A stretch of 64,000 bases of DNA from Betaproteobacteria bacterium (GTDB lineage: Bacteria > Pseudomonadota > Gammaproteobacteria > Burkholderiales > SG8-39): contig JACPYS010000021.1 in the NCBI GenBank assembly GCA_016195915.1, forward strand, positions 1 through 64,000, read 5' to 3'. Every line of letters starts with the position of its first letter. Position 1 is the first letter of the stretch. Made by a program: the position numbers and the translations under genes. A model generated the notes under the pieces. The model saw only the letters and a list, made by a program, of their open reading frames with translations. It ran no database searches and was not told the DNA's origin. Positions 1 to 64,000 of this stretch are shown piece by piece.

Positions 1-2
1 CG

Positions 3-1570
3 GGCACCTGGAAGGACCTGACCGACAGCGTGAATTTCATGGCGAGCAACCTCACCTCGCAGGTGAGGAACATCGCCGAGGTGACTACCGCGGTGGCGAG
101 CGGCGACCTGTCGAAGAAGATCACGGTCGACGTGAAGGGCGAGATCCTGGAACTCAAGAACACCGTCAATACGATGGTGGACCAACTGTCTTCGTTCGCG
201 GCCGAAGTGACGCGCGTGTCGCGCGAAGTGGGCACCGAAGGCCGCCTCGGCGGGCAGGCCGACGTGCAGGGGGTGGCGGGCACCTGGAAGGACCTGACCG
301 ACAGCGTGAACTCGATGGCGAGCAATCTGACCGCGCAGGTGCGCAACATTGCCGACGTCACCACCGCGGTCGCGAAAGGCGACCTTTCGAAGAAGATCAC
401 GGTCGACGTGAAGGGCGAAATCCTCGAGTTGAAAAATACCATCAACACGATGGTCGATCAGCTCAGCTCGTTCGCCGCCGAGGTGACGCGCGTCGCGCGC
501 GAAGTGGGAACGGAAGGAAAGCTGGGCGGGCAGGCGCAGGTGCAGGGCGTGGCGGGCACCTGGAAGGACCTGACCGACAGCGTGAACTTCATGGCGAGCA
601 ACCTGACTTCGCAGGTGAGAAACATTGCCGAGGTGACGACTTCGGTGGCGACCGGCGACCTGTCGAAGAAGATCACGGTCGACGTGAAAGGCGAAATCCT
701 CGAACTCAAGGACACCATCAATACGATGGTCGACCAGCTGCGCTCGTTCGCTGCCGAGGTCACGCGCGTCGCGCGCGAGGTGGGAACCGAGGGGCGACTG
801 GGTGGACAGGCCGACGTGAAGGGCGTGGCAGGCACCTGGAAGGACCTGACCGACAGCGTGAACTCGATGGCGAGCAACCTGACCGCGCAGGTGCGCAACA
901 TTGCCGACGTCACCACCGCCGTGGCGAAAGGCGACCTTTCGAAGAAGATCACGGTGGACGTGCGCGGCGAGATCCTCGAGGTCAAGAACACGGTCAACAC
1001 GATGGTCGATCAGCTCAGCTCGTTTGCGGCCGAGGTGACGCGCGTCGCGCGCGAGGTCGGCACCGAGGGCAAGCTCGGCGGGCAGGCGCAGGTGCAGGGC
1101 GTGTCCGGCACCTGGAAGGACCTGACCGACAGCGTGAACTTCATGGCCGGCAACCTGACCGCGCAGGTGCGCGGAATCGCGAAGGTGGTGACCGCGGTGG
1201 CGACCGGCGACCTGAAGCAGAAGCTCACGGTGGAGGCCAAGGGAGAAATCGCGGCACTCGCCGACACGATCAACAGCATGACGGACACGCTCGCGACGTT
1301 CGCCGACCAGGTCACCAGCGTCGCGCGCGAAGTGGGTGTCGAAGGAAAGCTGGGCGGACAGGCGAAGGTGCCGGGTGCATCCGGCACCTGGAAGGCGCTG
1401 ACCGAGAACGTCAACGGCCTCGCGGCGAATCTGACCACGCAGGTGAGAGCGATCGCCGAGGTCGCCACGGCGGTGACCGAGGGCGACCTGACCCGCTCGA
1501 TCGCGGTGCAGGCGCAGGGCGAGGTGGCGGTACTCAAGGATACGATCAACGAGATGATCGTGAACCTGAA
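3..1570 (+). repeat. 276-bp tandem repeat array encoding HAMP units
   Basis: Six tandem units of 276 bp (92 codons) begin at about 3, 279, 555, 831, 1107 and 1383. Each starts with the codons for [11 protein letters not shown] or a variant of it. Units 1 and 3 resemble each other ([15 protein letters not shown]), and units 2 and 4 resemble each other ([20 protein letters not shown]), so a 552-bp dimer is the higher-order unit. Units 5 and 6 are more diverged. The array runs off the left edge, so the total copy number is not known. Confidence 0.9.
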
Positions 1571-4379
1571 GGACACCACCGAGAAGAACACGGAACAGGA
1601 CTGGCTCAAGACCAACCTTGCCAAGTTCAGCCGGATGCTGCAGGGCCAGCGCGACCTGAACACGGTCGGCCGGCTGATCCTGTCGGACCTGGCGCCCGTG
1701 GTAAAGGCGCAGCACGCGATGTTCTTCGTTCTCGACAGTAGCCGCGAACCCAACGAACTGGCGTTGCTGGCGAGCTACGCCGCAGAAGGACTCGGCAATC
1801 ACGGCATGCGCCTGCGCCTTGGCGAAGGGCTGATCGGCCAGTGCGCCCTGGAGAAGCAGAAGATTCTCCTCGACCACGCGCCGGGCGACTATATCCGCAT
1901 CCGCTCCGGCCTCGGAAATGCGGCGCCCCGTTCGCTGCTGGTACTGCCGATCGTGTTCGAAGGCCAGGTGAAGGGCGTCCTGGAACTGGCTTCGTTCGAG
2001 GGATTCAGTTCCACCCACCAGGCGTTCCTCGAGCAGCTGACCGAGAGTATCGGCATCGTGATCAACACCATCGAGTCCAACACGCGGACCGAAGACCTTC
2101 TCACGCAGTCGCAATCACTCGCGCAGGAACTGCAGAGCCGCCAGAACGAGCTGCAGCAGACCAACCAGGAATTGCAGGACAAGGCGGGCCAGCTCGCGCA
2201 CCAGAATCAGGAAGTCGAGCGCAAGAACCAGGAGGTCGAGCAGGCGCGGCAGGCGCTCGAGGAAAAGGCCCGGCAGCTCGCGCTCACCTCGAAATACAAG
2301 TCCGAGTTCCTCGCCAACATGTCCCACGAGCTGCGCACGCCGCTCAACAGCCTGCTGATCCTCTCGGACCAGCTTTCCGGCAACGCCGAAGGCAATCTTT
2401 CGGTACGCCAGATCGATTTCGCAAAAACCATCCATTCGTCCGGCAACGACCTGCTGATGCTGATCAACGACATCCTCGACCTGTCGAAAATAGAATCGGG
2501 CACGGTGGCGGTCGACATCGGCGAACTGCCGGTGGACGAACTTTACCGGTACGTCGAGCGCACCTTCCGGCCGGTGGCGGAATCGCGCAAGCTCGATTTC
2601 CAGATCCGGCTCGACGAAAACCTGCCGCCTTCGATGTTTACCGACGCGAAACGGCTGCAGCAAATCATCAAGAACCTGCTGTCGAACGCGTTCAAGTTCA
2701 CCCATCGCGGCCAGGTTACCCTCACCATCGAGGCCGCCACCGGCGGATGGAGCGCGACCAACGAGGCGCTCAACCACGCGCCGCAGGTGCTTGCCTTTTC
2801 CGTGTCGGACACCGGCATCGGCATTCCCGGCGAGAAGCAGCAGATCATTTTCGAGGCATTCCAGCAGGCCGATGGAAGCACCAGCCGCAAATATGGCGGA
2901 ACCGGCCTAGGTCTCGCGATCAGCCGCGAGCTGTCGCGCCTGCTGCGCGGTGAAATCCGCCTGTTCAGCACGCTTGGTCGCGGCAGCACGTTTACCCTGT
3001 ACATGCCGCAGAGTCATACGCCCCAGCGCCCGGCGCAATCCCCCGAGGAGGCAGCAGGCCCGCGCTTCGCGGACCGCCCCGCCGAACTCGCCGGCAGCGC
3101 CCGCCTGCCGGCCCTCGCCGCGGTACCGGCGATCGCGCTGCCCCACGCCGAACCCGAGCCCGAGGCGCTGCCCAACGAGGCCGGCGACGATCGGGACAAC
3201 ATCCGGCCGGGCGACCTTGTCCTGCTGATCGTCGAGAACGATATCCCGTTTGCCCGGGTGCTGCTGGAGGCGGCGCGCGCGAAGAGCTTCAAGGTCCTGG
3301 TTGCGTCGCTTGGCGCCGCCGCGCTCGCCATGGCGCGCGAGTATAAGCCGTCGGCGATCACGCTCGACATCGTCCTGCCTGACATCGAAGGCTGGCGCGT
3401 GCTTGAACGGCTCAAGAACGACACCGCGAGCCGGCATGTGCCGGTGTGCGTGATTTCTACCGAGGAAGCACGCGAGCGCGCGTGGCGCGGGGGCGCCTGG
3501 TCGTTCCTCAACAAACCGATCCAGAGCACCGAACTCATCAGCGATCTGCTCGACTCGGTAAAGGAGGTGGTCAGGCGCAAGGGCACGGGCGTGCTGCTGC
3601 TCGCGCCGAAAGGCTTCAAGCTGGTCAGGTCGATCAAGTCGTTCGACATGGGACTGCGGATGACGCATGTGACCGACGCTGCGGCCGCGAGCGCCGCGTT
3701 TGTCAAAGGCGGAATGGGCTGCCTGGTGTGCTGCCCCACGAGCATTGACCCGGTAGCGCTTCCGCCGCCGGTTGCCGACGCGGTCAACGAGGGCCGCCTG
3801 CCGATGATCGTCTATGACGACGCGAATCGCGTCCACGAGGACGATAGCCAATGGCACCGCCTGCTCAAGAATGGCCGCGTGCGGCTGGTACGCTCCCCGG
3901 AGCGGTTCATCGATCAACTCGCCTTCACACTGCACGCCGAAACCGCGCGGCTGCCGCAGGCGCACCGCGCGGTGCTGCAGGGCATGTACCAGTCGAACAA
4001 GCTGCTCTCGGGAAAGCGCGCGCTGATCGTCGACGACGACATGCGCAACATCTTTGCACTCTCGTCGGTACTCGAGGAATTCGACATGCGGATCAAATCG
4101 ACCGACAACGGGCGCGATGCGATCAAACTTCTCGACCGCGACCCGGACGTCGATATCGTGCTGATGGACATCATGATGCCGGAGATGGACGGCCTCGATA
4201 CGATGCGCGAGATACGCAAGATCCCGGCCTGCCGCGACTTGCCGATCATTGCGGTCACGGCGAAGGCGATGAAGGGAGACCGCGAGCGTTGCATCGAAGC
4301 CGGCGCCTGGGACTACCTGTCCAAGCCGGTGGATACCGAGCAACTGCTCGGTACGCTGCGCGCCTGGCTGTACCGCTGA
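3..4379 (+). CDS. Multi-HAMP hybrid sensor histidine kinase (5' end outside window)
   Basis: This is a cytoplasmic hybrid histidine kinase resembling the fungal group III (Nik1) and bacterial multi-HAMP kinases. The reading frame is open from base 3, so the true start lies upstream. Numbering from base 3, at least six HAMP-type units of 92 residues fill about 1-530. A GAF domain (about 555-700), a coiled coil (about 700-760), HisKA with phospho-acceptor His775 in SHELRTP, and HATPase_c with NAFKFT, DTGIGIP and GGTGLGL follow. Then come a receiver with Asp1122, a degenerate receiver-like segment (about 1195-1320) and a C-terminal receiver with Asp1389 in [11 protein letters not shown]. No membrane segment is visible in the part present. 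The next gene overlaps the stop codon, so the two are probably cotranscribed. The signal sensed is unknown. Confidence 0.93.
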
Positions 4380-5617
4380 TGGCCGGCACCGCCAACGTTC
4401 TCGTCGTCGACGATCGCGCCGACAAGCTGCTCGTGCTGGGGAGCCTGCTCGAGCCGCTCGCGCAGAACGTGGTGCTTGCACGCTCCGGCGAGGAGGCGCT
4501 CAGGGAAATGCTCGAGCGCGAATTCGCGGTCATCCTGATGGACGTCAACATGCCAACCATGGACGGCCTGGAGACCGCCGCGCTGATTCGCAACCGGAAG
4601 AAGACCGCGCACACGCCAATCATCTTCATCACCGCCTACGCCGACGAAATGCACACCGCGCGCGGTTATTCACTGGGCGCGGTGGACTACATCCTTACGC
4701 CGATCGTGCCGGACATCCTGCGCACGAAGGTGAAGGTGTTCGTGGACCTGTTTCTCATGGCGAATCAGGTTAGGGACCAGGCCGAACAGCGCGTCGCGTT
4801 CGCGCAGGAGCAGGCGGCGCGGCTGGCGGCGGAGGAAACCAGCCGGCGCCTGCGCGAGGCCGACGAGCGCAAGGACGAATTTCTCGCCGTGCTTTCGCAC
4901 GAGTTGCGCAATCCGATGTCGGCGATCCGCAATGCGATCGAGCTCATGAAGCTGGAGCGTCTCGATTCGGACAAGGCCTGCTACGCGCGCGACGTGATCG
5001 ACCGGCAATCGGCCCTGCTATCCCGTCTGGTCGACGACTTGCTCGACATCTCGCGCATCACGCGCGGCAAGATCGAGTTGCGCCGGCAGGAATTCGACCT
5101 CAGGCAGGCAGTACAGCTCGGGATCGAAACCAATCGCTCGCTGCTCAAGGCGCGCGGCCACGCAATCCGGGTATCGGTGCCTCACCGGCAACTGCTGTAT
5201 CACGGCGACTTCGCGCGCGTCGTTCAGGTGGTCGCCAATCTGGTGCACAACGCAGCCAAGTACAGCGGGGACCGGGGCAAGATTTCGGTTGTGCTTGCCG
5301 ACGAGGCCGGCGCCGCCTCGATCCGCGTGCGCGACTCGGGCATCGGAATTCCGGCGCAGCGTTTGGCGGATATATTCCAACCGTTCGTGCAACTCGCCGA
5401 CGGTGCCGAGGGAGCGCGGGGCGGGCTCGGCGTGGGCCTGACGCTGGTGAAGACGCTCGTGGAACTGCACGGCGGATCGGTGGAGGCGCTCAGTGCGGGG
5501 CCCGGCCACGGCAGCGAATTCGTCGTCCGCCTGCCGGCTTTCGACCACGAGCTGCGCGCAGGCGGGCCGCTGCCTAGTGCGGATCGTGTGGCTGCCCAGG
5601 TTGGAGGATCTGCCTGA
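4379..5617 (+). CDS. Receiver-histidine kinase fusion protein
   Basis: This 412-residue soluble protein has an N-terminal receiver domain (about 5-125, Asp55 in LMDVNMPTMDG), a coiled-coil linker (about 130-165), HisKA with His174 in LSHELRNP, and HATPase_c with NAAKYS and DSGIGIP. The usual receiver lysine (K in 'KP') is replaced: the motif reads YILTPI. The ATG at 4379 overlaps the TGA of the upstream multi-HAMP kinase by one base, which implies translational coupling and a shared phosphorelay. The last 44 bases overlap the 3' end of the convergent receiver gene. Confidence 0.92.
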   Translation: MAGTANVLVVDDRADKLLVLGSLLEPLAQNVVLARSGEEALREMLEREFAVILMDVNMPTMDGLETAALIRNRKKTAHTPIIFITAYADEMHTARGYSLGAVDYILTPIVPDILRTKVKVFVDLFLMANQVRDQAEQRVAFAQEQAARLAAEETSRRLREADERKDEFLAVLSHELRNPMSAIRNAIELMKLERLDSDKACYARDVIDRQSALLSRLVDDLLDISRITRGKIELRRQEFDLRQAVQLGIETNRSLLKARGHAIRVSVPHRQLLYHGDFARVVQVVANLVHNAAKYSGDRGKISVVLADEAGAASIRVRDSGIGIPAQRLADIFQPFVQLADGAEGARGGLGVGLTLVKTLVELHGGSVEALSAGPGHGSEFVVRLPAFDHELRAGGPLPSADRVAAQVGGSA

Positions 5618-5963
5618 GCTTGGCGAGATCCAGTGGCTTGACGAGGTGGTGATCGATTCCCGCTTCGGCGGAACGCCGGCGGTCGGTCTGATGTCCCCAG
5701 CCGGTCAATGCGACGATCAGCATGTTCGGGTTGACGCACTGCCGCCGGATGCGCCGCGCAGCCTCGTAGCCGTTCATCCCGGGCAGTCCGATGTCCATCA
5801 GGATCACCGCGGGTTGCAGGCTGAGGGCCGCACTCAACGCGGCTTCGCCATCGTGCGCAATGTGCGCTGCATAACCAAGGGCCTCGAGCAGCATTTTCAG
5901 GCTTTGGGCAGAGTCTTCGTTGTCTTCGACGATCAGGATGCGCGTTGCGGTCTTGTCGCTCAC
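5574..5963 (-). CDS. Single-domain response regulator
   Basis: This is a stand-alone CheY-like receiver of 129 residues with the acidic pocket VEDNED, the acceptor Asp in LMDIGLPGMNG and the lysine in HLVKPLD. No output domain is present. I chose the GTG at 5963 because a GGGGAG ribosome site lies about 10 nt upstream; an ATG at 6014 would add 17 residues that do not look like a receiver. It converges on the receiver-kinase gene and overlaps its 3' end by 44 bases. A role as phosphorelay partner of the two upstream kinases is an inference from proximity. Confidence 0.85.
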   Translation of the reverse strand: MSDKTATRILIVEDNEDSAQSLKMLLEALGYAAHIAHDGEAALSAALSLQPAVILMDIGLPGMNGYEAARRIRRQCVNPNMLIVALTGWGHQTDRRRSAEAGIDHHLVKPLDLAKLRQILQPGQPHDPH

Positions 5964-6049
5964 GATTTGCGCTCTCCCCGGCGCCTGCTTGCGTGCATGC
6001 GAATGGCAGATCATAGCCCCGGCCGCTCCGGGCGCAAGTTCCGTCGAAA

Positions 6050-6199
6050 GTGACGGCAGGGCTCGTTCCCGACAGAGAGGTCAGCGCGCTGAACATCGGC
6101 GTCGAAACCCGCAAGGCGGGGGTGAAGCTCAGCGGCTTTGCGAGATCCGGGAAAAGATCCGGCGGGCGCAGCGCGGCGCGCTTGACATCAATGGCATGA
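6050..6199 (+). pseudogene. BON-domain gene remnant
   Basis: This 49-codon stretch opens with GTG and contains EVSALNIGVETR and GVKLSGFA, the core strand pattern of a BON domain. The normal N-terminal signal and C-terminal half are absent, and the sequence after GFA is low-complexity Arg/Ser. I read it as a relic of a BON-domain gene. The intact minus-strand BON gene at 6243-6545 faces it. The rest of the 5964-6242 interval shows nothing I can assign. Confidence 0.5.
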
Positions 6200-6242
6200 G
6201 AGCTCCGCGCAACGACCCGATCGTGCGCCGAGCGCCGTCCGG

Positions 6243-6545
6243 TCAGCCCGGGAGCATGTCGTTCCTGACCGAGCTCACGCCGTTGACGCCACGCGCTATT
6301 GCGACCGCGGCTGCCATAGATTTGCGCGAAGCGACGAAGCCGCTGAGCTGAACAATTCCGCGCGAGGTGGAGACGTGGATTCCCGCGTGCCTGAGCCCCG
6401 GGTGCTGCAGGATCGCGACCTTCACCGCGGTATTGACGAAGGCATCGTCGGTGCCGGGAGCGAAACCCCCAGCCGCACGCAGCTCGCTGCGACCTCCAAA
6501 GGGCGCGGCGAGACTGCGCGGCACCAGGCTGAGCGGACGCGCCAC
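6243..6545 (-). CDS. BON domain-containing protein
   Basis: The C-terminal two thirds of this 100-residue product is a BON domain: VNTAVKVAIL, IHVSTSRGIVQLSGFV and the closing GVNGVSSVRNDM. BON domains associate with membranes or phospholipid in the periplasm, but no convincing signal peptide is visible here. The GTG at 6545 was chosen because a GGGA ribosome site precedes it and because it begins 16 nt after the stop of the hemerythrin-like gene, giving a two-gene operon. An open frame extends further upstream but there it is the shadow of the hemerythrin-like gene. Confidence 0.65.
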   Translation of the reverse strand: MARPLSLVPRSLAAPFGGRSELRAAGGFAPGTDDAFVNTAVKVAILQHPGLRHAGIHVSTSRGIVQLSGFVASRKSMAAAVAIARGVNGVSSVRNDMLPG

Positions 6546-6561
6546 GCGAATCTTCCCTGCC

Positions 6562-7083
6562 CTATGGCGCGCCCAAAGCGTGCGGCGCGAATGTCTCCAA
6601 ATTGGCTGCGCGACCCTCTGCGTGCCGGAGTCGGGCCAAGCAGCGGGCGCATTCCGTGGCGAGGCGCGGCATGCTCGCGGCAGGCAGTCGCCACTGAACA
6701 AACGGGAAAACGATCGACTCGTGCGTCTGCATCCCGCGCTGGGACAGGTCGTATAGCCGCATAAGCGCCAAGCCGCGCCGCCTGTTGTTCGCCGAATTGG
6801 CGCGGACGTCGGCAATGCAGCGGGAAACCTCCAGGTCCGCGTACTCGAGAGCGCTCGCGAGAATCGCGCTGGCTCGGCGGATTTCGGGATACAGGATTTC
6901 CCGTTCCGCCTTGCGGTGGTAGGTGACTGCTGCGCAAATCGTGTGCGCCAGCTCCTGCCGTTCAAGCTCGGAATCCTTGGCGGCATCACGGTACTGCTGG
7001 AACAGCTTGCCGATCAGCGCCTGATCGGCGCGCAGCACGTCGACAAGCGTCGCGGCTTCTGGAGGATATTCGGCAGGTTCCAT
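6562..7083 (-). CDS. Hemerythrin-like HHE-domain protein
   Basis: This 173-residue helical protein matches the HHE hemerythrin pattern: LVDVLRADQALIGKLF, TYHRKAEREILYP and QTHESIVFP. Family members bind a di-iron centre for oxygen, NO or metal sensing. The first ligand of the usual D-H pair is replaced (ADQALI), so the metal site may be altered. The ATG at 7083 has AAAGGAGT upstream. It precedes the BON-domain gene at a 16-nt distance. Confidence 0.72.
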   Translation of the reverse strand: MEPAEYPPEAATLVDVLRADQALIGKLFQQYRDAAKDSELERQELAHTICAAVTYHRKAEREILYPEIRRASAILASALEYADLEVSRCIADVRANSANNRRRGLALMRLYDLSQRGMQTHESIVFPFVQWRLPAASMPRLATECARCLARLRHAEGRAANLETFAPHALGAP

Positions 7084-7198
7084 CGTTCGACTCCTTTGAT
7101 CTCCTGTCACAATTCGCCGATTCGGTTCAGGCTCGGCCGCCTTGAGAGGGGTTCCGCACACTCGCGCCCGTGGGTGCATGCGGCCGCAACACCCGGTC

Positions 7199-7828
7199 CT
7201 AGTGCTTGAATACAGGGCCGTGTACAGTGCTCGCACTGCCGACGGCAGTAGTAATGCCTGACGGCCGCGGCGCCGCATGGATCGCCGTAACGTGGGAATC
7301 ATGGCTGTGGTGAATGCCGAGCGGGTGCGGCGCCGCATGGATCGCCACAAAATGCGAATGAGGGCTGGGGTGAACACCGATCGTGTGAGCGATGCGGCCC
7401 CATCCCATGCCTTGGCTGCGCAGCGCCAGCACACCCGGAAATGCGATGCTGCCGTGCGGCGAGCTGACGGTGCCGCCCATCATCGCCGCCTCGATCTGCT
7501 GTGGTGTCGGCCGCGTAATTCCTGCTCGCGCAAGCTCGCGCGAGGCGAGATCGAGCGCGTGCGCGACGTTCCCGTAGCCCATCGGCCTGGTTGGCGGCGT
7601 GAACGTCACGCTGCCGGTGCGGTCCGTCAGTGTGATCTCGGAGCCGCGTCGCAGGCCGGTCTTGAGGCTCTGCAGATTGGCAAGCGAGCCGGCGAATCCG
7701 GCGTAGCGCTCGCCGACGGGGGGTAGCTGTCGGCCTTCGGCGTCTGTGCCCGGATCGGCCTGCGCAGCTGCCGCACTGAACAGCGCGGCGGTAAATGCAG
7801 CAATCAGCATGGAACGTGGTGTGGTCAT
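7199..7828 (-). CDS. Secreted His-rich repeat protein, unknown function
   Basis: This 209-residue protein begins with a clear signal peptide (LIAAFTAALFSAAAAQA) and is therefore exported. The middle contains QGMGWGRIAHTIGV, a motif seen in uncharacterised betaproteobacterial secreted proteins. The C-terminus has two 20-residue repeats built around AIHAAPxPxGI and rich in His and Ser, suggesting metal or surface binding. No enzyme motif is visible. It is followed by two small lipoprotein genes in the opposite order of transcription flow (8481 to 7847), so all three may share an upstream promoter. Confidence 0.65.
   Translation of the reverse strand: MTTPRSMLIAAFTAALFSAAAAQADPGTDAEGRQLPPVGERYAGFAGSLANLQSLKTGLRRGSEITLTDRTGSVTFTPPTRPMGYGNVAHALDLASRELARAGITRPTPQQIEAAMMGGTVSSPHGSIAFPGVLALRSQGMGWGRIAHTIGVHPSPHSHFVAIHAAPHPLGIHHSHDSHVTAIHAAPRPSGITTAVGSASTVHGPVFKH
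7251..7372 (-). repeat. 60-bp tandem repeat in the His-rich protein
   Basis: Two copies spaced 60 bp apart share GGCGCCGCATGGATCGCC on the plus strand (starting near 7269 and 7329). They encode the paired AIHAAPHPLGI and AIHAAPRPSGI blocks of the secreted protein. Confidence 0.7.
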
Positions 7829-7846
7829 GTCGAAATTCCTCCAGGG

Positions 7847-8263
7847 TCACGCGTCGCCGAGAGAGCGCTCGGTTTGCAGGATAATCTCGGTGGCGGTCGC
7901 GCTGTCGTAGAACAGTCCGCCGTTGCGCGCCAGCACGCGCATGCGTGTCGCGTTCGCGCTGATCGGCTCCAGCGTAATTTCGATCTCGCGGTCCGATGCG
8001 CTTGCCCGCAGGACTTCGCTGCCCTGCGATTTTTCGCGGCCTGCGACCTTGATCCCCATGCGACCGAGTGCGGCGATCGAAGCGGCCTTGACGCGCGCCT
8101 GCGGCGCGGTGAAGGTCTTGTACGTGATGCCGCCGATCGTGTGCGACACGGCGGTCGATGCACCGACGCCGAAGGACGTAATTGCCAGCGACTCGCAGCC
8201 GGCGAGGCCGGCTGCGGCAGCCAATGCGGCCGCGAGCCGCACGAGTGCGCGTGCAGGACTCAT
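7847..8263 (-). CDS. DUF3568-type lipoprotein
   Basis: This 138-residue protein has a lipoprotein signal ending in LAGC, so it is probably anchored to the outer membrane. The mature part, with GVGASTAVSHTIGGITYKTF and a central REIEITLEPIS strand, matches the DUF3568 family of small periplasmic lipoproteins of unknown function. Its start codon overlaps the stop of the glycine-zipper lipoprotein gene upstream, which indicates translational coupling. Confidence 0.72.
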   Translation of the reverse strand: MSPARALVRLAAALAAAAGLAGCESLAITSFGVGASTAVSHTIGGITYKTFTAPQARVKAASIAALGRMGIKVAGREKSQGSEVLRASASDREIEITLEPISANATRMRVLARNGGLFYDSATATEIILQTERSLGDA

Positions 8264-8481
8264 TTCAGGTCCTTGCCGAGTCGGTTCCCCACGTAGGCCC
8301 CGGCGCCGGCACCCAGCACCGTCCCCGCGGTATTGCCGGTGAGCGCGGTTCCGACGACGCCACCAAGTACGGCCCCCGTTACGGTGCCGATTTCCTGCTT
8401 CGTGGGATTGCTCGAGCAGCCGGTCAGGACTGTGGCGATCGCTGCCGTGCAGAGGTTCGTTTTCAATGAGCGGCTAAGCAT
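8260..8481 (-). CDS. Glycine-zipper lipoprotein (OsmB-like)
   Basis: The 73-residue product has a lipobox (VLTGC) and then a glycine-zipper helix pair: GAVLGGVVGTALTGN and GTVLGAGAGAYVGNRLG. This is typical of small OsmB/Rickettsia 17-kDa-type outer-membrane lipoproteins. It is the first gene of a leftward cluster with the DUF3568 lipoprotein. The function is structural or stress-related by family; nothing more can be said from the sequence. Confidence 0.75.
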   Translation of the reverse strand: MLSRSLKTNLCTAAIATVLTGCSSNPTKQEIGTVTGAVLGGVVGTALTGNTAGTVLGAGAGAYVGNRLGKDLK

Positions 8482-8647
8482 GGTCTTCTCCTTGTCTGTG
8501 CTCGCGCGGCGTCAGGGAAGCCGAGTCCGAGCACGCCGCCATCCTATTTCACTGGCCGATCGAGGTATGTCGGACACTCGACCGTGCGCTGTCGTCGTTG
8601 TTCCTACAGGAGAGAGGCGCGACAGGCGCCGGGGCGAGACGCTTGCC

Positions 8648-9262
8648 TTACTGGGTACGCAGCCGCGGATCGAGCGCGTCGCGCAGCGAATCGCCGAACA
8701 GGTTGAAGCCGAACACCGTCAGGATGATCGCGAGCCCGGGAAAAATCGCCATCCACGGAGCGGTTTCCGCAAATTCCACCGCCGCGCCGCGCAGCATCAC
8801 GTCCCAGGCCGCGGTCGGCTCCTGTACCCCAAGTCCGAGGAACGAAAGCGACGCTTCGAGCAGGATCGCCTCGCCGAGAAACGCGGTTCCCATGATCAGG
8901 ATCGGCGCCGTGACGTTCGGCAGTATGTGACGCAGGATGATGCGCCCGTGCCCGTAACCGGCGGCACGCACGGCGTCCACGTAGCGCATCTCGCGCACCG
9001 AGCGGGCGCTCGAGCGCACGACGCGCGCGCAGCGCGGCGCCATCGGCGTGGCGATGGCGAGAATGACGTTGCCCGCGCCGGTGCCGAGTATGGCGACCAC
9101 CGCGAGGGCAAGGATGATCACCGGAAAAGCGAAGAACACGTCCATCACGCGCTGCACGACAAGGTCCACGCGGCCCCCGAAGTAGGCGCTTATCACCCCG
9201 ATCAGCGAGCCGACCATGGCGCCGATGAGCGAGGCACCCAAGCGGACCGTTAGCGCGGTGCG
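8648..9262 (-). pseudogene. dppC-like ABC permease, 5' truncated
   Basis: The segment encodes about 200 residues of a DppC/OppC-type inner-membrane permease of a peptide ABC transporter. It includes VDLVVQRVMDVFFAFPV, the EAA-loop region YVDAVRAAGYG and the C-terminal NLFGDSLRDALDP. Some 85-90 N-terminal residues, including the first membrane helix, are missing. The homology begins at TALTVRLGASLIG near 9258, directly abutting the end of a truncated dppB in another frame. I read the pair as products of one deletion. A TTG at 9241 could start a shortened product, but a working permease is unlikely. Confidence 0.8.
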
Positions 9263-9694
9263 CGATCCCTTCGACGAACAGCATGCCCGGCCCGTTGAGG
9301 TTGAATACCTGCTCGGTCACCACGAGCCCGCCGAGCAGGAACGCGAATTCCGTTCTGATGACGGTGTGCACCGGCAGGATTGCGTTCTTCAGCGCGTGGC
9401 GCGTGAGGATCAGCCGCATCCACAGCCGCTTGGCGCGCGCGGTGCGGATGTAGTCCTCGCGCAGAACCTCGAGCATCGCGGAGCGCATCATGCGCGTGCC
9501 CACCGCGCAATAGCGGTAGCCCACGGCAAGCGCCGGCCACATGAGCTGCGCGAGGTTCTCCCACGGGTTCACCCAGAGCGGCGTGAACTCCATCGGCGGC
9601 ACCCACTTGAACACGATGAGCATGGCGAGGATCATCAGGCTGCCGAGCCAGAACGAGGGCGTGGCGATGCCCGCGATCGAGAACACGCGCACCG
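9255..9694 (-). pseudogene. dppB-like ABC permease, truncated at both ends
   Basis: The segment encodes about 147 residues of a DppB/OppB-type permease: VRVFSIAGIATPSFWLG, the EAA-loop REDYIRTARAKRL, and LLGGLVVTEQVFNLNGPGML. About 125 N-terminal residues and roughly 40 C-terminal residues are absent. On the 3' side the homology stops at GIAHR near 9255 where dppC homology starts in a different frame. On the 5' side it stops near 9695 at a sequence resembling an IS21-family end. Confidence 0.8.
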
Positions 9695-9750
9695 TGTTAC
9701 GGTCAATCCGAAACGCCCCACTTAGGACAATTGAAATCTCCCCACCCCTA
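9695..9750. mobile_element. Possible IS21-like element end
   Basis: Directly where dppB homology stops, the sequence begins TGTTACGG and then carries two similar blocks: GAAACGCCCCAC (about 9710-9721) and GAAATCTCCCCAC (about 9735-9747), spaced by one to two helical turns. Multiple short repeats ending in CCCCAC are typical of the termini of IS21-family elements. No istA or istB gene and no second end are visible, so this would be a solo end left by deletion. Confidence 0.35.
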
Positions 9751-9857
9751 AACGGTGGAGGTGGAAAGTGCAGGAGAGAATCGGCGCGCCGGTTAGTGTG
9801 TCCTCGCCCGGGGTGGGCGGGGAGGAGCCGGTGGTCGGTCAAGAGCGTTGGGAAGAG

Positions 9858-10523
9858 ATGCACCGCCTGAAGGCGGCCGGGATGACGCTCGCGTTCCTGT
9901 TCGCACTCTACGGCGGCTTGTTCATCCCGGCTTTCACGCGCAGGTGGCTGCACGCGCGCGGCGAGCACGCGGCGGCGATTCTGCCGCCACTCGAGTTCGC
10001 CACGGCGCTGTCAATGGTCGTCTTCGCCTGCGCCGACCTGCTCGGCGCCTCACCGGGCTGGACGCTCGCTACGGCGCTCGCCCCGGCCTCGGTGCATGGC
10101 TGGCGCTTCGCACGCTGGCGAGGATGGCGCACGGCGAGCGAGCCGCCGCTGTGGTGCATGCACCTCGGCTATGCGTGGCTGATCGCGGCGCTGCTGCTGC
10201 GCGCGCTCGCCGAGACCACTTCTACAGTGCCGCGCGAGGCGTGGATCCATGCGTTCACGATCGGCGCCGACGGCAAGCTGAAAATCGGCCTGATGACGCG
10301 CGTTGCGATGCGCCCTACGGGCCGGCCCCTGAAGGCCGCGGCTGCCATACAGGTCGCGTTCCTGATGGTGTTTGCGGCATCGCCGCTTCGGCTCGCGTAC
10401 TCGGTGCATCGCCCGGTCGAGTGGGCGCTTGCAGGCTCGGTGCTGTTGTGGGCTGCGGCCTTTCTGATCTATCTCGTGCTTCACGGCCCGATGCTGCTGC
10501 GCCCGGGTCTGCCACGCCAATGA
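9858..10523 (+). pseudogene. nnrS-like membrane protein, 5' truncated
   Basis: The encoded 221 residues match the C-terminal half of NnrS, a haem- and copper-containing membrane protein linked to nitric oxide metabolism. Visible family patterns are GGLFIPAFTRRWL, LWCMHLGYAWL, HAFTIGADGKLKIGLMTRVAMRPTGR (split here by the text only) and the final AAFLIYLVLHGPML. Family members are about 400 residues long, so the N-terminal half is missing. The sequence before 9858 has no NnrS homology and belongs to the rearranged scar region. Six or so membrane helices remain. Confidence 0.7.
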
Positions 10524-10556
10524 GTGGTCCGTGATCTCCGAGCCGTGCAGCTGCCC

Positions 10557-11171
10557 TCAGAACTTCAAGGCGCGCTGGATCGCCGGTCGCGCAGTCATCA
10601 TTTCGCCCCAGCGCGCCAGGTTTGGCAAACCGTCGACCAGGTCCGCCGCGGCGCCCTTGATGCGCGCGTAGCCCGCGTAGAGGGAAAAATCGGCGACGCT
10701 CACGTCGTCGCCCGCGCAGCACTTCTGCTTCGCGAAGCGATCATCCCAGACCTTGAAGAATCCTCTCAGACGGTCCTTGAAGATCTGTGCCGTGGGCGCG
10801 TGCGGCTCCTTCGACTGGAGCACCGCGAACAGGGCACCGAACACGGGCGTAATGTCCGTGGATGCGTTCATCAGCGCCTGCAGCATCGCCGGCCGGGCCG
10901 CCGGGTCGTTCGGCATGAACTTGCCGGACTTCTCCGCGCAATAGAGCAGGATCGCGGTGGATTGCGAGAGCGTGACCTTCTTCCCGCCGGGGCCGTCGTT
11001 ATCCACCATCACCGGGATCTGCCCGTTCGGGTTCATGGCGAGGAATTCGGCGGTCTTCTGTTCACCCTTCTGCAGGTTCACCGGGTGCAGCGTGTAGGCG
11101 AGGCCACATTCCTCGAGCGCGATGCGCGCGCGCATGCCGTTGGAAGTACCCGCCGCGTAAAGATCGATCAT
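10557..11171 (-). CDS. Glutathione S-transferase family protein
   Basis: This 204-residue cytosolic protein has an N-terminal thioredoxin fold starting MIDLYAAGTSNGMRARIALEE, the cis-Pro element GQIPVMV and the glutathione-binding QSTAILLY (normally ESxAI). A C-terminal helical domain with VSVADFSLYAGYARI follows. It resembles the YfcG/Gtt-like group. It ends a leftward run after a Bug receptor and an alpha/beta hydrolase-fold gene, with 13 nt to the Bug gene, so the three may be one transcript. The substrate is unknown. Confidence 0.88.
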   Translation of the reverse strand: MIDLYAAGTSNGMRARIALEECGLAYTLHPVNLQKGEQKTAEFLAMNPNGQIPVMVDNDGPGGKKVTLSQSTAILLYCAEKSGKFMPNDPAARPAMLQALMNASTDITPVFGALFAVLQSKEPHAPTAQIFKDRLRGFFKVWDDRFAKQKCCAGDDVSVADFSLYAGYARIKGAAADLVDGLPNLARWGEMMTARPAIQRALKF

Positions 11172-11184
11172 TTCCGTCTCCTGG

Positions 11185-12135
11185 TTATTGGATCTTGATT
11201 CCCGCGTCCTTCACGAGCTTGCCCCATTTCTGGAGTTCGGCGCGCACGAAGGCCGCAAATTCTTCCGGTTTTTCACCGCCCGCCTGCGTGCCGAGCGTGA
11301 GCGCATCGTCCAGAACTTCTTTCGAGACGAGTACCTTCGCAATCTCATGCTGCAAACGCACCACAATCGCGGGCGGTGTGCCGGCGGGGACGAAGATCCC
11401 GTTCCAGCCGCTGCCCTCTACACCGGGAAAGCCGGCTTCGGCAGTGGTGGGTACGTCCGGCAGGATCGCAAGTCGCTCGCGCGCCGCCACAGCGATGCCG
11501 CGCAGCTTGCCCGAGCGGACGTGGTCGCGGATCACGACCGGGGACAGAAAGGCCGTAAGGACATGGCCGCCAATAAGGTCGGGCACCTCGGCGCCGATCG
11601 CCTTGTACGGTATTTCGCGCAACTGGATGCCGGCCGTCACCTTGAGGAGTTCACCGACCATCTGCGTGATCGCGCCGTTCCCGCCGGAAGCGTAGGTCAG
11701 CATTTGAGGCTGCGCCCTCGCGAGCGCGACATACTCCCTCAGGTTGTTTGCCGCCACGGAAGGATGCACCACCATCACCAGGGGCGTGGTGTACAGGCGC
11801 GTTACGGCGATCAGCTTGTCGTTCAGGATGCAGCACGGGTCGGGCGTGAGCAGATCGTTGAGCGCGTTGTTCACCACGGCCTGAAACAGCGTGTAGCCGT
11901 CCGGTGCCGCGCGGGCTGCTTCGCGCGCGCCGATCATGCTGTTCGCGCCGGGGCGGTTGTCTACGATCACCGGCTGGCCGAGAGCTTCCGAGAGCCTTGG
12001 CGCCACGCGCCGTGCGTTCACGTCCACCGCGCTTCCCGGGCCGGTCGGTACGATCCATCGAACCGGTTTGGCCGGATAAGTCTGGGCGACTGCGAAACCC
12101 GCCCAGAGTACCAGCCCAATGGTGAAAATTCGCAC
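11185..12135 (-). CDS. Bug/TctC family periplasmic solute receptor
   Basis: This 316-residue protein has an N-terminal signal (about 1-18) and the Bug pattern: RWIVPTGPGSAVDVNAR, VIVDNRPGANSMIGA, APDGYTLFQ and a C-terminal helix with FAAFVRAELQKWGKLV. Family members bind carboxylates for tripartite tricarboxylate transporters, but no TctA or TctB gene is present here, as is common for orphan Bug genes. The GTG at 12135 follows directly on the TAG of the upstream hydrolase gene, indicating tight coupling. Confidence 0.92.
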   Translation of the reverse strand: MRIFTIGLVLWAGFAVAQTYPAKPVRWIVPTGPGSAVDVNARRVAPRLSEALGQPVIVDNRPGANSMIGAREAARAAPDGYTLFQAVVNNALNDLLTPDPCCILNDKLIAVTRLYTTPLVMVVHPSVAANNLREYVALARAQPQMLTYASGGNGAITQMVGELLKVTAGIQLREIPYKAIGAEVPDLIGGHVLTAFLSPVVIRDHVRSGKLRGIAVAARERLAILPDVPTTAEAGFPGVEGSGWNGIFVPAGTPPAIVVRLQHEIAKVLVSKEVLDDALTLGTQAGGEKPEEFAAFVRAELQKWGKLVKDAGIKIQ

Positions 12136-12906
12136 CTATTTCTCCCTGAGGAAATCGGCAAGCACGCGGTTGAAGCCCGCAGAGTTCTCAATATTGGCGA
12201 TGTGCGCTGCGTCCGGCACGGAGACGTGCCTCGCGCCCGGCACTTTCGCCGCGAGCCCGGCCATGAGTGCGGGCGGGCCGCCGCGCTGGTCTTGCGCCCC
12301 GCTGACATAGAGCGTGCGCGCCTTGATGCGATGCAGGCGGTCCTCGAGCGCGAGACCCATGAACGCGCCTGCGCAGCCGAGGTAGCCCTGCACGCTGGTG
12401 CCGCGGATCATCCGGCGCACAGCGTCGAGCACGCCGGGGTTCTTTGTCTTGAATTCATCCGAGAACCAGCGCTGCACGGTCGGCTCGACGATCGGTTCGA
12501 GGCCGTTTGCTTTCACCGTCGCGATCAGTTCAGGCCACATTGCGGCGAATTCGGGGACAATCTGCGCGCGGCAGCAGCAGGGCGCGAGCCGGCCGACGCG
12601 CTCTGGATGCTCGATCGCGGCGGCCTGTGCGATCGCGCCGCCCAGACCGAGTCCGGCCAGGTGGCTCGATGCGATGCCGAGCCGGTCCCATAGCGCGATC
12701 AGGTCCTGCACCAGGAGGTCGATGGTGTACGGCGCTTCGGTGGCGGGACTCCCGCCCTGGCCGCGCAGATCGCAACGCAGCACGCGGAAATCGCGCTCGA
12801 GCGCCGGGACCTGCCCGTCCCACATCGAAAGATCGTTAGCGATTCCGGTGACGAACGTGACCCATGGCCCGTCCTCGCCGTCGATGCGGTAGTGGCTATC
12901 GATCAT
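12136..12906 (-). CDS. Alpha/beta hydrolase, enol-lactonase-like, nucleophile Ser replaced by Gly
   Basis: The 256-residue protein has the fold and spacing of 3-oxoadipate enol-lactonase (PcaD) relatives. It has an oxyanion-side GIANDLSMW segment, LRCDLRGQGGSPA, the acid Asp in VSGAQDQRGG and the base His in DAAHIANIEN. The nucleophile elbow, normally GxSxGG, reads AGLGLGG: Gly87 (codon at 12646-12648, GGT) stands where Ser is expected. One G-to-A change would restore AGT serine. The gene is directly upstream of a Bug receptor. I chose the ATG at 12906; a GTG at 12927 is also possible. Catalysis is doubtful unless another residue substitutes. Confidence 0.85.
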   Translation of the reverse strand: MIDSHYRIDGEDGPWVTFVTGIANDLSMWDGQVPALERDFRVLRCDLRGQGGSPATEAPYTIDLLVQDLIALWDRLGIASSHLAGLGLGGAIAQAAAIEHPERVGRLAPCCCRAQIVPEFAAMWPELIATVKANGLEPIVEPTVQRWFSDEFKTKNPGVLDAVRRMIRGTSVQGYLGCAGAFMGLALEDRLHRIKARTLYVSGAQDQRGGPPALMAGLAAKVPGARHVSVPDAAHIANIENSAGFNRVLADFLREK

Positions 12907-13049
12907 GTTGCCGGCGGCAGGCTGCACACGGCGATTGTATCGCCTGGAACCCGTGTGAGTGCGAGGCCGCGCGAAAGCGCGTCGGGCGCCCGCGCGGAGG
13001 CTGAATGGACCGCACGACGGCCGGGGCAGCGCCGAACCAGGTTCGGCTT

Positions 13050-13472
13050 CTACTCGGGCAACCGATTCAGTGACGTCCAGTAAACCCCGAGCTGCGCGAT
13101 GATCTGCGTGAAACTCTCGAAATTCATCGGTTTGACGACGTAGGAGTTGGCGCCATGCCGGTATGCCGCGTGCATGTCGCTTCCAAGGGACGACGTAGTG
13201 AGCATCACCACGGGGATGACGCGCAACACTTCGCGGGACTTGAGGTGACGCACCACCTCCAGGCCGTTGACCTTCGGCATGTTGATGTCGAGCAGGATGA
13301 CGACCGGTGTGCGCTCGCCCGTCTCCCAGAGCGGAACCCGGGCGAGAACCTCCGCGCCATCGCGCGCCACCTCGACGGGATTGACGAGCTTGCCGCGCTT
13401 GAGGGCCTGCAAGGTGAGGTCCACGTCCATTGCGTTGTCATCCACCAGCAACACCGGCCGCAGCGTGCTCAT
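13050..13472 (-). CDS. Response regulator (Rcp1-like single receiver)
   Basis: This 140-residue stand-alone receiver has the LVDDNAMD pocket, the acceptor Asp in ILLDINMPKVNGLEV, and SYVVKPMNF with the conserved Lys. The long loop before the acceptor Asp (LARVPLWETGERTPV) is typical of the Rcp1 group that partners phytochrome-type kinases. The ATG at 13472 overlaps the TGA of the adjacent kinase fragment (ATGA), the standard kinase-regulator arrangement. Confidence 0.9.
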   Translation of the reverse strand: MSTLRPVLLVDDNAMDVDLTLQALKRGKLVNPVEVARDGAEVLARVPLWETGERTPVVILLDINMPKVNGLEVVRHLKSREVLRVIPVVMLTTSSLGSDMHAAYRHGANSYVVKPMNFESFTQIIAQLGVYWTSLNRLPE

Positions 13473-13990
13473 TTCGGCACCTCCAGAAAAAACGTTGCAC
13501 CCTCTCCCGGTGTACTCTCGGCCCATACGCGCCCGCCGATGCGCTCGATCACCTTGCGTACGATCGCCAGACCGACGCCGGAGCCGGCGTAGTCCTCGGC
13601 GCGGTGCAGTCGCTGAAAAATCTCGAAGATCCGCTCGCGGTACTGCATGTCGAAGCCGGTACCGTTATCGCGCACCCACAGGAGGCAGGACCGGACGCCG
13701 TCGCGCCCGCTGATTTCGATCACCGGCCGCGCCGTTTCGCGCGTGAACTTGATCGCGTTCTCGAGCAGGTTGCGCAAGGCCGTTGCGAGCCCGTGCGGGT
13801 CTGCGTTCAGCGAGGCAAACGGTATTGCGACGTTTACCGCGATGCCGCGTGCCTGCACTTCGTCGGCGCGCTCGGCGACCAGCGGCTCGATCAGCGCGCG
13901 CACGTCCACGGGAGCGGAGCGCACGCTGTCGCGCTCCAGCCGCGACCAGGCGAGCAGATCGTCGATGAGTTGGCCCATTACGAATTCATC
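13469..13990 (-). pseudogene. Histidine kinase 3' fragment (phytochrome-kinase type)
   Basis: The fragment encodes the end of the dimerisation helix (MGQLIDDLLAWSRLERD) and a full HATPase_c domain: LRNLLENAIKFT, VRDNGTGFD, GSGVGLAIVRKVIER and GATFFLEVP. Sensor domains and the phospho-acceptor His are absent because the gene breaks off near 13985. Across the break a plus-strand kinase begins. With the Rcp1-like regulator it was probably a phytochrome-type system. An ATG at 14005 gives a 178-residue frame that could still be translated but would lack His. Confidence 0.8.
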
Positions 13991-14641
13991 GCGAGCGTGA
14001 GCCATGAGCTACGCACGCCCCTCACCAGCATCCTTGCCTCGCTCGCGCTCATGCGCGAGGGCAGCGCGGGCGAGCTGCCTTCCGTGGCGCGCAACTTCGT
14101 CGAAATCGCCTACGGCAACGGCGAGCGGCTCGCGGCTCTGGTGAACGACATTCTCGACATCGAGCGCATCGAAGCCGGGCGGATGGAGGTCCGCATCGAG
14201 CCGGTCGAGCTCGGCGCGCTGCTGCGGCGCGCGATCGAGCTGAACGCCGCATACGCCGAACGTTACGGCGTGCGCCTGGTGCTTGATGGCGACGGGTCCG
14301 CGGCGGTGATCCGCGCGGATCCCGAGCGCCTGATGCAGGTGCTGGCGAACCTGCTGTCCAATGCGGCCAAGCATTCGCCGCGCGGCGGCGATGTGCTCGT
14401 CGCGGCGGCAGACGACGGCAGCTTGGCGCGAATTTCAATCTCGGACCATAGACCCGGCATCGCGCCCGAGTTCCGCTTGCGGCTGTTCGGCAAGTTCGAA
14501 CAGGCCGAGCGTACCCATCGCGGCTCCGGGCTGGGGCTTGCGATCAGCAAGGCGCTGGTGGAAAAGATGAGCGGACGAATCGGCCGCGACAGCGAACCGG
14601 GCAAGGGCAGCACGTTCTGGGTGGATCTGCCGCGCGCCTGA
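13982..14641 (+). pseudogene. Histidine kinase 3' fragment (no sensor domain)
   Basis: From 13982 the plus strand encodes the catalytic core of a kinase: [14 protein letters not shown] with the acceptor His, then LANLLSNAAKHS, GSGLGLAISKALVEK and GSTFWVDLPR. No sensor region precedes it, because upstream lies the opposite-strand kinase fragment. The G1 box reads SDHRPGI rather than DHGPGI, with Arg for the first Gly, which would impair ATP binding. No good start codon with a ribosome site is visible. I consider it a relic joined by inversion or deletion. Confidence 0.75.
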
Positions 14642-14654
14642 AGGTCCGCTTGGT

Positions 14655-15056
14655 TCAGCCCGCGGCCGGTTTGCGCGCGAGGCGCCGCACGCAGTCGCGC
14701 AACGCCTCCGGCTTGAACGGCTTCACGATGTAGGCCTTGGCACCGGTCTTGATCGCCCAGTTGACGTCCTTGTCCTTGGGCTTCGCCGTCACCATCACGA
14801 TCGGCACCCGCTCCCAGCCCGGGGTGTCCTTTATGTTCAGGATCAGTTCCACGCCGGTGGTGTCGGGAAGGGCGATATCCAGCGTGACGAGCGCGGGTGG
14901 CGGGAGCCGCGCGATCAGCTCCCGCGCGTTCTTTCCGTCCGCCGCGCGATGCACCACCCATCCGTCCTGCTCGAGGATGTACTGCATCAGGTACGCGACC
15001 TGATCGTCGTCTTCGACGATCAGTACGGCCGGTTTGTTGTCTGGATCGTTCGCCAT
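14655..15056 (-). CDS. Single-domain response regulator
   Basis: This 133-residue receiver has the acidic pocket VEDDDQ, the acceptor Asp in TLDIALPDTTG, VMVTAKP and the Lys in YIVKPFKPEAL. The ATG at 15056 is preferred over a TTG two codons earlier. It converges with the plus-strand kinase fragment, ending 13 bases from it. It may have been the partner of that kinase, but this is inferred from position only. Confidence 0.9.
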   Translation of the reverse strand: MANDPDNKPAVLIVEDDDQVAYLMQYILEQDGWVVHRAADGKNARELIARLPPPALVTLDIALPDTTGVELILNIKDTPGWERVPIVMVTAKPKDKDVNWAIKTGAKAYIVKPFKPEALRDCVRRLARKPAAG

Positions 15057-15135
15057 GAACAAATTATAGCGCCGCGGGCGGAGGGCTTTGCCGGCGCATA
15101 ATGCGGCGATCGTATCCGTCCGGGCTCAATCCACG

Positions 15136-17667
15136 ATGCCCCGCCGTGCATCGATCCGTGCCCATCTGCTGCGCCTGGTTGTGGCGGCGGCCCTGCCTCT
15201 GGTCACCCTGGAAGCGTGGAATCTTTACGCCGCCGCGCAAGCGGATTCGCAACGCGCGCGCCTGCAGGTGTTCCATCTTGCGCAGGTGACAGCGTCCGAT
15301 ACGGCCAGGTTTCTCGGACAGGCGTTCAATATCGCGAACGGCCTTGCCGCGCGCCCGGCCGTGAGGGCGTTGGATGCCGCGCGCTGCGATCCGATCCTGA
15401 AGGACTTTCTCGGGCTGGCGCCACGCTTCGCAAACGTCGTCACGATGGCGATCGATGGCCGGGTCATCTGCAGCGCGGTGCCGCCCACACTGCCCGCGCG
15501 TGGAGATCCGGCCAGGTTTCTTGAACTGATGCGCGGGCCGGACCAGTTGACCGTGGGTAAGGCCGCGCCCGGGGTCGTAACCGGCAGATGGGTCGTGCCG
15601 GTTGGCCTGCCGCTGGTCGATGCGCAGGGCGGCGTTGTCGGAGCCGTGGTCCTGCCCGTGGACCTTCAGAATCTCCCTGTCCTGCCGAGCGTCGAGGGGC
15701 TGCCGGCCAAGGCCGTCCTCGGCCTCGTTGCAGCCGACGGCCTGGTGCTGGCGCGCTCGCTCGAAGCGGAACGTTTCGTCGGAACCCGGGTGGGTGCCGA
15801 GCGGGCGGCGTTGCGCGAGAGGAGCGGTACGGCCGACGTAATCGGCCTCGACGGCATACCGCGCATCCAGGGATTCGCCCCGGTTCCCGGCACCGACTGG
15901 ATCGCGGTGGCGAGCCTTCCGGCGAGCGAGGTCTACGCTGGAGTCAAGGCGCGCGTCGCCACCAGCGCGCTGGCGGCAATCGCCCTCCTGACCGCTGCGC
16001 TCTGGCTTGCAGTGCGTTGGAGCCGCGAGATCCGCAATCCGATAACCGCTCTCGCCAAGACCGCGAGAGAACTCGCCGCCGGTAACCTCGCCGCGCGCGC
16101 GCCGGTTGTCGGCACGTCGGAAATCGTCGAGGTCGCCACGCAATTCAATCACATGCTCGATGCGCGTGCCCACGCCGATGAAGTGCTGCGCGTCGCCGAA
16201 CGCCACGCGAATGAAAGCTACGAACGGTTCCTGAAAGTATTTCGCCTGGCGCCGGTGGCGATGTCCATCACGAAAGAGGAATCCGGCGTGCTGCTGGACG
16301 CGAACGATGCGTACTGCGCGTTATTCGGCTACTCGCGCGGCGAGTTGCTCGGCCGCACCACCATCGAGCTGGGCCTTTGGATCGACCCCGCTGACCGCGA
16401 GGTGATGACCGAGCGCCTGCGCACCAGTGACCGCGCGCGCGACTTCGAGGCGAGGCGCCGGTTGCGCTCGGGAGAGCCGCGCGATGTCGTCCTCAACACC
16501 GACCGGATAGAGTTCGCAGGCGAGCCCTGCATCCTGGCGACTCTGTACGACGTCACCGAGCGGCGCACTGCCGAGCGGCAGGTGCGCGAGGCCTATGACC
16601 GCTTCCAGAAATTCTTTCACGCCGCGCCGCTCGCCACCGTTGTCTCGACGCTGCGCGACGGCCGCCTGCTCGAAGTCAACGAAGCCTACTGCGCGCTCGT
16701 CGGCCGCTCTCGCGAAGAACTCATTGGCCGCTCGTCGGTGGAAATGGGAATCTGGGACGCTCGTGAGCGCGATGAGTTCGCCGAGCGTCTGCGCGCCGAT
16801 CGGCGTGTTTACGGCTTCGAGGCGCAGGTGCGCGGCGCCTCGGGCGAGATCCGTAACGTCCTGTCGAGCGCCGAGCGGATCGATTTTCTCGGCGAACCCT
16901 GCCTGCTGCTGATGGGCAACGACATCACCGAGCGCAAGCGGGCCGAGGAGGCATTGCGCGACAGCGAACAGCGCATGCGCAATCTGTTTACGATCTGTCG
17001 CGCCACGAATTGCGAGCCGCGGATTTCGAAGTCCGTTGCGCGTGCTCGATCAAGTGCATCCGCAGGACCTGCCGCGCGCCGAGTCGGGCCTGCGCGCGCA
17101 TTTCGAACGCCGCGCGCCATACGATGTAGAGATCCGTTTCCGACGCAAGGACGGCGGCTATGTCTGGGTCCGGGCGATCGGACAGGGCGCTTGGGATGCG
17201 CTCGGCACGCTGGTGCGCTTTTCGGGCTCGATCACCGATATCAGCGAGCGCAGGGACGCCGAGGAAAAGACCGCCGAACTGCTCTCGGAACTGCGGGCCG
17301 TGTTCTCAAGCGCCCCGGTCGGGATCGCGCTGCTTCGCGACCGGCGCATCGTTCACAGCAATGCCGAGCTCGCGCGCGCGTTGGGCTACAGCGTAGACGA
17401 GGTGATCGGCCTGAGCACCCGGGCGTTCTTCCGGCCGGACGACGACTACGAGGAGCACGGCCGCAGGATCTACGCCCGTCTCGCGGGCGGCGAATTCTGG
17501 CAGTCCGAAAAGGAGCTGCTGCGCAAGGACGGCAGCAGGTTTTTCGCTTCGTCGCGCCTCAGCGCCCTGGATCCGGCGGCGCCGCACAGCGGCGCAGTGT
17601 GGGTGGTGCAGGATATCAGCGAGCAGCGCAACGCCAACGAGAAGCTGCTGCAGCTCGCGCACTATGA
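15136..17667 (+). pseudogene. PDC-HAMP-PAS sensor part of a broken GGDEF/EAL protein
   Basis: The frame starts at ATG 15136 with a membrane helix (about residues 8-28), an extracytoplasmic PDC/Cache-type domain (about 30-270), a second helix (SALAAIALLTAALWLAV), a HAMP domain with NPITALAKTARELAAGNL, and two PAS domains (about 375-490 and 495-615, each ending in DVTERR or DITERK). After DSEQRMRNLF near 16990 the homology leaves this frame. The remaining residues to 17667 are out-of-frame reading of the 3' half. The continuation lies in frame 2 from about 17036, so a deletion plus frameshift has broken the third PAS domain. Confidence 0.85.
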
Positions 17668-18808
17668 CCAGCTCACGCAGTTGCCGAACCGCGTGCTGTT
17701 CCTCGACCGGCTGCAATCGGCCTTGAGCCAGGCTCAACGCAATGGCTGGAACGCCGGCGTAATGCTGATCGACCTGGACCGCTTCAAGCTCGTGAACGAC
17801 ACGCTTGGCCACCACGCCGGGGACGCGGTGCTGGCCGAAATCGGCCGGCGCATCCAGGCGGCGATTCGCGGCTCCGACACCGTGGCGCGGCTCAGCGGCG
17901 ACGAATTCGGCGTCATCCTCTCGGACCTCGCTGCGCCGGAGGCGGCGGGTGCGGTGGCCGAAAAGATCGGCCTCGCCCTGAAGGCCCCGATATCGCTCGC
18001 CAGGAGTGAGCTGATCGTCAGCGCGAGCATCGGCATCAGCGTCTTTCCTCCGGATGGCGCCGCCGCAAACACCATCCTCGGTAACGCCGACGTGGCGCTG
18101 TATCGCGCCAAGCAATCCGGGCGTGACGCGTACTGTTTCCATACGCCGGAGATGAGCCTCAAGGCTCGCCGCCGCGCCGCGCTGGAAGAGCGCCTGCGGC
18201 GCGCGCTTGCGCGCGGGCAGTTCCGGCTGTATTACCAGCCCAAAGTCGAACTCTCCAGCGGGCGGATCCTGGGGGTCGAGGCGCCGCTGCTCGAACTGGA
18301 GATTACGGAGAGCGTCATCATGGAGGATGCCGAAGGAGTGATCCCGACACTGCAGGACCTGCAGCGGCTCGGGGTCGAAATCTCGCTCGATGACTTCGGC
18401 ACCGGTTATTCTTCGCTCGGCTACCTGAATCGCTTTCAGGTCGACCGCCTCAAGATCGATCGCACCTTCGTGAGCGATCTCGGGGGCGCGCGCAACGACG
18501 GTGCGATCCTCAAGGCGGTGATCGCGCTGGGACACCAGCTTGGCATGAAGGTTCTTGCCGAAGGCGTCGAAACCGAGGAGCAGCGCGGTTTCCTCGCCGC
18601 GCACGGCTGCGACGAGTACCAGGGTTATCTCTTCAGCAAGCCGCTGCCCGCCGACGCGATGCTTGCGCTGTGGCGAAGCGTTGACGGCACGACCTCGAGG
18701 TCAGGTTCTTCGAGTTTCGCTAGCCGCTTCTTCACCGAGAAAACGAGCCGCGGCGCGATGACGACCCCGCAGCAATACGATACCGCGGCGTCGAATCAAA
18801 GAGTTTGA
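17036..18808 (+). pseudogene. PAS-GGDEF-EAL output part, EAL domain internally deleted
   Basis: This frame continues the protein with the end of a PAS/PAC domain (VHPQDLPRAESGL to DISERRDAE), another PAS (AVFSSAPVGIALL), a diguanylate cyclase domain with LSGDEFGVIL (SGDEF variant, residue about 286) and an EAL domain. The EAL domain begins RLYYQPKVELSSGRILGVEA and jumps directly to LLELEITESV near 18280. About 100 residues that normally follow the EAL signature are missing, so the catalytic EALLRW segment is lost. The downstream DDFGTGYSS and EGVETEEQ motifs are intact. Its last bases overlap an antitoxin relic. Cyclase activity is possible, phosphodiesterase activity is not expected. Confidence 0.85.
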
Positions 18809-18851
18809 CCGGCCCGAAGCGCAACTCGACAAGCTCCTGCGCCGCAAGTAG
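18795..18851 (+). pseudogene. Relic of an AbrB-type antitoxin 3' end
   Basis: Nineteen codons read IKEFDRPEAQLDKLLRRK and stop at TAG. This closely matches the C-terminus of the intact antitoxin 300 bases downstream (IREFDQAETELDKVLRRE). Similarity at DNA level continues past the stop codon for about 50 bases. It therefore looks like the tail of a tandem duplicate of the antitoxin locus whose 5' part was deleted when it fused to the end of the GGDEF/EAL gene. Confidence 0.65.
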
Positions 18852-18938
18852 AAGAGCGCCTGCCGATCGTCAGCGGGGGCGCGCCTGCGAGCGCGGATGC
18901 GAATTACAGAATCGCTGCAATGCCGATATACTGGACAG

Positions 18939-19181
18939 ATGAAAGCGACCCTTACGATGACCAGCCGTGGCGTTGTAACGCTGCCGCGAAAGCTGCGCCA
19001 GGCCCTCGGTCTAAAGGCGGACGATCAACTCATCGCGGAGACCACACCGCAGGGGCTGCTGCTGCGGCCCGCGGTCACGCTTCCGATTGAACAGTACAGC
19101 GAGAAGCGAATCCGCGAGTTCGACCAGGCGGAAACCGAACTCGACAAGGTCCTGCGCCGCGAGAAGAGATCCGCTCGCTGA
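18939..19181 (+). CDS. AbrB/SpoVT/MazE-type antitoxin
   Basis: The 80-residue protein begins MKATLTMTSRGVVTLPRKLR and continues LGLKADDQLIAETTPQGLLLRP, the swapped-hairpin AbrB DNA-binding fold. The charged C-terminal tail would wrap a toxin. No intact toxin gene follows. A short downstream stretch resembles the start of a PIN-domain toxin. The ATG at 18939 is chosen because the fold begins there; an earlier in-frame ATG at 18897 adds residues without homology. It is probably an orphan antitoxin. Confidence 0.8.
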   Translation: MKATLTMTSRGVVTLPRKLRQALGLKADDQLIAETTPQGLLLRPAVTLPIEQYSEKRIREFDQAETELDKVLRREKRSAR

Positions 19182-19183
19182 TC

Positions 19184-19240
19184 GGCGGCGTAAGTGCATT
19201 CGTGAATGCGGATTTTCTCTCGACGCTCCGGCGCGATTAG
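19184..19240 (+). pseudogene. Possible PIN-toxin 5' relic
   Basis: Immediately after the antitoxin, one frame reads IRSLIGGVSAFVNADFLSTLRRD and stops at TAG 19238-19240 (written here as one frame; its key part is FVNADFL). PIN toxins of this class start with FVDANVL-like residues. The resemblance is short, so this is a tentative reading of a deleted toxin gene. Confidence 0.3.
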
Positions 19241-19254
19241 ACTATTGGGGTGAG

Positions 19255-20208
19255 ATGAAGACGATCCTGATCGCGGCATGCGCGCTGTGGCTGAATGCCG
19301 CGGGCGCGCAGTTCCCCGAGCGGCCGATCCGGCTGATCGTGCCGCAGGCGCCCGGCAGCGCCACCGACAACATCTCGAGGCTGGTCGCGCCCGGGATTGG
19401 CAGGTTTCTCGGCCAGGCGGTGGTGGTGGAGAACCGTCCCGGCGGCGCGCTTACGATCGGCATCGACGCCGTGGCCAAGAGCGCGCCTGACGGCTATACG
19501 ATCGGGCAGGGCCCGGTCGGGGCGCTCGCGATCACACGCCACATGGTGGCGAAGCTGCCCTACGACATCGAGCGCGACCTCCAGCCGGTGGCGATCGTCA
19601 CGACCGGATACATGCTGCTTGCGGTTTCTCCGAAGTCGCCCTTTCACAGCGTCGCGGAACTGATCGATTTCGCGAAGAAGAATCCGGGCAAGCTCTCCAA
19701 CGCGTCTTCGAGCAACGGCTCGCCGGGGCACGTGAGCGGCGAGTTGTTCAAGTACATGACGGGGACCGATATCCTGCACATCCCCTACAAGGGTGGCGCC
19801 GCCGCGATCACCGATCTCATTGGCGGCACGGTGCAGCTGATGTTCGAGAGCACTAACTCGATCGCCTCGTACGTCAAGGGCGGGCGCGTGCGCGCGCTGG
19901 CGGTCACGGGGACGCGCCGCGCGAGCAGCCTGCCCGAGGTGCCGACGTTGAACGAGGCCGGCGTTCCCGGCTACGAGGTGACCGCGTGGAGCGGCATCAT
20001 CGCACCCGCCGGCCTGCCGCGCCCGGTGCTCGATCGCCTGAATGCCGCGGTCAATGCGGCGATCGCGGACCCGGCGACGAAGGAGCGGCTCGCGCAACTC
20101 GGCAGCGAAAGCGGCGGCGGCACACCGGAGGAATTCGCGGCGCTGATTCGCCGCGATTCCGCCAAGTGGGCGGAGGTGGTGCGCCGTTCCGGTGCGAGAA
20201 TCGATTGA
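19255..20208 (+). CDS. Bug/TctC family periplasmic solute receptor
   Basis: This 317-residue receptor has a short signal peptide (about 1-18, cleaving near AAGAQ) and the family patterns RLIVPQAPGSATDNISR, VVVENRPGGALTIG, APDGYTIGQ and ILHIPYKGG. The ATG at 19255 is preceded by GGGGTGAG. It lies 33 bp upstream of an amidohydrolase gene in the same direction, which suggests that the imported carboxylate is the substrate, or the precursor of the substrate, of that enzyme. Confidence 0.93.
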   Translation: MKTILIAACALWLNAAGAQFPERPIRLIVPQAPGSATDNISRLVAPGIGRFLGQAVVVENRPGGALTIGIDAVAKSAPDGYTIGQGPVGALAITRHMVAKLPYDIERDLQPVAIVTTGYMLLAVSPKSPFHSVAELIDFAKKNPGKLSNASSSNGSPGHVSGELFKYMTGTDILHIPYKGGAAAITDLIGGTVQLMFESTNSIASYVKGGRVRALAVTGTRRASSLPEVPTLNEAGVPGYEVTAWSGIIAPAGLPRPVLDRLNAAVNAAIADPATKERLAQLGSESGGGTPEEFAALIRRDSAKWAEVVRRSGARID

Positions 20209-20241
20209 GACCGTGCGCACCCACGAATTTCCGAGACATCG

Positions 20242-21237
20242 ATGATGAACGATAGCATCGACATTCACACCCACGTCGTCCCCGAGAATTTCCCGGCCTA
20301 TGCGGGCAATGGCGCAAACGTTCCCTGGCCCTCGATGGCGCCGGCGCACGCCTGCCACCGGCACGTGATGATTTCCGGCAAGGTCTATCGCACGGTCGCC
20401 GACGGCAGCTGGAGCGCGGCGCGCCGCCTCGAGAACATGGGTCCGATGCGCGTCGCGCGCCAGGCGCTCTCGCCGATGCCGGAACTGCTGTCGTACTGGC
20501 TTGCGCTGGAGGATGCCCGCGCGCTGATTCGCTACCTGAACGAACAGATCGCCGCGATGATCGCAGCTGCGCCGGAGCGATTCGTCGGGCTGGGCGCAGT
20601 GCCGCTGCAGGACGTGGACAGCGCGATTCGCGAACTCGAGTACATGCTGCGCGAGCTGAAGTTTTGCGGCGTGGAAATCGCGAGCCACGTCAACGGCGTA
20701 TCGATCGGCGACGCGCGCTTCGAGCCGTTTTTCGCTGCCGCCGAGGATGCCGGCGCCGCAGTCTTTGTGCACGCGCTGCGTCCCGCCGGACAGGACCGCA
20801 TCGTGGGCGCATTTCCCGAACAGGCAGTGTGCTTTCCCGGCGACATCGCGCTCGCCGCGGCCTCGATGATCACCGGCGGCATCGCGGCGCGCCATCCGAA
20901 GCTGCGCATTGCCTTCAGTCACGCGGGCGGCGGGCTTGCCATTCTGCTGCCGCGGCTGGTGCACGCATGGAACAAGATTTCCAAGGCGAAGGAATCGCTG
21001 GCCGAGTCGCCCGCGACGTACGCGCGGCGTTTTTTCTACGACGCGCTGGTGTTCGACCCCGCGGCCGTGCGCTTCGTCGTCGAGAGCTTCGGCAGTTCGC
21101 AGATCTGCATCGGCAGCGACTACCCGTTCAACATGGGAGACCTCGATCCCGTGGGCACGCTCGAGAAGGCCGGCTTCGACGCCGGTGTGCTCGCCGCGAT
21201 CCGCTCGGGCAACGCGAAGAGGTTTCTGGGGCTGTAG
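20242..21237 (+). CDS. Amidohydrolase family protein (ACMSD-like)
   Basis: This 331-residue TIM-barrel enzyme has the N-terminal metal motif DIHTHVVPE, a mid-barrel His (FVHALRP), FSHAGGG and the C-terminal Asp in CIGSDYPFNMG. This is the pattern of the amidohydrolase 2 family, which includes aminocarboxymuconate-semialdehyde decarboxylase and related aromatic-acid decarboxylases. It probably acts in the cytoplasm on a carboxylated cyclic compound. It shares an operon with the upstream Bug receptor. The exact substrate cannot be told. Confidence 0.88.
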   Translation: MMNDSIDIHTHVVPENFPAYAGNGANVPWPSMAPAHACHRHVMISGKVYRTVADGSWSAARRLENMGPMRVARQALSPMPELLSYWLALEDARALIRYLNEQIAAMIAAAPERFVGLGAVPLQDVDSAIRELEYMLRELKFCGVEIASHVNGVSIGDARFEPFFAAAEDAGAAVFVHALRPAGQDRIVGAFPEQAVCFPGDIALAAASMITGGIAARHPKLRIAFSHAGGGLAILLPRLVHAWNKISKAKESLAESPATYARRFFYDALVFDPAAVRFVVESFGSSQICIGSDYPFNMGDLDPVGTLEKAGFDAGVLAAIRSGNAKRFLGL

Positions 21238-21271
21238 GCTCAGACTAGAGCGATAGCGGTGCGCCCCCCGA

Positions 21272-22555
21272 TCACTTGAACACATTGACGACGAGCTGAT
21301 CCGGCAGCCACGTCGCCAGCCCCGGGAAGTACACCACCGCAAACAGCACCAGGGCATCCGTGATGAAGAAGGGCACGGAGCCTCTTACGACCTCGGACAC
21401 CCGGATCCTCGTCACTCCGCTCACCGCGAACAGGTTCAGGCCCACGGGCGGTGTGACCAGGCTCATCTCGACCGTGAGCGTGAGCAGGATGCCGAGGTGG
21501 ACCGGATCGATCTTGAGCGCCATGGCGACCGGGAACAGCACCGGCACCGTGAGCAGGATCATCGCCACGCCATCGACGAAACAGCCGAGGATCATCTCGA
21601 CCGCGATAAACGCCCAGATGAAGCCCATCGGCGTCAGTCCCCATCCGGTCATGACCTTGGTGATGGTTTGCGGCCAATACAGGTTCGCCGCGAGGAACTG
21701 GAACACACCCACGCTGCCGACCAGGAACAGGACCACCGCGGTCAGATTGAGGGCGCGCATGGTGGTGGGCAGAAGCTGCTCGAGAAATTCGTGCCGCCCG
21801 GTCAACACTCCGTAGATGAGCGCATAGCCGCACGCTGCGGCCGCGGCTTCGGTGGGCGTGAACAAACCGCCGTAGAGCCCGCCGAGAATGACGACCGGCA
21901 TGCCGAACCCCGGCAACGCAGCAAGCGTCGCAGGCCCGATCTTGCTCGCGTCGAACTTGCCGCGCGGCAGCTTCAGGTAGTAGGCCAGGGCAATGATCGT
22001 GACGATGTTCGCAAGGGCGAGCAGCAGGCCCGGAATGACGCCGGCGAAGAACAGCCGCACCACCGAGGTCTCGGTCACGACGCCATAGAGGATCAGCGGG
22101 ATGCTCGGCGGTATCAGGATCGCAATGCCACCGCTGGTCGCGACCAGGCCCGCCGCAACCCAGGGCGGATAGCCGCGCTTGATCATCTCCGGAACCGCGA
22201 TCACGCTCATCGCCGCGGCCATCGCAACGCTCGAGCCAGAAATCGCGGCGAACAGCACGCAGGCGAGCACCGTCGCGATGCCGAACCCGCCCGGCATCCA
22301 GCCGACGAGCGCGTCGGCGAAGCGGAACAACTGCGCGATCAGTCCGGTCTTCTCCATCAGGTACCCGGTGTAGATGAACAGCGGGATCGCCATCAACGTG
22401 TAGCGGTTGATGAAGTTGAAGAAGGCGCGGAAGATGACTTCGGGCCCGAGCAGCGGGTCGGTGAACAGGTAAGCCGCGGCCGAGGCGCTCAGAGCGATGC
22501 CGATGGGAACGCTCAGCACGAGCAGAACGAGTACCACGATCCCGACGATCCACAT
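21272..22555 (-). CDS. dctM: TRAP transporter large permease
   Basis: This 427-residue protein has about 12 membrane helices and DctM signatures such as IPLFIYTGYLMEKTGL, ISGSSVAMAAAMSVIAVPEM and GGIAILIPPSIPLILYG. It forms the sodium- or proton-coupled transport channel of a TRAP system. It is the last gene of a dctP-dctQ-dctM operon read leftwards and starts 37 bp after dctQ. Confidence 0.95.
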   Translation of the reverse strand: MWIVGIVVLVLLVLSVPIGIALSASAAAYLFTDPLLGPEVIFRAFFNFINRYTLMAIPLFIYTGYLMEKTGLIAQLFRFADALVGWMPGGFGIATVLACVLFAAISGSSVAMAAAMSVIAVPEMIKRGYPPWVAAGLVATSGGIAILIPPSIPLILYGVVTETSVVRLFFAGVIPGLLLALANIVTIIALAYYLKLPRGKFDASKIGPATLAALPGFGMPVVILGGLYGGLFTPTEAAAAACGYALIYGVLTGRHEFLEQLLPTTMRALNLTAVVLFLVGSVGVFQFLAANLYWPQTITKVMTGWGLTPMGFIWAFIAVEMILGCFVDGVAMILLTVPVLFPVAMALKIDPVHLGILLTLTVEMSLVTPPVGLNLFAVSGVTRIRVSEVVRGSVPFFITDALVLFAVVYFPGLATWLPDQLVVNVFK

Positions 22556-22592
22556 CCGATTCCCTTCCCCAAGCGCGCTTCAGTTCAGCGCA

Positions 22593-23138
22593 TCAGTGCA
22601 GCGCGCCTTCCTCCGGCTCGTGCAGCACATCGAGGCCGCGCAGTTTCTGCACGCCGCGATAAATCTGGAAAAACAACGATACCGCCATGCTCGCGAACCC
22701 GACCAGCAGGGCGGTCAGGAACGGCCACATCGGGAACGCGAGGCTCTCGCTGCGGCTGCCGTACTGCAGGCTGTCCTCGATCTCGGGGAACCCCCACCAC
22801 ACCACCGCGACCATGAACACGAACGAAAAGATCGTGACCAGGACCTTGATCAGTTCCACTGCGCGCAGCCCGCTCGGCCCGAACACCGCCAGGACGCCGA
22901 ACAGCAGGTTGACGTTGAGGTGCGCGCCGTGCCGCTGGGAGATGCCGAAGTAGAGGTAGACGGCGGACAGGATGAAAAGCGTCACCGCGTCCTGCTGCCA
23001 CTCGAACGACACGCCGAACACGTAGCGCCGGATCACTTCGAGCACCGCGAGCAGGGTGCAGCCGAGCAGGACCAGGGCGGCGGCGCGCGCCAGGATCCGG
23101 TCCTGGAACGCGCGCCACAGTGCGTAAGCCTTCTCCAT
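22593..23138 (-). CDS. dctQ: TRAP transporter small permease
   Basis: The 181-residue protein has four predicted membrane helices and the DctQ pattern LEVIRRYVFGVSFEWQQDAV. It is the small membrane subunit that associates with DctM. The gene lies between dctP and dctM with short gaps on both sides. Confidence 0.92.
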   Translation of the reverse strand: MEKAYALWRAFQDRILARAAALVLLGCTLLAVLEVIRRYVFGVSFEWQQDAVTLFILSAVYLYFGISQRHGAHLNVNLLFGVLAVFGPSGLRAVELIKVLVTIFSFVFMVAVVWWGFPEIEDSLQYGSRSESLAFPMWPFLTALLVGFASMAVSLFFQIYRGVQKLRGLDVLHEPEEGALH

Positions 23139-23162
23139 CCGCCCGGCCCCGGTCCCCGCGAG

Positions 23163-24305
23163 CTACTTGATGACGATCTTGGACGCGTGCTTCGAGCAGT
23201 CGACCTTCTCGATCCAGGACGAGCCGGCCGGATTCTGCTTCGCGAGTTCGCGCCCTTCCTTCACGAACGTGTCCACCCAGGGTCGCGCGTCCGCCGGTAT
23301 CTTGGACTTCACGTATTCGCTCGTGGCATTGCCGACGGCATTGGTCATCGCCGTGACTTCCTGCGGGCTCATCCAGTAGACGCCGGGTTTGGACGGATCC
23401 TTGGTGCCGTACTTCTCGTAGGTGAGCTTGTCGACGCACCAGTTGTATTCCTTTTGCACCTTGATGGTCTCGAACACCAGGCCTTCCACCGCCTTTTGCG
23501 TGGCCGGTGTGAGACGGTCCCACCAGCGTTTGCTCGCCGCGACCATGTAGTAGTCGCCGGTGAACGCGCCTGCGCCGCCCGTGGTGTAATAGGGCGCCTG
23601 CTCGCGCACGCTCAGCCAGCCGCCGATGCTCGTCATCAAGCCGTCGATGACGCCGGATTCCAGCGCCGTCGGCACTTCGCCGAATGCCATGACCACCGGG
23701 TTCGCCTTCCACGCGGAGAGTGAAGGATTTTCCACCGGGCCCATGCTGCGCACCTTGCGTCCGCTGAAATCGGCGGGCGTCAGGTAGCGTTTCTTGCCGC
23801 CGACGCCCATGCCGAAACTCATCTGCCCGGTGCCGAATACCTTGATCGCCTGGTTTTTCGACAGCCTCTCGACTAGCATCTGATAGGTCTTGGTCTTCTC
23901 GAAGCCTTCAACCGCGCCGACAGTGGTCATCACACCCGGTCCCACCACCGTCATCATCCAGGGATCGACCGGGGCCGCCTTACCCATCTGCATCCAGGCC
24001 ATTTCCAGGTTTCCCTGGCGCATGGCTTCGAAGGCTTCCGGAATCGTGTAGAGCGCGCCGGCGTAGTAGATGCGCGCCTCGCTCGTGGGAATGACCTGCG
24101 GCAAGCGCTCCGCGAAGTACGCCATGGCCATCCCGGCAGGGTGCGGTGGCGGCGTGAAGTCGGCGGCGAATCGCAGCACCACCCGGCGCGGCTTGTCTTG
24201 CGCGTGCGAGGCGTCCGGGGCGGCCACACAGAATGCTGCAAAGGCGGCGACCAGTACCGCAACAGCGGTTTTCACTGAACGTCCTTGCGAATCATCGTGA
24301 TTCAT
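23163..24305 (-). CDS. dctP: TRAP transporter substrate-binding protein
   Basis: The 380-residue periplasmic receptor has a signal peptide (SVKTAVAVLVAAFAAFCVAA) and a DctP fold: FAERLPQVIPTSEARIYYAG, the ligand-contact region ADFSGRKVRSMG and FGEVPTALESGVIDGL. The ATG at 24305 sits just behind GGAGGAGG; a longer frame to 24419 lacks sense. It is the first gene of the TRAP operon. The ligand, probably an organic acid, cannot be named from sequence. Confidence 0.92.
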   Translation of the reverse strand: MNHDDSQGRSVKTAVAVLVAAFAAFCVAAPDASHAQDKPRRVVLRFAADFTPPPHPAGMAMAYFAERLPQVIPTSEARIYYAGALYTIPEAFEAMRQGNLEMAWMQMGKAAPVDPWMMTVVGPGVMTTVGAVEGFEKTKTYQMLVERLSKNQAIKVFGTGQMSFGMGVGGKKRYLTPADFSGRKVRSMGPVENPSLSAWKANPVVMAFGEVPTALESGVIDGLMTSIGGWLSVREQAPYYTTGGAGAFTGDYYMVAASKRWWDRLTPATQKAVEGLVFETIKVQKEYNWCVDKLTYEKYGTKDPSKPGVYWMSPQEVTAMTNAVGNATSEYVKSKIPADARPWVDTFVKEGRELAKQNPAGSSWIEKVDCSKHASKIVIK

Positions 24306-24550
24306 ATGCCTCCTCCTCGGAAGGTGAAAAGGACTCGGTCTATCGCCGATTTCTCCCGCCGGCCCGTCGTTTGATCGAGCCGGCGGCAGACCGTATCCCA
24401 ACCCGCGAGCCAGCGTCAAGCAGTTCCCGCAGAACGCACCGCAGCATTTCCCGCGCGATCAACTCGCACCCGGCATGTTGCGGCTTGCGCTTTCACGCGG
24501 CGCAGGAAACGGGTAGATTTCGTAAAACGAGATTGTCGAGGAGGATACTT

Positions 24551-25060
24551 GTGAAACCCGTCTATGCCGCGCTGGCGATTGCCGCGCTTGCCGCCTGTGC
24601 GACGATTCCGACCGAGCCCGAGCGGGCGACGGCACAACTGCAACCGACCAAGGGTAACAAGACGATTGGCGAAGTCACCTTCGAGCAGGTCGGCGACAAA
24701 GTGCGCGTCATCGCGAATGTGCAGGGGCTCAAACCCGGGCACGAGCATGGCTTTCACATCCACGAGGCGGGAGACTGCGGTTCGGGCGACGGTATGAGTG
24801 CCAAGGGCCACTTCAATCCATTTGGCAAGTCCCACGCCAAGCCCGGCAGCGGCCATGCCGGCGATCTCCTGGCGCTGACGGCGGACAAGGCGGGCCGTGC
24901 AAAACTGGAACTCGAAACAGGCGACGTCACGGTGACCTCCGGCCGCGCAAGCATCGTCGGTCGAGGACTGATCGTCCACGCGGACGCGGACGACTACAAG
25001 ACACAGCCGACGGGAAATTCCGGCGCGCGCATCGCGTGCGGGGTGATCCGGATGGAATGA
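24551..25060 (+). CDS. sodC: Cu/Zn superoxide dismutase, lipoprotein type
   Basis: The 169-residue protein starts at GTG 24551, which has GAGGA upstream, and carries a lipobox (ALAAC), so it is a membrane-anchored periplasmic enzyme. Copper and zinc ligands are visible in HEHGFHIHE, KGHFNPFGKSHAKPGSGHAGD and LIVHADADDY. The disulfide cysteines are in AGDCGSG and IACGVIRM. It dismutates superoxide in the periplasm. It is divergent from dctP; the 245 bp between them must hold both promoters, but I see no clear motif. Confidence 0.95.
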   Translation: MKPVYAALAIAALAACATIPTEPERATAQLQPTKGNKTIGEVTFEQVGDKVRVIANVQGLKPGHEHGFHIHEAGDCGSGDGMSAKGHFNPFGKSHAKPGSGHAGDLLALTADKAGRAKLELETGDVTVTSGRASIVGRGLIVHADADDYKTQPTGNSGARIACGVIRME

Positions 25061-25098
25061 GGCGGCTGCCGCGCGAGAACAACGGGGTCAAGAACAAC

Positions 25099-25148
25099 GG
25101 GGTCAGGTCTTGTATTGACGCATTTGCGCTAAGGCAAGACCTGACCCC
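25099..25148. repeat. REP-like palindromic element A
   Basis: Left arm GGGGTCAGGTCTTG (25099-25112) and right arm CAAGACCTGACCCC (25135-25148) form a perfect 14-bp inverted repeat around a 22-nt loop. The left flank AGAACAACGGGGTCA is itself duplicated just upstream. The arms are identical to those bounding the RAYT gene at 47586-48515. It sits between sodC and the UGSC selenoprotein gene and could also act as a transcription terminator hairpin. Confidence 0.92.
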
Positions 25149-25171
25149 GGACTCGCTGTAGCGGTGCGGCT

Positions 25172-25702
25172 TCACCCATTGCGCGCCGTGAGCAGGGGAA
25201 CGATCTCCCGCGCCGCGGCTTGCGCCTTCTCGCGAAGTGCGGCGTCGTCGTCGTTGGCGACGGGGTGGCCGATCACCACGAACGGGTAACCCGGCAAGCC
25301 GTTCAGCTCGCCTACCACCTCGGCGCTGCGCACGAAGCGCTCGGTGATGACCGCGACCGACGGGATGCCCAGCCGTTCGGCTTCAATGGAGTCGTGCAAA
25401 CTGCACGACGAGCAACTCCCTCAGTCGCCGATGCCGGAGACGATCGCGTCGGCGCCGCTCATCTCCGCGAGTAATTGGGGCGGCACCGGCCGGGACGCGT
25501 CAGGCTTTCGCCGGCGGATGAACTCGCGCACGCCGTATTCCTTGCGCAGGATCTGCTCGAGGAAGTCGTAGAACCTCTCGGTGCCGATCTTGGCGTTGTC
25601 GAGCAGTCCGAGCACTGCGCCATCCAGCGACGAAAGCGCGGCGGCGGGTCGCAGCGCCTCACCTTCAGCGGCCAGCCGCGGGTCCAGGATTCTGAGTGTC
25701 AT
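25172..25702 (-). CDS. UGSC-family selenoprotein (in-frame TGA = Sec94)
   Basis: The frame runs from ATG 25702 (AAAGGAG upstream) to the stop at 25172, with one in-frame TGA at 25421-25423. Reading it as selenocysteine gives a 176-residue protein with the motif D-U-G-S-C-S-S-C-S-L-H-D, which is the hallmark of the UGSC family known from metagenomes. The N-terminal part has a conserved helix DFLEQILRKEYGVREFI, and the C-terminal part LGIPSVAVITERF and VVIGHPVAND. A SECIS-type hairpin follows the TGA. The gene is the third in an operon after a CoA transferase and a 347-residue protein. Function is unknown; a thiol/selenol redox or reductive role fits the motif. Sec machinery must be encoded elsewhere. 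Confidence 0.85.
25391..25409 (-). promoter_or_regulatory. SECIS-like hairpin of the UGSC selenoprotein
   Basis: Eleven nucleotides after the TGA, the minus strand reads GTCGTGC-AGTTT-GCACGAC, a perfect 7-bp stem with a 5-nt loop. The distance from TGA to the loop is 18 nt and G is the second loop base. Bacterial SECIS elements require a short stem, a small apical loop with G in the first two positions and roughly this distance, so it fits the known rules. Confidence 0.75.
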
Positions 25703-25729
25703 GGGCTGCTTCTCCTTTGTTGGGTGCAT

Positions 25730-26773
25730 TCAAACGCCGATGGCGGTTGTCACGGCAAGCGATTTCTTCCCATACCAGGGCGGAACGATGACACCGAATC
25801 CACCCGCGGGTCCGCCGGCCGCAATGACGAGCAGGTCTTCCGGCGAACGCAGCGCGCGGTAGACCTGCTGCTCGTCCTTGCGAGCCGCGACCGCCGACTT
25901 GCCGACCGAGCGCCAGTCGCCACGCTTTACGCGCGCGGATTCGAACACGTACTCGCGCACATTCTGTTTGCTCCATCCCGCCCCGGCGAAGATGTCGCGA
26001 TGCTGCCTGGAAATCACGATCGCGTAATTTCCCTCCCAGATGGAGTAGGTCAGCATGTTGCACCGGATCGCGGCCGCGTAGGTCTCGAGGATCTCCTTCG
26101 GGTCGTGCGTCCACTCGTTCATGATCTGGTGCGGGGATTCGACCGCCATCACCGTCACTGCAGACGTCCCCGCCGCTACCCCGCGTTCAACGGACAATGG
26201 CAGCCAGCGGGTGTCTTCCTCGTCCTCGGCTACGCAGAACGTGAACTTGCCGGGATGCCCCAGCGTAGAGCGGTCCAGTTGCCCCGGAACGCCGCCCAGC
26301 ACATTGATGAGAAACAGGCGCACGCTGCGGCCGATGCTCGCGTTGGCGCGGCTCGCATTGGCGAGCGCATTGTGCGTGGTGTTCATGCCGAGGCTCAGCC
26401 GGACCGGTCCGTTCACCACGATGAACGGAGCGCTGCCGCCGGTGCTGGCTGTGCTGCCGTGCAGCCCGTACTGAGGCTGGCACAGCGACTTGATGATCGC
26501 GACCACGACCGGCATGTACTCCGGCAGGCAGCCGGCCATCAGCGCGGCGATCGAAAGTTTTTCCGCCGTGATGCGGCGCCGGCGCACCGGTTCCACGCCG
26601 ATGATATCGCGTGCATTGAGCGCGGCCGCTGCGAGGAAACGCGCCACGCCCGCTTCGGTCGGCGGTACGACAGGCAGGCCGTCCGTCCACCCGTTGCGCT
26701 GAAACAGTTCATTGGCCTCGAAGGCGTCCTCGACTTCGAGCACTGCGCTTGCCAACCCCGAGGTGCTGTTCAT
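25730..26773 (-). CDS. Conserved protein of the selenoprotein operon, unknown function
   Basis: This 347-residue protein contains RNGWTDGLPVVPPTEAGV near the N-terminus, a motif I associate with proteins encoded beside UGSC selenoproteins. Further features are a central LGMNTTHNALANASRANASIGR, FTFCVAEDEEDTRW and the C-terminal AAGGPAGGFGVIVPPWYG. No membrane segment or signal peptide is visible. It lies 27 nt upstream of the UGSC gene and 27 nt downstream of the CoA transferase gene, so it probably works with the selenoprotein. I cannot assign an activity. Confidence 0.75.
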   Translation of the reverse strand: MNSTSGLASAVLEVEDAFEANELFQRNGWTDGLPVVPPTEAGVARFLAAAALNARDIIGVEPVRRRRITAEKLSIAALMAGCLPEYMPVVVAIIKSLCQPQYGLHGSTASTGGSAPFIVVNGPVRLSLGMNTTHNALANASRANASIGRSVRLFLINVLGGVPGQLDRSTLGHPGKFTFCVAEDEEDTRWLPLSVERGVAAGTSAVTVMAVESPHQIMNEWTHDPKEILETYAAAIRCNMLTYSIWEGNYAIVISRQHRDIFAGAGWSKQNVREYVFESARVKRGDWRSVGKSAVAARKDEQQVYRALRSPEDLLVIAAGGPAGGFGVIVPPWYGKKSLAVTTAIGV

Positions 26774-26800
26774 GTCTCGCTCATTGCCGGTAATCCTTGT

Positions 26801-28033
26801 TCATATGATGCCATCGCTCCTCAGTTGCTGCACTTGCACCGCAGAGAGATTCGCAAAGCGGGCGAGAATTTCCTCGCTGTGCGCGCCCGGCACCGGCGCA
26901 GGGCTGTCATAGCTCGCCGGCGTCCGGCTGAACTTGATCGGAAACCCCGGTGCCGAGGCGGCGGCCGTGGTCCCGGTCAACGGGTTCACCAGCTTGACGA
27001 TCATCTCGCGCTCGAGCAATTGCGGCCAGCGCATCACTTCGTCAGTCGATCGAACCGGGCTGCAGGCGACGCCCGCGCCGGCGAGGGATGCGACCACCTC
27101 GTCCTTGGTTCGCTGCATCGTCCACTGCGTCACGACCTCGTCGACAGCCGCATTGTTCACGATGCGCCAGCCGACTTGCATCATGTCCGGATCGCTCTTG
27201 AGATCGGTGCGGCCCATCGCGTCGAGGAGCACCAGCCATTCGGCGTGCGTTGCCGTCCCAATGGCCACCCAGCCGTCGCGCGTGCGGAATATATTGAACG
27301 GTGAAAAGCGCATGATCCTGTTGCCCTGTCGCGGGGCGAGGTTCAGGCGCTCATAGCAGTCGATCGGCTCGTCGAAAATCAGCGAGAACAGGCAATCGGC
27401 CATCGCCACATCGATGGCCTGGCCTTCTCCCGAGCGCTCGCGGTGCAGCAGCGCCGCCACCACGCCGTTTGCGGCGAATACACCTGCGATTGCATCCGAA
27501 AGCGCCGAGGCGGTCTTGACTGGAACCTCGCCGGGTTGTCCGGTCATGCTCATGAGACCTACTGCCGCCTGCACCATCAGGTCGTACGCCTTGTCCTCTC
27601 TGGAAGGTCCTGTCAAGCCATAGCCAGTGAGCGCGCAGTAGATGATCGCCGGATTTGCCGCGCGCAGCGCCGGGTAATCGATTCCAAGCCTGCTCGCGAC
27701 ACCGGCGCTGAAGTTTTCCACCACCACGTCCGCTTTGGCCACCATCGCGAGAAAGATTGCGCGACCGCGCTCCGATTTCAGGTCGAGTGTGATCGACTTC
27801 TTGCCGCGCGCGCGCTTCAGATAGGCAAGCCCCATGTCCCGTTCGGACCGGCGCTCGAACGATATTCCCTGCGGTCCGTCGAACGGTGGCGCGAACGCGG
27901 TGGGGTCGCCGCTCCCGGGATCGTCGATCTTGATGACTTCGGCGCCCATGCCGGCGAGAAACAGTGTGCGCTGCGGTCCGGAAAAGAAACGCGTCAGATC
28001 CAGAACCACCACGCCGTCGAGAATTTTCTGCAT
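26801..28033 (-). CDS. CaiB/BaiF family (type III) CoA transferase
   Basis: The 410-residue protein begins MQKILDGVVVLDLTRFFSGP and has the family features GAEVIKIDDPG, KSITLDLKSERGR, YCALTGYGLTGP and GQAIDVAMADCLF, which place it in the type III CoA transferases that move CoA between carboxylic acids. ATG 28033 follows GAGAGG. It is the first gene of the operon with the 347-residue protein and the UGSC selenoprotein, so it may activate the substrate of that system. A flavoprotein gene is divergent from it. Confidence 0.93.
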   Translation of the reverse strand: MQKILDGVVVLDLTRFFSGPQRTLFLAGMGAEVIKIDDPGSGDPTAFAPPFDGPQGISFERRSERDMGLAYLKRARGKKSITLDLKSERGRAIFLAMVAKADVVVENFSAGVASRLGIDYPALRAANPAIIYCALTGYGLTGPSREDKAYDLMVQAAVGLMSMTGQPGEVPVKTASALSDAIAGVFAANGVVAALLHRERSGEGQAIDVAMADCLFSLIFDEPIDCYERLNLAPRQGNRIMRFSPFNIFRTRDGWVAIGTATHAEWLVLLDAMGRTDLKSDPDMMQVGWRIVNNAAVDEVVTQWTMQRTKDEVVASLAGAGVACSPVRSTDEVMRWPQLLEREMIVKLVNPLTGTTAAASAPGFPIKFSRTPASYDSPAPVPGAHSEEILARFANLSAVQVQQLRSDGII

Positions 28034-28124
28034 GTGCCTCTCGTTGTACACCCGTACCCGGGCGTATGGCAGTCTAGGTCAAAACCAAGGTCATAGGGTC
28101 GTGGCACAATCAACCGTACAAGCC

Positions 28125-29039
28125 ATGACACTCACGTCACAAACTCACGATCTTCTGGTCATCGGCACTGGCATCACCGGAATGAGCGCCGCGCGGCAGG
28201 CGCTGCGAAACGGCATTTCCACGGCGGTGATGGAGTCGCTGTTCTTCGGCGGTCTGATCACCAATGTCAATGAACTCGATGGCGAAATCCAAGGATCGGG
28301 GAGTGAGGTGGCTGCAGATCTGATGATGGAGCTCAGCAGACTCGGCGCGAAGAGCATCGCTGCGACGGTTGAGTCAATCGCGCGAGACGGCGATACCTTG
28401 GTCGTCAAGAGCGACGCCGGCAGCCACCGCGCCCGCGCGCTCATCGTCGCTTCGGGTGCGAGGCTCAGGCGGCTCGGGATTCCGGGCGAATCCGAGTTCG
28501 AGGGCAAGGGAGTCTCGCGTTGCGCGGACTGCGACGGGCCGCTCTACAGGAATCAGGATGTGGTCGTTGTCGGTGGCGGTGATTCCGCATTGCAGGAAGC
28601 GCTGGTGCTTGCGGGATTTGCGCGGCAGGTTTACCTCCTGCATCGCGGCGCGAAGTTCACCGCGCGCCAGCATCTCGTGGATCGGATCGCCGGGCATTCG
28701 AACGTTTCGATCCATTGGCGCACGCGTGTAGATGCAGTGCTGGGCGACAAATCCGTTCAGGCGGTGCGAGCGCGTGGATTGGAGTATGACGCGGCCGGCG
28801 AGCTTCCCTGCACTGGCTTTTTCGCCTACGTCGGCCTGGAACCGGCATGCGATTTCGTACCGGAAGCGATCGAGCGTGATGCGGGCGGGTTTCTGTTGAC
28901 CGACGCGGGACTGCAGACCGCGATGCCGGGAGTATTCGCGGCGGGTGCGGTGCGTTCGGGTTACGGCGGGTTGCTGAGGCATGCGCTCGCGGAGGGAACC
29001 GCGGCTGCGAAATCTGTCAAGGTGTTGATCCGCGCTTGA
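28125..29039 (+). CDS. Thioredoxin reductase-like flavoprotein
   Basis: The 304-residue protein has the FAD-binding GTGITGMSAA, the redox-active pair in RCADCDGP (CxxC), and the NAD(P)H-binding VVVVGGGDSALQEA. The C-terminal FAD contact reads GVFAAGAVR, with Ala for the usual Asp. The overall length and CxxC location match low-molecular-weight thioredoxin reductases. It is divergent from the CoA transferase-UGSC operon across 91 bp, so it might deliver electrons to the selenoprotein. That link is inferred from position only. GTG 28101 is an alternative start. Confidence 0.85.
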   Translation: MTLTSQTHDLLVIGTGITGMSAARQALRNGISTAVMESLFFGGLITNVNELDGEIQGSGSEVAADLMMELSRLGAKSIAATVESIARDGDTLVVKSDAGSHRARALIVASGARLRRLGIPGESEFEGKGVSRCADCDGPLYRNQDVVVVGGGDSALQEALVLAGFARQVYLLHRGAKFTARQHLVDRIAGHSNVSIHWRTRVDAVLGDKSVQAVRARGLEYDAAGELPCTGFFAYVGLEPACDFVPEAIERDAGGFLLTDAGLQTAMPGVFAAGAVRSGYGGLLRHALAEGTAAAKSVKVLIRA

Positions 29040-29050
29040 AAGGGAACAAC

Positions 29051-29156
29051 AGGGTCAGGTCTTGTATCAACGCATTCGCACCAAGGTAAAGAAAATGGAC
29101 GAGATCAGGCAGGATCGCCAACTTTCGTGCATTGTCGCAATGTAAGACCTGACCCC
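29051..29156. repeat. REP-like palindromic element B (long loop)
   Basis: The left arm AGGGTCAGGTCTTG (29051-29064) and right arm TAAGACCTGACCCC (29143-29156) match the RAYT arms with one mismatch each. The 78-nt loop starts TATCAACGCATT like element A. Left flank GGAACAAC and right flank ATTCACG recur at other copies. The ATTCACG-containing flank is partly duplicated just after it. Confidence 0.85.
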
Positions 29157-29172
29157 ATTCACGTGACCCCAT

Positions 29173-30708
29173 TCACGCCCTGACCTTGTTTCTGTAGCCC
29201 TCCCGCAACTCCCGCTTCAGCACCTTCCCGATCGCGCTCCTCGGCAACTGCTCGATCAACTCCACCGCCGCGAGGCGCTGGATCCTGTTCACGCGTTCGT
29301 TCACCCACTCGCGCACCTGATCTGCGCTCGTTTCCGACCCGGGCTTGAGCACCACGAACGCGACCGGCGTCTCGCCCCATTGCTCCGAGGGAACGCCCAC
29401 TACCGCCACCTCGATCACTTCCGGGTGTTCGCGCATGGCTCTCTCGATATCGCTCGGGTAAACGTTGAATCCGCCCGAAATGATCATGTCCTTCTTGCGG
29501 TCCATGAGCACGAGGAAGCCGTCTTCATCGAAACGCCCGACGTCCCCGGTACGGATGAAACGCTTGCCGTCTGCGTCGTGCCACTCGGCTTCCGCCGTCT
29601 TCTCGGGCTGATTGTGGTAACCGTTCATTATTCCGGCCGAGTGCCCGACGACTTCACCCATCTCGCCGCGAGGCACTTCACACCCCTGGTCGTCGATCAG
29701 CCGGATGTCGTGCCCCTCCGCGGGCGGGCCAACGGTGTGCAGCTTCGCGGGATGCAGGTGCGCGGCGAGGATGCAGGTGCCGCCTCCTTCGGTCATGCCG
29801 TAGAACTCGATGAGCCCGCCCTGCCACCGCTTGAGCACGTCGGCCTTCAGCGCGGCCGCGAACGGCGCGCTGGTGCAGAACTTGCACCGAAAACCGGACA
29901 GGTCGTAATCGTCGAAACCCCGCAGCGCCATGATGCGCTGGTATTGCACCGGCACGAGCATGGTGTGGGTTGCGCGGTGTTTTTCCGCCAACGCAAGGTA
30001 CGCTGCGGCATCGAACTTGGTCATCAGCACCACAGTACCGCCGTGCCCAAGCGTGGGGAAGAAACACACCAGCGTGGTGTTGGAGTACAGCGGCGTGGCG
30101 ATGACCGTCACCGCGGACGTGTCGTACTCGTAGACGGCGGCGCGCTCGATGTGCCCCCAGCGCATCGCGTGCGACTGCACGATGCCCTTTGGGCTGCCGG
30201 TGGTGCCGGAGGAATAAATGATGTTGAAGGCCCACTCGGGCCGAATCTCGACCGGCGCAGGAATCGTTCCCGCGGGGGCCAGCCAGGCGGAAAATGGCTC
30301 TCCGGCAGGTGACGCGTCGAGCGCGATGCGTTTCGCCACGATGCGGCCCGCGACGGGTTCGATCGCCTTCGCTACCGCGGCGTCGAGAAAGAGGAGCCTT
30401 GCGCCAGCGTCCGCCGCCATGCCTGCAAGCTCTTCAGCGGTGCAGGACGGTGCCAGCGGCGCGACCGCCACGCCCGCCCGCAGCGCGCCGAGAAACGCGG
30501 CGGCATATTCGATCGACGTGCCGGCGCAGATCGAGATCACCTCCTGCGGCGCGATGCATTCGCGTTGCAGTGCGCACGCGACGCGGTCCATCCCGTCGTC
30601 GAGTTCGGCGTAGCTGAGCGCGCGGCTGCCCTGTACCAGCGCGGCGTGCCGCGGCTGGCTGGCGGCGAAACGGCGGACGAGGTCCGAGAGGGTGCCGAAT
30701 TCGGTCAC
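29173..30708 (-). CDS. AMP-dependent acyl-CoA synthetase/ligase
   Basis: The 511-residue enzyme has the adenylate-forming signatures YSSGTTGSPKGIV, EFYGMTEGGG, RTGDVGRFDEDGFL, the hinge DRKKDMIISGGFNVYPSDIE and the C-terminal Lys in SAIGKVLKREL. It activates a carboxylic acid to its acyl-CoA through an acyl-AMP. An upstream ATG at 30747 would place the start codon inside a mobile palindrome, so I prefer GTG 30708, where the family homology starts (TEFGTLSDLVRRFA). The specific acid is unknown. Confidence 0.92.
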   Translation of the reverse strand: MTEFGTLSDLVRRFAASQPRHAALVQGSRALSYAELDDGMDRVACALQRECIAPQEVISICAGTSIEYAAAFLGALRAGVAVAPLAPSCTAEELAGMAADAGARLLFLDAAVAKAIEPVAGRIVAKRIALDASPAGEPFSAWLAPAGTIPAPVEIRPEWAFNIIYSSGTTGSPKGIVQSHAMRWGHIERAAVYEYDTSAVTVIATPLYSNTTLVCFFPTLGHGGTVVLMTKFDAAAYLALAEKHRATHTMLVPVQYQRIMALRGFDDYDLSGFRCKFCTSAPFAAALKADVLKRWQGGLIEFYGMTEGGGTCILAAHLHPAKLHTVGPPAEGHDIRLIDDQGCEVPRGEMGEVVGHSAGIMNGYHNQPEKTAEAEWHDADGKRFIRTGDVGRFDEDGFLVLMDRKKDMIISGGFNVYPSDIERAMREHPEVIEVAVVGVPSEQWGETPVAFVVLKPGSETSADQVREWVNERVNRIQRLAAVELIEQLPRSAIGKVLKRELREGYRNKVRA

Positions 30709-30758
30709 GGGGTCAGGTCTTGTATTGGCAAACTTGCGGTAATACAAGACCTGACCCC
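30709..30758. repeat. REP-like palindromic element C
   Basis: The arms GGGGTCAGGTCTTG (30709-30722) and CAAGACCTGACCCC (30745-30758) are perfect, and pairing continues inward through TAT/ATA, giving a 17-bp stem. It begins directly upstream of the acyl-CoA ligase start codon at 30708, so it lies in that gene's leader. The right flank ATTCACG is shared with element B. Confidence 0.92.
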
Positions 30759-30772
30759 ATTCACGGCCCCAT

Positions 30773-31258
30773 TCATGTCTTGCGAATACAAGATTCGAGC
30801 AACTCGACGGCCCGGTGCGCGAATTCCCACATATTGGCTTCCCGGTCCGCGCTGCCGGTCTCGACGGTGATCACGGCATCGACGGGGCCGCAGACTGCGA
30901 TGCAGGCATGTCCTGGCGCATCGCCATAGCGGTTCCCGCCCGGGCCGCTCGCGCCGGTTTCACTCAGACCCCAGGTGGCTCCCAGATTGGCGCGCACGCG
31001 TCGCGCAAGCAGCTTGGCAAAGGCTTCCGTCGAGGAACGGATATTCGCCATGTCCTGCGCGCTCAGCCCCAACAATGCAGAGCGGCCCGCACCGGTATAG
31101 ATGATGCCTCCGCCGATGTAATACGCGGATGCACCCGGCACCGCGACGAGCGCGGCGTTGATCAGGCCACCCGCGGAGGATTCGGCGACTGCGAGCGTTT
31201 GCCTGCGTTCCTTGAGCAGACTGCCCACGGCGCTGCCGAGGGCGGTGAGCGATTGCAT
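30773..31258 (-). CDS. CinA C-terminal family protein (PncC-like amidohydrolase)
   Basis: The 161-residue protein matches the stand-alone CinA C-terminal domain: QTLAVAESSAGGLI, YYIGGGIIYT and SETGASGPGGNRYG. Members such as PncC deamidate nicotinamide mononucleotide. ATG 31258 lies 2 nt after the stop codon of the small upstream gene, so translation is probably coupled. The 3' end is 15 bp from palindromic element C. Here the typical AGPxGG-like signature is varied, so the exact activity is uncertain. Confidence 0.8.
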   Translation of the reverse strand: MQSLTALGSAVGSLLKERRQTLAVAESSAGGLINAALVAVPGASAYYIGGGIIYTGAGRSALLGLSAQDMANIRSSTEAFAKLLARRVRANLGATWGLSETGASGPGGNRYGDAPGHACIAVCGPVDAVITVETGSADREANMWEFAHRAVELLESCIRKT

Positions 31259-31260
31259 GT

Positions 31261-31488
31261 TCAGAAAGGATCCGTCGGATCCTTGGGCAGCGCGAGGCAC
31301 ACGGCCTTGACGTATTTCTGAAATCCGCCGGGCGCGAGGACCCGCCTGCGGCCGATTTCGCATTGCTCGAGGTTTTCAAACGGAACGCGGAGGCTGAAGT
31401 TCTGGCCCATGCAGACCTTTCCGCCGTCCGTGGGGCCAATGCAGCCCTCGACGATGAGCAACAGATAAAACGACATGTTCAGGAGCAT
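31261..31488 (-). CDS. Small hypothetical protein with hydrophobic N-terminus
   Basis: The 75-residue frame starts MLLNMSFYLLLIVEGCIG, a hydrophobic stretch that could be a signal or anchor. It contains four Cys (EGC, KVC, EQC, AVC). It lies directly upstream of the cinA-like gene with a 2-nt gap. I do not recognise a family. The frame remains open further upstream to 31620 but overlaps the start of the divergent hydrolase gene, so the shorter form is likelier. Confidence 0.5.
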   Translation of the reverse strand: MLLNMSFYLLLIVEGCIGPTDGGKVCMGQNFSLRVPFENLEQCEIGRRRVLAPGGFQKYVKAVCLALPKDPTDPF

Positions 31489-31618
31489 GATTCGGTTGCC
31501 TCGGGCTGCTGGTTGTCCGTCATGCGCGCCGGAAACCGGAGCCCGAATGATAATCCCTGGGCGGCCTGCCTCAGTTTGAATCGGGCTACACTTCCGCTCC
31601 CGACGGAGGATTCCGACC

Positions 31619-32560
31619 ATGACCGAACAATTGTTTGCAGATCGTCCGGCCGCTGAACGCGGCGAGGCGCCGCAGCCCGTGACGCAGATCGAAATCGACC
31701 AGCGTGTATTCGATCTCTACGACGAGTACTGCCACGGCCGCATCGACCGGCGCGAGTTCCTGAGCCGGGCGAGTGCGCTGACGATCGGAGGGGTATCGGC
31801 GCTCGCCATGGCGCAGGCGCTGCTGCCGCGTTATGCGCAGGCGCAGACGATTTCCTTTACCGACCGGCGCATCAAGGCACAGTATGTGAATTACCCGTCG
31901 CCCGAAGGCAACTCCGGGCAAACGCGCGGTTACCTGGTGCAGCCCGCGGGCCAGGGGCCATTCCCGTCGGTGCTGGTGATTCACGAAAACCGCGGGCTCA
32001 ATCCCTACATCGAGGACGTCGCGCGCCGCGCGGCAGTGGAAGGTTTTTTGGCGCTCGCACCCGACGGCCTGTCGCCGGTGGGCGGTTACCCGGGCAACGA
32101 CGACGACGGCCGCACGCTGCAGGGCAATCTCGACCAGGGCAGGTTGCGCACCGATATGTTCAACAGCGCGCGATTTCTCAAGTCGCACAAGCTCTCGACC
32201 GGCAAGCTCGGTGTGACGGGTTTTTGCTGGGGTGGCGGCACCACCAATTACCTGGCGATCGCACTGGGTGCGGACATGCATGCGGGGGTGCCGTTCTATG
32301 GCGCGGCTGCGGAGACGGCCGGCGTCGCGAAGATCAAGGCGCCGCTGCTGATTCAGTATGCGGAGAACGACGAGCGGATCAACGCGATGTGGCCCGCCTT
32401 CGAATCCGCGCTTAAGGCCGCCGGCGTTGCACATCAGGTGCACATCTATCCCGGCACGCAGCACGGATTTCACAACAACTCCACGCCGCGTTATAACGAA
32501 GCCGCGGCTAAACTGGCGTGGCAGCGGACGATCGCATTCTTCAAAAAGAACCTCGCCTGA
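31619..32560 (+). CDS. Dienelactone hydrolase family protein, exported
   Basis: The 313-residue protein has a twin-arginine-type export segment (DRREFLSRASALTIGG, about 43-75) after a charged N-terminus, so the mature enzyme is probably periplasmic. The catalytic triad of the dienelactone hydrolase family is visible: Cys in GFCWGGG, Asp in YAENDERIN and His in GTQHGFHNN. The natural substrate may be a lactone or ester. An MBL-fold gene overlaps its end, so both are in one transcript. Confidence 0.9.
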   Translation: MTEQLFADRPAAERGEAPQPVTQIEIDQRVFDLYDEYCHGRIDRREFLSRASALTIGGVSALAMAQALLPRYAQAQTISFTDRRIKAQYVNYPSPEGNSGQTRGYLVQPAGQGPFPSVLVIHENRGLNPYIEDVARRAAVEGFLALAPDGLSPVGGYPGNDDDGRTLQGNLDQGRLRTDMFNSARFLKSHKLSTGKLGVTGFCWGGGTTNYLAIALGADMHAGVPFYGAAAETAGVAKIKAPLLIQYAENDERINAMWPAFESALKAAGVAHQVHIYPGTQHGFHNNSTPRYNEAAAKLAWQRTIAFFKKNLA

Positions 32561-33420
32561 GCACCTATCCCGTCACCCGCTGGAAGATCGGCGCCGCCAC
32601 CATCACCCGCGTCGTCGAGATCGAGGGTTCCTCGCCCGGCAGCTTCTTTTTCAAGGCCGCGACGCCCGAGCGGCTGTTGCAGCACGCCTGGCTCAAGCCC
32701 CACTTCCTCACCGGCGACGGGCGCGTCATCGCCTCGATCCACTGCTTCGTCATTCAGTCCGAGGGACGCAGCATCGTCGTCGACACCTGCGTGGGCAACG
32801 ACAAGCCGCGCGAGGTGAAGGCCTGGCACATGCGCCAGGGGCGATTCCTGCAGGACCTTGCCGAAGCAGGCTTTCCCCGCGAGAGCGTGGATACGGTCCT
32901 CTGCACCCATCTGCACGTCGATCACGTCGGCTGGAACACCTTGCTCGATGCCGGCCGCTGGGTGCCGACGTTCCCGAATGCGCGCTATCTGTTCGGACGC
33001 AAGGAGTGGGAGCACTGGTCCGCAGAGCCCGCGGGGCCCGATCGCGAGGTGCGCAATGATTCAGTGCGCCCGGTGCTGGACGCGGGACTCGCCGATCTCG
33101 TGGAGACCGATCACCGCATCAATGGCGAAGTGCAACTGGAGCCGACGCCGGGGCACACGCCGGGCCACGTCAGCGTGCGCATCGTCTCGGGCGGCGAGGA
33201 GGCCGTGATTACCGGCGACCTGATGCACCACCCGGTGCAGTGCGCCGAACCGGGGTGGGCGAGCAATTTCGATGTCGATCCCGAGGCGGCGCGCCGGACG
33301 CGACGGGCGTTTCTCGAACGATGTGCGAATCGGCCGGTGCTGGTCCTTGGCACCCATTTCGCTACCCCCACCGCTGGGCGCATAATTCGCGACGGTAACG
33401 CGTGGCGTTTTGCGTTCTAG
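32518..33420 (+). CDS. MBL-fold metallo-hydrolase
   Basis: This protein has the metallo-beta-lactamase motif CTHLHVDHVGWN, then PTPGHTPGHVSV, ITGDLMHHP and the final His in LGTHFATPTAG. It resembles quorum-quenching lactonase-like and arylsulfatase-type MBL hydrolases and probably binds two zinc ions in the cytoplasm. GTG 32518 overlaps the upstream hydrolase by 43 bp; the homology begins near 32557, so the actual start may be later. No signal peptide is visible. Confidence 0.88.
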   Translation: MAADDRILQKEPRLSTYPVTRWKIGAATITRVVEIEGSSPGSFFFKAATPERLLQHAWLKPHFLTGDGRVIASIHCFVIQSEGRSIVVDTCVGNDKPREVKAWHMRQGRFLQDLAEAGFPRESVDTVLCTHLHVDHVGWNTLLDAGRWVPTFPNARYLFGRKEWEHWSAEPAGPDREVRNDSVRPVLDAGLADLVETDHRINGEVQLEPTPGHTPGHVSVRIVSGGEEAVITGDLMHHPVQCAEPGWASNFDVDPEAARRTRRAFLERCANRPVLVLGTHFATPTAGRIIRDGNAWRFAF

Positions 33421-33479
33421 CGGCGCGCAATGCAGGCGAAGCTGGCGCCAATCTGTTCTTCAGTGGCTGGAGGAAGCCC

Positions 33480-33935
33480 ATGTCGAACGTAGTCGTTCAA
33501 GCTGAGAAACTCATCGTACGTCCAATCGAGGTGGTGCAGTCGCAGTTCGTCGATATGGCGCGCCATGCGAACGTCCGGGTGCATGCCGCCCTCGAAGTCA
33601 GCAACGTGCGCCCGCAGGACGGCGGATGCCGGTTCACCGGGCGCCGCCGTGTCCTCGGCATGCTTCAGGAGGACGAAATCGAAGTCTCGCGGTGCGCCGA
33701 CGGAAGCTCGACCCTGCGCAGCCTCTCCGGCAGCAACGCGGGGCTACTCATTACACAGACGTTCGAACCGGCGGGCTCGGACCGTACGCTGGTACGGACC
33801 TCGGTCGACATGCCCGTGCGAGGCCTGCTCAGGCTGCTTGCCCCGCTGCTGCGCATCGGGCTGCAGCGCGACCTTGCGATCGCGCTCGAGGAGGACCGCG
33901 TCGACCTGGAGGAGCGCGGGTACGCGGCAGGCTAG
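33480..33935 (+). CDS. SRPBCC-type ligand-binding protein
   Basis: This 151-residue protein begins with VQAEKLIVRPIEVVQSQFVDM and has a beta-rich middle that fits the START/SRPBCC fold with a hydrophobic pocket. ATG 33480 has GGAGG at a good distance. The C-terminal helix RLLAPLLRIGLQRDLAIAL is amphipathic. No catalytic motif is apparent. It ends 4 bases into the convergent propeller gene. Its ligand is unknown. Confidence 0.7.
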   Translation: MSNVVVQAEKLIVRPIEVVQSQFVDMARHANVRVHAALEVSNVRPQDGGCRFTGRRRVLGMLQEDEIEVSRCADGSSTLRSLSGSNAGLLITQTFEPAGSDRTLVRTSVDMPVRGLLRLLAPLLRIGLQRDLAIALEEDRVDLEERGYAAG

Positions 33936-34858
33936 TTCCTCACCTGAATGAACCGCAACTGGCTCTGAACGAGATCGGGTACCACCACGGTCAGCCCGCC
34001 CGCCTGCGGCACGACGCAGAAATCAGCAGGTCCCTTGAACCCGGTCGCAAGCTTCTGCATCCCGGTCTTGTCGCTCCAGCGGAACAGCGATCCGGAATTC
34101 CAGTCGGTGGCGAGCAGCGACCCGTCCTGCATCTCGTAGATGCCGTCGAGCCGGCCGATGGGTCCGGAAAGATCCTTGATCTGCCCGCTCACACCGAGCG
34201 CGAAAATGCCGCGCGGCTTGTCCGGGGCCAGGAAGCCGACCATCAGCATCATGCCGTCGCGCGCCGGCCAGAGACCGTTCGGGCTGACGCCCGCACCCTT
34301 GAATACCGAGGTCACCTTGGGCGCGCTCTTTGAATTCAGGAAATCCGCCGGCTCCACCTTGAACAACTGGTCGCTCACGTTGTCGCTCACGTAGAGCACG
34401 TTGCCGGCAACAGCCGGATCGTTGGCGAACTGGACGCCGGGCAGGGCAGTCTTGCGGCCCTTCTTCGTCTTCAGGTCGAACACCCACACGCCGTCGATGT
34501 CCGTGACCCACAGCCGGTCGCCCTTCACCCAGATGCCCTTGGGTTTGTTGAGGGGCTCGCCGCCCGCCGCGGGAAGGAACTGCTGTTCGAGGATTTTGCC
34601 CGCGAGTGAAACTTTGCTGATCCTGCCCTTCCCGTCTTTAAGCACCGGATCGAGTTTGGAGCCGAATTCGCTTACGTACAACACCTTTGCCTTCGGGTCG
34701 TAGGCGACGGATTCGGGGAACGCGAAACCGCCGACGGTCTGATCCGAGCTCACCCGCGGGGTTCCGTACGCCTGGGCGGACGCTTCAGGGGAAATTGCGG
34801 GCTGCGCGATGACGAGCGCGGCTGCAAGCGCGAGGTAAAGCGGTGTTTTCTTGTTCAT
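33932..34858 (-). CDS. Exported SMP-30/NHL-type beta-propeller protein
   Basis: The 308-residue protein has a signal peptide (PLYLALAAALVIAQPAIS) and repeated propeller blades such as FPESVAYDPKAKVLYVSEFG, LNKPKGIWVKGDRLWVTD and VSPNGLWPARDG. The fold is that of SMP-30/gluconolactonase and NHL proteins, located in the periplasm. ATG 34858 with AAGGAGG upstream is preferred to the GTG three bases earlier. It is convergent with the SRPBCC gene. No catalytic assignment is possible. Confidence 0.82.
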   Translation of the reverse strand: MNKKTPLYLALAAALVIAQPAISPEASAQAYGTPRVSSDQTVGGFAFPESVAYDPKAKVLYVSEFGSKLDPVLKDGKGRISKVSLAGKILEQQFLPAAGGEPLNKPKGIWVKGDRLWVTDIDGVWVFDLKTKKGRKTALPGVQFANDPAVAGNVLYVSDNVSDQLFKVEPADFLNSKSAPKVTSVFKGAGVSPNGLWPARDGMMLMVGFLAPDKPRGIFALGVSGQIKDLSGPIGRLDGIYEMQDGSLLATDWNSGSLFRWSDKTGMQKLATGFKGPADFCVVPQAGGLTVVVPDLVQSQLRFIQVRN

Positions 34859-34915
34859 CACATCCTCCTTGTTGGTTAACGGAAATTATGCGCCGTTAGT
34901 CCAATCGGTATCAAG

Positions 34916-35010
34916 AAAGGCCAGCGAAGAACATGTCCGGGACCCACTTCGCAACGCCCGCGAGTGGGCGTATCGTCGCGGACAGGAGGGGGTCCCGCTT
35001 CAGGCCATGA
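34916..35010 (+). pseudogene. Relic of an MBL-fold hydrolase 3' end
   Basis: In the frame ending TGA 35008-35010 the sequence reads GTHFATPASGRIVADR, closely matching the C-terminus of the intact MBL gene at 32518-33420 (GTHFATPTAGRIIRDG). Its stop overlaps the ATG of the Bug gene in ATGA fashion, so the ancestral order was MBL hydrolase then Bug receptor. Nothing upstream of about 34916 matches, so the rest was deleted. Confidence 0.7.
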
Positions 35011-35993
35011 AACGACGAGATCTGCTCAAGCTCGGCGCCGGGCTCGCACTGGCGCCCGGCGCGGCGATGCTGCTGCGCGCCCAGGACGCGGCGGCGAACT
35101 GGCCGAACAAACCGGTGCGCCTGATTATTCCGTTCACGCCCGGCGGCAGCACCGATTTCCAGGGACGGCTGCTGTGCGACTGGCTGAGCCGCCATTTCGG
35201 ACAGCAATTCTTCATCGAGCACAAGCCCGGCGCCGGCAGCAACATCGGCGTCGCGGAGCTCGCGCGCAGCGCGCCCGACGGCTATACCCTTGGCTGGATC
35301 ACGGTAGCGTCGCACGCAATCAATCCGACGCTGTACGCGAAGATGCCCTTCGACCACATCAGGGACTTCGCGCCGGTGTCGATGACCGGCACTTTTCCGA
35401 ACCTGCTCGTGGTCAACAACAGCCTGCCGGTAAGCACGATTCCGGAGCTGATCGCATTGTTGAAGAAGGAACCGGGCAAATACGCCTTCGCCTCCTCGGG
35501 GCAGGGCACCTCGCTGCATCTGTCCGGCGAGATGTTCAAGGTGATGACCGGCACCGACATGCTGCATGTGCCCTACAAGGGCGGCGGTCCCGCGCTGACC
35601 GACGTGATCGGTGGCCAGGTGCACATGACCTTCGGCAACATGCCTACCGTGTTGCCGCATGCGCGGGGCGGCAAGGTACGCGCTGTCGCCGTGACTTCAG
35701 CGGAGCGCTGGTTCACCTCGCCCGAGATTCCGGCGATCGCTGAAACCGTGCCGGGCTACGTTGCCATGTCGTGGCACGGCGTGGCGTTTCCTGCCGGCAC
35801 GCCGGGTGCGATTGTGGACAAGCTCTCGGCCACGATTCAGCGCGCCATGGCGACGACCGAGATGTTGGAGAAATACGCCTCCGGCGGATCGAGAGCGACG
35901 GCCATGACGCCAAAGGATTTCGTGGCGTTCATCAAGGAAGATACCGAGCGCTGGGCGCCTGTGATCCGGGCATCGGGTGCGCGGGTCGAATAA
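35007..35993 (+). CDS. Bug/TctC family receptor with Tat-type signal
   Basis: This 328-residue receptor starts MKRRDLLKLGAGLALAPGA, a twin-arginine-type signal that is unusual for this mostly Sec-exported family. The mature part has RLIIPFTPGGSTDFQGR, FFIEHKPGAGSNIG, APDGYTLGW and MLHVPYKGGG. Its start overlaps the stop of an MBL hydrolase relic. It binds a carboxylate in the periplasm; transport partners are not in the window. Confidence 0.93.
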   Translation: MKRRDLLKLGAGLALAPGAAMLLRAQDAAANWPNKPVRLIIPFTPGGSTDFQGRLLCDWLSRHFGQQFFIEHKPGAGSNIGVAELARSAPDGYTLGWITVASHAINPTLYAKMPFDHIRDFAPVSMTGTFPNLLVVNNSLPVSTIPELIALLKKEPGKYAFASSGQGTSLHLSGEMFKVMTGTDMLHVPYKGGGPALTDVIGGQVHMTFGNMPTVLPHARGGKVRAVAVTSAERWFTSPEIPAIAETVPGYVAMSWHGVAFPAGTPGAIVDKLSATIQRAMATTEMLEKYASGGSRATAMTPKDFVAFIKEDTERWAPVIRASGARVE

Positions 35994-36038
35994 AGCGCCG
36001 CCGTGCAGGGCCTCCCGTACGGCGTCTGACAACTTTCG

Positions 36039-36068
36039 TTGACGTCTAGACGTCGGTTCGTGTAGCAT
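36039..36068 (+). promoter_or_regulatory. Promoter with 14-bp palindrome upstream of methyltransferase
   Basis: A -35-like TTGACG (36039-36044) and -10-like TAGCAT (36063-36068) lie 18 bp apart, 30 bp before the methyltransferase ATG. The -35 box overlaps a perfect palindrome GACGTCTAGACGTC (36041-36054). Such overlap suggests an operator, perhaps for autoregulation through methylation or protein binding. Confidence 0.5.
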
Positions 36069-36097
36069 GTTTTTTTATACAGCACAGTGATACCGAG

Positions 36098-37228
36098 ATG
36101 AAGAGACGCCCAGGGGAGGTTCGCGACGCAATCGTTTCCGTTCTGGAATCACGACCGCGCGGAGCTTCGGTGTCCGAAATCAGGAGTGAGGTGGTATCGC
36201 TTATTGGAGATGTCCCCGCCTCATCCGTTCGTTCTTATCTTCAGCTGAATACGCCTTCGCTTTTCGCACGAATGAACCGCGCGCAATATGTACTGAAAGA
36301 GCTTCTCGAGTTTCCGGTAGATGATCGCACCGCGGCGCCAAATCGGTCGTTCGTGCACGGGAACACAACCCTATATCAGGCGGATTGCCTGGCATGGCTT
36401 GAACAACAGCCGGCAAATTCATTTCACGCCGTTGTAACTGATCCTCCCTACGGACTTGTCGAGTATACGGAGATCGAACAGAAAAAGTTACGCTCTGGGA
36501 GAGGGGGCATCTGGAGAATTCCGCCGTCGTTTGATGGCGCGAAGCGCTCCCCGCTGCCTCGCTTTACTGTTCTCAGGCAGACAGATTTGGATGCACTGGA
36601 ACAGTTCTTCTATGCGTGGGCACGAAGATTGATTGCGGTAATTGTGCCCGGCGCGAATGTCGTGGTGGCAAGCAACCCGCTGCTCTCATACTTGGTATCC
36701 GGTGCGCTGTCGAAGGCAGGTCTGGAACGGAGGGGCGAAATCGCTCGGTTGGTAATGACCATGCGAGGGGGCGATCGGCCAAAGGACGCGCATGTGGAGT
36801 TTGCTGACGTAAGCGTCATGCCGCGCTCAATGTGGGAGCCATGGTTGGTGTTTCGAAGACCTCTTGAGGGGCGTGCTCAAGACAATCTCCGCAAGTGGGG
36901 TACGGGTGGTTTCAGGCGAATATCTTCGGAGCGACCCTTCGGAGACGTAATTGAGTCATCGCCCACTCGCCCCTGTGAACGCGCTATTGCGCCGCATCCA
37001 AGCCTTAAGCCTCAAGCATTTTTAAGGCAACTCGTAAGAGGCGTCTTGCCCCTCGGTAGGGGAATCGTTCTCGATCCTTTCGCCGGATCTGGTTCGACGC
37101 TGGCCGCGGCAGAGGCAGTGAGGTATCAGAGCGTTGGCATCGAAAGAGATGATGCCTATTTCCGGATTGCGCAGAAAGCGATCCCCGCGCTTTCGCGCCT
37201 GCAACTCAATGCGGCTCAAAGCCGATAA
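36098..37228 (+). CDS. Type II DNA methyltransferase (beta class)
   Basis: The 376-residue enzyme starts with a HARE-HTH-like winged helix (about 5-68: ASVSEIRSEVV, SSVRSYL) and then has the N4-cytosine/N6-adenine methyltransferase motifs in beta order: motif IV TDPPYG (114-119) before motif I DPFAGSGST (326-334). Codon use is less GC-rich than in the neighbours. The convergent gene, overlapping by 13 bp, encodes a candidate endonuclease, so the two form a restriction-modification system inserted between a Bug gene and glnS. Confidence 0.92.
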   Translation: MKRRPGEVRDAIVSVLESRPRGASVSEIRSEVVSLIGDVPASSVRSYLQLNTPSLFARMNRAQYVLKELLEFPVDDRTAAPNRSFVHGNTTLYQADCLAWLEQQPANSFHAVVTDPPYGLVEYTEIEQKKLRSGRGGIWRIPPSFDGAKRSPLPRFTVLRQTDLDALEQFFYAWARRLIAVIVPGANVVVASNPLLSYLVSGALSKAGLERRGEIARLVMTMRGGDRPKDAHVEFADVSVMPRSMWEPWLVFRRPLEGRAQDNLRKWGTGGFRRISSERPFGDVIESSPTRPCERAIAPHPSLKPQAFLRQLVRGVLPLGRGIVLDPFAGSGSTLAAAEAVRYQSVGIERDDAYFRIAQKAIPALSRLQLNAAQSR

Positions 37229-37818
37229 ACCCAGCTCTGTCGTAGTTTAGCGATACCCTCGGCGTGCAGTGTGGCGGTCCTGGTACCGAGTTCACCGCGT
37301 GCATTTTTCCGGAAATCCGTGACGGTGACCTTACCCAAGTAAACCTCTGTGAAGCCCAGCGGTTTCCGATTTGAAGAAGGTTCGGCCTCGTTGTCAATCG
37401 CATATACGAATACACACATCCATTGATCTCGGGCACCGTGCGTATCAACCGCACCACCGGTTTTTCGCGTGGTCTTGATTTCAACGCCATCCACTCCGGC
37501 CTTGATCGAATTGTTCGGATATCTACCTTTCACGATCAAATCAGGATGGCCATTGAAATATTGATTCTCCACCAGGGCTCTTGAATGTTTTGCCAAGCTT
37601 GCGGTCAACATGTCCGACAACACGCCTGACATGATTGCGGGACGCAACATGTCGTCGAGTCGATCCAATCCCTTGGCTACAAGGTGCGAGTTGACGTCAT
37701 AGAAGAAATCGTAGATGTCCTGCATCGCCAGCGCGAAATCATCAACGCGAAGTTCATAAGGCAGCTTTGCCTTCCGGTTGAACTTTGCGTCGTCGACGGT
37801 GTTGCGTGTCACAGCCAT
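37216..37818 (-). CDS. Candidate type II restriction endonuclease
   Basis: This 200-residue protein contains HPDLIVKG followed by GVDGVEIKTTRK, which fits the PD-(D/E)XK nuclease core (Asp then E-x-K). It has no membrane segment. Its 3' end overlaps the methyltransferase gene tail to tail, the usual geometry of a restriction-modification pair, and it shares the lower GC content. The recognition sequence cannot be deduced. An alternative is another nuclease associated with the methylase. Confidence 0.75.
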   Translation of the reverse strand: MAVTRNTVDDAKFNRKAKLPYELRVDDFALAMQDIYDFFYDVNSHLVAKGLDRLDDMLRPAIMSGVLSDMLTASLAKHSRALVENQYFNGHPDLIVKGRYPNNSIKAGVDGVEIKTTRKTGGAVDTHGARDQWMCVFVYAIDNEAEPSSNRKPLGFTEVYLGKVTVTDFRKNARGELGTRTATLHAEGIAKLRQSWVYRL

Positions 37819-37827
37819 CGTGGAGGA

Positions 37828-39480
37828 TCAGCTTTTCGCCCAAGAATCCCGCAGCGTCACGGTGCGATTGAACTCGCCGTGATCGCGGATGAAGTAGCCG
37901 TGCCGTTCAAACTGAAACTGCGTTTCCTTTGAATCCCTCAAGTTCGGCTCCAGCTGCGTCGCAATCACCTTCTTCGACTCCGGATTCAGGTGCTCGATTC
38001 CTTCCGGATGCTCGAGCTTGAACAACCGGTCGTAGAGATGTACTTCGGCCGCGTACGCGTGTTTCGTGCTCACCCAATGAATATTTCCCTTCACCTTGCA
38101 CTTGTCCGCACCCGGCGTACCTGACTTGGAGTCCTCGTAGTAGGTGCAGCGCACGGTGTCGGTCGCATTGTCGTAGCCGGTGCACTTGATGACATATCCG
38201 TAACGCAGGCGCACGTCGTTACCGGGAAAAAGCCGGAAGTACCCTTTCTGCGGTGTCTCCTGGAAGTCCTCGCGCTCGATCCACAACTCCCGAGAAAACG
38301 GCACCGGCCGCTTGCCCCACTCGGGCTTCTGCGGATGGTTCGGCACATCCATCAACTCTTCCTTCCCTTCCGGGTAGTTCTCGATCACCAGCCTGACCGG
38401 ATCGAGCACCGCCATCCTGCGTGGTGCGATCTCGTTCAAGTGCTCGCGCATGCAGTCTTCCAGCACGCTGAAATCGATCACCGAGTTCGACTTGGCGACA
38501 CCGACGCGCTCGGCGAAGCGCCGAAATCCCTCCGGCGTATACCCGCGCCGCCGCGCACCGGCCAAGGTCGGCATGCGCGGATCGTCCCAGCCGTCCACGT
38601 GGCCTTCCTCGACCAGTTGGATGAGTTTCCTCTTCGACAACACGACGTAAGTCAGATTGAGCCGCGCGAACTCGATTTGTTGCGGCAACGGCCGCTCCAC
38701 CAGTCCGCCTTCGGCCAGTCGCTCCAGCAGCCAGTCGTAGAACGGCCGCTGGTCCTCGAATTCCAGGGTGCAGATCGAGTGGGTGATTCTCTCCACCGCG
38801 TCCTCGATCGGATGGGCGTAGGTGTACATCGGATAGATGCACCACTTGTCCGCGGTCCGATGGTGCGTCGCGCGCTTGATGCGGTAGATGGCGGGATCGC
38901 GCATGTTGATGTTGGGCGAGGCCATGTCGATTTTCGCGCGCAGCACGTGCGCGCCGTCAGCATGCTCGCCGTCGCGCATTTCCCGGAACAGCCGCAGGCT
39001 TTCCTCCGTCGTGCGGTTTCGATAGGGAGAGTCGCCACCGCCCGCCGTCAGGCTGCCGCGGGTCGCGCGCATTTCGCCGGCGCTCTGGCTGTCCACGTAC
39101 GCGTGGCCGGATTTGATCAGGTACTCGGCGCACTTGTACATGAAGTCGAAATAATCGCTGGCGAAATGCAGGTTGGAGCCCCAGTGGAACCCGAGCCACT
39201 GCACCGCTTCGATGATGGAATCGACGTACTCCTGCTCCTCCTTCTCCGGGTTGGTGTCGTCGAAGCGCAGGTTGCAGGCCCCGCCGTAGGTCTGCGGGAG
39301 GCCGAAGTTCAGGCAGATGGACTTCGCGTGGCCGAAATGGAGGTAGCCGTTGGGCTCCGGCGGGAAACGCGTGCGGATTTTCGCGTGCTTTTTCGACGCG
39401 AGGCCCGCTTCGATGATCTGGCGGATGAAGTTCGAGGTGGAGGCCTCGTTCTTCACCGGTTTGGCGGAGGGCGCAGACAC
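37828..39480 (-). CDS. glnS: Glutamine--tRNA ligase
   Basis: The 550-residue class I synthetase has the HIGH-type motif PPEPNGYLHFGHAKSI near residue 42 and the KMSKS-type motif VVLSKRKL near residue 280, and a C-terminal anticodon-binding beta barrel. It charges tRNA-Gln with glutamine in the cytoplasm. The length agrees with proteobacterial GlnRS. The 10-bp gap to the endonuclease start shows that the restriction system inserted directly downstream of this core gene. Confidence 0.98.
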   Translation of the reverse strand: MSAPSAKPVKNEASTSNFIRQIIEAGLASKKHAKIRTRFPPEPNGYLHFGHAKSICLNFGLPQTYGGACNLRFDDTNPEKEEQEYVDSIIEAVQWLGFHWGSNLHFASDYFDFMYKCAEYLIKSGHAYVDSQSAGEMRATRGSLTAGGGDSPYRNRTTEESLRLFREMRDGEHADGAHVLRAKIDMASPNINMRDPAIYRIKRATHHRTADKWCIYPMYTYAHPIEDAVERITHSICTLEFEDQRPFYDWLLERLAEGGLVERPLPQQIEFARLNLTYVVLSKRKLIQLVEEGHVDGWDDPRMPTLAGARRRGYTPEGFRRFAERVGVAKSNSVIDFSVLEDCMREHLNEIAPRRMAVLDPVRLVIENYPEGKEELMDVPNHPQKPEWGKRPVPFSRELWIEREDFQETPQKGYFRLFPGNDVRLRYGYVIKCTGYDNATDTVRCTYYEDSKSGTPGADKCKVKGNIHWVSTKHAYAAEVHLYDRLFKLEHPEGIEHLNPESKKVIATQLEPNLRDSKETQFQFERHGYFIRDHGEFNRTVTLRDSWAKS

Positions 39481-39675
39481 GTAACGATTTGCAACCGGTT
39501 CTTTAAACGTGAGATTTTACGCCAGATTGATTGTCGCCCCTCGATTCATCGCTATGTGCGCGTTCAACGCGGCAGTGCGCAATCAACAAATTTTAGGATC
39601 GAGATCAGAAAAAACTGTTATCCAGCCGGGGCAAACTCGCTCAGAATTAATTCTGCTAACCAAGAGGGATACGCC

Positions 39676-40203
39676 ATGCGCCCAGCCATGAACAGCGTCC
39701 CTGAACTCTACGCGCATGCTCTTGCCGTGGAGCGCGAGGCCGCGGTGCGTTACCGCGAGTTCGCCCAGTGGATGCACGATCTCGGTATCGACCACGTCGC
39801 CGTGCTGTTCGACCACCTGCAGGAGGAAGAGGCGAAGCACTTGCGGCGCCTCGAGCAGGAAACGGACGGCATGCCGTTGCCGGAACTCTCGCCATGGCAG
39901 TACGCGTGGCTGTTCACGTCGCTGCCCGATACGATCGAGCAGGCGTTTCCGCTGATGCCGCAGAACACGCGCGATGCGCTGGCGTTCGCACTCGCCGCCG
40001 AGCGGCGTGCGCAGCGTTTCTTCGATACCGTGGCATCCGAGGCCGAGGACCAGGCGGTGCGCGAGCTCGCCTCGGAGATGCTGGCCGAGGAGTGCCAGCA
40101 TATCGAGGAGATCGAGCACCAGCTCGAGATCGAACCCGATCCGGCGGTCGACTGGAACCTGGTCTACGAGGGAACAAGGGCCCGCCCTGAGCTCAGGGCT
40201 TGA
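39676..40203 (+). CDS. Ferritin-like domain protein 1
   Basis: The 175-residue all-helical protein has four-helix-bundle metal ligands: EREAAVRYREFAQWM, EEEAKHLRRLE, AERRAQRFF and EECQHIEEIEHQL. These are the E/ExxH patterns of rubrerythrin-type ferritin-like proteins, though no rubredoxin domain is present. It probably binds di-iron and acts in oxidative stress or iron handling. A paralogue follows 31 bp downstream, so they are probably cotranscribed. ATG 39676 is chosen because homology starts there. Confidence 0.85.
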   Translation: MRPAMNSVPELYAHALAVEREAAVRYREFAQWMHDLGIDHVAVLFDHLQEEEAKHLRRLEQETDGMPLPELSPWQYAWLFTSLPDTIEQAFPLMPQNTRDALAFALAAERRAQRFFDTVASEAEDQAVRELASEMLAEECQHIEEIEHQLEIEPDPAVDWNLVYEGTRARPELRA

Positions 40204-40234
40204 TCCGGATCAAGACCCCGGGGCCGTCTAACGG

Positions 40235-40747
40235 GTGGAATCGCGGCATGCAAGGCTGCGTTTCCGTCCCGTGACCGCCCGGCGCTCGATCGGCAGCGTT
40301 GCCGAGTTGTATGCCCATGCGCTCGCGATGGAGTACGAGGCGGCAGAGCGCTACCGCGAATTTGCCGGCTGGATGACCGATTTCGGCAACGAATCGGTTG
40401 CCCGGCTGTTCAACGAACTGGCGGCCCACGAAGCGTCGCACGCGCGGCGCCTCGCGCAGCAGACCGAGGGCATGAAGCTGCCGCGCCTGTCCTCCGGCGA
40501 GTACGCATGGCTGTCGCTCGGCGCGCCGGAGACGGTGGCGCGCGGGCTGGTGTCGAGGCAGCTTTCTCCGGTGGACGCCTTGCGCATCGCGCTTGCGGCC
40601 GAGGAGCGGGCCAAGCAGTTCTTCGACCACGTCTTCAACACCGCCGTGGATCCGGCGCTCATCGAACTGGCCGCCGAGATGGGCAAGGAAGAGCAGGAGC
40701 ACGTCGCCTGGGTGAAACAGGCGCTCGAGCGGCTTACATCGCCTTGA
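40235..40747 (+). CDS. Ferritin-like domain protein 2
   Basis: This 170-residue paralogue of the preceding protein carries the same ligand pattern: MEYEAAERYREFAGWM, AAHEASHARRLAQQ, AEERAKQFFDHV and KEEQEHVAWV. The two share the SVAELYAHALA opening. GTG 40235 is used here, but GTG 40271 would remove 12 poorly conserved residues. Its last 14 bases overlap the end of the convergent LytTR gene. Confidence 0.85.
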   Translation: MESRHARLRFRPVTARRSIGSVAELYAHALAMEYEAAERYREFAGWMTDFGNESVARLFNELAAHEASHARRLAQQTEGMKLPRLSSGEYAWLSLGAPETVARGLVSRQLSPVDALRIALAAEERAKQFFDHVFNTAVDPALIELAAEMGKEEQEHVAWVKQALERLTSP

Positions 40748-41501
40748 ACAGCTCTGCGTAGACCCGCGACACCGGCAGCGTTTCCTTGCGGTGGCGCATC
40801 CTGAGGGAGAGTTTTCCGGATTCGTCCCTGACCGCCGCTGCAACTTCCGCGAGATTCACGATCGTCGAGCGGTGGACCATCTGGAACTGCTCGCGCGGCA
40901 GGCGCTCCGAGAGTTCCTTGAGCGGCGTGCGGATCAACGCCTCGCCCTCGCGCAGCATCACCGTCGTGTACTTGTCGCTCGCCTGGAAATAGCACACCTC
41001 GTCGAGCGCAATCAGGCGCACGGCGTCGCCCACCGAGGCGCGTATCTGCCGCAGCGTTTCGCCGGGCGGCGTGGCCGCGCCGAGCAGGGCGCGCAACTGC
41101 TCCGCGATCCGCCCGCGATCAGGTTGCTCGAGCCGCTGGCGCAGGCGCGCGACGGCACGGGCCAGGCGGTCTTTCGCCACGGGCTTCAGCACGTAATCGG
41201 CCGCCGCGAGATCGAAGGCCTTGAGCGCGAATTCGTCGTGCGCGGTGACGAACACGAACGCGGGCGCGCCGTCGCCGAGCCGGTCCAGCGCTTCGGCAGC
41301 CACTTCCAGCCCGCTCAACCCCGGCATCCGGATATCGAGGAACGCGACCTCGGGCTGCTCGCGCTCGATCGCCGCGAGCGCTTCGAGACCGTTCGGCGCG
41401 AGCGCGGCGATGTTCAGTTCCGGCCAGCATTCCCCGAGCAACGAGCGCAGGTTCTCGGCCAGCAGCGGCTCGTCTTCGGCGATGACGGCGCGGGGATTCA
41501 T
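40734..41501 (-). CDS. LytTR family response regulator
   Basis: The 255-residue protein has a receiver (EDEPLL, acceptor Asp in AFLDIRMPGLSG, Lys in YVLKPVAKD) and a C-terminal LytTR DNA-binding domain (VGDAVRLIALDEVCYF, TPLKELSERL, MVHRSTIVNL). ATG 41501 overlaps the stop of the membrane protein gene (ATGA). It is the last gene of a long leftward operon and is paired with the LytS-type kinase two genes upstream. Confidence 0.93.
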   Translation of the reverse strand: MNPRAVIAEDEPLLAENLRSLLGECWPELNIAALAPNGLEALAAIEREQPEVAFLDIRMPGLSGLEVAAEALDRLGDGAPAFVFVTAHDEFALKAFDLAAADYVLKPVAKDRLARAVARLRQRLEQPDRGRIAEQLRALLGAATPPGETLRQIRASVGDAVRLIALDEVCYFQASDKYTTVMLREGEALIRTPLKELSERLPREQFQMVHRSTIVNLAEVAAAVRDESGKLSLRMRHRKETLPVSRVYAELFKAM

Positions 41502-42001
41502 GCGGCGGCCCCGGCGGGCCTTGCGCCGCGCCAGATATGCACGGCTCTTCCGACAAAGTAGCCGCTGGACAGGCCGTAGGCGGTACTGACGAGCATGGCG
41601 AACAGGGCAAGGCCCGACAGCGACGCATCGCGCGCGAGAGCCACCGCGACCGCATAGCGCGTGAAGAAGATCACCATGATGAGCGACAGAGGCCACCAGC
41701 TTCCGGGCACGATGAACGCACCCGTTGCGGGTGCGATCAGGACGCCCCTGGGGATTCCGGCAGCCGCCACCGACCAGGCGGCAGCCAGGGGCGCTGCGGA
41801 CCAGCACGCGAGTGCAACCGCGCTGGCGCCGAACACCGACAACAAACCGGCGAGCGACAGGACCGGCATCGCCACCGGGAGGATGGCAAGCCGCGCCGGC
41901 GTGACCGAACGCGTGCGGCTCTGCGCGTAGCCCAGGTAGAGGAGCAGGAAGAACAGCGGAAACACCCAAGCCGGCGTGCGTCTGAGGATTTCGAAGATCA
42001 T
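41498..42001 (-). CDS. Five-helix membrane protein (DUF6622-like)
   Basis: The 167-residue protein has about five hydrophobic helices, opening MIFEILRRTPAWVFPLFFLLLYLGYAQSR (shown here in part: the helix VFPLFFLLLYLGYAQ is diagnostic). It resembles the DUF6622 family of integral membrane proteins. It overlaps both neighbours by 4 bases and lies between a LytS-type kinase and its LytTR regulator, so a role in signal input is conceivable. Function is unknown. Confidence 0.75.
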   Translation of the reverse strand: MIFEILRRTPAWVFPLFFLLLYLGYAQSRTRSVTPARLAILPVAMPVLSLAGLLSVFGASAVALACWSAAPLAAAWSVAAAGIPRGVLIAPATGAFIVPGSWWPLSLIMVIFFTRYAVAVALARDASLSGLALFAMLVSTAYGLSSGYFVGRAVHIWRGARPAGAAA

Positions 42002-43002
42002 TTTCGTTCCTGTGGAATGCCGAGCACGAGTTCGGCGCCGCCCGACCCGCCGGGGCGGACTTCGAGCGTAGCGCTCACGCCGTAGGCCGCGGCGATTCGC
42101 TCGCGCACATGCGCGATCCCCAGTCCGGTGCCCTGAGACCGGCTGTTGCCGAGGCCGATACCCGTATCGGTGATGGTGATCACCAGCCTGCCGTCATCGC
42201 CGCGTGCCCGCACTTCGATGCGTCCGCCGTCGATCTTCGGCTCCAGTCCGTGCCGGATCGCATTCTCCACCAGCGGCTGCAGCAGCATCGGAGGAACCTC
42301 GCAACGCTCGAGGGACTCGGGCAGGTCGAGCGAGAAAGCGAGGCGCGGGCCCATGCGCACCCCGATCACTTCCAGATAGCCGGCGAGCAGCGCGAACTCG
42401 TCGCCGAGGGTGTTGCGCTCCTTGCGCGCGGAGGCGAGTGTCGCGCGCAGGTAGTCGTTCAGGTGACCGAGCATCGTGCGCGCGCGCGCCGGGTCCGCGC
42501 CGATCAATGCATCGAGGTTGGCGAGCGTATTGAACAGGAAATGCGGCTCGATCTGCGCCTGCAGCAGTTTCAGGCGCGCCTCTGCAGCCTGGCGCTCGAC
42601 CATCTCCGAGTGGCCGCGCTCCCAGAAATACAACACCGCGATGAACCCCGCGGTGGCAGAAATCAGCAGCGAGGCGAGAGGCGTCTGAAGGTTCCAGGGA
42701 TGGCCGAGGAGCCGTGCCCCGATCCAGGTGCCGCCATAGGTCGCGATCGCGAGCGACGCGATCACCAGCGGTATGAACGTCAGGGGCTGCGGCCGTTGAT
42801 TCGGCCACAGCAGGTTACGCGCAGCTTCGATGAGGAACCAGGCGGGCAGTCCGATGCACTGGCTATACACCAGATTTACAAGGAAATCCCCGCCGAAGCC
42901 GATCGCCGCCAGCAATGCCGCAATGGCCGTATTGAAGATCAGGGCGTACAGGCCGTTCCTCGGCAATGAACGGCAGGCAGCAAGTCGGTCGGAAGGCAGC
43001 AT
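41998..43002 (-). CDS. LytS-type sensor histidine kinase
   Basis: The 334-residue kinase has four membrane helices in the first 125 residues and then a His_kinase domain of the LytS/YehU class: LKLLQAQIEPHFLFNTLANL with the acceptor His, then LLQPLVENAIRHGLEP, ITDTGIGL and GTGLGIAHVRERI. No extracytoplasmic domain of size is present. With the LytTR regulator it makes a two-component system at the end of the operon. Confidence 0.92.
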   Translation of the reverse strand: MLPSDRLAACRSLPRNGLYALIFNTAIAALLAAIGFGGDFLVNLVYSQCIGLPAWFLIEAARNLLWPNQRPQPLTFIPLVIASLAIATYGGTWIGARLLGHPWNLQTPLASLLISATAGFIAVLYFWERGHSEMVERQAAEARLKLLQAQIEPHFLFNTLANLDALIGADPARARTMLGHLNDYLRATLASARKERNTLGDEFALLAGYLEVIGVRMGPRLAFSLDLPESLERCEVPPMLLQPLVENAIRHGLEPKIDGGRIEVRARGDDGRLVITITDTGIGLGNSRSQGTGLGIAHVRERIAAAYGVSATLEVRPGGSGGAELVLGIPQERK

Positions 43003-43021
43003 CGCAGGCGCGAGAATAACG

Positions 43022-44272
43022 TCAGAACGCGTAACTCGCGCCTGCGAACAGCACCCGCCGCTCGGGCATCAGCCGGTAGGAAGACTCGGCCTTGCCGCCG
43101 AACCTGCGCAGGCCCGCATCGAACCGAAGGCGGTCGGATTCCCACGCGGCCGCGGCGGTCGCCACCCATCCTCCGTCCTCCGGCGTGCGCAACAGGTCGA
43201 ACGATCCCGACCAGCCGCTTGCCGCGGGGTCGGTCCAGGCGAGGCGCGCAAGTTGCCCGCGCCGCGTGCGGGTGGGCGCTGCGAACAAAGCGGTCGAAGC
43301 GGCGATCGAACCGTTCACGGCGGCAACCGGTACGCCCGGAAATCCGAGCAGGCTGCTTCGCCGCGCCGCCTGTTGCGCAAGCGTGCTCCAGTCGCCCGCC
43401 GTCGGGGCCGTGCCGTCCCACCAGCTTTCTGCGAGCAGCGACCAGCCGCTCTCGACCGTCCAGGTCAAGCCGCCCATCAGTTTGCGCGGCGAGTCGATCG
43501 TGACACTGCGCAGCGCCAGATCGGGTGACAGCAACTGGGTAATCGAAGCCGGGTCGGCGAGCGGCGCGAGCCGCTCGCCGCGGTGTTGGCTGAGGAACGA
43601 AGCGTGCAACTCGAGGCTTTCGTGCGGCACTGCTGAGATTGCACCCCCCAATTCCGTCCCATAGCGCGATGATGTTCGTGCGATGCCGTGCAGATCGGCG
43701 CCATGCCAGCGCCGGTAGGCGCGCAGCGCGAGCGAGCCATCGTCGCGTGGATCGCTGCGGCGGCGATATCCCGGGTTGGCCCAGACCATGGACCACGCAG
43801 CATCCGCCGTAAATCGCTCCCAGATCAGCGATGGGATGCCTTCGAGCGTCGGCGGCAGTGCCTGCAGCCGCACTTCCCGCTGCAGCACGTCGATCGGCCG
43901 GAAGGCGTAGCCGACATCGCCGGACAGTATCTTCTTGCCGGCCGTAAAACGGTTTTCGCCCGAACCGAAATCGACGTAGGCCTCGTTGGCGAGCAGCTTG
44001 CTCAGCGTGCGTTGTCCCTGCTGGCCGGAGACGGTGCCGGTGAGCAGCAGGGAAACGGGGCCTGCGCGGCCACGCGCTTCGCCTTCGAAGCGGCCGCGAT
44101 CGCGGCCAAAGCTGGTGAGCGCCAGGCCCGGCGCGAACACGCTCGCATTGCGCAGGCCGTGCGCTTCGCCGACATAGCGCGTCTTGTAGGCGAGATCCAC
44201 GGCGCCATCCTCAGCGATCGCGTGGACGGCCGCCGATCCGACCAGCCAGGCCAGTACGATGCCGCGTTTCAA
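43022..44272 (-). CDS. Predicted outer-membrane beta-barrel protein
   Basis: The 416-residue protein has a signal peptide (IVLAWLVGSAAVHAIA) and alternating beta-strand character, and ends in LFAGASYAF, with a terminal Phe that is typical of outer-membrane barrels. It is encoded 10 bp downstream of a LolA-like gene and an ABC permease/ATPase pair, so it may be the outer-membrane part of that export system. No family name is recognised. Confidence 0.7.
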   Translation of the reverse strand: MKRGIVLAWLVGSAAVHAIAEDGAVDLAYKTRYVGEAHGLRNASVFAPGLALTSFGRDRGRFEGEARGRAGPVSLLLTGTVSGQQGQRTLSKLLANEAYVDFGSGENRFTAGKKILSGDVGYAFRPIDVLQREVRLQALPPTLEGIPSLIWERFTADAAWSMVWANPGYRRRSDPRDDGSLALRAYRRWHGADLHGIARTSSRYGTELGGAISAVPHESLELHASFLSQHRGERLAPLADPASITQLLSPDLALRSVTIDSPRKLMGGLTWTVESGWSLLAESWWDGTAPTAGDWSTLAQQAARRSSLLGFPGVPVAAVNGSIAASTALFAAPTRTRRGQLARLAWTDPAASGWSGSFDLLRTPEDGGWVATAAAAWESDRLRFDAGLRRFGGKAESSYRLMPERRVLFAGASYAF

Positions 44273-44282
44273 CCCACGTTCC

Positions 44283-45014
44283 TTACTGGTCGATGTCCGC
44301 GCGGATCAGGAACGCGGGGTTGTAGTACTCGTCGCCCAGCGATCTCGCGCTGCGCGAGAGGTAGTGCACCTCGGTGACGCGCTCGCGTTGCAGCCGATCG
44401 GTGAGGACCATCGCGCTCACCAGCTTGCGGCCGTCGACGTCTGCGATCCTGAAGTCGGCTTCCTTGGCGAGCTTGTCGGAGGCGACGTAGAGCTCGGCGT
44501 GCACCGGACGGCGGTCGCTCTTCGCGAGGTAGAGCACGATGCGCGGATAGGAAACGCCTTTGCGCTGCCCGGTGACGTCGAGCTTGAGGCAGGGCACGCC
44601 GCCGATCAGCTGCTCGCCGTCGACCCTGCCGTCGTAGTCCTCGGCCCAGGTGAGGCTCGCGATGTCGCAGGTGGACGCGTCGCCGAGCAGCTTCTGCATC
44701 GGCGTAATGCGCAACGGGCGCTGGCTGGGCGGGATCACCAGCCAGAAGTCGTCGCCCAGCATCAGCATCTTCTGGCCGCGCTCGGCCGGCGAGCGGAACA
44801 CCACCAGCGAGCGGCGGCCGGGTTTCACGTACACCGCGTACAGTCGCGTCTTGTCGAGCTTGCCCGCCTTCATTACCCGCACCTCGGTTTCGACGCGCGC
44901 GGACTCGGTAGCGAGGCGGAAGGCATCGGCTTCCTTGAGCAGGGACTTCACGTCCGCGGCGCAGACCGGCAATGCGAGCACTGAGATTGCGGCGAACAGC
45001 AATCGCTTAAACAT
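44283..45014 (-). CDS. LolA-like outer-membrane lipoprotein-sorting protein
   Basis: The 243-residue periplasmic protein has a signal peptide (LLFAAISVLALPVCA) and the open-barrel pattern of the LolA-like superfamily (RVETEVRV, SLVVFRSPAERGQKMLML, YDGRVDGEQLIGG). It probably carries a lipid or lipidated ligand. It overlaps the ABC permease gene by 8 bp and precedes the outer-membrane barrel gene, consistent with a trans-envelope transport route. It is not the housekeeping lolA as judged by context. Confidence 0.82.
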   Translation of the reverse strand: MFKRLLFAAISVLALPVCAADVKSLLKEADAFRLATESARVETEVRVMKAGKLDKTRLYAVYVKPGRRSLVVFRSPAERGQKMLMLGDDFWLVIPPSQRPLRITPMQKLLGDASTCDIASLTWAEDYDGRVDGEQLIGGVPCLKLDVTGQRKGVSYPRIVLYLAKSDRRPVHAELYVASDKLAKEADFRIADVDGRKLVSAMVLTDRLQRERVTEVHYLSRSARSLGDEYYNPAFLIRADIDQ

Positions 45015-46218
45015 GGGCGAGGGCCTCCGTGATCGGTCTGCGCGCGGCCTTGGCGCTCGCCAGGTACGCGGCAAGCGTGGATACGGCGAGCACGGCGAGG
45101 CCGGTGAACGCATACAGCCATGCGGAAAAATTGATCAGCAGCGGATAGCCGTTGGAGCGCCCCGGGGGCGGCGGCATCTCGAGACCGGCGAAGACGAGCA
45201 GCACGGTCACCGCGCCGGCAATCGCAAAGCCGGTGAGCGCGCCGGCTGCGCCGATGGCGACGCCCTCGAACACGAAGTTGCGGACGATTTCGCCCGGCTG
45301 CGTGCCGATCGCGCGCAGCGTGCCGATCTCGCGCGTGCGCTCCGCCACCGCCATGCTGAGCGTGTTGGACATGGCGAACAGCACGATGATGAGCATGATC
45401 AGGCCAAGCATGCCGAAGATGCGGTTGTACAGGGCCCTCACCGACTGGTAGAACACGGCCAGCTCGAGCCACGTCCGCCGCTCGAGTTGCGGCAGCTCCG
45501 CGCCGATGCGCGCCGCGATGGCGTCGGTGTCCGCAGTTTCCCTGAGATACACCGAGAGCGTGCTGACCCTGTCGGTGAGCAGCAGCTTCTGCACCGCGGC
45601 CACGTCGGCGAGCACCAGGCGCTTGTCGATATCGGGCACGCCGACGCTGATGATGCCGCGCACGATCACGTCCACCGCGTTCAGGTTGCCCTCGGTGGTG
45701 GTGGCGAGCAGCGTGAGCGAGGTGCCGACCCTGGCTTTCATGATCTTCGCCAGCTCCTTGCCGATCGCCACTTCAGGCACGTCGGCGCCGGCCGCGAAGG
45801 GCTCGCCGTCGACGAATCCCGTCTGCATGCCGCGCATGCGGAAGTCGATCTCGGGCACCACGCCGCTGCCGATGAATACCGTGGACTTGTCGCCGTTGGA
45901 GATGAGGCCGGAGAACTGTACCCGCGGCAGCACCGCGCGCACCCCGGGCAGCGCGCGCAGCCGTGCGGCGAGCGCCGGGGCATCGGCCAGGCCGTTTTGC
46001 ATCGGCACGTCTTCGTCGCCGCCGAAGAAGTTGCGCGCGGCGACGACGACATGCCCGGTTTCGCGGGCGGAGACCTCGCGCAATGCGTCGTAGGTGAACA
46101 GCGCGAAGCCTCCGCCCACCAGCGCGGCGGCGGTGCCGACCGCGGTGATGGTGAGGGCCATCAGCGAACGCCGGCGGTTGCGCAGCACGTTCTTGCAGGC
46201 GAACAACAGCCATTTCAT
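45007..46218 (-). CDS. FtsX/MacB-type ABC transporter permease
   Basis: The 403-residue protein has an N-terminal helix (NVLRNRRRSLMALTITAV), a large periplasmic MacB-type domain (about 45-270) and three C-terminal helices including MLGLIMLIIVLFAMSNTLSMAVAERTREIG region. This is the LolE/MacB/FtsX topology. ATG 46218 overlaps the end of the ATPase gene and has GGAGAG upstream. With the ATPase it should drive lipoprotein or lipid extraction rather than import. Confidence 0.9.
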   Translation of the reverse strand: MKWLLFACKNVLRNRRRSLMALTITAVGTAAALVGGGFALFTYDALREVSARETGHVVVAARNFFGGDEDVPMQNGLADAPALAARLRALPGVRAVLPRVQFSGLISNGDKSTVFIGSGVVPEIDFRMRGMQTGFVDGEPFAAGADVPEVAIGKELAKIMKARVGTSLTLLATTTEGNLNAVDVIVRGIISVGVPDIDKRLVLADVAAVQKLLLTDRVSTLSVYLRETADTDAIAARIGAELPQLERRTWLELAVFYQSVRALYNRIFGMLGLIMLIIVLFAMSNTLSMAVAERTREIGTLRAIGTQPGEIVRNFVFEGVAIGAAGALTGFAIAGAVTVLLVFAGLEMPPPPGRSNGYPLLINFSAWLYAFTGLAVLAVSTLAAYLASAKAARRPITEALAHV

Positions 46219-46904
46219 TGCATCTCTCCATCGATCAGCCGCAGCACGCGGTCGCAATGGCTGGTCATGCGCTCGTCGTGGGTCGCCACCACCACCGCGG
46301 CGCGGTGCTCGTGCGCGAGTTCGCGCAGCAGGTCGACGATCTGCATCGCCGTCGCCGAATCCAGGTTGCCGGTCGGTTCGTCGGCGATCACCAGCGCGGG
46401 CGACTTGACCAGCGCGCGGGCGATGGCGACGCGTTGCCGCTGGCCGCCGGAAAGCGCGTCGGGCAGACGGTGTTCAAACCCGCCCAGGCCGACGCGGCCG
46501 AGCATCGCCGTCACGCGCGCGCTGCGCTCGGCCGCCGGTGCGCCGAGCAGCAGCAACGGGTATTCCACGTTGTCGAATACCGTCATCACCGGCACCAGGT
46601 TGAATCCCTGAAATACGAAGCCCACCTTTTCGCGGCGCAGCCGCGTCAGCTCGGCTTCGGTGCGACCGGCGATGTTCGTTTCCGCCAGCTCGCGCTCGCC
46701 CGCGTCGGGCGTATCGATCAGGCCGCAGAGGTTGAGCAGCGTGCTCTTGCCGCTGCCCGAGGGGCCGGTGAGCGCAACCAGTTCGCCCGCATGCACATCG
46801 ATGCTGACGCCGCGCAGTGCCTGCACGCTGGTCTCGCCGACGCGGTAACTCTTCCTCACGCCGCTCAAGCGCACCACGACGGCCGGTGAGGCGATTGCGC
46901 TCAT
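46215..46904 (-). CDS. LolD/MacB-type ABC ATP-binding protein
   Basis: The 229-residue ATPase has Walker A GPSGSGKST, signature LSGGQRQRVAIARAL, Walker B ALVIADEPTGNLDS and the switch His in VATHDERM. The sequence FVFQGFNLVPVMTVFDNVEYPLLL is typical of the LolD/MacB group. It overlaps the permease gene by 4 bases and the upstream TPR-like gene by 4 bases, giving a tight operon. Confidence 0.95.
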   Translation of the reverse strand: MSAIASPAVVVRLSGVRKSYRVGETSVQALRGVSIDVHAGELVALTGPSGSGKSTLLNLCGLIDTPDAGERELAETNIAGRTEAELTRLRREKVGFVFQGFNLVPVMTVFDNVEYPLLLLGAPAAERSARVTAMLGRVGLGGFEHRLPDALSGGQRQRVAIARALVKSPALVIADEPTGNLDSATAMQIVDLLRELAHEHRAAVVVATHDERMTSHCDRVLRLIDGEMQ

Positions 46905-47440
46905 TGACCGGCTTCGTCGGCGGCGAGACGCACGGCGGCCTGGAACGCAGCCGGTGAGGCGGCGTAGGCCGGATGCTTGATCAGGTCGGCGAGCAGCTTC
47001 TTTCCCGCCGCGCGGCGGTGAAAGATGCCGTCAGGCAGCTTGATGAAGGTGCGCGCCGCCACCAACCGCGTCTCGAGGCTGGCCGGAGTGCCGCGCAACA
47101 GCAGCTTGTCGTGCTCCGGCTTGAGCGACTCCAGAGCGCGGTCGATGTGGTCCAGCCCCTGCTCGGTGTATTTCAATTTGTTCCAGGGCATCCAGGCGTC
47201 GCGGGCCCTCAGGCTGAGGGCGCTGCCGAGGTAGGCAGCGTATACCGGATTGCGCGGTTCGGCGCGGGCGAGCGCCTCGAACGCGGCGATCGTAGGGTCG
47301 ACCTCGGCTGTCTCGCCGGTGGAGGCACGCAGAAAGATCTTCGTCGCGTCGCTGAATTGCGCATCCGACGCGGTTGGAGGCTGGGCGGTGGCGGTGCTGA
47401 GCAGCAGCATGCCGGCGAGTGCGAGCGTTGAAGCTTTCAT
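46901..47440 (-). CDS. Exported helical-repeat protein
   Basis: This 179-residue protein has a signal peptide (LALAGMLLLSTATAQP) and TPR-like helices (AFEALARAEPRNPVYAAYLG, RALESLKPEHDKLL). It is the first gene of the ABC/LolA-like/barrel operon, overlapping the ATPase gene by 4 bases, so it is probably a periplasmic accessory of that transporter. I do not recognise a named family. Confidence 0.72.
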   Translation of the reverse strand: MKASTLALAGMLLLSTATAQPPTASDAQFSDATKIFLRASTGETAEVDPTIAAFEALARAEPRNPVYAAYLGSALSLRARDAWMPWNKLKYTEQGLDHIDRALESLKPEHDKLLLRGTPASLETRLVAARTFIKLPDGIFHRRAAGKKLLADLIKHPAYAASPAAFQAAVRLAADEAGQ

Positions 47441-47585
47441 GATTCCGTCCCTCGTTTTCGGGTGACGGGTGCAGTTTCCGGGCCGCGGCGCCGCCGGGCG
47501 AGCGGTTTGCGACGAAACGCAGGAATCGGGGAATGAAACGCAGCCGGCGGGAGCCGGAGGCAGGAATGGGCAGGAATGCAGGAAC

Positions 47586-48515
47586 GGGGTCAGGTCTTGC
47601 CTTGATACACCGGCGTGTTGACAATTCGGCTCACCGTCGCGTAATGAAGGCCTACATGGCGTGCGATTTCCGCGAGCGTATAAGCATGGCGGATGTGCGC
47701 GTCACGTATTGCTGCATCGCGCTGCACTTTGTTGTTTCCGTCTGAACCTGGTAGAAGACTCGACAATTCCGGCCGGTGCGCCAGCCGCTGCGATCGTGAC
47801 GTTTCCACCCTGTTTGCTGCTGCGACAAGCCTCGGCGCGAGGGTCTGCGCGAATGACTCGTTTCCCAACAGCAACTGACCTCGCAGGTCGCGCCAAGGCG
47901 ACGTTCGATCGTAGCCGTCGAGGACGAATTGCCGATAGAGATTTTGTGCGGACGCTTGGCCATTTCCGAATTGCTCAAGGAGCCAGTTCACGCTGAGCCA
48001 GCGCGGTGAGGGCTGCTCGCCAGCGGTGGCAGCGTATGACGACCAGCGCCAGCGGCCCGGCGAGTTCGCCAACCCCGCCCGTACCGGATTCAGGACGACA
48101 TAACGCGCGAGTTCGAGCAGATAGCTCTCGGGCTCGACCAGAATCGCCTTGAACCGGCCCTGAAATACATGCCCCACGCGCCCGTGGCGACGGTTGAAAC
48201 GTTGCGTATAGACGCCGTTCAGCCACCGCATGCCGCGCGAGAGATTGGGCTGCGGGGTTCCCGCGAGGAGGTGGTAGTGGTTTCCCATAAGGCAATAGGC
48301 ATGGATGCGCCAGCCGAAACGCTCGACCACCGACGCAAGCATGTCGAGAAAGATCTCCCGGTCGGTGTCATCGAGATAAATCTCCCCGCGCGCGTTGCCG
48401 CGCGAGGTCAGGTGATAGAGGGCGTCGGGATACTCGATGCGCAGCGGTCGGGACATGCCTGAAGAACGCGTGGACGCCGGGCCGGATGACTTGCGTGATA
48501 GCAAGACCTGACCCC
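47586..48515 (-). mobile_element. RAYT-containing element bounded by 14-bp inverted repeats
   Basis: GGGGTCAGGTCTTG at 47586-47599 and its exact complement CAAGACCTGACCCC at 48502-48515 bound a 930-bp unit that holds one RAYT gene. The same arms bound the short elements A, B, C and E. The gene's TGA stop lies inside the left arm. No target-site duplication is evident. Confidence 0.85.
47590..48456 (-). CDS. REP-associated tyrosine transposase (RAYT)
   Basis: The 288-residue protein belongs to the IS200/IS605-related Y1 transposases. It has an N-terminal MSRPLRIEYPDALYHLTSRGN, the HUH-type metal motif in MGNHYHLLAGTP, the nucleophile Tyr region LLELARYVVLNPVRAG, and a C-terminal helix-turn-helix (YTLAEIARHVGLHYATVSRIV). 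RAYTs cut and join single-stranded DNA at REP palindromes. The flanking 14-bp arms and four further copies in the window are its likely substrates. ATG 48456 is chosen since homology begins there. Confidence 0.93.
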   Translation of the reverse strand: MSRPLRIEYPDALYHLTSRGNARGEIYLDDTDREIFLDMLASVVERFGWRIHAYCLMGNHYHLLAGTPQPNLSRGMRWLNGVYTQRFNRRHGRVGHVFQGRFKAILVEPESYLLELARYVVLNPVRAGLANSPGRWRWSSYAATAGEQPSPRWLSVNWLLEQFGNGQASAQNLYRQFVLDGYDRTSPWRDLRGQLLLGNESFAQTLAPRLVAAANRVETSRSQRLAHRPELSSLLPGSDGNNKVQRDAAIRDAHIRHAYTLAEIARHVGLHYATVSRIVNTPVYQGKT

Positions 48516-48528
48516 GGGAGGCGGGAGG

Positions 48529-48738
48529 CTACGTTGGATTGTAGGGTTTTCCTGACAGACCGCCTTCGAAATTCGGTTCATAGTCTTTCAATTCAATCCG
48601 GACAGGATATTTTCCGGCGACATGGCCCGCAATGCGGGGGGTGGTACCTCGACTCTCGCGATGGAGATCGCGGGCCAGTTCGAAAAATTCCCGGTCGAAG
48701 CGGTAATCTTGCCGAAGAACCAGGACATTGAGCGCCAT
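48529..48738 (-). CDS. Small hypothetical protein or gene 3' relic
   Basis: A 69-residue frame starts at ATG 48738, antisense to the first codon of the HD-GYP gene, and contains VLRQDYRFDREFFELARDLH and KYPVRIELKDYEP. The codon choice looks protein-coding. It has no recognised family, could be the tail of a lost gene, and sits between the RAYT element and the regulator gene. Evidence is weak. Confidence 0.3.
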   Translation of the reverse strand: MALNVLVLRQDYRFDREFFELARDLHRESRGTTPRIAGHVAGKYPVRIELKDYEPNFEGGLSGKPYNPT

Positions 48739-51700
48739 GCCACTGCGTCTGCTGCTGCTCGAGGACAACCCGGATGATGCCGAGCTTGTCGAGCTTGCGC
48801 TCACCGGGCACGTCCCGGGCGAGTTCGAAATCATTCACGTCGAGCGGCTCGCCGACGCATTGGCGCAGATCCATGCGGAACACTTCGACGTTGTGCTGAG
48901 CGATCTCGGCCTGCCTGACAGCGTGGGGCTCGACGCCGCTCTGGCGATCCTCGCGCGCGCACCCGGGCTGCCGCTGGTGGTACTCACGGGAGAGGACGAC
49001 GAGGAACTCGGGCGCCGGGCAATCCGGCATGGTGCGGAGGATTACCTCGTCAAAGGGAAAGCGAACGGTGCGCTGATCGCGCGCACACTTCGCTTCGCGA
49101 TCGAGCGCAAGCGCCTGGAAACCGGATTGCGCGCGGCAAACGAGGCTCTGGAGCAGCGCGTCGCGGAACGCACTGCGGAACTGGAAGCTGCTCTTGCGCG
49201 GCTGCAGGAAAGCGTGACGCGCTCGCAAGCTCTGACCGAGACTGCCAGCGACGCGATCATCGTCGCCGACGATCATTCCACGATCGTCGGGTGGAACCCC
49301 GCAGCAGAGCGCTTGTTCGGCTACGAGGACTCGGAGGCCGTTGGTCGACCTCTCACGCTGGTAATTCCGGAACGGTATCGCGCGCGGCATCTTGAGGGGG
49401 TAAGGCGCGTTCAGGCCGGAGGCGAGCGGCACGTGCTCGGCAAAACGGTCCAGTTGCACGGATTGACCAAGTCGGGAAGCGAATTCCCACTCGAGCTTTC
49501 CCTGTCGACCTGGGAGGCGTCGGAAGGGAGAATGTTCGCCGCGTTCATCCGTGACATCGCGGAGCGCGAGCGGGTCGAAATCGCGCTTGCGCGCCAGAAG
49601 GATCTCTACAACACACTGTCGCAGACCAACCAGGCAATCGTCCGTCTCGCCAGCCGCGAAGAACTGTTCGCGGCCATATGCCGCATTGCGGTCGAGCACG
49701 GTCACTTCCTCTTCGCCTGGATCGGGTTGATCGACAGGAACGATCTTCGGTTGAAGCCGGTGGCGAAGTTCGGCGCGGATTCCGGCTATGTGGATCATTT
49801 GCGGATTTCCATCGACGAAGCCGACCCTTTCGGGAGCGGATCGAGTGGAACGGCGATCCGTACCGGCCAGCATTTCGTAACCAATGACTTTCTTGTGTCC
49901 CCGCAAACGGCACCTTGGCACGACGCAGCGCACCGTGCGGGGGTACGCTCTTATGCGGTGTATCCGATCCGCATGCACGGCGACGTGGTTGGCGCGATGA
50001 GTTTCTACTCGGGCGCGCGTGGTTTCTTTACCGGGGAACTGAGTGCCACGCTGCAAGAAATGGCGGTGGACGTTTCTTTTGCGCTCGACAACATGGAGCG
50101 CGAGGCAGCGCGCGCGCTGGCCGTCCATCAACTGCGCGAGAGCGAGGCGCGCTTTCGCAGCCTGACCAAATTGTCTTCGGACTTCTATTGGGAAACCGAC
50201 GCCGAGCACCGCCTCGCATCGCGGGATACGACTGGCAAAGGGAAGAGCGCATACAAGTTCTACACGGATGCGCAGATCGGCAAGCGGCGCTGGGAAGTCC
50301 CTTATCTCGCCCCGAGCGAGGAAGGCTGGGAGGCGCACCGCGCGGCACTCGACGCGCACCAGCCGTTTCGCAATTTCGAGATCTCGCGCACGCGCGCCGA
50401 CGGAACCGAGCGCCATATCTCGCTGAGCGGCGATCCGGTGTTCGACGCCTCGGGCGCGTTCCTCGGCTACCGGGGCGTCGGCACCGACATCACCGAGCGC
50501 AAGAGGGCCGAGCACAAGCTGCGCAAGAGCGAGCAAAGATACCGGAGGATTTTCGAAAGTCTGCAGGATACGTACGTTGAGTCGGACCTCGACGGGACTA
50601 TTTTGGAGATCAGTCCGCAAATCGAAAGGCTGTCGCGAAACCAATACACGCGGGACGACTTTCTGGGTACGCGGGCAGTCGACTTCTATTCCGATCCGAA
50701 GGAATGGGAAGCGCTGCTGCTCGTTCTCAAGGCAAAGGGCGAGGTCGAGGACTTCGAATCCACTTTCAGGAACCGCGACGGGTCGCTGATCCCGGCGTCC
50801 ATCTCCGCAAAGCTCCTGCTCGACGCCAGCGGGCAGCCCAAGAGCATCGTCGCCACGATGCGCGATATCACCGAGCGCAAGCGGGCGGAAAACGCGCTCA
50901 AGGCGGCTGAGGAGCAATTCCGTGGGCTCGTCGAGCAGGCCATCGCCGGCATCTATATCGTGCAGGACGGCAAACTTGCCTACGTGAATCGGCGCTTTGC
51001 GGAGATCTTCGGCTACGGAACGGCCGAAGAGCTGATCGGCCGCCCGGCGTTGTCTCTTGTCGCCGAAATCGATCGTGACCTGGTCGCGGAACGCATGCGC
51101 CGGAAACTGGAAGGAGATGCGAGAAGCGCGGACTACAGTTTCGCCGCCGTGCGCAAGGATGGTATGGTGATCCAAGTGGGCGCGCACGGAGCCGGCGCGA
51201 GCTACCACGGCCTTCCCGCGATCATCGGGCTGATGCAGGACATTTCCGAGAAGAAACGTGCTGAGGATCAGATCAAGCGTTACGTCGTCCAGCTCGAAGG
51301 CGCGTTCATGCGTACGGTGGAGGTGGCGACCACGATAAGCGAAATGCGCGATCCTTACACTGCCGGGCATGAGCGGCGGGTGGCCGCCGTGGCCACCGCT
51401 GTTGGTGCCGAACTCGGGCTGGAGGCGGGCAGGCTGGAGGGGCTGCGGGTCGCGGGCTATCTGCACGACGTTGGCAAGATGACCATTCCATCGGAGATTC
51501 TCTCCAAGCCGGGCAAGATCAGCGCAGTCGAGTACGCGCTGATCAAGGGCCATCCCCAAGCGGGCTTCGATGTGCTGAAGGACGTGGACTTCCCCTGGCC
51601 GGTGGCGCAGGTCGCGCTGCAGCACCACGAGCGGGTGGACGGCAGCGGCTACCCGCAGGGGCTCAAAGGGGAGGAAATTTTGTACGAAGCGCGCATCATG

Positions 51701-51874
51701 GCCGTGGCGGACGTGGTCGAAGCCATGTCTTCGCACCGGCCCTACCGCCCGGGGCTCGGCATCGACAAGGCCTTGGCCGAGATCGAACGCGGGCGCGGCA
51801 CGGCCTACGATCTGAAGGTTGTCGATGCCTGCCTGTGTCTGTTCCGCGAGAAGGACTACACCATTCCGAATTAG
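48737..51874 (+). CDS. REC-PAS-GAF-PAS-HD-GYP cyclic-di-GMP phosphodiesterase
   Basis: This 1045-residue cytosolic protein has a receiver domain (Asp56 in LSDLGLPDS), a coiled coil (about 125-160), a PAS domain (about 165-280), a GAF domain (about 290-450), three more PAS domains (about 460-850, each ending in DITERK or similar) and an HD-GYP domain with YLHDVGK near 909 and HHERVDGSGYP near 966. HD-GYP domains hydrolyse cyclic di-GMP. ATG 48737 is preferred to a TTG three codons earlier. An EAL-type gene follows, suggesting a joint second-messenger module. Confidence 0.95.
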   Translation: MPLRLLLLEDNPDDAELVELALTGHVPGEFEIIHVERLADALAQIHAEHFDVVLSDLGLPDSVGLDAALAILARAPGLPLVVLTGEDDEELGRRAIRHGAEDYLVKGKANGALIARTLRFAIERKRLETGLRAANEALEQRVAERTAELEAALARLQESVTRSQALTETASDAIIVADDHSTIVGWNPAAERLFGYEDSEAVGRPLTLVIPERYRARHLEGVRRVQAGGERHVLGKTVQLHGLTKSGSEFPLELSLSTWEASEGRMFAAFIRDIAERERVEIALARQKDLYNTLSQTNQAIVRLASREELFAAICRIAVEHGHFLFAWIGLIDRNDLRLKPVAKFGADSGYVDHLRISIDEADPFGSGSSGTAIRTGQHFVTNDFLVSPQTAPWHDAAHRAGVRSYAVYPIRMHGDVVGAMSFYSGARGFFTGELSATLQEMAVDVSFALDNMEREAARALAVHQLRESEARFRSLTKLSSDFYWETDAEHRLASRDTTGKGKSAYKFYTDAQIGKRRWEVPYLAPSEEGWEAHRAALDAHQPFRNFEISRTRADGTERHISLSGDPVFDASGAFLGYRGVGTDITERKRAEHKLRKSEQRYRRIFESLQDTYVESDLDGTILEISPQIERLSRNQYTRDDFLGTRAVDFYSDPKEWEALLLVLKAKGEVEDFESTFRNRDGSLIPASISAKLLLDASGQPKSIVATMRDITERKRAENALKAAEEQFRGLVEQAIAGIYIVQDGKLAYVNRRFAEIFGYGTAEELIGRPALSLVAEIDRDLVAERMRRKLEGDARSADYSFAAVRKDGMVIQVGAHGAGASYHGLPAIIGLMQDISEKKRAEDQIKRYVVQLEGAFMRTVEVATTISEMRDPYTAGHERRVAAVATAVGAELGLEAGRLEGLRVAGYLHDVGKMTIPSEILSKPGKISAVEYALIKGHPQAGFDVLKDVDFPWPVAQVALQHHERVDGSGYPQGLKGEEILYEARIMAVADVVEAMSSHRPYRPGLGIDKALAEIERGRGTAYDLKVVDACLCLFREKDYTIPN

Positions 51875-52087
51875 GACGAATATGAACCAGAACATTCCGG
51901 CACCCCCTTCCGGAAGAGGCGGCGCAACTGTCAATTTCTGTAAGTGAACTGCGCCGCCGGGGTGATGAGCGTAAATTCATCTGCCGCGGGCGCGGAATGG
52001 CATTCGATCCGATCGTCGTCGATGCCTGGCCGAATCGGTTACGTGAAACGCGCCATGCGATTCCGAACCAGGACGAAAATGAACCAG
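51863..52087 (+). repeat. 28-bp near-repeat flanking the EAL gene leader
   Basis: The sequence ATTCCGAA followed by AGGACGAATATGAACCAG, at 51863-51890, recurs at 52060-52087 with 3 differences. The first copy covers the last codons of the HD-GYP gene and an ATG with a 20-codon frame; the second covers the real EAL gene start at 52079. The 197-bp spacing indicates a local duplication. In between, GGCGGCGCA (51918-51926) and TGCGCCGCC (51950-51958) can form a hairpin without a T tract. Confidence 0.6.
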
Positions 52088-52912
52088 GACCCCTCGGTAT
52101 CTTCCCCGCCCTCAGCGGGAATCGCCCAGCCGCCGTCGTTCGAGATGACCGGGTGGCCGGCACCCGAGGCGCGCATGCATGCAGCGCTCGAGCGCAATGA
52201 ACTGGAACTGCTCACCCAATCGATCGCGATGCTCTCGACGGGAGAGCGAAATTTCATGGCTGAGGTGCTGGTGCGGATGCGGGAAGAAGAAGACAGACTG
52301 TTGCACCCCGGCGAATTCCTGCCGGTATTCGAGCATTTCAGGATGATGCCTGCGCTGGACCGGTGGGTTGTGCGTCGCGCGCTAGCGCATCTGGCACGGC
52401 GCGGCATCGACGGGTACTCCTGCCTCAGCGTGAACATATCCGGCCAGACGCTCGACGACGGGGAATTTCTCCCCTTTGTGGCGGAGGAACTGGTGCGGCG
52501 CGACGTAGATCCTAACGCGCTATGTTTCGAAATCTACGAGAGGGACATGTTGAGGAAGATCGGGGCTGCAGCCCGATTTTCGGAAATAGCGCGGCGCATC
52601 GGCTGCGGGATTCTGATTGACGGATTTGGCGCGCGCTCGGTGTCCTACGGACCCTTGCTCTCGCTGCAGCCGGATTTTGCCAAGATCGATGGCATCATCG
52701 TGCGCAAGATTCTCGACAATCCGAAGGCACTGGAGAAGCTCGCGGCGATCCGGCATTTCTGCCGAATCCACCACATTGCGCCGATCGCCGAATGCGTTGA
52801 GAACGAGCGGGTCCTCGCGAAGCTGATCGAAGCAGGCATCGGCCTTGCGCAGGGTTTTGGCGTTGCAGTCCCTCAGCCGCTTGAGCGAGCCGTCCCAACG
52901 TCCCCCCATTGA
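52079..52912 (+). CDS. Degenerate EAL-domain protein
   Basis: The 277-residue protein has an EAL fold: MAEVLVRM in place of EALxRW, CLSVNISGQTL, CFEIYERDM, LIDGFGARSVSYGPLL and IAECVENERV. The DDFGTG loop reads DGFGAR, so one metal-coordinating Asp is lost, while several other acidic ligands remain. It probably binds rather than hydrolyses cyclic di-GMP, or acts through protein contacts. It follows the HD-GYP regulator at 204 bp in the same direction. Confidence 0.85.
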   Translation: MNQDPSVSSPPSAGIAQPPSFEMTGWPAPEARMHAALERNELELLTQSIAMLSTGERNFMAEVLVRMREEEDRLLHPGEFLPVFEHFRMMPALDRWVVRRALAHLARRGIDGYSCLSVNISGQTLDDGEFLPFVAEELVRRDVDPNALCFEIYERDMLRKIGAAARFSEIARRIGCGILIDGFGARSVSYGPLLSLQPDFAKIDGIIVRKILDNPKALEKLAAIRHFCRIHHIAPIAECVENERVLAKLIEAGIGLAQGFGVAVPQPLERAVPTSPH

Positions 52913-52987
52913 TCCCCCCGGAGCTGGCGATGGGTAACTGGGACACGCTCAAGCTGAACCGCGATGACCGCCATGTCAGGAGACAAC

Positions 52988-53035
52988 GGGTTCAGGTCTT
53001 GTACTCGCATTTACCTCAATGCAAGACCTGACCCC
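52988..53035. repeat. REP-like palindromic element E
   Basis: The left arm GGGTTCAGGTCTTG (52988-53001, one mismatch) and right arm CAAGACCTGACCCC (53022-53035) enclose a 20-nt loop. The left flank GAGACAAC resembles flanks of elements A and B. It ends 9 bp before the start codon of the hydroxyacid dehydrogenase gene and so lies in that gene's leader. Confidence 0.9.
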
Positions 53036-53044
53036 GCCTTGCAC

Positions 53045-54049
53045 ATGACCACAGTGCTGCTCTCACACCGCTTCCACCAGGCATCGGGCCGGGCACTCGT
53101 CGAGAGCGCTGCCGGGCACGGCGTGACGCTCGAGCCGATCGTACTGCCCGCGGAACCGAAACAGCGGCTGGATGCGGACGAGTGCAAGCGCATCGAAATC
53201 GCCTATTTCTCCGAGGACGTGGTCCCGGATTTCGGGCGCCAGTTCTTCTCGGCCTGTTACAAGGCGCAGCGCCTGCGCTGGCTGCACGCCTTCAATGCGG
53301 GCGTCGACCATCCCGTGTTCGCGCAGATGCTCGGACGCGGCGTGCGCGTCACCACGTCTTCCGGCGCCAATGCGGGTCCGGTAGGAGTTACGGCAGCCGC
53401 CGGCATGCTGATGCTGGCGCGCGGCTTCCCGGGTTGGATGGCGGCGCAACGCCGGCATGCCTGGGAGCCGGTGCGCGGCGGGAGCGTGCCAGAGGACCTG
53501 AGCGGCCAGACGCTGCTGCTGGTGGGCCTCGGCGAGATCGGCAAGACCATGGCGCGCATCGCGCAGGCGCTTGGCATGCGCGTGATCGGTGTGCGCCGCA
53601 GCAGCCGGCGGCCGGACGATCCGGTCGATGAAATGCACCCGCCCGCCGCGCTCGATTGGCTGCTGCCGCGCGCGCATTGGCTCGCGCTGGCGTGCCCGCT
53701 GACCGACCAGACGCGGCGGATGTTCGGTGCCGCGCGGCTTGCGCTGCTGCCGAAGGGCGCGCGCATCGTGAATGTGGCGCGCGGAGAACTCATCGACGAG
53801 CAGGCACTGATCGCGGCCCTCGTGGGCGGGCATCTCGGAGGCGCCTATCTCGACGTGTTCGAGCAGGAGCCGCTGCCTGCGCAATCGCCGCTGTGGGACT
53901 TGCCGAACGTGGTGCTGTCGCCGCACAACGCCGCGGCTTCGAGCGGCAACGATGCGCGCGCGACGGCGATGTTCCTGCGCAACCTCGCGCTTGACGCGCG
54001 GGGCGAGGCGATGGTGAACGAAGTAATGAAAGGCGCCGGCCGCGAGTAG
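53045..54049 (+). CDS. D-isomer specific 2-hydroxyacid dehydrogenase
   Basis: The 334-residue NAD(P)-dependent enzyme has the nucleotide-binding VGLGEIGKTMARIAQALGM and the catalytic Arg in NVARGELID, Glu in DVFEQEPLP and His in LSPHNAAAS. It reduces a 2-oxoacid or oxidises a 2-hydroxyacid in the cytoplasm. ATG 53045 begins 9 bp downstream of palindromic element E; no good ribosome site remains there, so its translation may be affected by the insertion. Confidence 0.92.
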   Translation: MTTVLLSHRFHQASGRALVESAAGHGVTLEPIVLPAEPKQRLDADECKRIEIAYFSEDVVPDFGRQFFSACYKAQRLRWLHAFNAGVDHPVFAQMLGRGVRVTTSSGANAGPVGVTAAAGMLMLARGFPGWMAAQRRHAWEPVRGGSVPEDLSGQTLLLVGLGEIGKTMARIAQALGMRVIGVRRSSRRPDDPVDEMHPPAALDWLLPRAHWLALACPLTDQTRRMFGAARLALLPKGARIVNVARGELIDEQALIAALVGGHLGGAYLDVFEQEPLPAQSPLWDLPNVVLSPHNAAASSGNDARATAMFLRNLALDARGEAMVNEVMKGAGRE

Positions 54050-54063
54050 CTGGCTGCCACTCC

Positions 54064-54095
54064 AACCCGTGCTACACTTAACCCGTGTAACACGG
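54064..54095 (+). promoter_or_regulatory. Candidate VapBC operator
   Basis: Two direct repeats, AACCCGTGCTACAC (54064-54077) and AACCCGTGTAACAC (54080-54093), precede the antitoxin gene. The second contains a dyad, CCGTG-TAA-CACGG (54083-54095). Antitoxins of this class commonly repress their own operon from such sites. Confidence 0.5.
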
Positions 54096-54111
54096 AACGG
54101 GAGTAATGACG

Positions 54112-54342
54112 ATGGCCAACCTGACCATCACGGTGCCCGAAGAAGTCCTGAGGAGTGCGCGGCGCCGCGCGCTGGAGCAAGGCACGTCGGTAAACGCGTT
54201 GCTGCGCGACTATCTGAGACAATTCACCGGCGTACAACCTGCGCAGGCCAAAGCCGCGGAGCGCGTGCTGGAATTGTCGAGGAAAGCGCGCGCCGGCCGG
54301 GGCAAGGCCAGGTGGACGCGTGACGATCTGCATCAACGATGA
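54112..54342 (+). CDS. Ribbon-helix-helix antitoxin (VapB-like)
   Basis: The 76-residue protein begins MANLTITVPEEVLRSARRRALEQG, a ribbon-helix-helix DNA-binding pattern, followed by a charged toxin-binding tail (ARAGRGKARWTRDDL). ATG 54112 has GGGAG at 8 nt; the ATG at 54106 is too close to it. Its TGA overlaps the ATG of the PIN toxin gene, so the pair is a type II toxin-antitoxin operon. Confidence 0.88.
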   Translation: MANLTITVPEEVLRSARRRALEQGTSVNALLRDYLRQFTGVQPAQAKAAERVLELSRKARAGRGKARWTRDDLHQR

Positions 54343-54758
54343 AGTACTTCTTCGACACCAATGTTCTGGTGTACCTGTTCGACGCCGATTCCCCGGACAA
54401 GCGCAAGAGGGCGCGCGCCCTGTTCCAGGCGCACTCAGGCGCCGGCGACATTCTTCTCAGCACCCAGGTGCTGCAGGAATTCTACGTCACGGTCACGCGC
54501 AAGCTGGCGCGGCCGCTGGATGTTGCAGCGGCCGCGGAGGTGGTGGAAAACTTTGCGGAGCTGCCGATGGTGAACATCGACGGCAAGCTCATTCTCTCGG
54601 CGATTCACCGCAGCCGCGGCAGCCAGCTTTCGTTCTGGGATGCCCTGGTCGTGCAAGCGGCCATCGAAGGCCACGCGAGCACGCTTTACTCGGAGGACAT
54701 GCATCACGGACTGATTCTGGATGGCCTGAAAGTCGTTAATCCATTTCTCGTCCGATGA
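54339..54758 (+). CDS. PIN-domain toxin (VapC-like RNase)
   Basis: The 139-residue protein has the PIN nuclease acidic residues in MKYFFDTNVLVYLFD, LQEFYVTV, FWDALVVQAA and YSEDMHHG. It should be a magnesium-dependent RNase that blocks growth when not bound by the antitoxin. It overlaps the antitoxin gene by 4 bases. The following selenoprotein gene starts 34 bp downstream. Confidence 0.92.
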   Translation: MKYFFDTNVLVYLFDADSPDKRKRARALFQAHSGAGDILLSTQVLQEFYVTVTRKLARPLDVAAAAEVVENFAELPMVNIDGKLILSAIHRSRGSQLSFWDALVVQAAIEGHASTLYSEDMHHGLILDGLKVVNPFLVR

Positions 54759-54792
54759 ACTTTCGCCGCTACCAGGCGGGTTGGAGACACCA

Positions 54793-55668
54793 ATGACCGT
54801 TGGATACATGCAGGCAATCACCGAGCGTTACAAGAGCCTTGGCTATGCGCCTTATCGCTGGTTCCGTGCCGAGGATGCCCCGCCATGGCAGCCGTTGTCG
54901 AAGCCGCTTGCGGCCGCGCGCGTCGGCATGCTTTCGACTTCGGGCGCGTATGCGCTGGGGCAGGTCGCGTACCACTACAAGGACGACACCTCGATCCGGC
55001 AGATTCCGGCCGGGACGCCGGATGAGGACCTGCGCTTTTCGCACCTTACCGAAAATTACCTCGTCGATCCCAGGCGGGACCCGGCGTGCATCTTCCCGCT
55101 GCGCACGCTGCGAACACTGGCAGACGAAGGATTCATCGGGGCGCTCGCTGAAGACGTGTTCTCATGCATGGGCGCCGTCTATTCACAACGCCGCGTACGC
55201 GAGGAAATGCTGCCGGCGGTGCTCGCGTCCTTCAAGGCACAGAACATCGACGCGGCGCTGCTGGTTCCGATGTGACCAGTGTGCCACCAGACCGTGTGTC
55301 TGGTTGCGCGTCACCTCGAAGCCAGCGGCATTCCGACCCTGTGCCTCGGCAGCGCCTTCGACATCCTCGAGAGCGGCCGGCCGCCGCGCGCGGTGTTCGT
55401 CGACTATCCCCTGGGCCACAGTGCGGGCAAACCGTTCGATCCGGCCGATCAACTCGAAGTCGTCCGCGGCGCGCTGCGAGGCTTCGAGACCATCCGGCAG
55501 TCTGCCGAAATCCGCCTCCTGCCAAATCGCTGGGACGAAACCGGCGAGTGGATTCAGGAGGCTGCGCGCAGCCGAGGCGGGGACACGCGGCAACCACGGG
55601 ACGAGACGCCGCAGTTTCAATACGAGGCCGACCGCGCCGCGGCCCGCGCTAGCGGCGCCTTGCGCTGA
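54793..55668 (+). CDS. GrdB-like selenoprotein (in-frame TGA = Sec161)
   Basis: The frame runs from ATG 54793 (GGAG at 7 nt) to the stop at 55668 and has one in-frame TGA at 55273-55275. Reading it as selenocysteine gives 291 residues with LLVPM-U-P-V-C-HQTVCLVARHLE, a U-x-x-C redox motif. Both sides belong to one family, that of the glycine/sarcosine/betaine reductase selenoprotein B (GrdB-like) proteins: RFSHLTENYLVDP before the TGA, GIPTLCLGSAFDIL and VDYPLGHSAGKPFD after it. A SECIS-type hairpin follows the TGA. GrdA and GrdC subunits are absent, so it is not a full glycine reductase. It may reduce a C-N, C-S or C-halogen bond, which is inference. Confidence 0.87.
55286..55304 (+). promoter_or_regulatory. 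SECIS-like hairpin of the GrdB-like selenoprotein
   Basis: Ten nucleotides after the TGA, ACCAGAC-CGTGT-GTCTGGT forms a perfect 7-bp stem with a 5-nt loop. The TGA-to-loop distance is 17 nt and G is the second loop base. The design is the same as that of the hairpin at 25391-25409 although the sequences differ. Confidence 0.75.
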
Positions 55669-55686
55669 CGCGCTGATCCGACGGAC

Positions 55687-56046
55687 CTACCCGCCTGCGC
55701 CGCGCCGAAGTTGTGCAAGCAGCTCAAGCGCGCGTTCGGCGGCCTTCTCGCCGCCGGGGAGGTTGCCCCGCACGTAACCTGGACGGATGTCCTCGATCTC
55801 GGACAGCGCATCGACGAGTCGTTCGTCGGCGACGCGGTACTTGCGCAACTCGTTTACCGTGAGCATGTAGGTGTGCAGGATGTCGGTCTGCGGCGGCGTC
55901 ACTCCCCGCCGGTGCAGCGCGAGATTGAGCCAGTGCGTACCCGCGAGCATCGCTGCTTCGATCTTCATCTCGTAGTCGGCGGGGCCGCATTTCGCGAGCG
56001 AGCGCTCGATGCGCCCGGCCTTGGCGCGGTGTTCTTCGGGCTTCAT
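55687..56046 (-). CDS. Small protein with AGTH motif, unknown function (copy 1)
   Basis: This 119-residue helical protein contains YEMKIEAAMLAGTHWLNLAL and HRRGVTPP. The neighbouring upstream gene encodes a clearly related AAMTAGTHAVNSVLHH segment. It overlaps that gene by 4 bases. No signal or membrane segment is seen. Both lie in one operon behind a hydroxyacid dehydrogenase gene and converge with the GrdB-like selenoprotein gene. Function is unknown. Confidence 0.7.
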   Translation of the reverse strand: MKPEEHRAKAGRIERSLAKCGPADYEMKIEAAMLAGTHWLNLALHRRGVTPPQTDILHTYMLTVNELRKYRVADERLVDALSEIEDIRPGYVRGNLPGGEKAAERALELLAQLRRGAGG

Positions 56047-56498
56047 CGGGTCTGCTCCGGGATGCGCCTGGCGAGCAACGCGAGGCAGCGGCGCAGTGCG
56101 CCGTCGCATTCGACCGCGATGGCTTGCGTCGGTTCGCGCTCGCCCCGCACGCAGGGGTCGCGGTGGTGCTCGATGATCTCCATCTCGTGCATCATGTTTG
56201 CCACGTCCTCGGGAATCGGTCCTTCCACCTTGGGCCGTCCGACGTGCAGGATGTCCCCGAGCGGATGGAACGCCGCGCGCACGGCGCCGTCAGGCTGCGG
56301 CACGAGGTACACGCCCGGCTGCGTCGGGAAGACGTCGTCGTCGCGTGTGATGCGCGCGTGGTGCAGGACGGAGTTCACCGCATGCGTGCCCGCGGTCATC
56401 GCCGCCCAGAACCACAGCTCGAAGTCCTCGAGCGGGTCGAGCCGCGCGCGCAGCGCTTCGAGCTTCGAGATCTTTTCCAGATGGGAGGCCGTATTCAT
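56043..56498 (-). CDS. Small protein with AGTH motif, unknown function (copy 2)
   Basis: This 151-residue protein has FELWFWAAMTAGTHAVNSVL and HHARITRDDDVFPTQPG, related to the 119-residue protein encoded downstream, but with an extra middle segment (VYLVPQPDGAVRAAFHPLGD). It overlaps the hydroxyacid dehydrogenase gene and the downstream gene by 4 bases each, so three genes are translationally coupled. I do not recognise the family. Confidence 0.72.
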   Translation of the reverse strand: MNTASHLEKISKLEALRARLDPLEDFELWFWAAMTAGTHAVNSVLHHARITRDDDVFPTQPGVYLVPQPDGAVRAAFHPLGDILHVGRPKVEGPIPEDVANMMHEMEIIEHHRDPCVRGEREPTQAIAVECDGALRRCLALLARRIPEQTR

Positions 56499-57532
56499 TC
56501 GGTGCTCCTTCGGAGATTGAGCGTAAGCGCGGCGGCTTGCGCGCGAGCCGAGGCCTGCGGCCAGGACTCCGGGTTGAGGATGTGCGCCGGGCGCTTGCCC
56601 GCGAGTGCCTGCAGCACCTGGCCGGCAGCCGAGCGCGACATGCCCTCGACGGCCTCGATGGTCAGCCCGGCCACGTGCGGCATCAGGACGACGTTCTTCA
56701 GCTCGTAGAGCGGATTGTCCGGACCCAGCGGTTCGTCCTCGTAGACATCGAGCGCGGCGCCCGCGATCCAGCCTTCGCTGAGCGCCTTTACCAGCGCTGC
56801 CTGCCGGACGACCTTTCCGCGCGAGGTGTTGACGAGATATGCAGTGCGTTTCATGCGCCGCATTTGCGCTTCGCCGATCATGCCGAGCGACCCGGGGTTC
56901 AACTCGGGGTGCATCGATACGATGTCCGAGGCCGCCAGCAGTTCATCGAGCGACGCCACCAGCCGCGCGCCGAGCGCCTCGGCTTTCGACGCGGGTACGT
57001 AAGGGTCGTAGGCGAGCACCTGCATGTGAAACGCCGCGATCGCCTTGCGCGCAGTCTCGGTGCCGATCTGTCCCAGGCCCACGATGCCGAGCGTCTTGCC
57101 CTCGAGTTCCATGAAATCGGCAAAATTGCTGCGGTGCTGCCAGCCTTCGCCGCGGCGCATCCAGGCATCCATCGGGAACACGCGTCTCGCGAGCGTGAGC
57201 ATGAGCGCTATCGCGGCTTCGGACACCGGACGCATGCCGAATCCCGGATTGTTCACCACCGCCACGCCGTGGCGGGTCGCCGCGGGGATATCGATCGCGT
57301 CGGTGCCGCGCCCCGAGCAGGCTACGATCACCAGGCCGGGTGCGGCGTCGAACAGCGCATCGTCCACGCGATGCGGGTAGCGTGCGATGAGCGCATGCGC
57401 CCCGGCAGCGGCGGCCGCGATCGAGGCGGCGTCCGGCGAGTGCAGCACGCGAACTTCGCAGTGCGCGCGCAGCAACTCTTCGCCCGCGGCGTGATACATC
57501 GGTTCTGCGAGCAATACGAGGGGTCGGGACAT
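56495..57532 (-). CDS. Hydroxyacid dehydrogenase (D-isomer family, SerA/SlcC-like)
   Basis: The 345-residue enzyme has the Rossmann motif LGIVGLGQIGTETARKAI, the catalytic Arg in NTSRGKVV, Glu in DVYEDEPLGP and His in LMPHVAGLT. It resembles phosphoglycerate-dehydrogenase-like and sulfolactate dehydrogenase (SlcC) enzymes. It is encoded 7 bp downstream of a Bug receptor gene and next to a UxaA/SuyAB-like lyase, which suggests oxidation of an imported 2-hydroxyacid. Confidence 0.9.
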   Translation of the reverse strand: MSRPLVLLAEPMYHAAGEELLRAHCEVRVLHSPDAASIAAAAAGAHALIARYPHRVDDALFDAAPGLVIVACSGRGTDAIDIPAATRHGVAVVNNPGFGMRPVSEAAIALMLTLARRVFPMDAWMRRGEGWQHRSNFADFMELEGKTLGIVGLGQIGTETARKAIAAFHMQVLAYDPYVPASKAEALGARLVASLDELLAASDIVSMHPELNPGSLGMIGEAQMRRMKRTAYLVNTSRGKVVRQAALVKALSEGWIAGAALDVYEDEPLGPDNPLYELKNVVLMPHVAGLTIEAVEGMSRSAAGQVLQALAGKRPAHILNPESWPQASARAQAAALTLNLRRSTE

Positions 57533-57539
57533 GCACGCG

Positions 57540-58508
57540 TTACTGTTTGGTCAGGCCGAGTTCCTCGAGCACGCCCTTCAACTTGCCGAACTCGTCCTGG
57601 TAGTAGCGGTTCATTTCAGCCGCATTCATGTAGGCGCCTGACCAGATGCTGCGCTCGAGGAGCTTCTGCCATTCCGGGTCCTTCGCCATGCGCGCGAGCA
57701 CGCCCTCCCAGAACGCGACGGCTTCGGGACGCATGCCCTTGGGGCCCGTAAGGCCTTGGGCGGTCGCGTAGTCCACATCGATCCCGAGTTCCCTCCAGGT
57801 CGGCACGTCCTTCAGATACCCGCTCGCGCGTTGCGGCGTGGTCTGCGTCAGCACGCGCAGCTTGCCGGCCTGGACGTTCGACGCCGGGTTGACGGCGGAG
57901 ACCAGCGCCACGTCGAGGTGCCCGCCCAGCACGGCCGAGATCGCCTCGGGACCCGAGCGGTAGGGAACCGTGGTCATCTTGCGAATGTCCACGCCGGCCG
58001 CCCGGAACGGAATCGCCGCCGCCAGATGCAGGTGGTTGCCCCGGTTGCCGAAAAATCCGTAGCTGAGCGAGGCCGGGTCCCTGCGCATGCGCTCGATCAG
58101 ATCCGCGCCGTTCTTGACGGGCGAATCAGCGCGCACCGCGGTGACGTGGTACTCCTTGAACAGGATGCCGAGCGACGTGAGGTCGCGCCAGTCGAGCCTG
58201 GACTCACCGGTCAACCGGATCGTCAGGAAAGTGTGAGCGATCGCGAACACGGTTTCGCCGGAGGCGGGCTGCTGGCTGACGTAGTCGAGCGCGATCGCGC
58301 CGTTCGCACCGGTCTTGTAGAGCACGTTGACCGGAACCTCGACCAGCTTGTTGTCCTCGAGGAACTTCTTCAGGCTGCGGCACATCAGGTCCACCGACCC
58401 GCCGGGCGCGGCCGGGTTGACGATCTCGATCGGGCGAGCCGGCTTCCAGGCCTGGGCGTGGGCGGAAAGCGCGCACAGCAGCGCGCAGAATGCGATCAGG
58501 CGGACCAT
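57540..58508 (-). CDS. Bug/TctC family periplasmic solute receptor
   Basis: This 322-residue receptor has a signal peptide (LIAFCALLCALSAHAQA) and the patterns RPIEIVNPAAPGGSVDLMCR, VEVPVNVLYKTGANGAIA and MTTVPYRSGPEAI. Family homology is clear, although the second motif is divergent. It is the first gene of a leftward operon with the hydroxyacid dehydrogenase. It is divergent from the UxaA/SuyA-like gene, and a palindrome in the space between may control both. Confidence 0.9.
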   Translation of the reverse strand: MVRLIAFCALLCALSAHAQAWKPARPIEIVNPAAPGGSVDLMCRSLKKFLEDNKLVEVPVNVLYKTGANGAIALDYVSQQPASGETVFAIAHTFLTIRLTGESRLDWRDLTSLGILFKEYHVTAVRADSPVKNGADLIERMRRDPASLSYGFFGNRGNHLHLAAAIPFRAAGVDIRKMTTVPYRSGPEAISAVLGGHLDVALVSAVNPASNVQAGKLRVLTQTTPQRASGYLKDVPTWRELGIDVDYATAQGLTGPKGMRPEAVAFWEGVLARMAKDPEWQKLLERSIWSGAYMNAAEMNRYYQDEFGKLKGVLEELGLTKQ

Positions 58509-58568
58509 GGGTGGTACCTCCGTGGGTGGGCGGGACTGTAATTCCCGGCCCCTGCATATGTCAACAAG

Positions 58569-58630
58569 TCCTATATAGGATTAGATGCGAGAATTGATGC
58601 GCTGCAACGTTGACGTTGCGCGGCGCGCAA
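58569..58630. promoter_or_regulatory. Two palindromes in the divergent promoter region
   Basis: TCCTATATAGGA (58569-58580) is a perfect 12-bp palindrome and TTGCGCG-G-CGCGCAA (58616-58630) is a perfect 7-bp dyad. Both lie in the 158 bp between the Bug gene and the UxaA/SuyA-like gene. A GntR/HutC-type regulator is encoded at 60129, so either site could be its operator. Confidence 0.45.
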
Positions 58631-58666
58631 GGTTATCGTCTCGGCACTCTTATAGAGGAGATGGAC

Positions 58667-58957
58667 ATGCCACGTGCGATTGTGCTGAACCGCGCCGACA
58701 ACGTCGCCACCCTCATCGATACCGGCCGCGCGGGCGATGGCTGCGTGTTGCAGGGCGAAGCGAGCGGCGAGGTCAAGCTGCGGCAGGACGTGCCGTTCGG
58801 GCACAAGCTGTGCATCCGCAGCGCTTGCGCAGGCGCGGAAGTGCTCAAGTACGGCCAGGTGATCGGCAAAGCCACCCGGGCGCTCGAGGTCGGCGAGCAC
58901 GTGCATGCCCACAACGTCGAGTCCGCGCGCGGCCGCGGCGACCAGATCAAGAGGTGA
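58667..58957 (+). CDS. UxaA/SuyA-like lyase small subunit (SAF domain)
   Basis: This 96-residue protein is a stand-alone SAF domain: MPRAIVLNRADNVATLID, VPFGHKLCI and GQVIGKATRALEVGEHVHAHN. In altronate/galactarate dehydratases it is fused or paired to a large subunit, and in sulfolactate sulfo-lyase it is SuyA. ATG 58667 has GAGGAG upstream. The large subunit gene begins 3 bp after its stop. Confidence 0.9.
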   Translation: MPRAIVLNRADNVATLIDTGRAGDGCVLQGEASGEVKLRQDVPFGHKLCIRSACAGAEVLKYGQVIGKATRALEVGEHVHAHNVESARGRGDQIKR

Positions 58958-58960
58958 TGC

Positions 58961-60115
58961 ATGGCCAATACCTTCATGGGCTATGCGCGCGAGAACGGCG
59001 CGGTCGGCGTGCGCAACTGGATCGCCGTCATCTCGATCATGGACAACTGCAATCCGGTGACGCGCGCGATCTGCCATGCGGTCGACGGAACGATCGCGGT
59101 GACCACGCTGTTCGTGCGCGGGCAGTACGGACGGGACCTCGAAATCGCGTTCAATACGCTCGCCGGCATGGGGCGCAATCCGAATATCGCCGGCGTGCTG
59201 CTGATCGGCCTGGAGGAGCAGACCACCGAGGAGGTGGCGCGCCGCATCCGGCCGAGCGGCAAGCCGATCGAGTCCATCAACCTGCAGCCGCACGGCACCA
59301 TCAACGCCGTCGCCGAAGGCACGCGGCGCGCGATGAAACTCGTCGTGCGCGCTTCCTATGCGCGGCGCAAGCCGTGCCCGACCTCGGCCTTGCTGGTCGG
59401 CGTGGAATGCGGCGGTTCGGACACCACGTCGGGGCTGACCTGCAACCCCGTAATCGGGCAGATGGCCGACCGGCTGGTGGACGATGGCGGTTCGGTGATC
59501 ATCTCGGAAACCTCGGAGTTCCTCGGTGCCGAGCACCTGTTCGCCGCGCGCGCGGTAGATGAGACGGTGAAAAAGGCGTTCGTGGATGCGGTGCTGCGCC
59601 TGGAGCGGGAGGCGATGGAGCGCGGCATGGACATCCGCGGCACCAACCCCACGGCGGACAACATGCGCGGCGGACTGACCACCATCGAGGAGAAAGCCCT
59701 CGGCGCCATGGCGAAAGCCGGCACCCGGCCGCTCTCCGGCGTCCTCACCTACGGCGAGGCGCCCTCGCGCAAGGGTCTGCACTTCATGGACGCACCAGCG
59801 CCGGCGGTCGAAAACCTGGCTGCATTGGCGTCAGCGGGCTGCCAGCTCATTTTCTTCGGCACCGGCGTGGGAAATCCGATCGGCAACATGGTATCGCCCA
59901 CAGTGAAGGTGAGCGGCAACGTGAACACGCTTCGCACCATGTCCGACAACATCGATTTCGATGCTTCGGAGATCCTCGAGAAAGGGGTCAAGGTCGCGGT
60001 GGTGGGGAATCGCCTGTACGACTATGCGATCGAAGTCGCCTCCGGCACGCGCACCTCGAGCGAGGTGCTCGACGTGCGCGAGACCGCCATCAGCCGCTTC
60101 GCGCCGACGATCTAG
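58961..60115 (+). CDS. UxaA/SuyB-like lyase large subunit
   Basis: The 384-residue subunit has the altronate dehydratase C-terminal family pattern: GYARENGAVGVRNWIAVI, VECGGSDTTSGLTCNP, IRGTNPTADNMRGGLTTIEE, KGLHFMDAPAP and FFGTGVGNPIGN. It eliminates water or sulfite from a hydroxyacid and requires divalent metal. Neighbours (two hydroxyacid dehydrogenase types and Bug receptors) match the set used in sulfolactate breakdown, but galactarate- or altronate-type substrates remain possible. Confidence 0.9.
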   Translation: MANTFMGYARENGAVGVRNWIAVISIMDNCNPVTRAICHAVDGTIAVTTLFVRGQYGRDLEIAFNTLAGMGRNPNIAGVLLIGLEEQTTEEVARRIRPSGKPIESINLQPHGTINAVAEGTRRAMKLVVRASYARRKPCPTSALLVGVECGGSDTTSGLTCNPVIGQMADRLVDDGGSVIISETSEFLGAEHLFAARAVDETVKKAFVDAVLRLEREAMERGMDIRGTNPTADNMRGGLTTIEEKALGAMAKAGTRPLSGVLTYGEAPSRKGLHFMDAPAPAVENLAALASAGCQLIFFGTGVGNPIGNMVSPTVKVSGNVNTLRTMSDNIDFDASEILEKGVKVAVVGNRLYDYAIEVASGTRTSSEVLDVRETAISRFAPTI

Positions 60116-60128
60116 CGCGTTTCGCGCC

Positions 60129-60824
60129 GTGACCAAGTTCGCGCGCGTGTACGAATCGATCGTGGGGCGGATCGAGTCCGGCGCGCTGCGCGAGGGCGAC
60201 CGACTGCCCTCGGAAGAGCAGCTCGCAGCGCGTTACCGCGTCAGCGTCGGCACCGTGCAGAAGGCGCTCGCGCGCCTCGCGCATTCCGGGCTGATATCGC
60301 GCGAGCACGGCCGCGGCACCTTCGTGTCGGGATCGCGCGTCGGCCCGGCCGACGTCAATTACCTGCGGTTTCGCGATGCCGACGGGCATGACCTGCCGCA
60401 TTACATCCACGTGAAATCGATCAGGCGGCTCAAACGCAAGGGCGCGTGGTCGGAATTCCTCGGCCCCGCGAGCCGCTATGTGCGGATCGAACGCAACATG
60501 AGCGTCGGGGGGCAGGTGGACCTGTACAGCGAGTTCTGGCTGCGCGAGGCGGAGTTTGCGCGCCTGAACGCAGTGGGCCGTCGTTCCCTGGAGAAGAACC
60601 TGCGCGTGCTGCTCGGCCAGCAGTTGTCGCTGCCGACGCTGCGCGTGGACCAGTCGATCCGATTCGAGCGCCTGCCCGATTCGATCGCGCGGCAACTCGG
60701 CCTGGAACAGGACAGGCCGGGGTTCGTGATGGAGATGCGCGGATTTACGCTGCGTGAACGGCCGCTTTTCTACCAGCGCGTGTGCGCTGCCCCGTTTTCC
60801 GAAAACCTGATCATCGTGCGCTGA
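60129..60824 (+). CDS. GntR-family regulator (HutC/UTRA type)
   Basis: The 231-residue protein has an N-terminal winged helix (GDRLPSEEQLAARYRVSVGTVQKAL, AHSGLISREHGRGTFV; split motifs) and a C-terminal UTRA effector domain (about 75-225, ending RERPLFYQRVCAAPFSENLI). HutC-type regulators sense a metabolite and repress adjacent genes. GTG 60129 lies 13 bp after the lyase stop codon, in the same transcript. It probably controls the lyase and receptor genes. Confidence 0.9.
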   Translation: MTKFARVYESIVGRIESGALREGDRLPSEEQLAARYRVSVGTVQKALARLAHSGLISREHGRGTFVSGSRVGPADVNYLRFRDADGHDLPHYIHVKSIRRLKRKGAWSEFLGPASRYVRIERNMSVGGQVDLYSEFWLREAEFARLNAVGRRSLEKNLRVLLGQQLSLPTLRVDQSIRFERLPDSIARQLGLEQDRPGFVMEMRGFTLRERPLFYQRVCAAPFSENLIIVR

Positions 60825-60848
60825 GCAATCGAGGGGAGGCATACCGAC

Positions 60849-61811
60849 ATGCAACGACAGATTCTGGCCGTCCTGCTTGCGATCGTTTCCTGCGCGGCGT
60901 TTGCACAGGATTACCCCTCGCGTCCGATCCGCTTTGTCGTTTCGTATCCGCCGGGCGGGGGTGTGGACCTGATGGGGCGACTCGTGGCCAATGCGCTTTC
61001 CGCGCGCATCGGACAGCCGGTGGTGGTGGAAAATCGCGCCGGTGCCGGCGGCGCCGTGGGCACCGGGGTTGTCGCCAAGGCGACGCCCGATGGCTACACG
61101 GTGCTCGTCGGATCGAATGCGGCGATTACCCAGGCGCCGCACCTCTCTGCGCATCCTTACGATCCGTTCAAGGACCTGGCGCCGCTCGTCAAAGGCGTCA
61201 ATGTACCGACCACGGTACTGGTGGCTGCCAATTCACCGTTCAGGACGATGAACGATCTGCTCGAATTTGCGCGTGCCAATCCCGGCAAGGTGAGCTGGGG
61301 GACACCGGGCAACGGATCGGGCATGCACGTGGAGCTCGAGTTGCTCAAGGAGAAGCTCGCACTCGATATCACTCACATTCCGTACAAGGGCGCCGCCCCG
61401 ATCATGGCGGACACGATGGGTGGTCAGATCACCGTAGGCGCTCCCGGCATACCGTCGACCATCGGCAACATCCGGGGCGGCAAGCTTCGCCTGCTGGCAG
61501 TGTGGAGCGGCACTCGCGCCGGGGTCTTTCCGGACGCACCTACCGTCAAGGAGGTGACCCGCATAGCGGAACTCGAAGGCTATCCTACGTGGTACGGGCT
61601 GATGCTGCCCGCGGGCGTGCCGCGGGAGATTGCTGCGAAACTCGAGGCCGAGGTCATCGCTTCGTTCCGTGATCCGGACGTGGTGAGGAAGCTGACCGAG
61701 TCCGGTGCCGATATTGCTGCCCAGCCTTCCGGGCCGTTCGGCGAGGCGAATCGCATCGAATCCGCGGCTTTTGCGAAGATCTTCAAGAAACTCAACATCA
61801 AGGCGGATTGA
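60849..61811 (+). CDS. Bug/TctC family periplasmic solute receptor
   Basis: This 320-residue receptor has a signal peptide (LAVLLAIVSCAAFAQD) and the family motifs RFVVSYPPGGGVDLMGR, VVVENRAGAGGAVG, TPDGYTVLV and ITHIPYKGAAP. ATG 60849 has GAGGGGAGG upstream. It follows the GntR gene at 24 bp and precedes the Ldh2-type dehydrogenase by 10 bp, so it belongs to the catabolic operon. Confidence 0.94.
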   Translation: MQRQILAVLLAIVSCAAFAQDYPSRPIRFVVSYPPGGGVDLMGRLVANALSARIGQPVVVENRAGAGGAVGTGVVAKATPDGYTVLVGSNAAITQAPHLSAHPYDPFKDLAPLVKGVNVPTTVLVAANSPFRTMNDLLEFARANPGKVSWGTPGNGSGMHVELELLKEKLALDITHIPYKGAAPIMADTMGGQITVGAPGIPSTIGNIRGGKLRLLAVWSGTRAGVFPDAPTVKEVTRIAELEGYPTWYGLMLPAGVPREIAAKLEAEVIASFRDPDVVRKLTESGADIAAQPSGPFGEANRIESAAFAKIFKKLNIKAD

Positions 61812-61821
61812 GCGATTGGCG

Positions 61822-62850
61822 ATGCGCTACACCCCTGAAGTGCTCGAGCGCTGGACCGGGCAGGTGTTCGTGACGTGCGACGTGCCCGATGCGCAGGCGG
61901 CCCTGGCTGCCTCGGTACTGGTGCGAAGCGAGTTGCGCGGCTACCGCACGCACGGCATGACGCGCGTTGCGTCCTATGTGGACCGGCTTCGCGCGGGGAA
62001 TTTCAATCCGCGGGCGGTGATGAGCCATCGATCGTTTCCGGGCGGCATCGTGCTCGAGGCCGACGGAGCGATGGGCCAGATCGCCGGGCCGCGCGCGGTA
62101 GAACTCGGCCTGAATGCGCTGAAGACTGCCGCCTCGGTACTGGTCGTCGTGCGTGAAAGCGGACATCTCGGTGCGCTCGGCATCCACGCGCTGCTTGCGG
62201 CGGAGGCCGGAGCCTTCTGCGTGCTCGGTCAGCGCACGACGCCGATGCTTTCGATGGAAGGTTTTTCACGCGCCGCAATCGGCCACAATCCGATCGCATT
62301 CGGCTGCCCCTTGCTCGGTGAATCACCCATCGTTTTCGATATCGCCTGCAGCGTGGCGGCGCGCGGCCACATTCTCCTCGCTGCGCGCGAAGGCAAACCG
62401 ATTCCAGCCGGCTGGGCCGTGGATGAGAACGGCGCGCCGAGCACTGACGCAAAGCGCGCATTGAAAGGGGCGCTGCTGCCGATGGGCGGCCACAAGGGAA
62501 TCGGCATCTCGATGATGGTGGAGTGTCTCGCGGGAGCGATGGCCGCGACGGCTGCGTCACTCGAGCCAGGCCATAACGTGCGTCCCGAGTTCGGAGCGAC
62601 GGGCAGGCAGGGCGGTTTCTTCTGGCTGGTCAGGCCGGGCGCATTTGTCGAACAAGGCCTGTTCAACGCGTACATGGCGCAATGGACTGGTGCCTATCTC
62701 GAAGCCGGAGGCGACAAGGCAAGGCTGCCCGGCAGCCGCAGCGCACGGCTCGAGCGCGAGGGCCGCGAGTCCGGAATCGAGATCGCCGGCGGCATCATCG
62801 AGGAATTGTCCGCGTTGGGCGAACGGCTCGGAATCGCGTTTCCCGACTGA
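61822..62850 (+). CDS. Ldh2/malate dehydrogenase-family oxidoreductase (ComC-like)
   Basis: The 342-residue NAD(P)-dependent enzyme has SELRGYRTHGMTRVASYVDRL (split here), SGHLGALGIH, GFSRAAIGHNPIAFG and MGGHKGIGISMMVE, the patterns of the Ldh2 family, which includes malate, ureidoglycolate and (R)-sulfolactate dehydrogenase (ComC). Family knowledge and the neighbouring lyase suggest that it oxidises or interconverts the hydroxyacid used by this cluster. Its TGA overlaps the start of the flavoprotein gene. Confidence 0.9.
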   Translation: MRYTPEVLERWTGQVFVTCDVPDAQAALAASVLVRSELRGYRTHGMTRVASYVDRLRAGNFNPRAVMSHRSFPGGIVLEADGAMGQIAGPRAVELGLNALKTAASVLVVVRESGHLGALGIHALLAAEAGAFCVLGQRTTPMLSMEGFSRAAIGHNPIAFGCPLLGESPIVFDIACSVAARGHILLAAREGKPIPAGWAVDENGAPSTDAKRALKGALLPMGGHKGIGISMMVECLAGAMAATAASLEPGHNVRPEFGATGRQGGFFWLVRPGAFVEQGLFNAYMAQWTGAYLEAGGDKARLPGSRSARLEREGRESGIEIAGGIIEELSALGERLGIAFPD

Positions 62851-64000
62851 TGCACTTCGACGAAAGTTTCGACGTCGTCGTCGCCGGGTTCGGGCTTGCC
62901 GGGGGAATGGCAGCGCTCGCCGCCGCGCAGTCCGGAGCGCGTACCCTGCTGCTGGAGAAGTCCGAGGTTCCGGGCGGCCTGTCGATCTGCTCGTACGGCG
63001 CGGTGCGCAGCGCGCTCGACTTCGGCGATGCCTACGCCTACCTCAGGGCGAGCAATGCCGGCCGCACGCCGGACGATGTGCTCGAGGCGCTGGCGCGCGG
63101 CATGTGCAGCATCGAAGCACAGGTGCGCGATCTGGCCAGGATCAACGGAGCCGTGGTGCGCTCGAGCATCGAGCAGGACGTGCTGGGCGACGGCGCCAGC
63201 GTGAAAAAACGCAATCGCGGCAACTATCCGTTCCCCGGCACCGAAACTTTCTATCACACCGCCGTCGTCGATGTCCCCGGAGTCGACGTGAAGCAGGCCT
63301 ACCCCTGGGCGAATGGCGGGCCCGGTGGGCCGATGCTGTTCAAGGTCGTGCACGACCACGTCCTGCGGGCCGGCGTAGAGCTGCGGCTTGCGAGCGCAGT
63401 GACGCGCTTGATCGCGGCTCCGGCGCGACGGGAGGTTTGCGGTGTGGCCGTCTCCACCGGAGCGACGACGCGCCGCATCGCCGCGCGCCGGGGCGTGGTG
63501 CTCGCCTGCGGCGGTTTCGAGGCAAACGCCGAGATGAAATCGCAGTTCCTCGAAGGGCAACCCATGCTGAACGCGGCCGCGCGCTGCAACACCGGCGATG
63601 GCATCCGCATGGCCCAGGACCTGGGCGCCAAGCTCTGGCACATTTGGCATGTGCACGGCGCCTATGGATTCCGTCACGTCGATCCCGATTATCCGTACGC
63701 GATTCGCGTAAAGCGCCTGCCGGACTGGTTTCCCGGCGAGCAGCACGAGGTGCGGCTGAAGATGCCGTGGATTCTGCTCGATCGCAGCGGACGCCGCTTC
63801 ATGTCCGAGCACCAGCCCTACACGCAGGACACCGCCGTGCGACCGCTGCAGCATTTCGATCCCGTGACGCAGTCGTTCCCGCGCAATCCGGCATACCTCA
63901 TCTGCGACGACGAAGGCCGCAGGATGTATCCGCTCGGCAAGCCGACCTCGAACGATCCCGGCGTCGGTTACGCATGGAGCGACGACAACCTCAAGGAGGT
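62850..64000 (+). CDS. FAD-dependent oxidoreductase (fumarate reductase/KstD type), partial
   Basis: The gene starts at ATG 62850, overlapping the previous stop, and runs off the window after about 383 codons. It has the FAD-binding VVVAGFGLAGGMAALAAAQ, then LLLEKSEVPGGLS, an inserted substrate domain and VVLACGGFEANAEMKSQFL. It belongs to the FAD_binding_2 family that includes flavocytochrome fumarate reductase and 3-ketosteroid dehydrogenases. It completes the catabolic operon; the acceptor substrate is unknown. Confidence 0.9.
   Translation, partial: MHFDESFDVVVAGFGLAGGMAALAAAQSGARTLLLEKSEVPGGLSICSYGAVRSALDFGDAYAYLRASNAGRTPDDVLEALARGMCSIEAQVRDLARINGAVVRSSIEQDVLGDGASVKKRNRGNYPFPGTETFYHTAVVDVPGVDVKQAYPWANGGPGGPMLFKVVHDHVLRAGVELRLASAVTRLIAAPARREVCGVAVSTGATTRRIAARRGVVLACGGFEANAEMKSQFLEGQPMLNAAARCNTGDGIRMAQDLGAKLWHIWHVHGAYGFRHVDPDYPYAIRVKRLPDWFPGEQHEVRLKMPWILLDRSGRRFMSEHQPYTQDTAVRPLQHFDPVTQSFPRNPAYLICDDEGRRMYPLGKPTSNDPGVGYAWSDDNLKE

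Follow-up and report, generated by a model that had tools for sequence, protein, structure and literature searches.

A predicted selenocysteine-containing PrdB-like protein encoded across an in-frame TGA in a Betaproteobacteria bacterium

Results

The window analysed here, a stretch of 64,000 nucleotides from a Betaproteobacteria bacterium (contig JACPYS010000021.1), carries on its forward strand a gene at 54793-55668 for a predicted selenocysteine (Sec)-containing PrdB-like protein of 291 amino acids; it opens with an ATG at 54793, a start backed by the start positions of its orthologues, and closes with a terminal TGA at 55666-55668. The sole internal stop of the frame is a TGA at 55273-55275 in the context LLVPM-U-PVCHQTVCLVARHLE, and the coordinates given in an earlier note on this DNA, which had assigned the sequence on both sides of the codon to one protein family, proved exact. 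Read-through yields U161-P-V-C164, with the local string U-P-V-C-H-Q-T, at a putative Sec codon where relatives exchange U and C; under translation table 11 the frame is split into two ORFs and the gene ends at 55273-55275. A SECIS-like hairpin (55286-55304, forward strand) follows the TGA after a gap of 10 bases, its stem of 6-7 bp pairing 55286-55292 with 55298-55304 around the loop CGTGT (55293-55297), and a convergent ORF (55687-56109) lies downstream of the gene. Upstream on the same strand are a VapB-like ribbon-helix-helix antitoxin gene (54106-54342; RHH_1, 22.1 bits over a cut-off of 20.5) and a VapC-like PIN toxin gene (54339-54758; PF01850, 45.1 bits) that ends 34 bp before the selenoprotein gene, so the VapBC pair that had been reported directly in front of it is real.

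Relatives were sought in 98 genomes of the same family at a threshold of E<=1e-10 and were found in 25 of them, with 37 matches in all. Exactly one internal stop, always TGA, occurs in 28 matches and none in the other nine; the site was inspected in 23 of the 28, with U at the motif every time, and in all nine stop-free matches, each of which reads C-P-V-C-H-Q-T, as the check for C-P-V-C homologues suggested earlier had anticipated. Orthologues in the genomes G086, G088 and G090 are 77% identical over residues 1-291 and all three keep the TGA; their dN/dS values behind the TGA (0.166, 0.097 and 0.178) compared with those before it (0.152, 0.211 and 0.151) point to purifying selection behind the codon, with no sign of decay there. 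The record of one locus with this orthologue (L096) is titled Bordetella parapertussis MAG MH-08apr19-17, a species name that may be doubtful because the same contig (G088) groups with the window's own family. In named genomes, scanned with two patterns, 80 of 584 relatives were kept as loci; among these listed matches the site holds U in 12 and C in 68 (10 and 66 in the first reading, the remaining four being two of each), a ratio biased to C because one of the patterns accepts no other residue at this place. Only U or C was seen at the site in all rows of relatives inspected, and a quick tree of 109 rows requires at least three changes between the two; this count alone was taken from the tree, since it flags long branches meeting. 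Neither the hairpin count nor the tree includes L093 and L096, which duplicate the genes of L029 and L031; L121, which has a stop in the extended frame, was left out of the tree and of alignment A2, and alignment A1 contains no rows of subfamily 2.

Hairpin counts were made on 104 distinct sequences out of 110 rows. Among the 32 distinct TGA forms all six core pairs are present in 31 and five in one, whereas none of the 72 distinct Cys forms has six pairs (five in 21, four in 37, three in 10 and two in 4). Within a 33-row alignment of TGA forms, 99.5% of the cells pair, against 72.1% in shuffled and 5-51% in slid controls; both sides change in five of the six pairs, and the covariation score of 0.783 (shuffled, 0.256) was equalled in 0 of 500 shuffles. 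The number of both-side-changed pairs was matched by 357 of 500 shuffles, and that of further pair types by 455, so the cell counts and the covariation score carry the case for the hairpin, many of whose changes stem from the split between two subfamilies. Part of the pairing of the Cys forms is coding constraint, because the protein is conserved in this region, which makes the contrast between U and C forms the better test. Compared with synonymous shuffles, the folding energy has a mean z of -0.96 in 23 U forms and +0.15 in nine C forms (p=0.0019), the U group being the more stable. The window hairpin by itself has an energy that does not stand out from synonymous-codon shuffles (z -0.45, P 0.31), and the SECIS case therefore rests on the family. 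Since the hairpin covaries in the TGA forms and is complete in no Cys form, we identify it, on this comparative evidence, as a SECIS element. The gene almost certainly reads TGA 55273-55275 as Sec, judging from the aligned relatives, and the claim of a redox U-x-x-C selenoprotein is strongly supported by conservation on both sides of the codon, by the U/C exchange and by the hairpin.

The earlier note had also called for a check of the Sec machinery, which came out in favour of recoding save for one component: SelB (contig C2, 399 bits), SelA (C47, 567 bits) and SelD (C54, 431 bits) are present, all over cut-off and free of internal stops, but tRNA-Sec was not found in the 67-contig draft by RF01852 scoring (150 of 1065 and 38 of 1039 candidates), by pattern or by blastn with the gene of a congener. 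The best RF01852 match in the genome (46.7 bits) is a tRNA-Ser according to ARAGORN; ARAGORN on the window gave nothing useful, and neither did Rfam searches of the window and of the contig starts where selB and EF-Tu lie. Across the family the RF01852 cut-off is passed in 44 of 98 genomes, 40 of them with at least 60 bits, and the other four matches, near 50 bits, are possibly not true tRNA-Sec. The congener G051 and the orthologue carriers G086, G088 and G090 do have tRNA-Sec. SelB was found in 16 of the 20 family genomes with a TGA form versus 27 of the 78 others (Fisher p=0.0003); among the four TGA-form genomes without SelB, tRNA-Sec matches reach 69-76 bits in three (G037, G060 and G087) and only about 49 in the other (G066). 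In G051 the tRNA-Sec gene stands directly behind a thioredoxin-reductase (TrxR)-like gene whose counterpart in the window lies at 28125-29039, and the matching place in the window holds instead an inverted repeat of the GGGTCAGGTCTTG type. The absence of tRNA-Sec may be a draft gap or a real loss. Inverted pairs of GGGTCAGGTCTTG, which are REP-like, occur at 25100-25147, 29052-29155, 30710-30757, 47587-48514 and 52989-53034, with 10 matches in the window versus 0.12 expected; the pair at 29052 occupies the spot of the congener's tRNA-Sec, and the pair 47587/48502 encloses an ORF (47590-48504, reverse strand) that looks like a REP-associated transposase on visual inspection. Beside selD (L175, 334-2529) lies a gene judged by eye to be similar to selU (selenouridine synthase), and with it selenium may enter tRNA too.

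Besides the window gene, PrdB-like TGA genes occur at three further places in the genome (C31, C60 and C33); contig C47 gave a weak match to the PrdB-like query (E 0.001), and a repeat attempt yielded no alignment. The C60 paralogue has a C-terminal extension and lies between two CMD/AhpD-family genes (L025, 8243-11110). Three UGSC selenoprotein genes were also recognised: one belongs to the window, and the other two lie next to selB and encode a further domain. Profile scans covered the UGSC gene of the window and one selB-linked gene. A cluster at 25175-29039 of the window comprises the UGSC-family gene (25175-25729, reverse strand; TGA 25421-25423; PF24696, 166.2 bits; NF041046, 126.2 over 125), a partner protein gene (25730-26773, reverse) without Pfam or NCBIfam match and with 33-34% identity over about 320 residues to the UGSC-fused domain next to selB, a gene for a CaiB-like CoA-transferase of family III (26801-28051, reverse) that reaches no NCBIfam cut-off, and the gene for the TrxR-like flavoprotein (28125-29039, forward; 243.8 bits, under the cut-off of 343.45), a candidate electron donor whose gene is 73% identical at the DNA level to the G051 gene next to tRNA-Sec. 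In the same genome the UGSC fusion genes (L022, 4649-6346 and 6411-8171) have selB (1626-3596) and a TrxR-like gene nearby, so that a TrxR-like gene stands beside selB, beside tRNA-Sec in G051 and beside the UGSC cluster in the window. Fusion of UGSC to an uncharacterised domain has been reported from the Global Ocean Sampling (GOS) data, as the available part of that survey records (PMC2398784). With at least seven predicted TGA selenoprotein genes (four PrdB-like, three UGSC), the genome counts as selenoprotein-rich under the six-gene definition given in part of PMC5029168.

The PrdB model TIGR04483 covers residues 30-246 and so spans the TGA; it scores 122.8 bits (E=1.5e-35), below its cut-off of 300, and the GrdB-type models give 23-33 bits, under their cut-offs and in the C-terminal model part only (TIGR01918: 25.5 bits vs 65.45, model positions 281-399 of 431); Pfam returned nothing for the selenoprotein at 0.001. 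The description of the protein as GrdB-like thus named the right superfamily, but the best model is PrdB and not a GrdB-type one. GrdB-type selenoprotein B has the motif UxxCxxC, according to the part of PMC13188914 available, and the U-P-V-C-H-Q-T of the window protein departs from it. The protein resembles PrdB more than GrdB in sequence and falls below the cut-offs of both, and a role other than glycine reductase is plausible given its scores against the GrdB models. The PrdA profile had no match in the genome and was equally silent in the control genomes. True D-proline reductase and glycine reductase were both considered as assignments, and the protein reached the cut-off of neither.

An AlphaFold2 model computed with Cys for Sec (mean pLDDT 89.6) has a strand at 154-158 and a helix at 162-177, with U161-P-V-C164 between the strand and the start of the helix. 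The predicted domain is Rossmann-like and has relatives in PrdB and in the C-terminal part of GrdB. Searches of the PDB by sequence found no close solved structure, and those by fold with Foldseek no match under E 0.001; the best VIA-align result is microcystinase C, with Z 8.6 and 156 residues aligned at 3.8 A, where a best Z of 7 to 8 is typical when there is no clear match.

A search by tblastn (E<=1) for the window VapB and VapC in ten related loci (L093-L098, L084 and L024-L026, covering orthologues, near relatives and paralogues) found neither gene, and VapBC was rejected as a conserved partner; the adjacency is therefore probably irrelevant, and VapBC is probably unrelated in function to the selenoprotein. 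A PIN-type (VapC-like) gene recognised by eye near the C31 paralogue (L024, 9274-9801) is dissimilar to the window VapC. In 20 of the 80 listed loci a CaiB-cluster gene precedes or follows in the same orientation, with a spacing of -21 to 245 bp; on called genes alone the adjacency amounts to 9 of 75 versus 4 of 977 other genes, a count that misses some because of long called starts. Bradyrhizobium contributes nine of the 20, Belnapia and Paeniroseomonas four, Rhodopila two, other Acetobacteraceae two, Rhodospirillaceae two and an unplaced MAG one. Every one of the 20 is a Cys form, with 34-46% identity to the window protein, and none of the 12 listed U loci has CaiB next to it on the same strand, while a CaiB-like gene lies anywhere in three of these 12 (L096, L129 and L154), some loci being short. 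The neighbours of the orthologue in G088 include an acyl-CoA dehydrogenase gene (Pfam; directly upstream), CaiB, an FAD-binding dehydrogenase and IclR; G090 shares the acyl-CoA dehydrogenase gene with G088, and G086 has more distant acyl-CoA-dehydrogenase-like genes, one of them directly upstream (29% identity). The window gene itself has neither CaiB nor acyl-CoA dehydrogenase beside it, nor any other of these genes.

Discussion

The selenol chemistry of PrdB and GrdB is established for those families, and by analogy the window protein most likely works as a selenol-based reductase. We propose that SelB and tRNA-Sec would insert Sec at UGA codon 161, after which the selenolate would attack a polarised substrate carbon and bring about reductive cleavage of a C-X bond, as in PrdB and GrdB; C164 would then form a selenenyl sulphide with U161, and a TrxR-like flavoprotein, perhaps the product of 28125-29039 or its relative beside selB, would re-reduce it. 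Taken as one reading, in which Sec is translated at U161 and a substrate-cleaving selenol reductase draws on a TrxR-like donor, this is the account to which we lean, if by little. The first guess for the substrate is an acyl-CoA, suggested by the CoA-metabolism genes beside relatives. A CoA-thioester substrate is no more than a lead, because Cys forms make up all the loci with an adjacent CaiB gene, and this confinement lowers the odds both for the mechanism and for the bolder reading that follows. It would be a bolder and rather improbable step to see here GrdB/PrdB-type selenol/thiol chemistry outside Stickland metabolism, in a stand-alone proteobacterial domain without pyruvoyl partner that cleaves CaiB-made CoA substrates with a TrxR-like donor and occurs as several paralogues per genome. 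For FarB/FarE, a GrdB-like pair without the pyruvoyl cysteines, C-F cleavage on fluoroacetate has been proposed (PMC10838667, in the part available).

Whether the TGA is recoded at all can be asked in two ways. A plain stop, a sequencing error or a mutation in a pseudogene would agree with table 11, which ends the gene at 55273-55275, but three orthologues in other genomes keep the same codon, 28 of the 37 family matches have one internal stop that is always TGA, selection behind it appears purifying, and the covarying hairpin is complete only in TGA forms; given this conservation, the dN/dS behind the TGA and the hairpin contrast, we regard this explanation as ruled out for practical purposes and its probability as vanishingly small. 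Alternatively, a gene built for recoding may have been stranded by loss of tRNA-Sec in this genome, with only a 160-aa fragment made, as the failure of RF01852, pattern and blastn to find that tRNA would suggest. We consider this very unlikely: SelA, SelB and SelD are over cut-off without internal stops, seven TGA genes (four PrdB-like, three UGSC) are still open, there is no decay behind the TGA, and the draft consists of 67 contigs in which RF01852 scored only 150 of 1065 and 38 of 1039 candidates.

Given recoding at U161, the substrate-cleaving reductase has to be weighed against two other functions. PrdB is the best model (E=1.5e-35), as would be expected of the PrdB subunit of a true D-proline reductase, but 122.8 bits is far from the cut-off of 300, PrdA had no match, though its control was silent, and no prd gene was recognised among the neighbours, scanned in part, of the window gene or its orthologues, which leaves this identity hardly credible. 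A selenoprotein acting as a general thiol-selenol oxidoreductase or peroxide scavenger, and not as a substrate-specific reductase, has more to recommend it: U-x-x-C is widespread among selenoproteins as a redox motif (PMC1088965 and PMC13188914, each in the part available), the C60 paralogue sits between two CMD/AhpD-family genes, a TrxR-like gene accompanies the Sec genes, and the CaiB linkage seen in Cys forms is missing from the U forms. The Rossmann-like fold predicted from the strand-helix order and structure comparisons, the sequence homology to substrate reductases and the four diverged paralogues in one genome, which suggest different substrates, speak against such a general function, and we hold it to be unlikely, though deserving real weight.

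Several known systems come close to the window protein. Clostridial PrdB of D-proline reductase (TIGR04483) likewise aligns across the Sec site and has one Sec in UxxC, but the window protein is far below the equivalog cut-off, has about 290 residues as opposed to about 240, and has no PrdA in view. Selenoprotein B of the GrdB, betaine and sarcosine reductases (TIGR01918, TIGR01917, NF040795 and NF040794) is homologous around Sec, yet it has about 430 residues, of which the window protein, with about 290, matches only model positions 281-404, and the window protein lacks C at the last place of UxxCxxC. The UGSC family (PF24696, NF041046), the other Sec family of the window and of the selB locus, shares a UxxC-type motif; the PrdB-like protein does not match its models, and what the two have in common is only a suggested dependence on the Sec machinery. 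Close as well are the Sec-PrdB proteins of the Sargasso Sea and GOS (PMC1088965, PMC2398784; compared at family level from the parts available), with UxxC, PrdB-type homology, Sec and Cys forms and non-clostridial hosts; they are counted there by family, whereas here there are a genome context, a covarying hairpin and four TGA paralogues.

Sec-PrdB proteins numbered 42 in the Sargasso Sea (PMC1088965) and 235 in GOS (PMC2398784), and lists of selenoproteins in bacteria include proline reductase (PMC5029168, PMC13188914, PMC9312934), as far as the available parts of these papers go. Because Sec-PrdB has been known since 2005, the window protein adds a member to a known kind of selenoprotein, while its subfamily is one that reaches neither the PrdB nor the GrdB cut-off. 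The literature available to us in part gave family counts only and no function for proteobacterial PrdB-like proteins, although one may be in print.

A known but little-understood selenoprotein family, counted in seawater since 2005, is found here in several copies in one genome. An annotation under table 11 would halve this selenoprotein. The linkage of Cys relatives to CaiB offers a testable lead to the substrate of the family. The host family seems betaproteobacterial. For Sec-decoding Betaproteobacteria a 2006 survey, in the part available, gave no selenoprotein other than formate dehydrogenase (PMC1794560).
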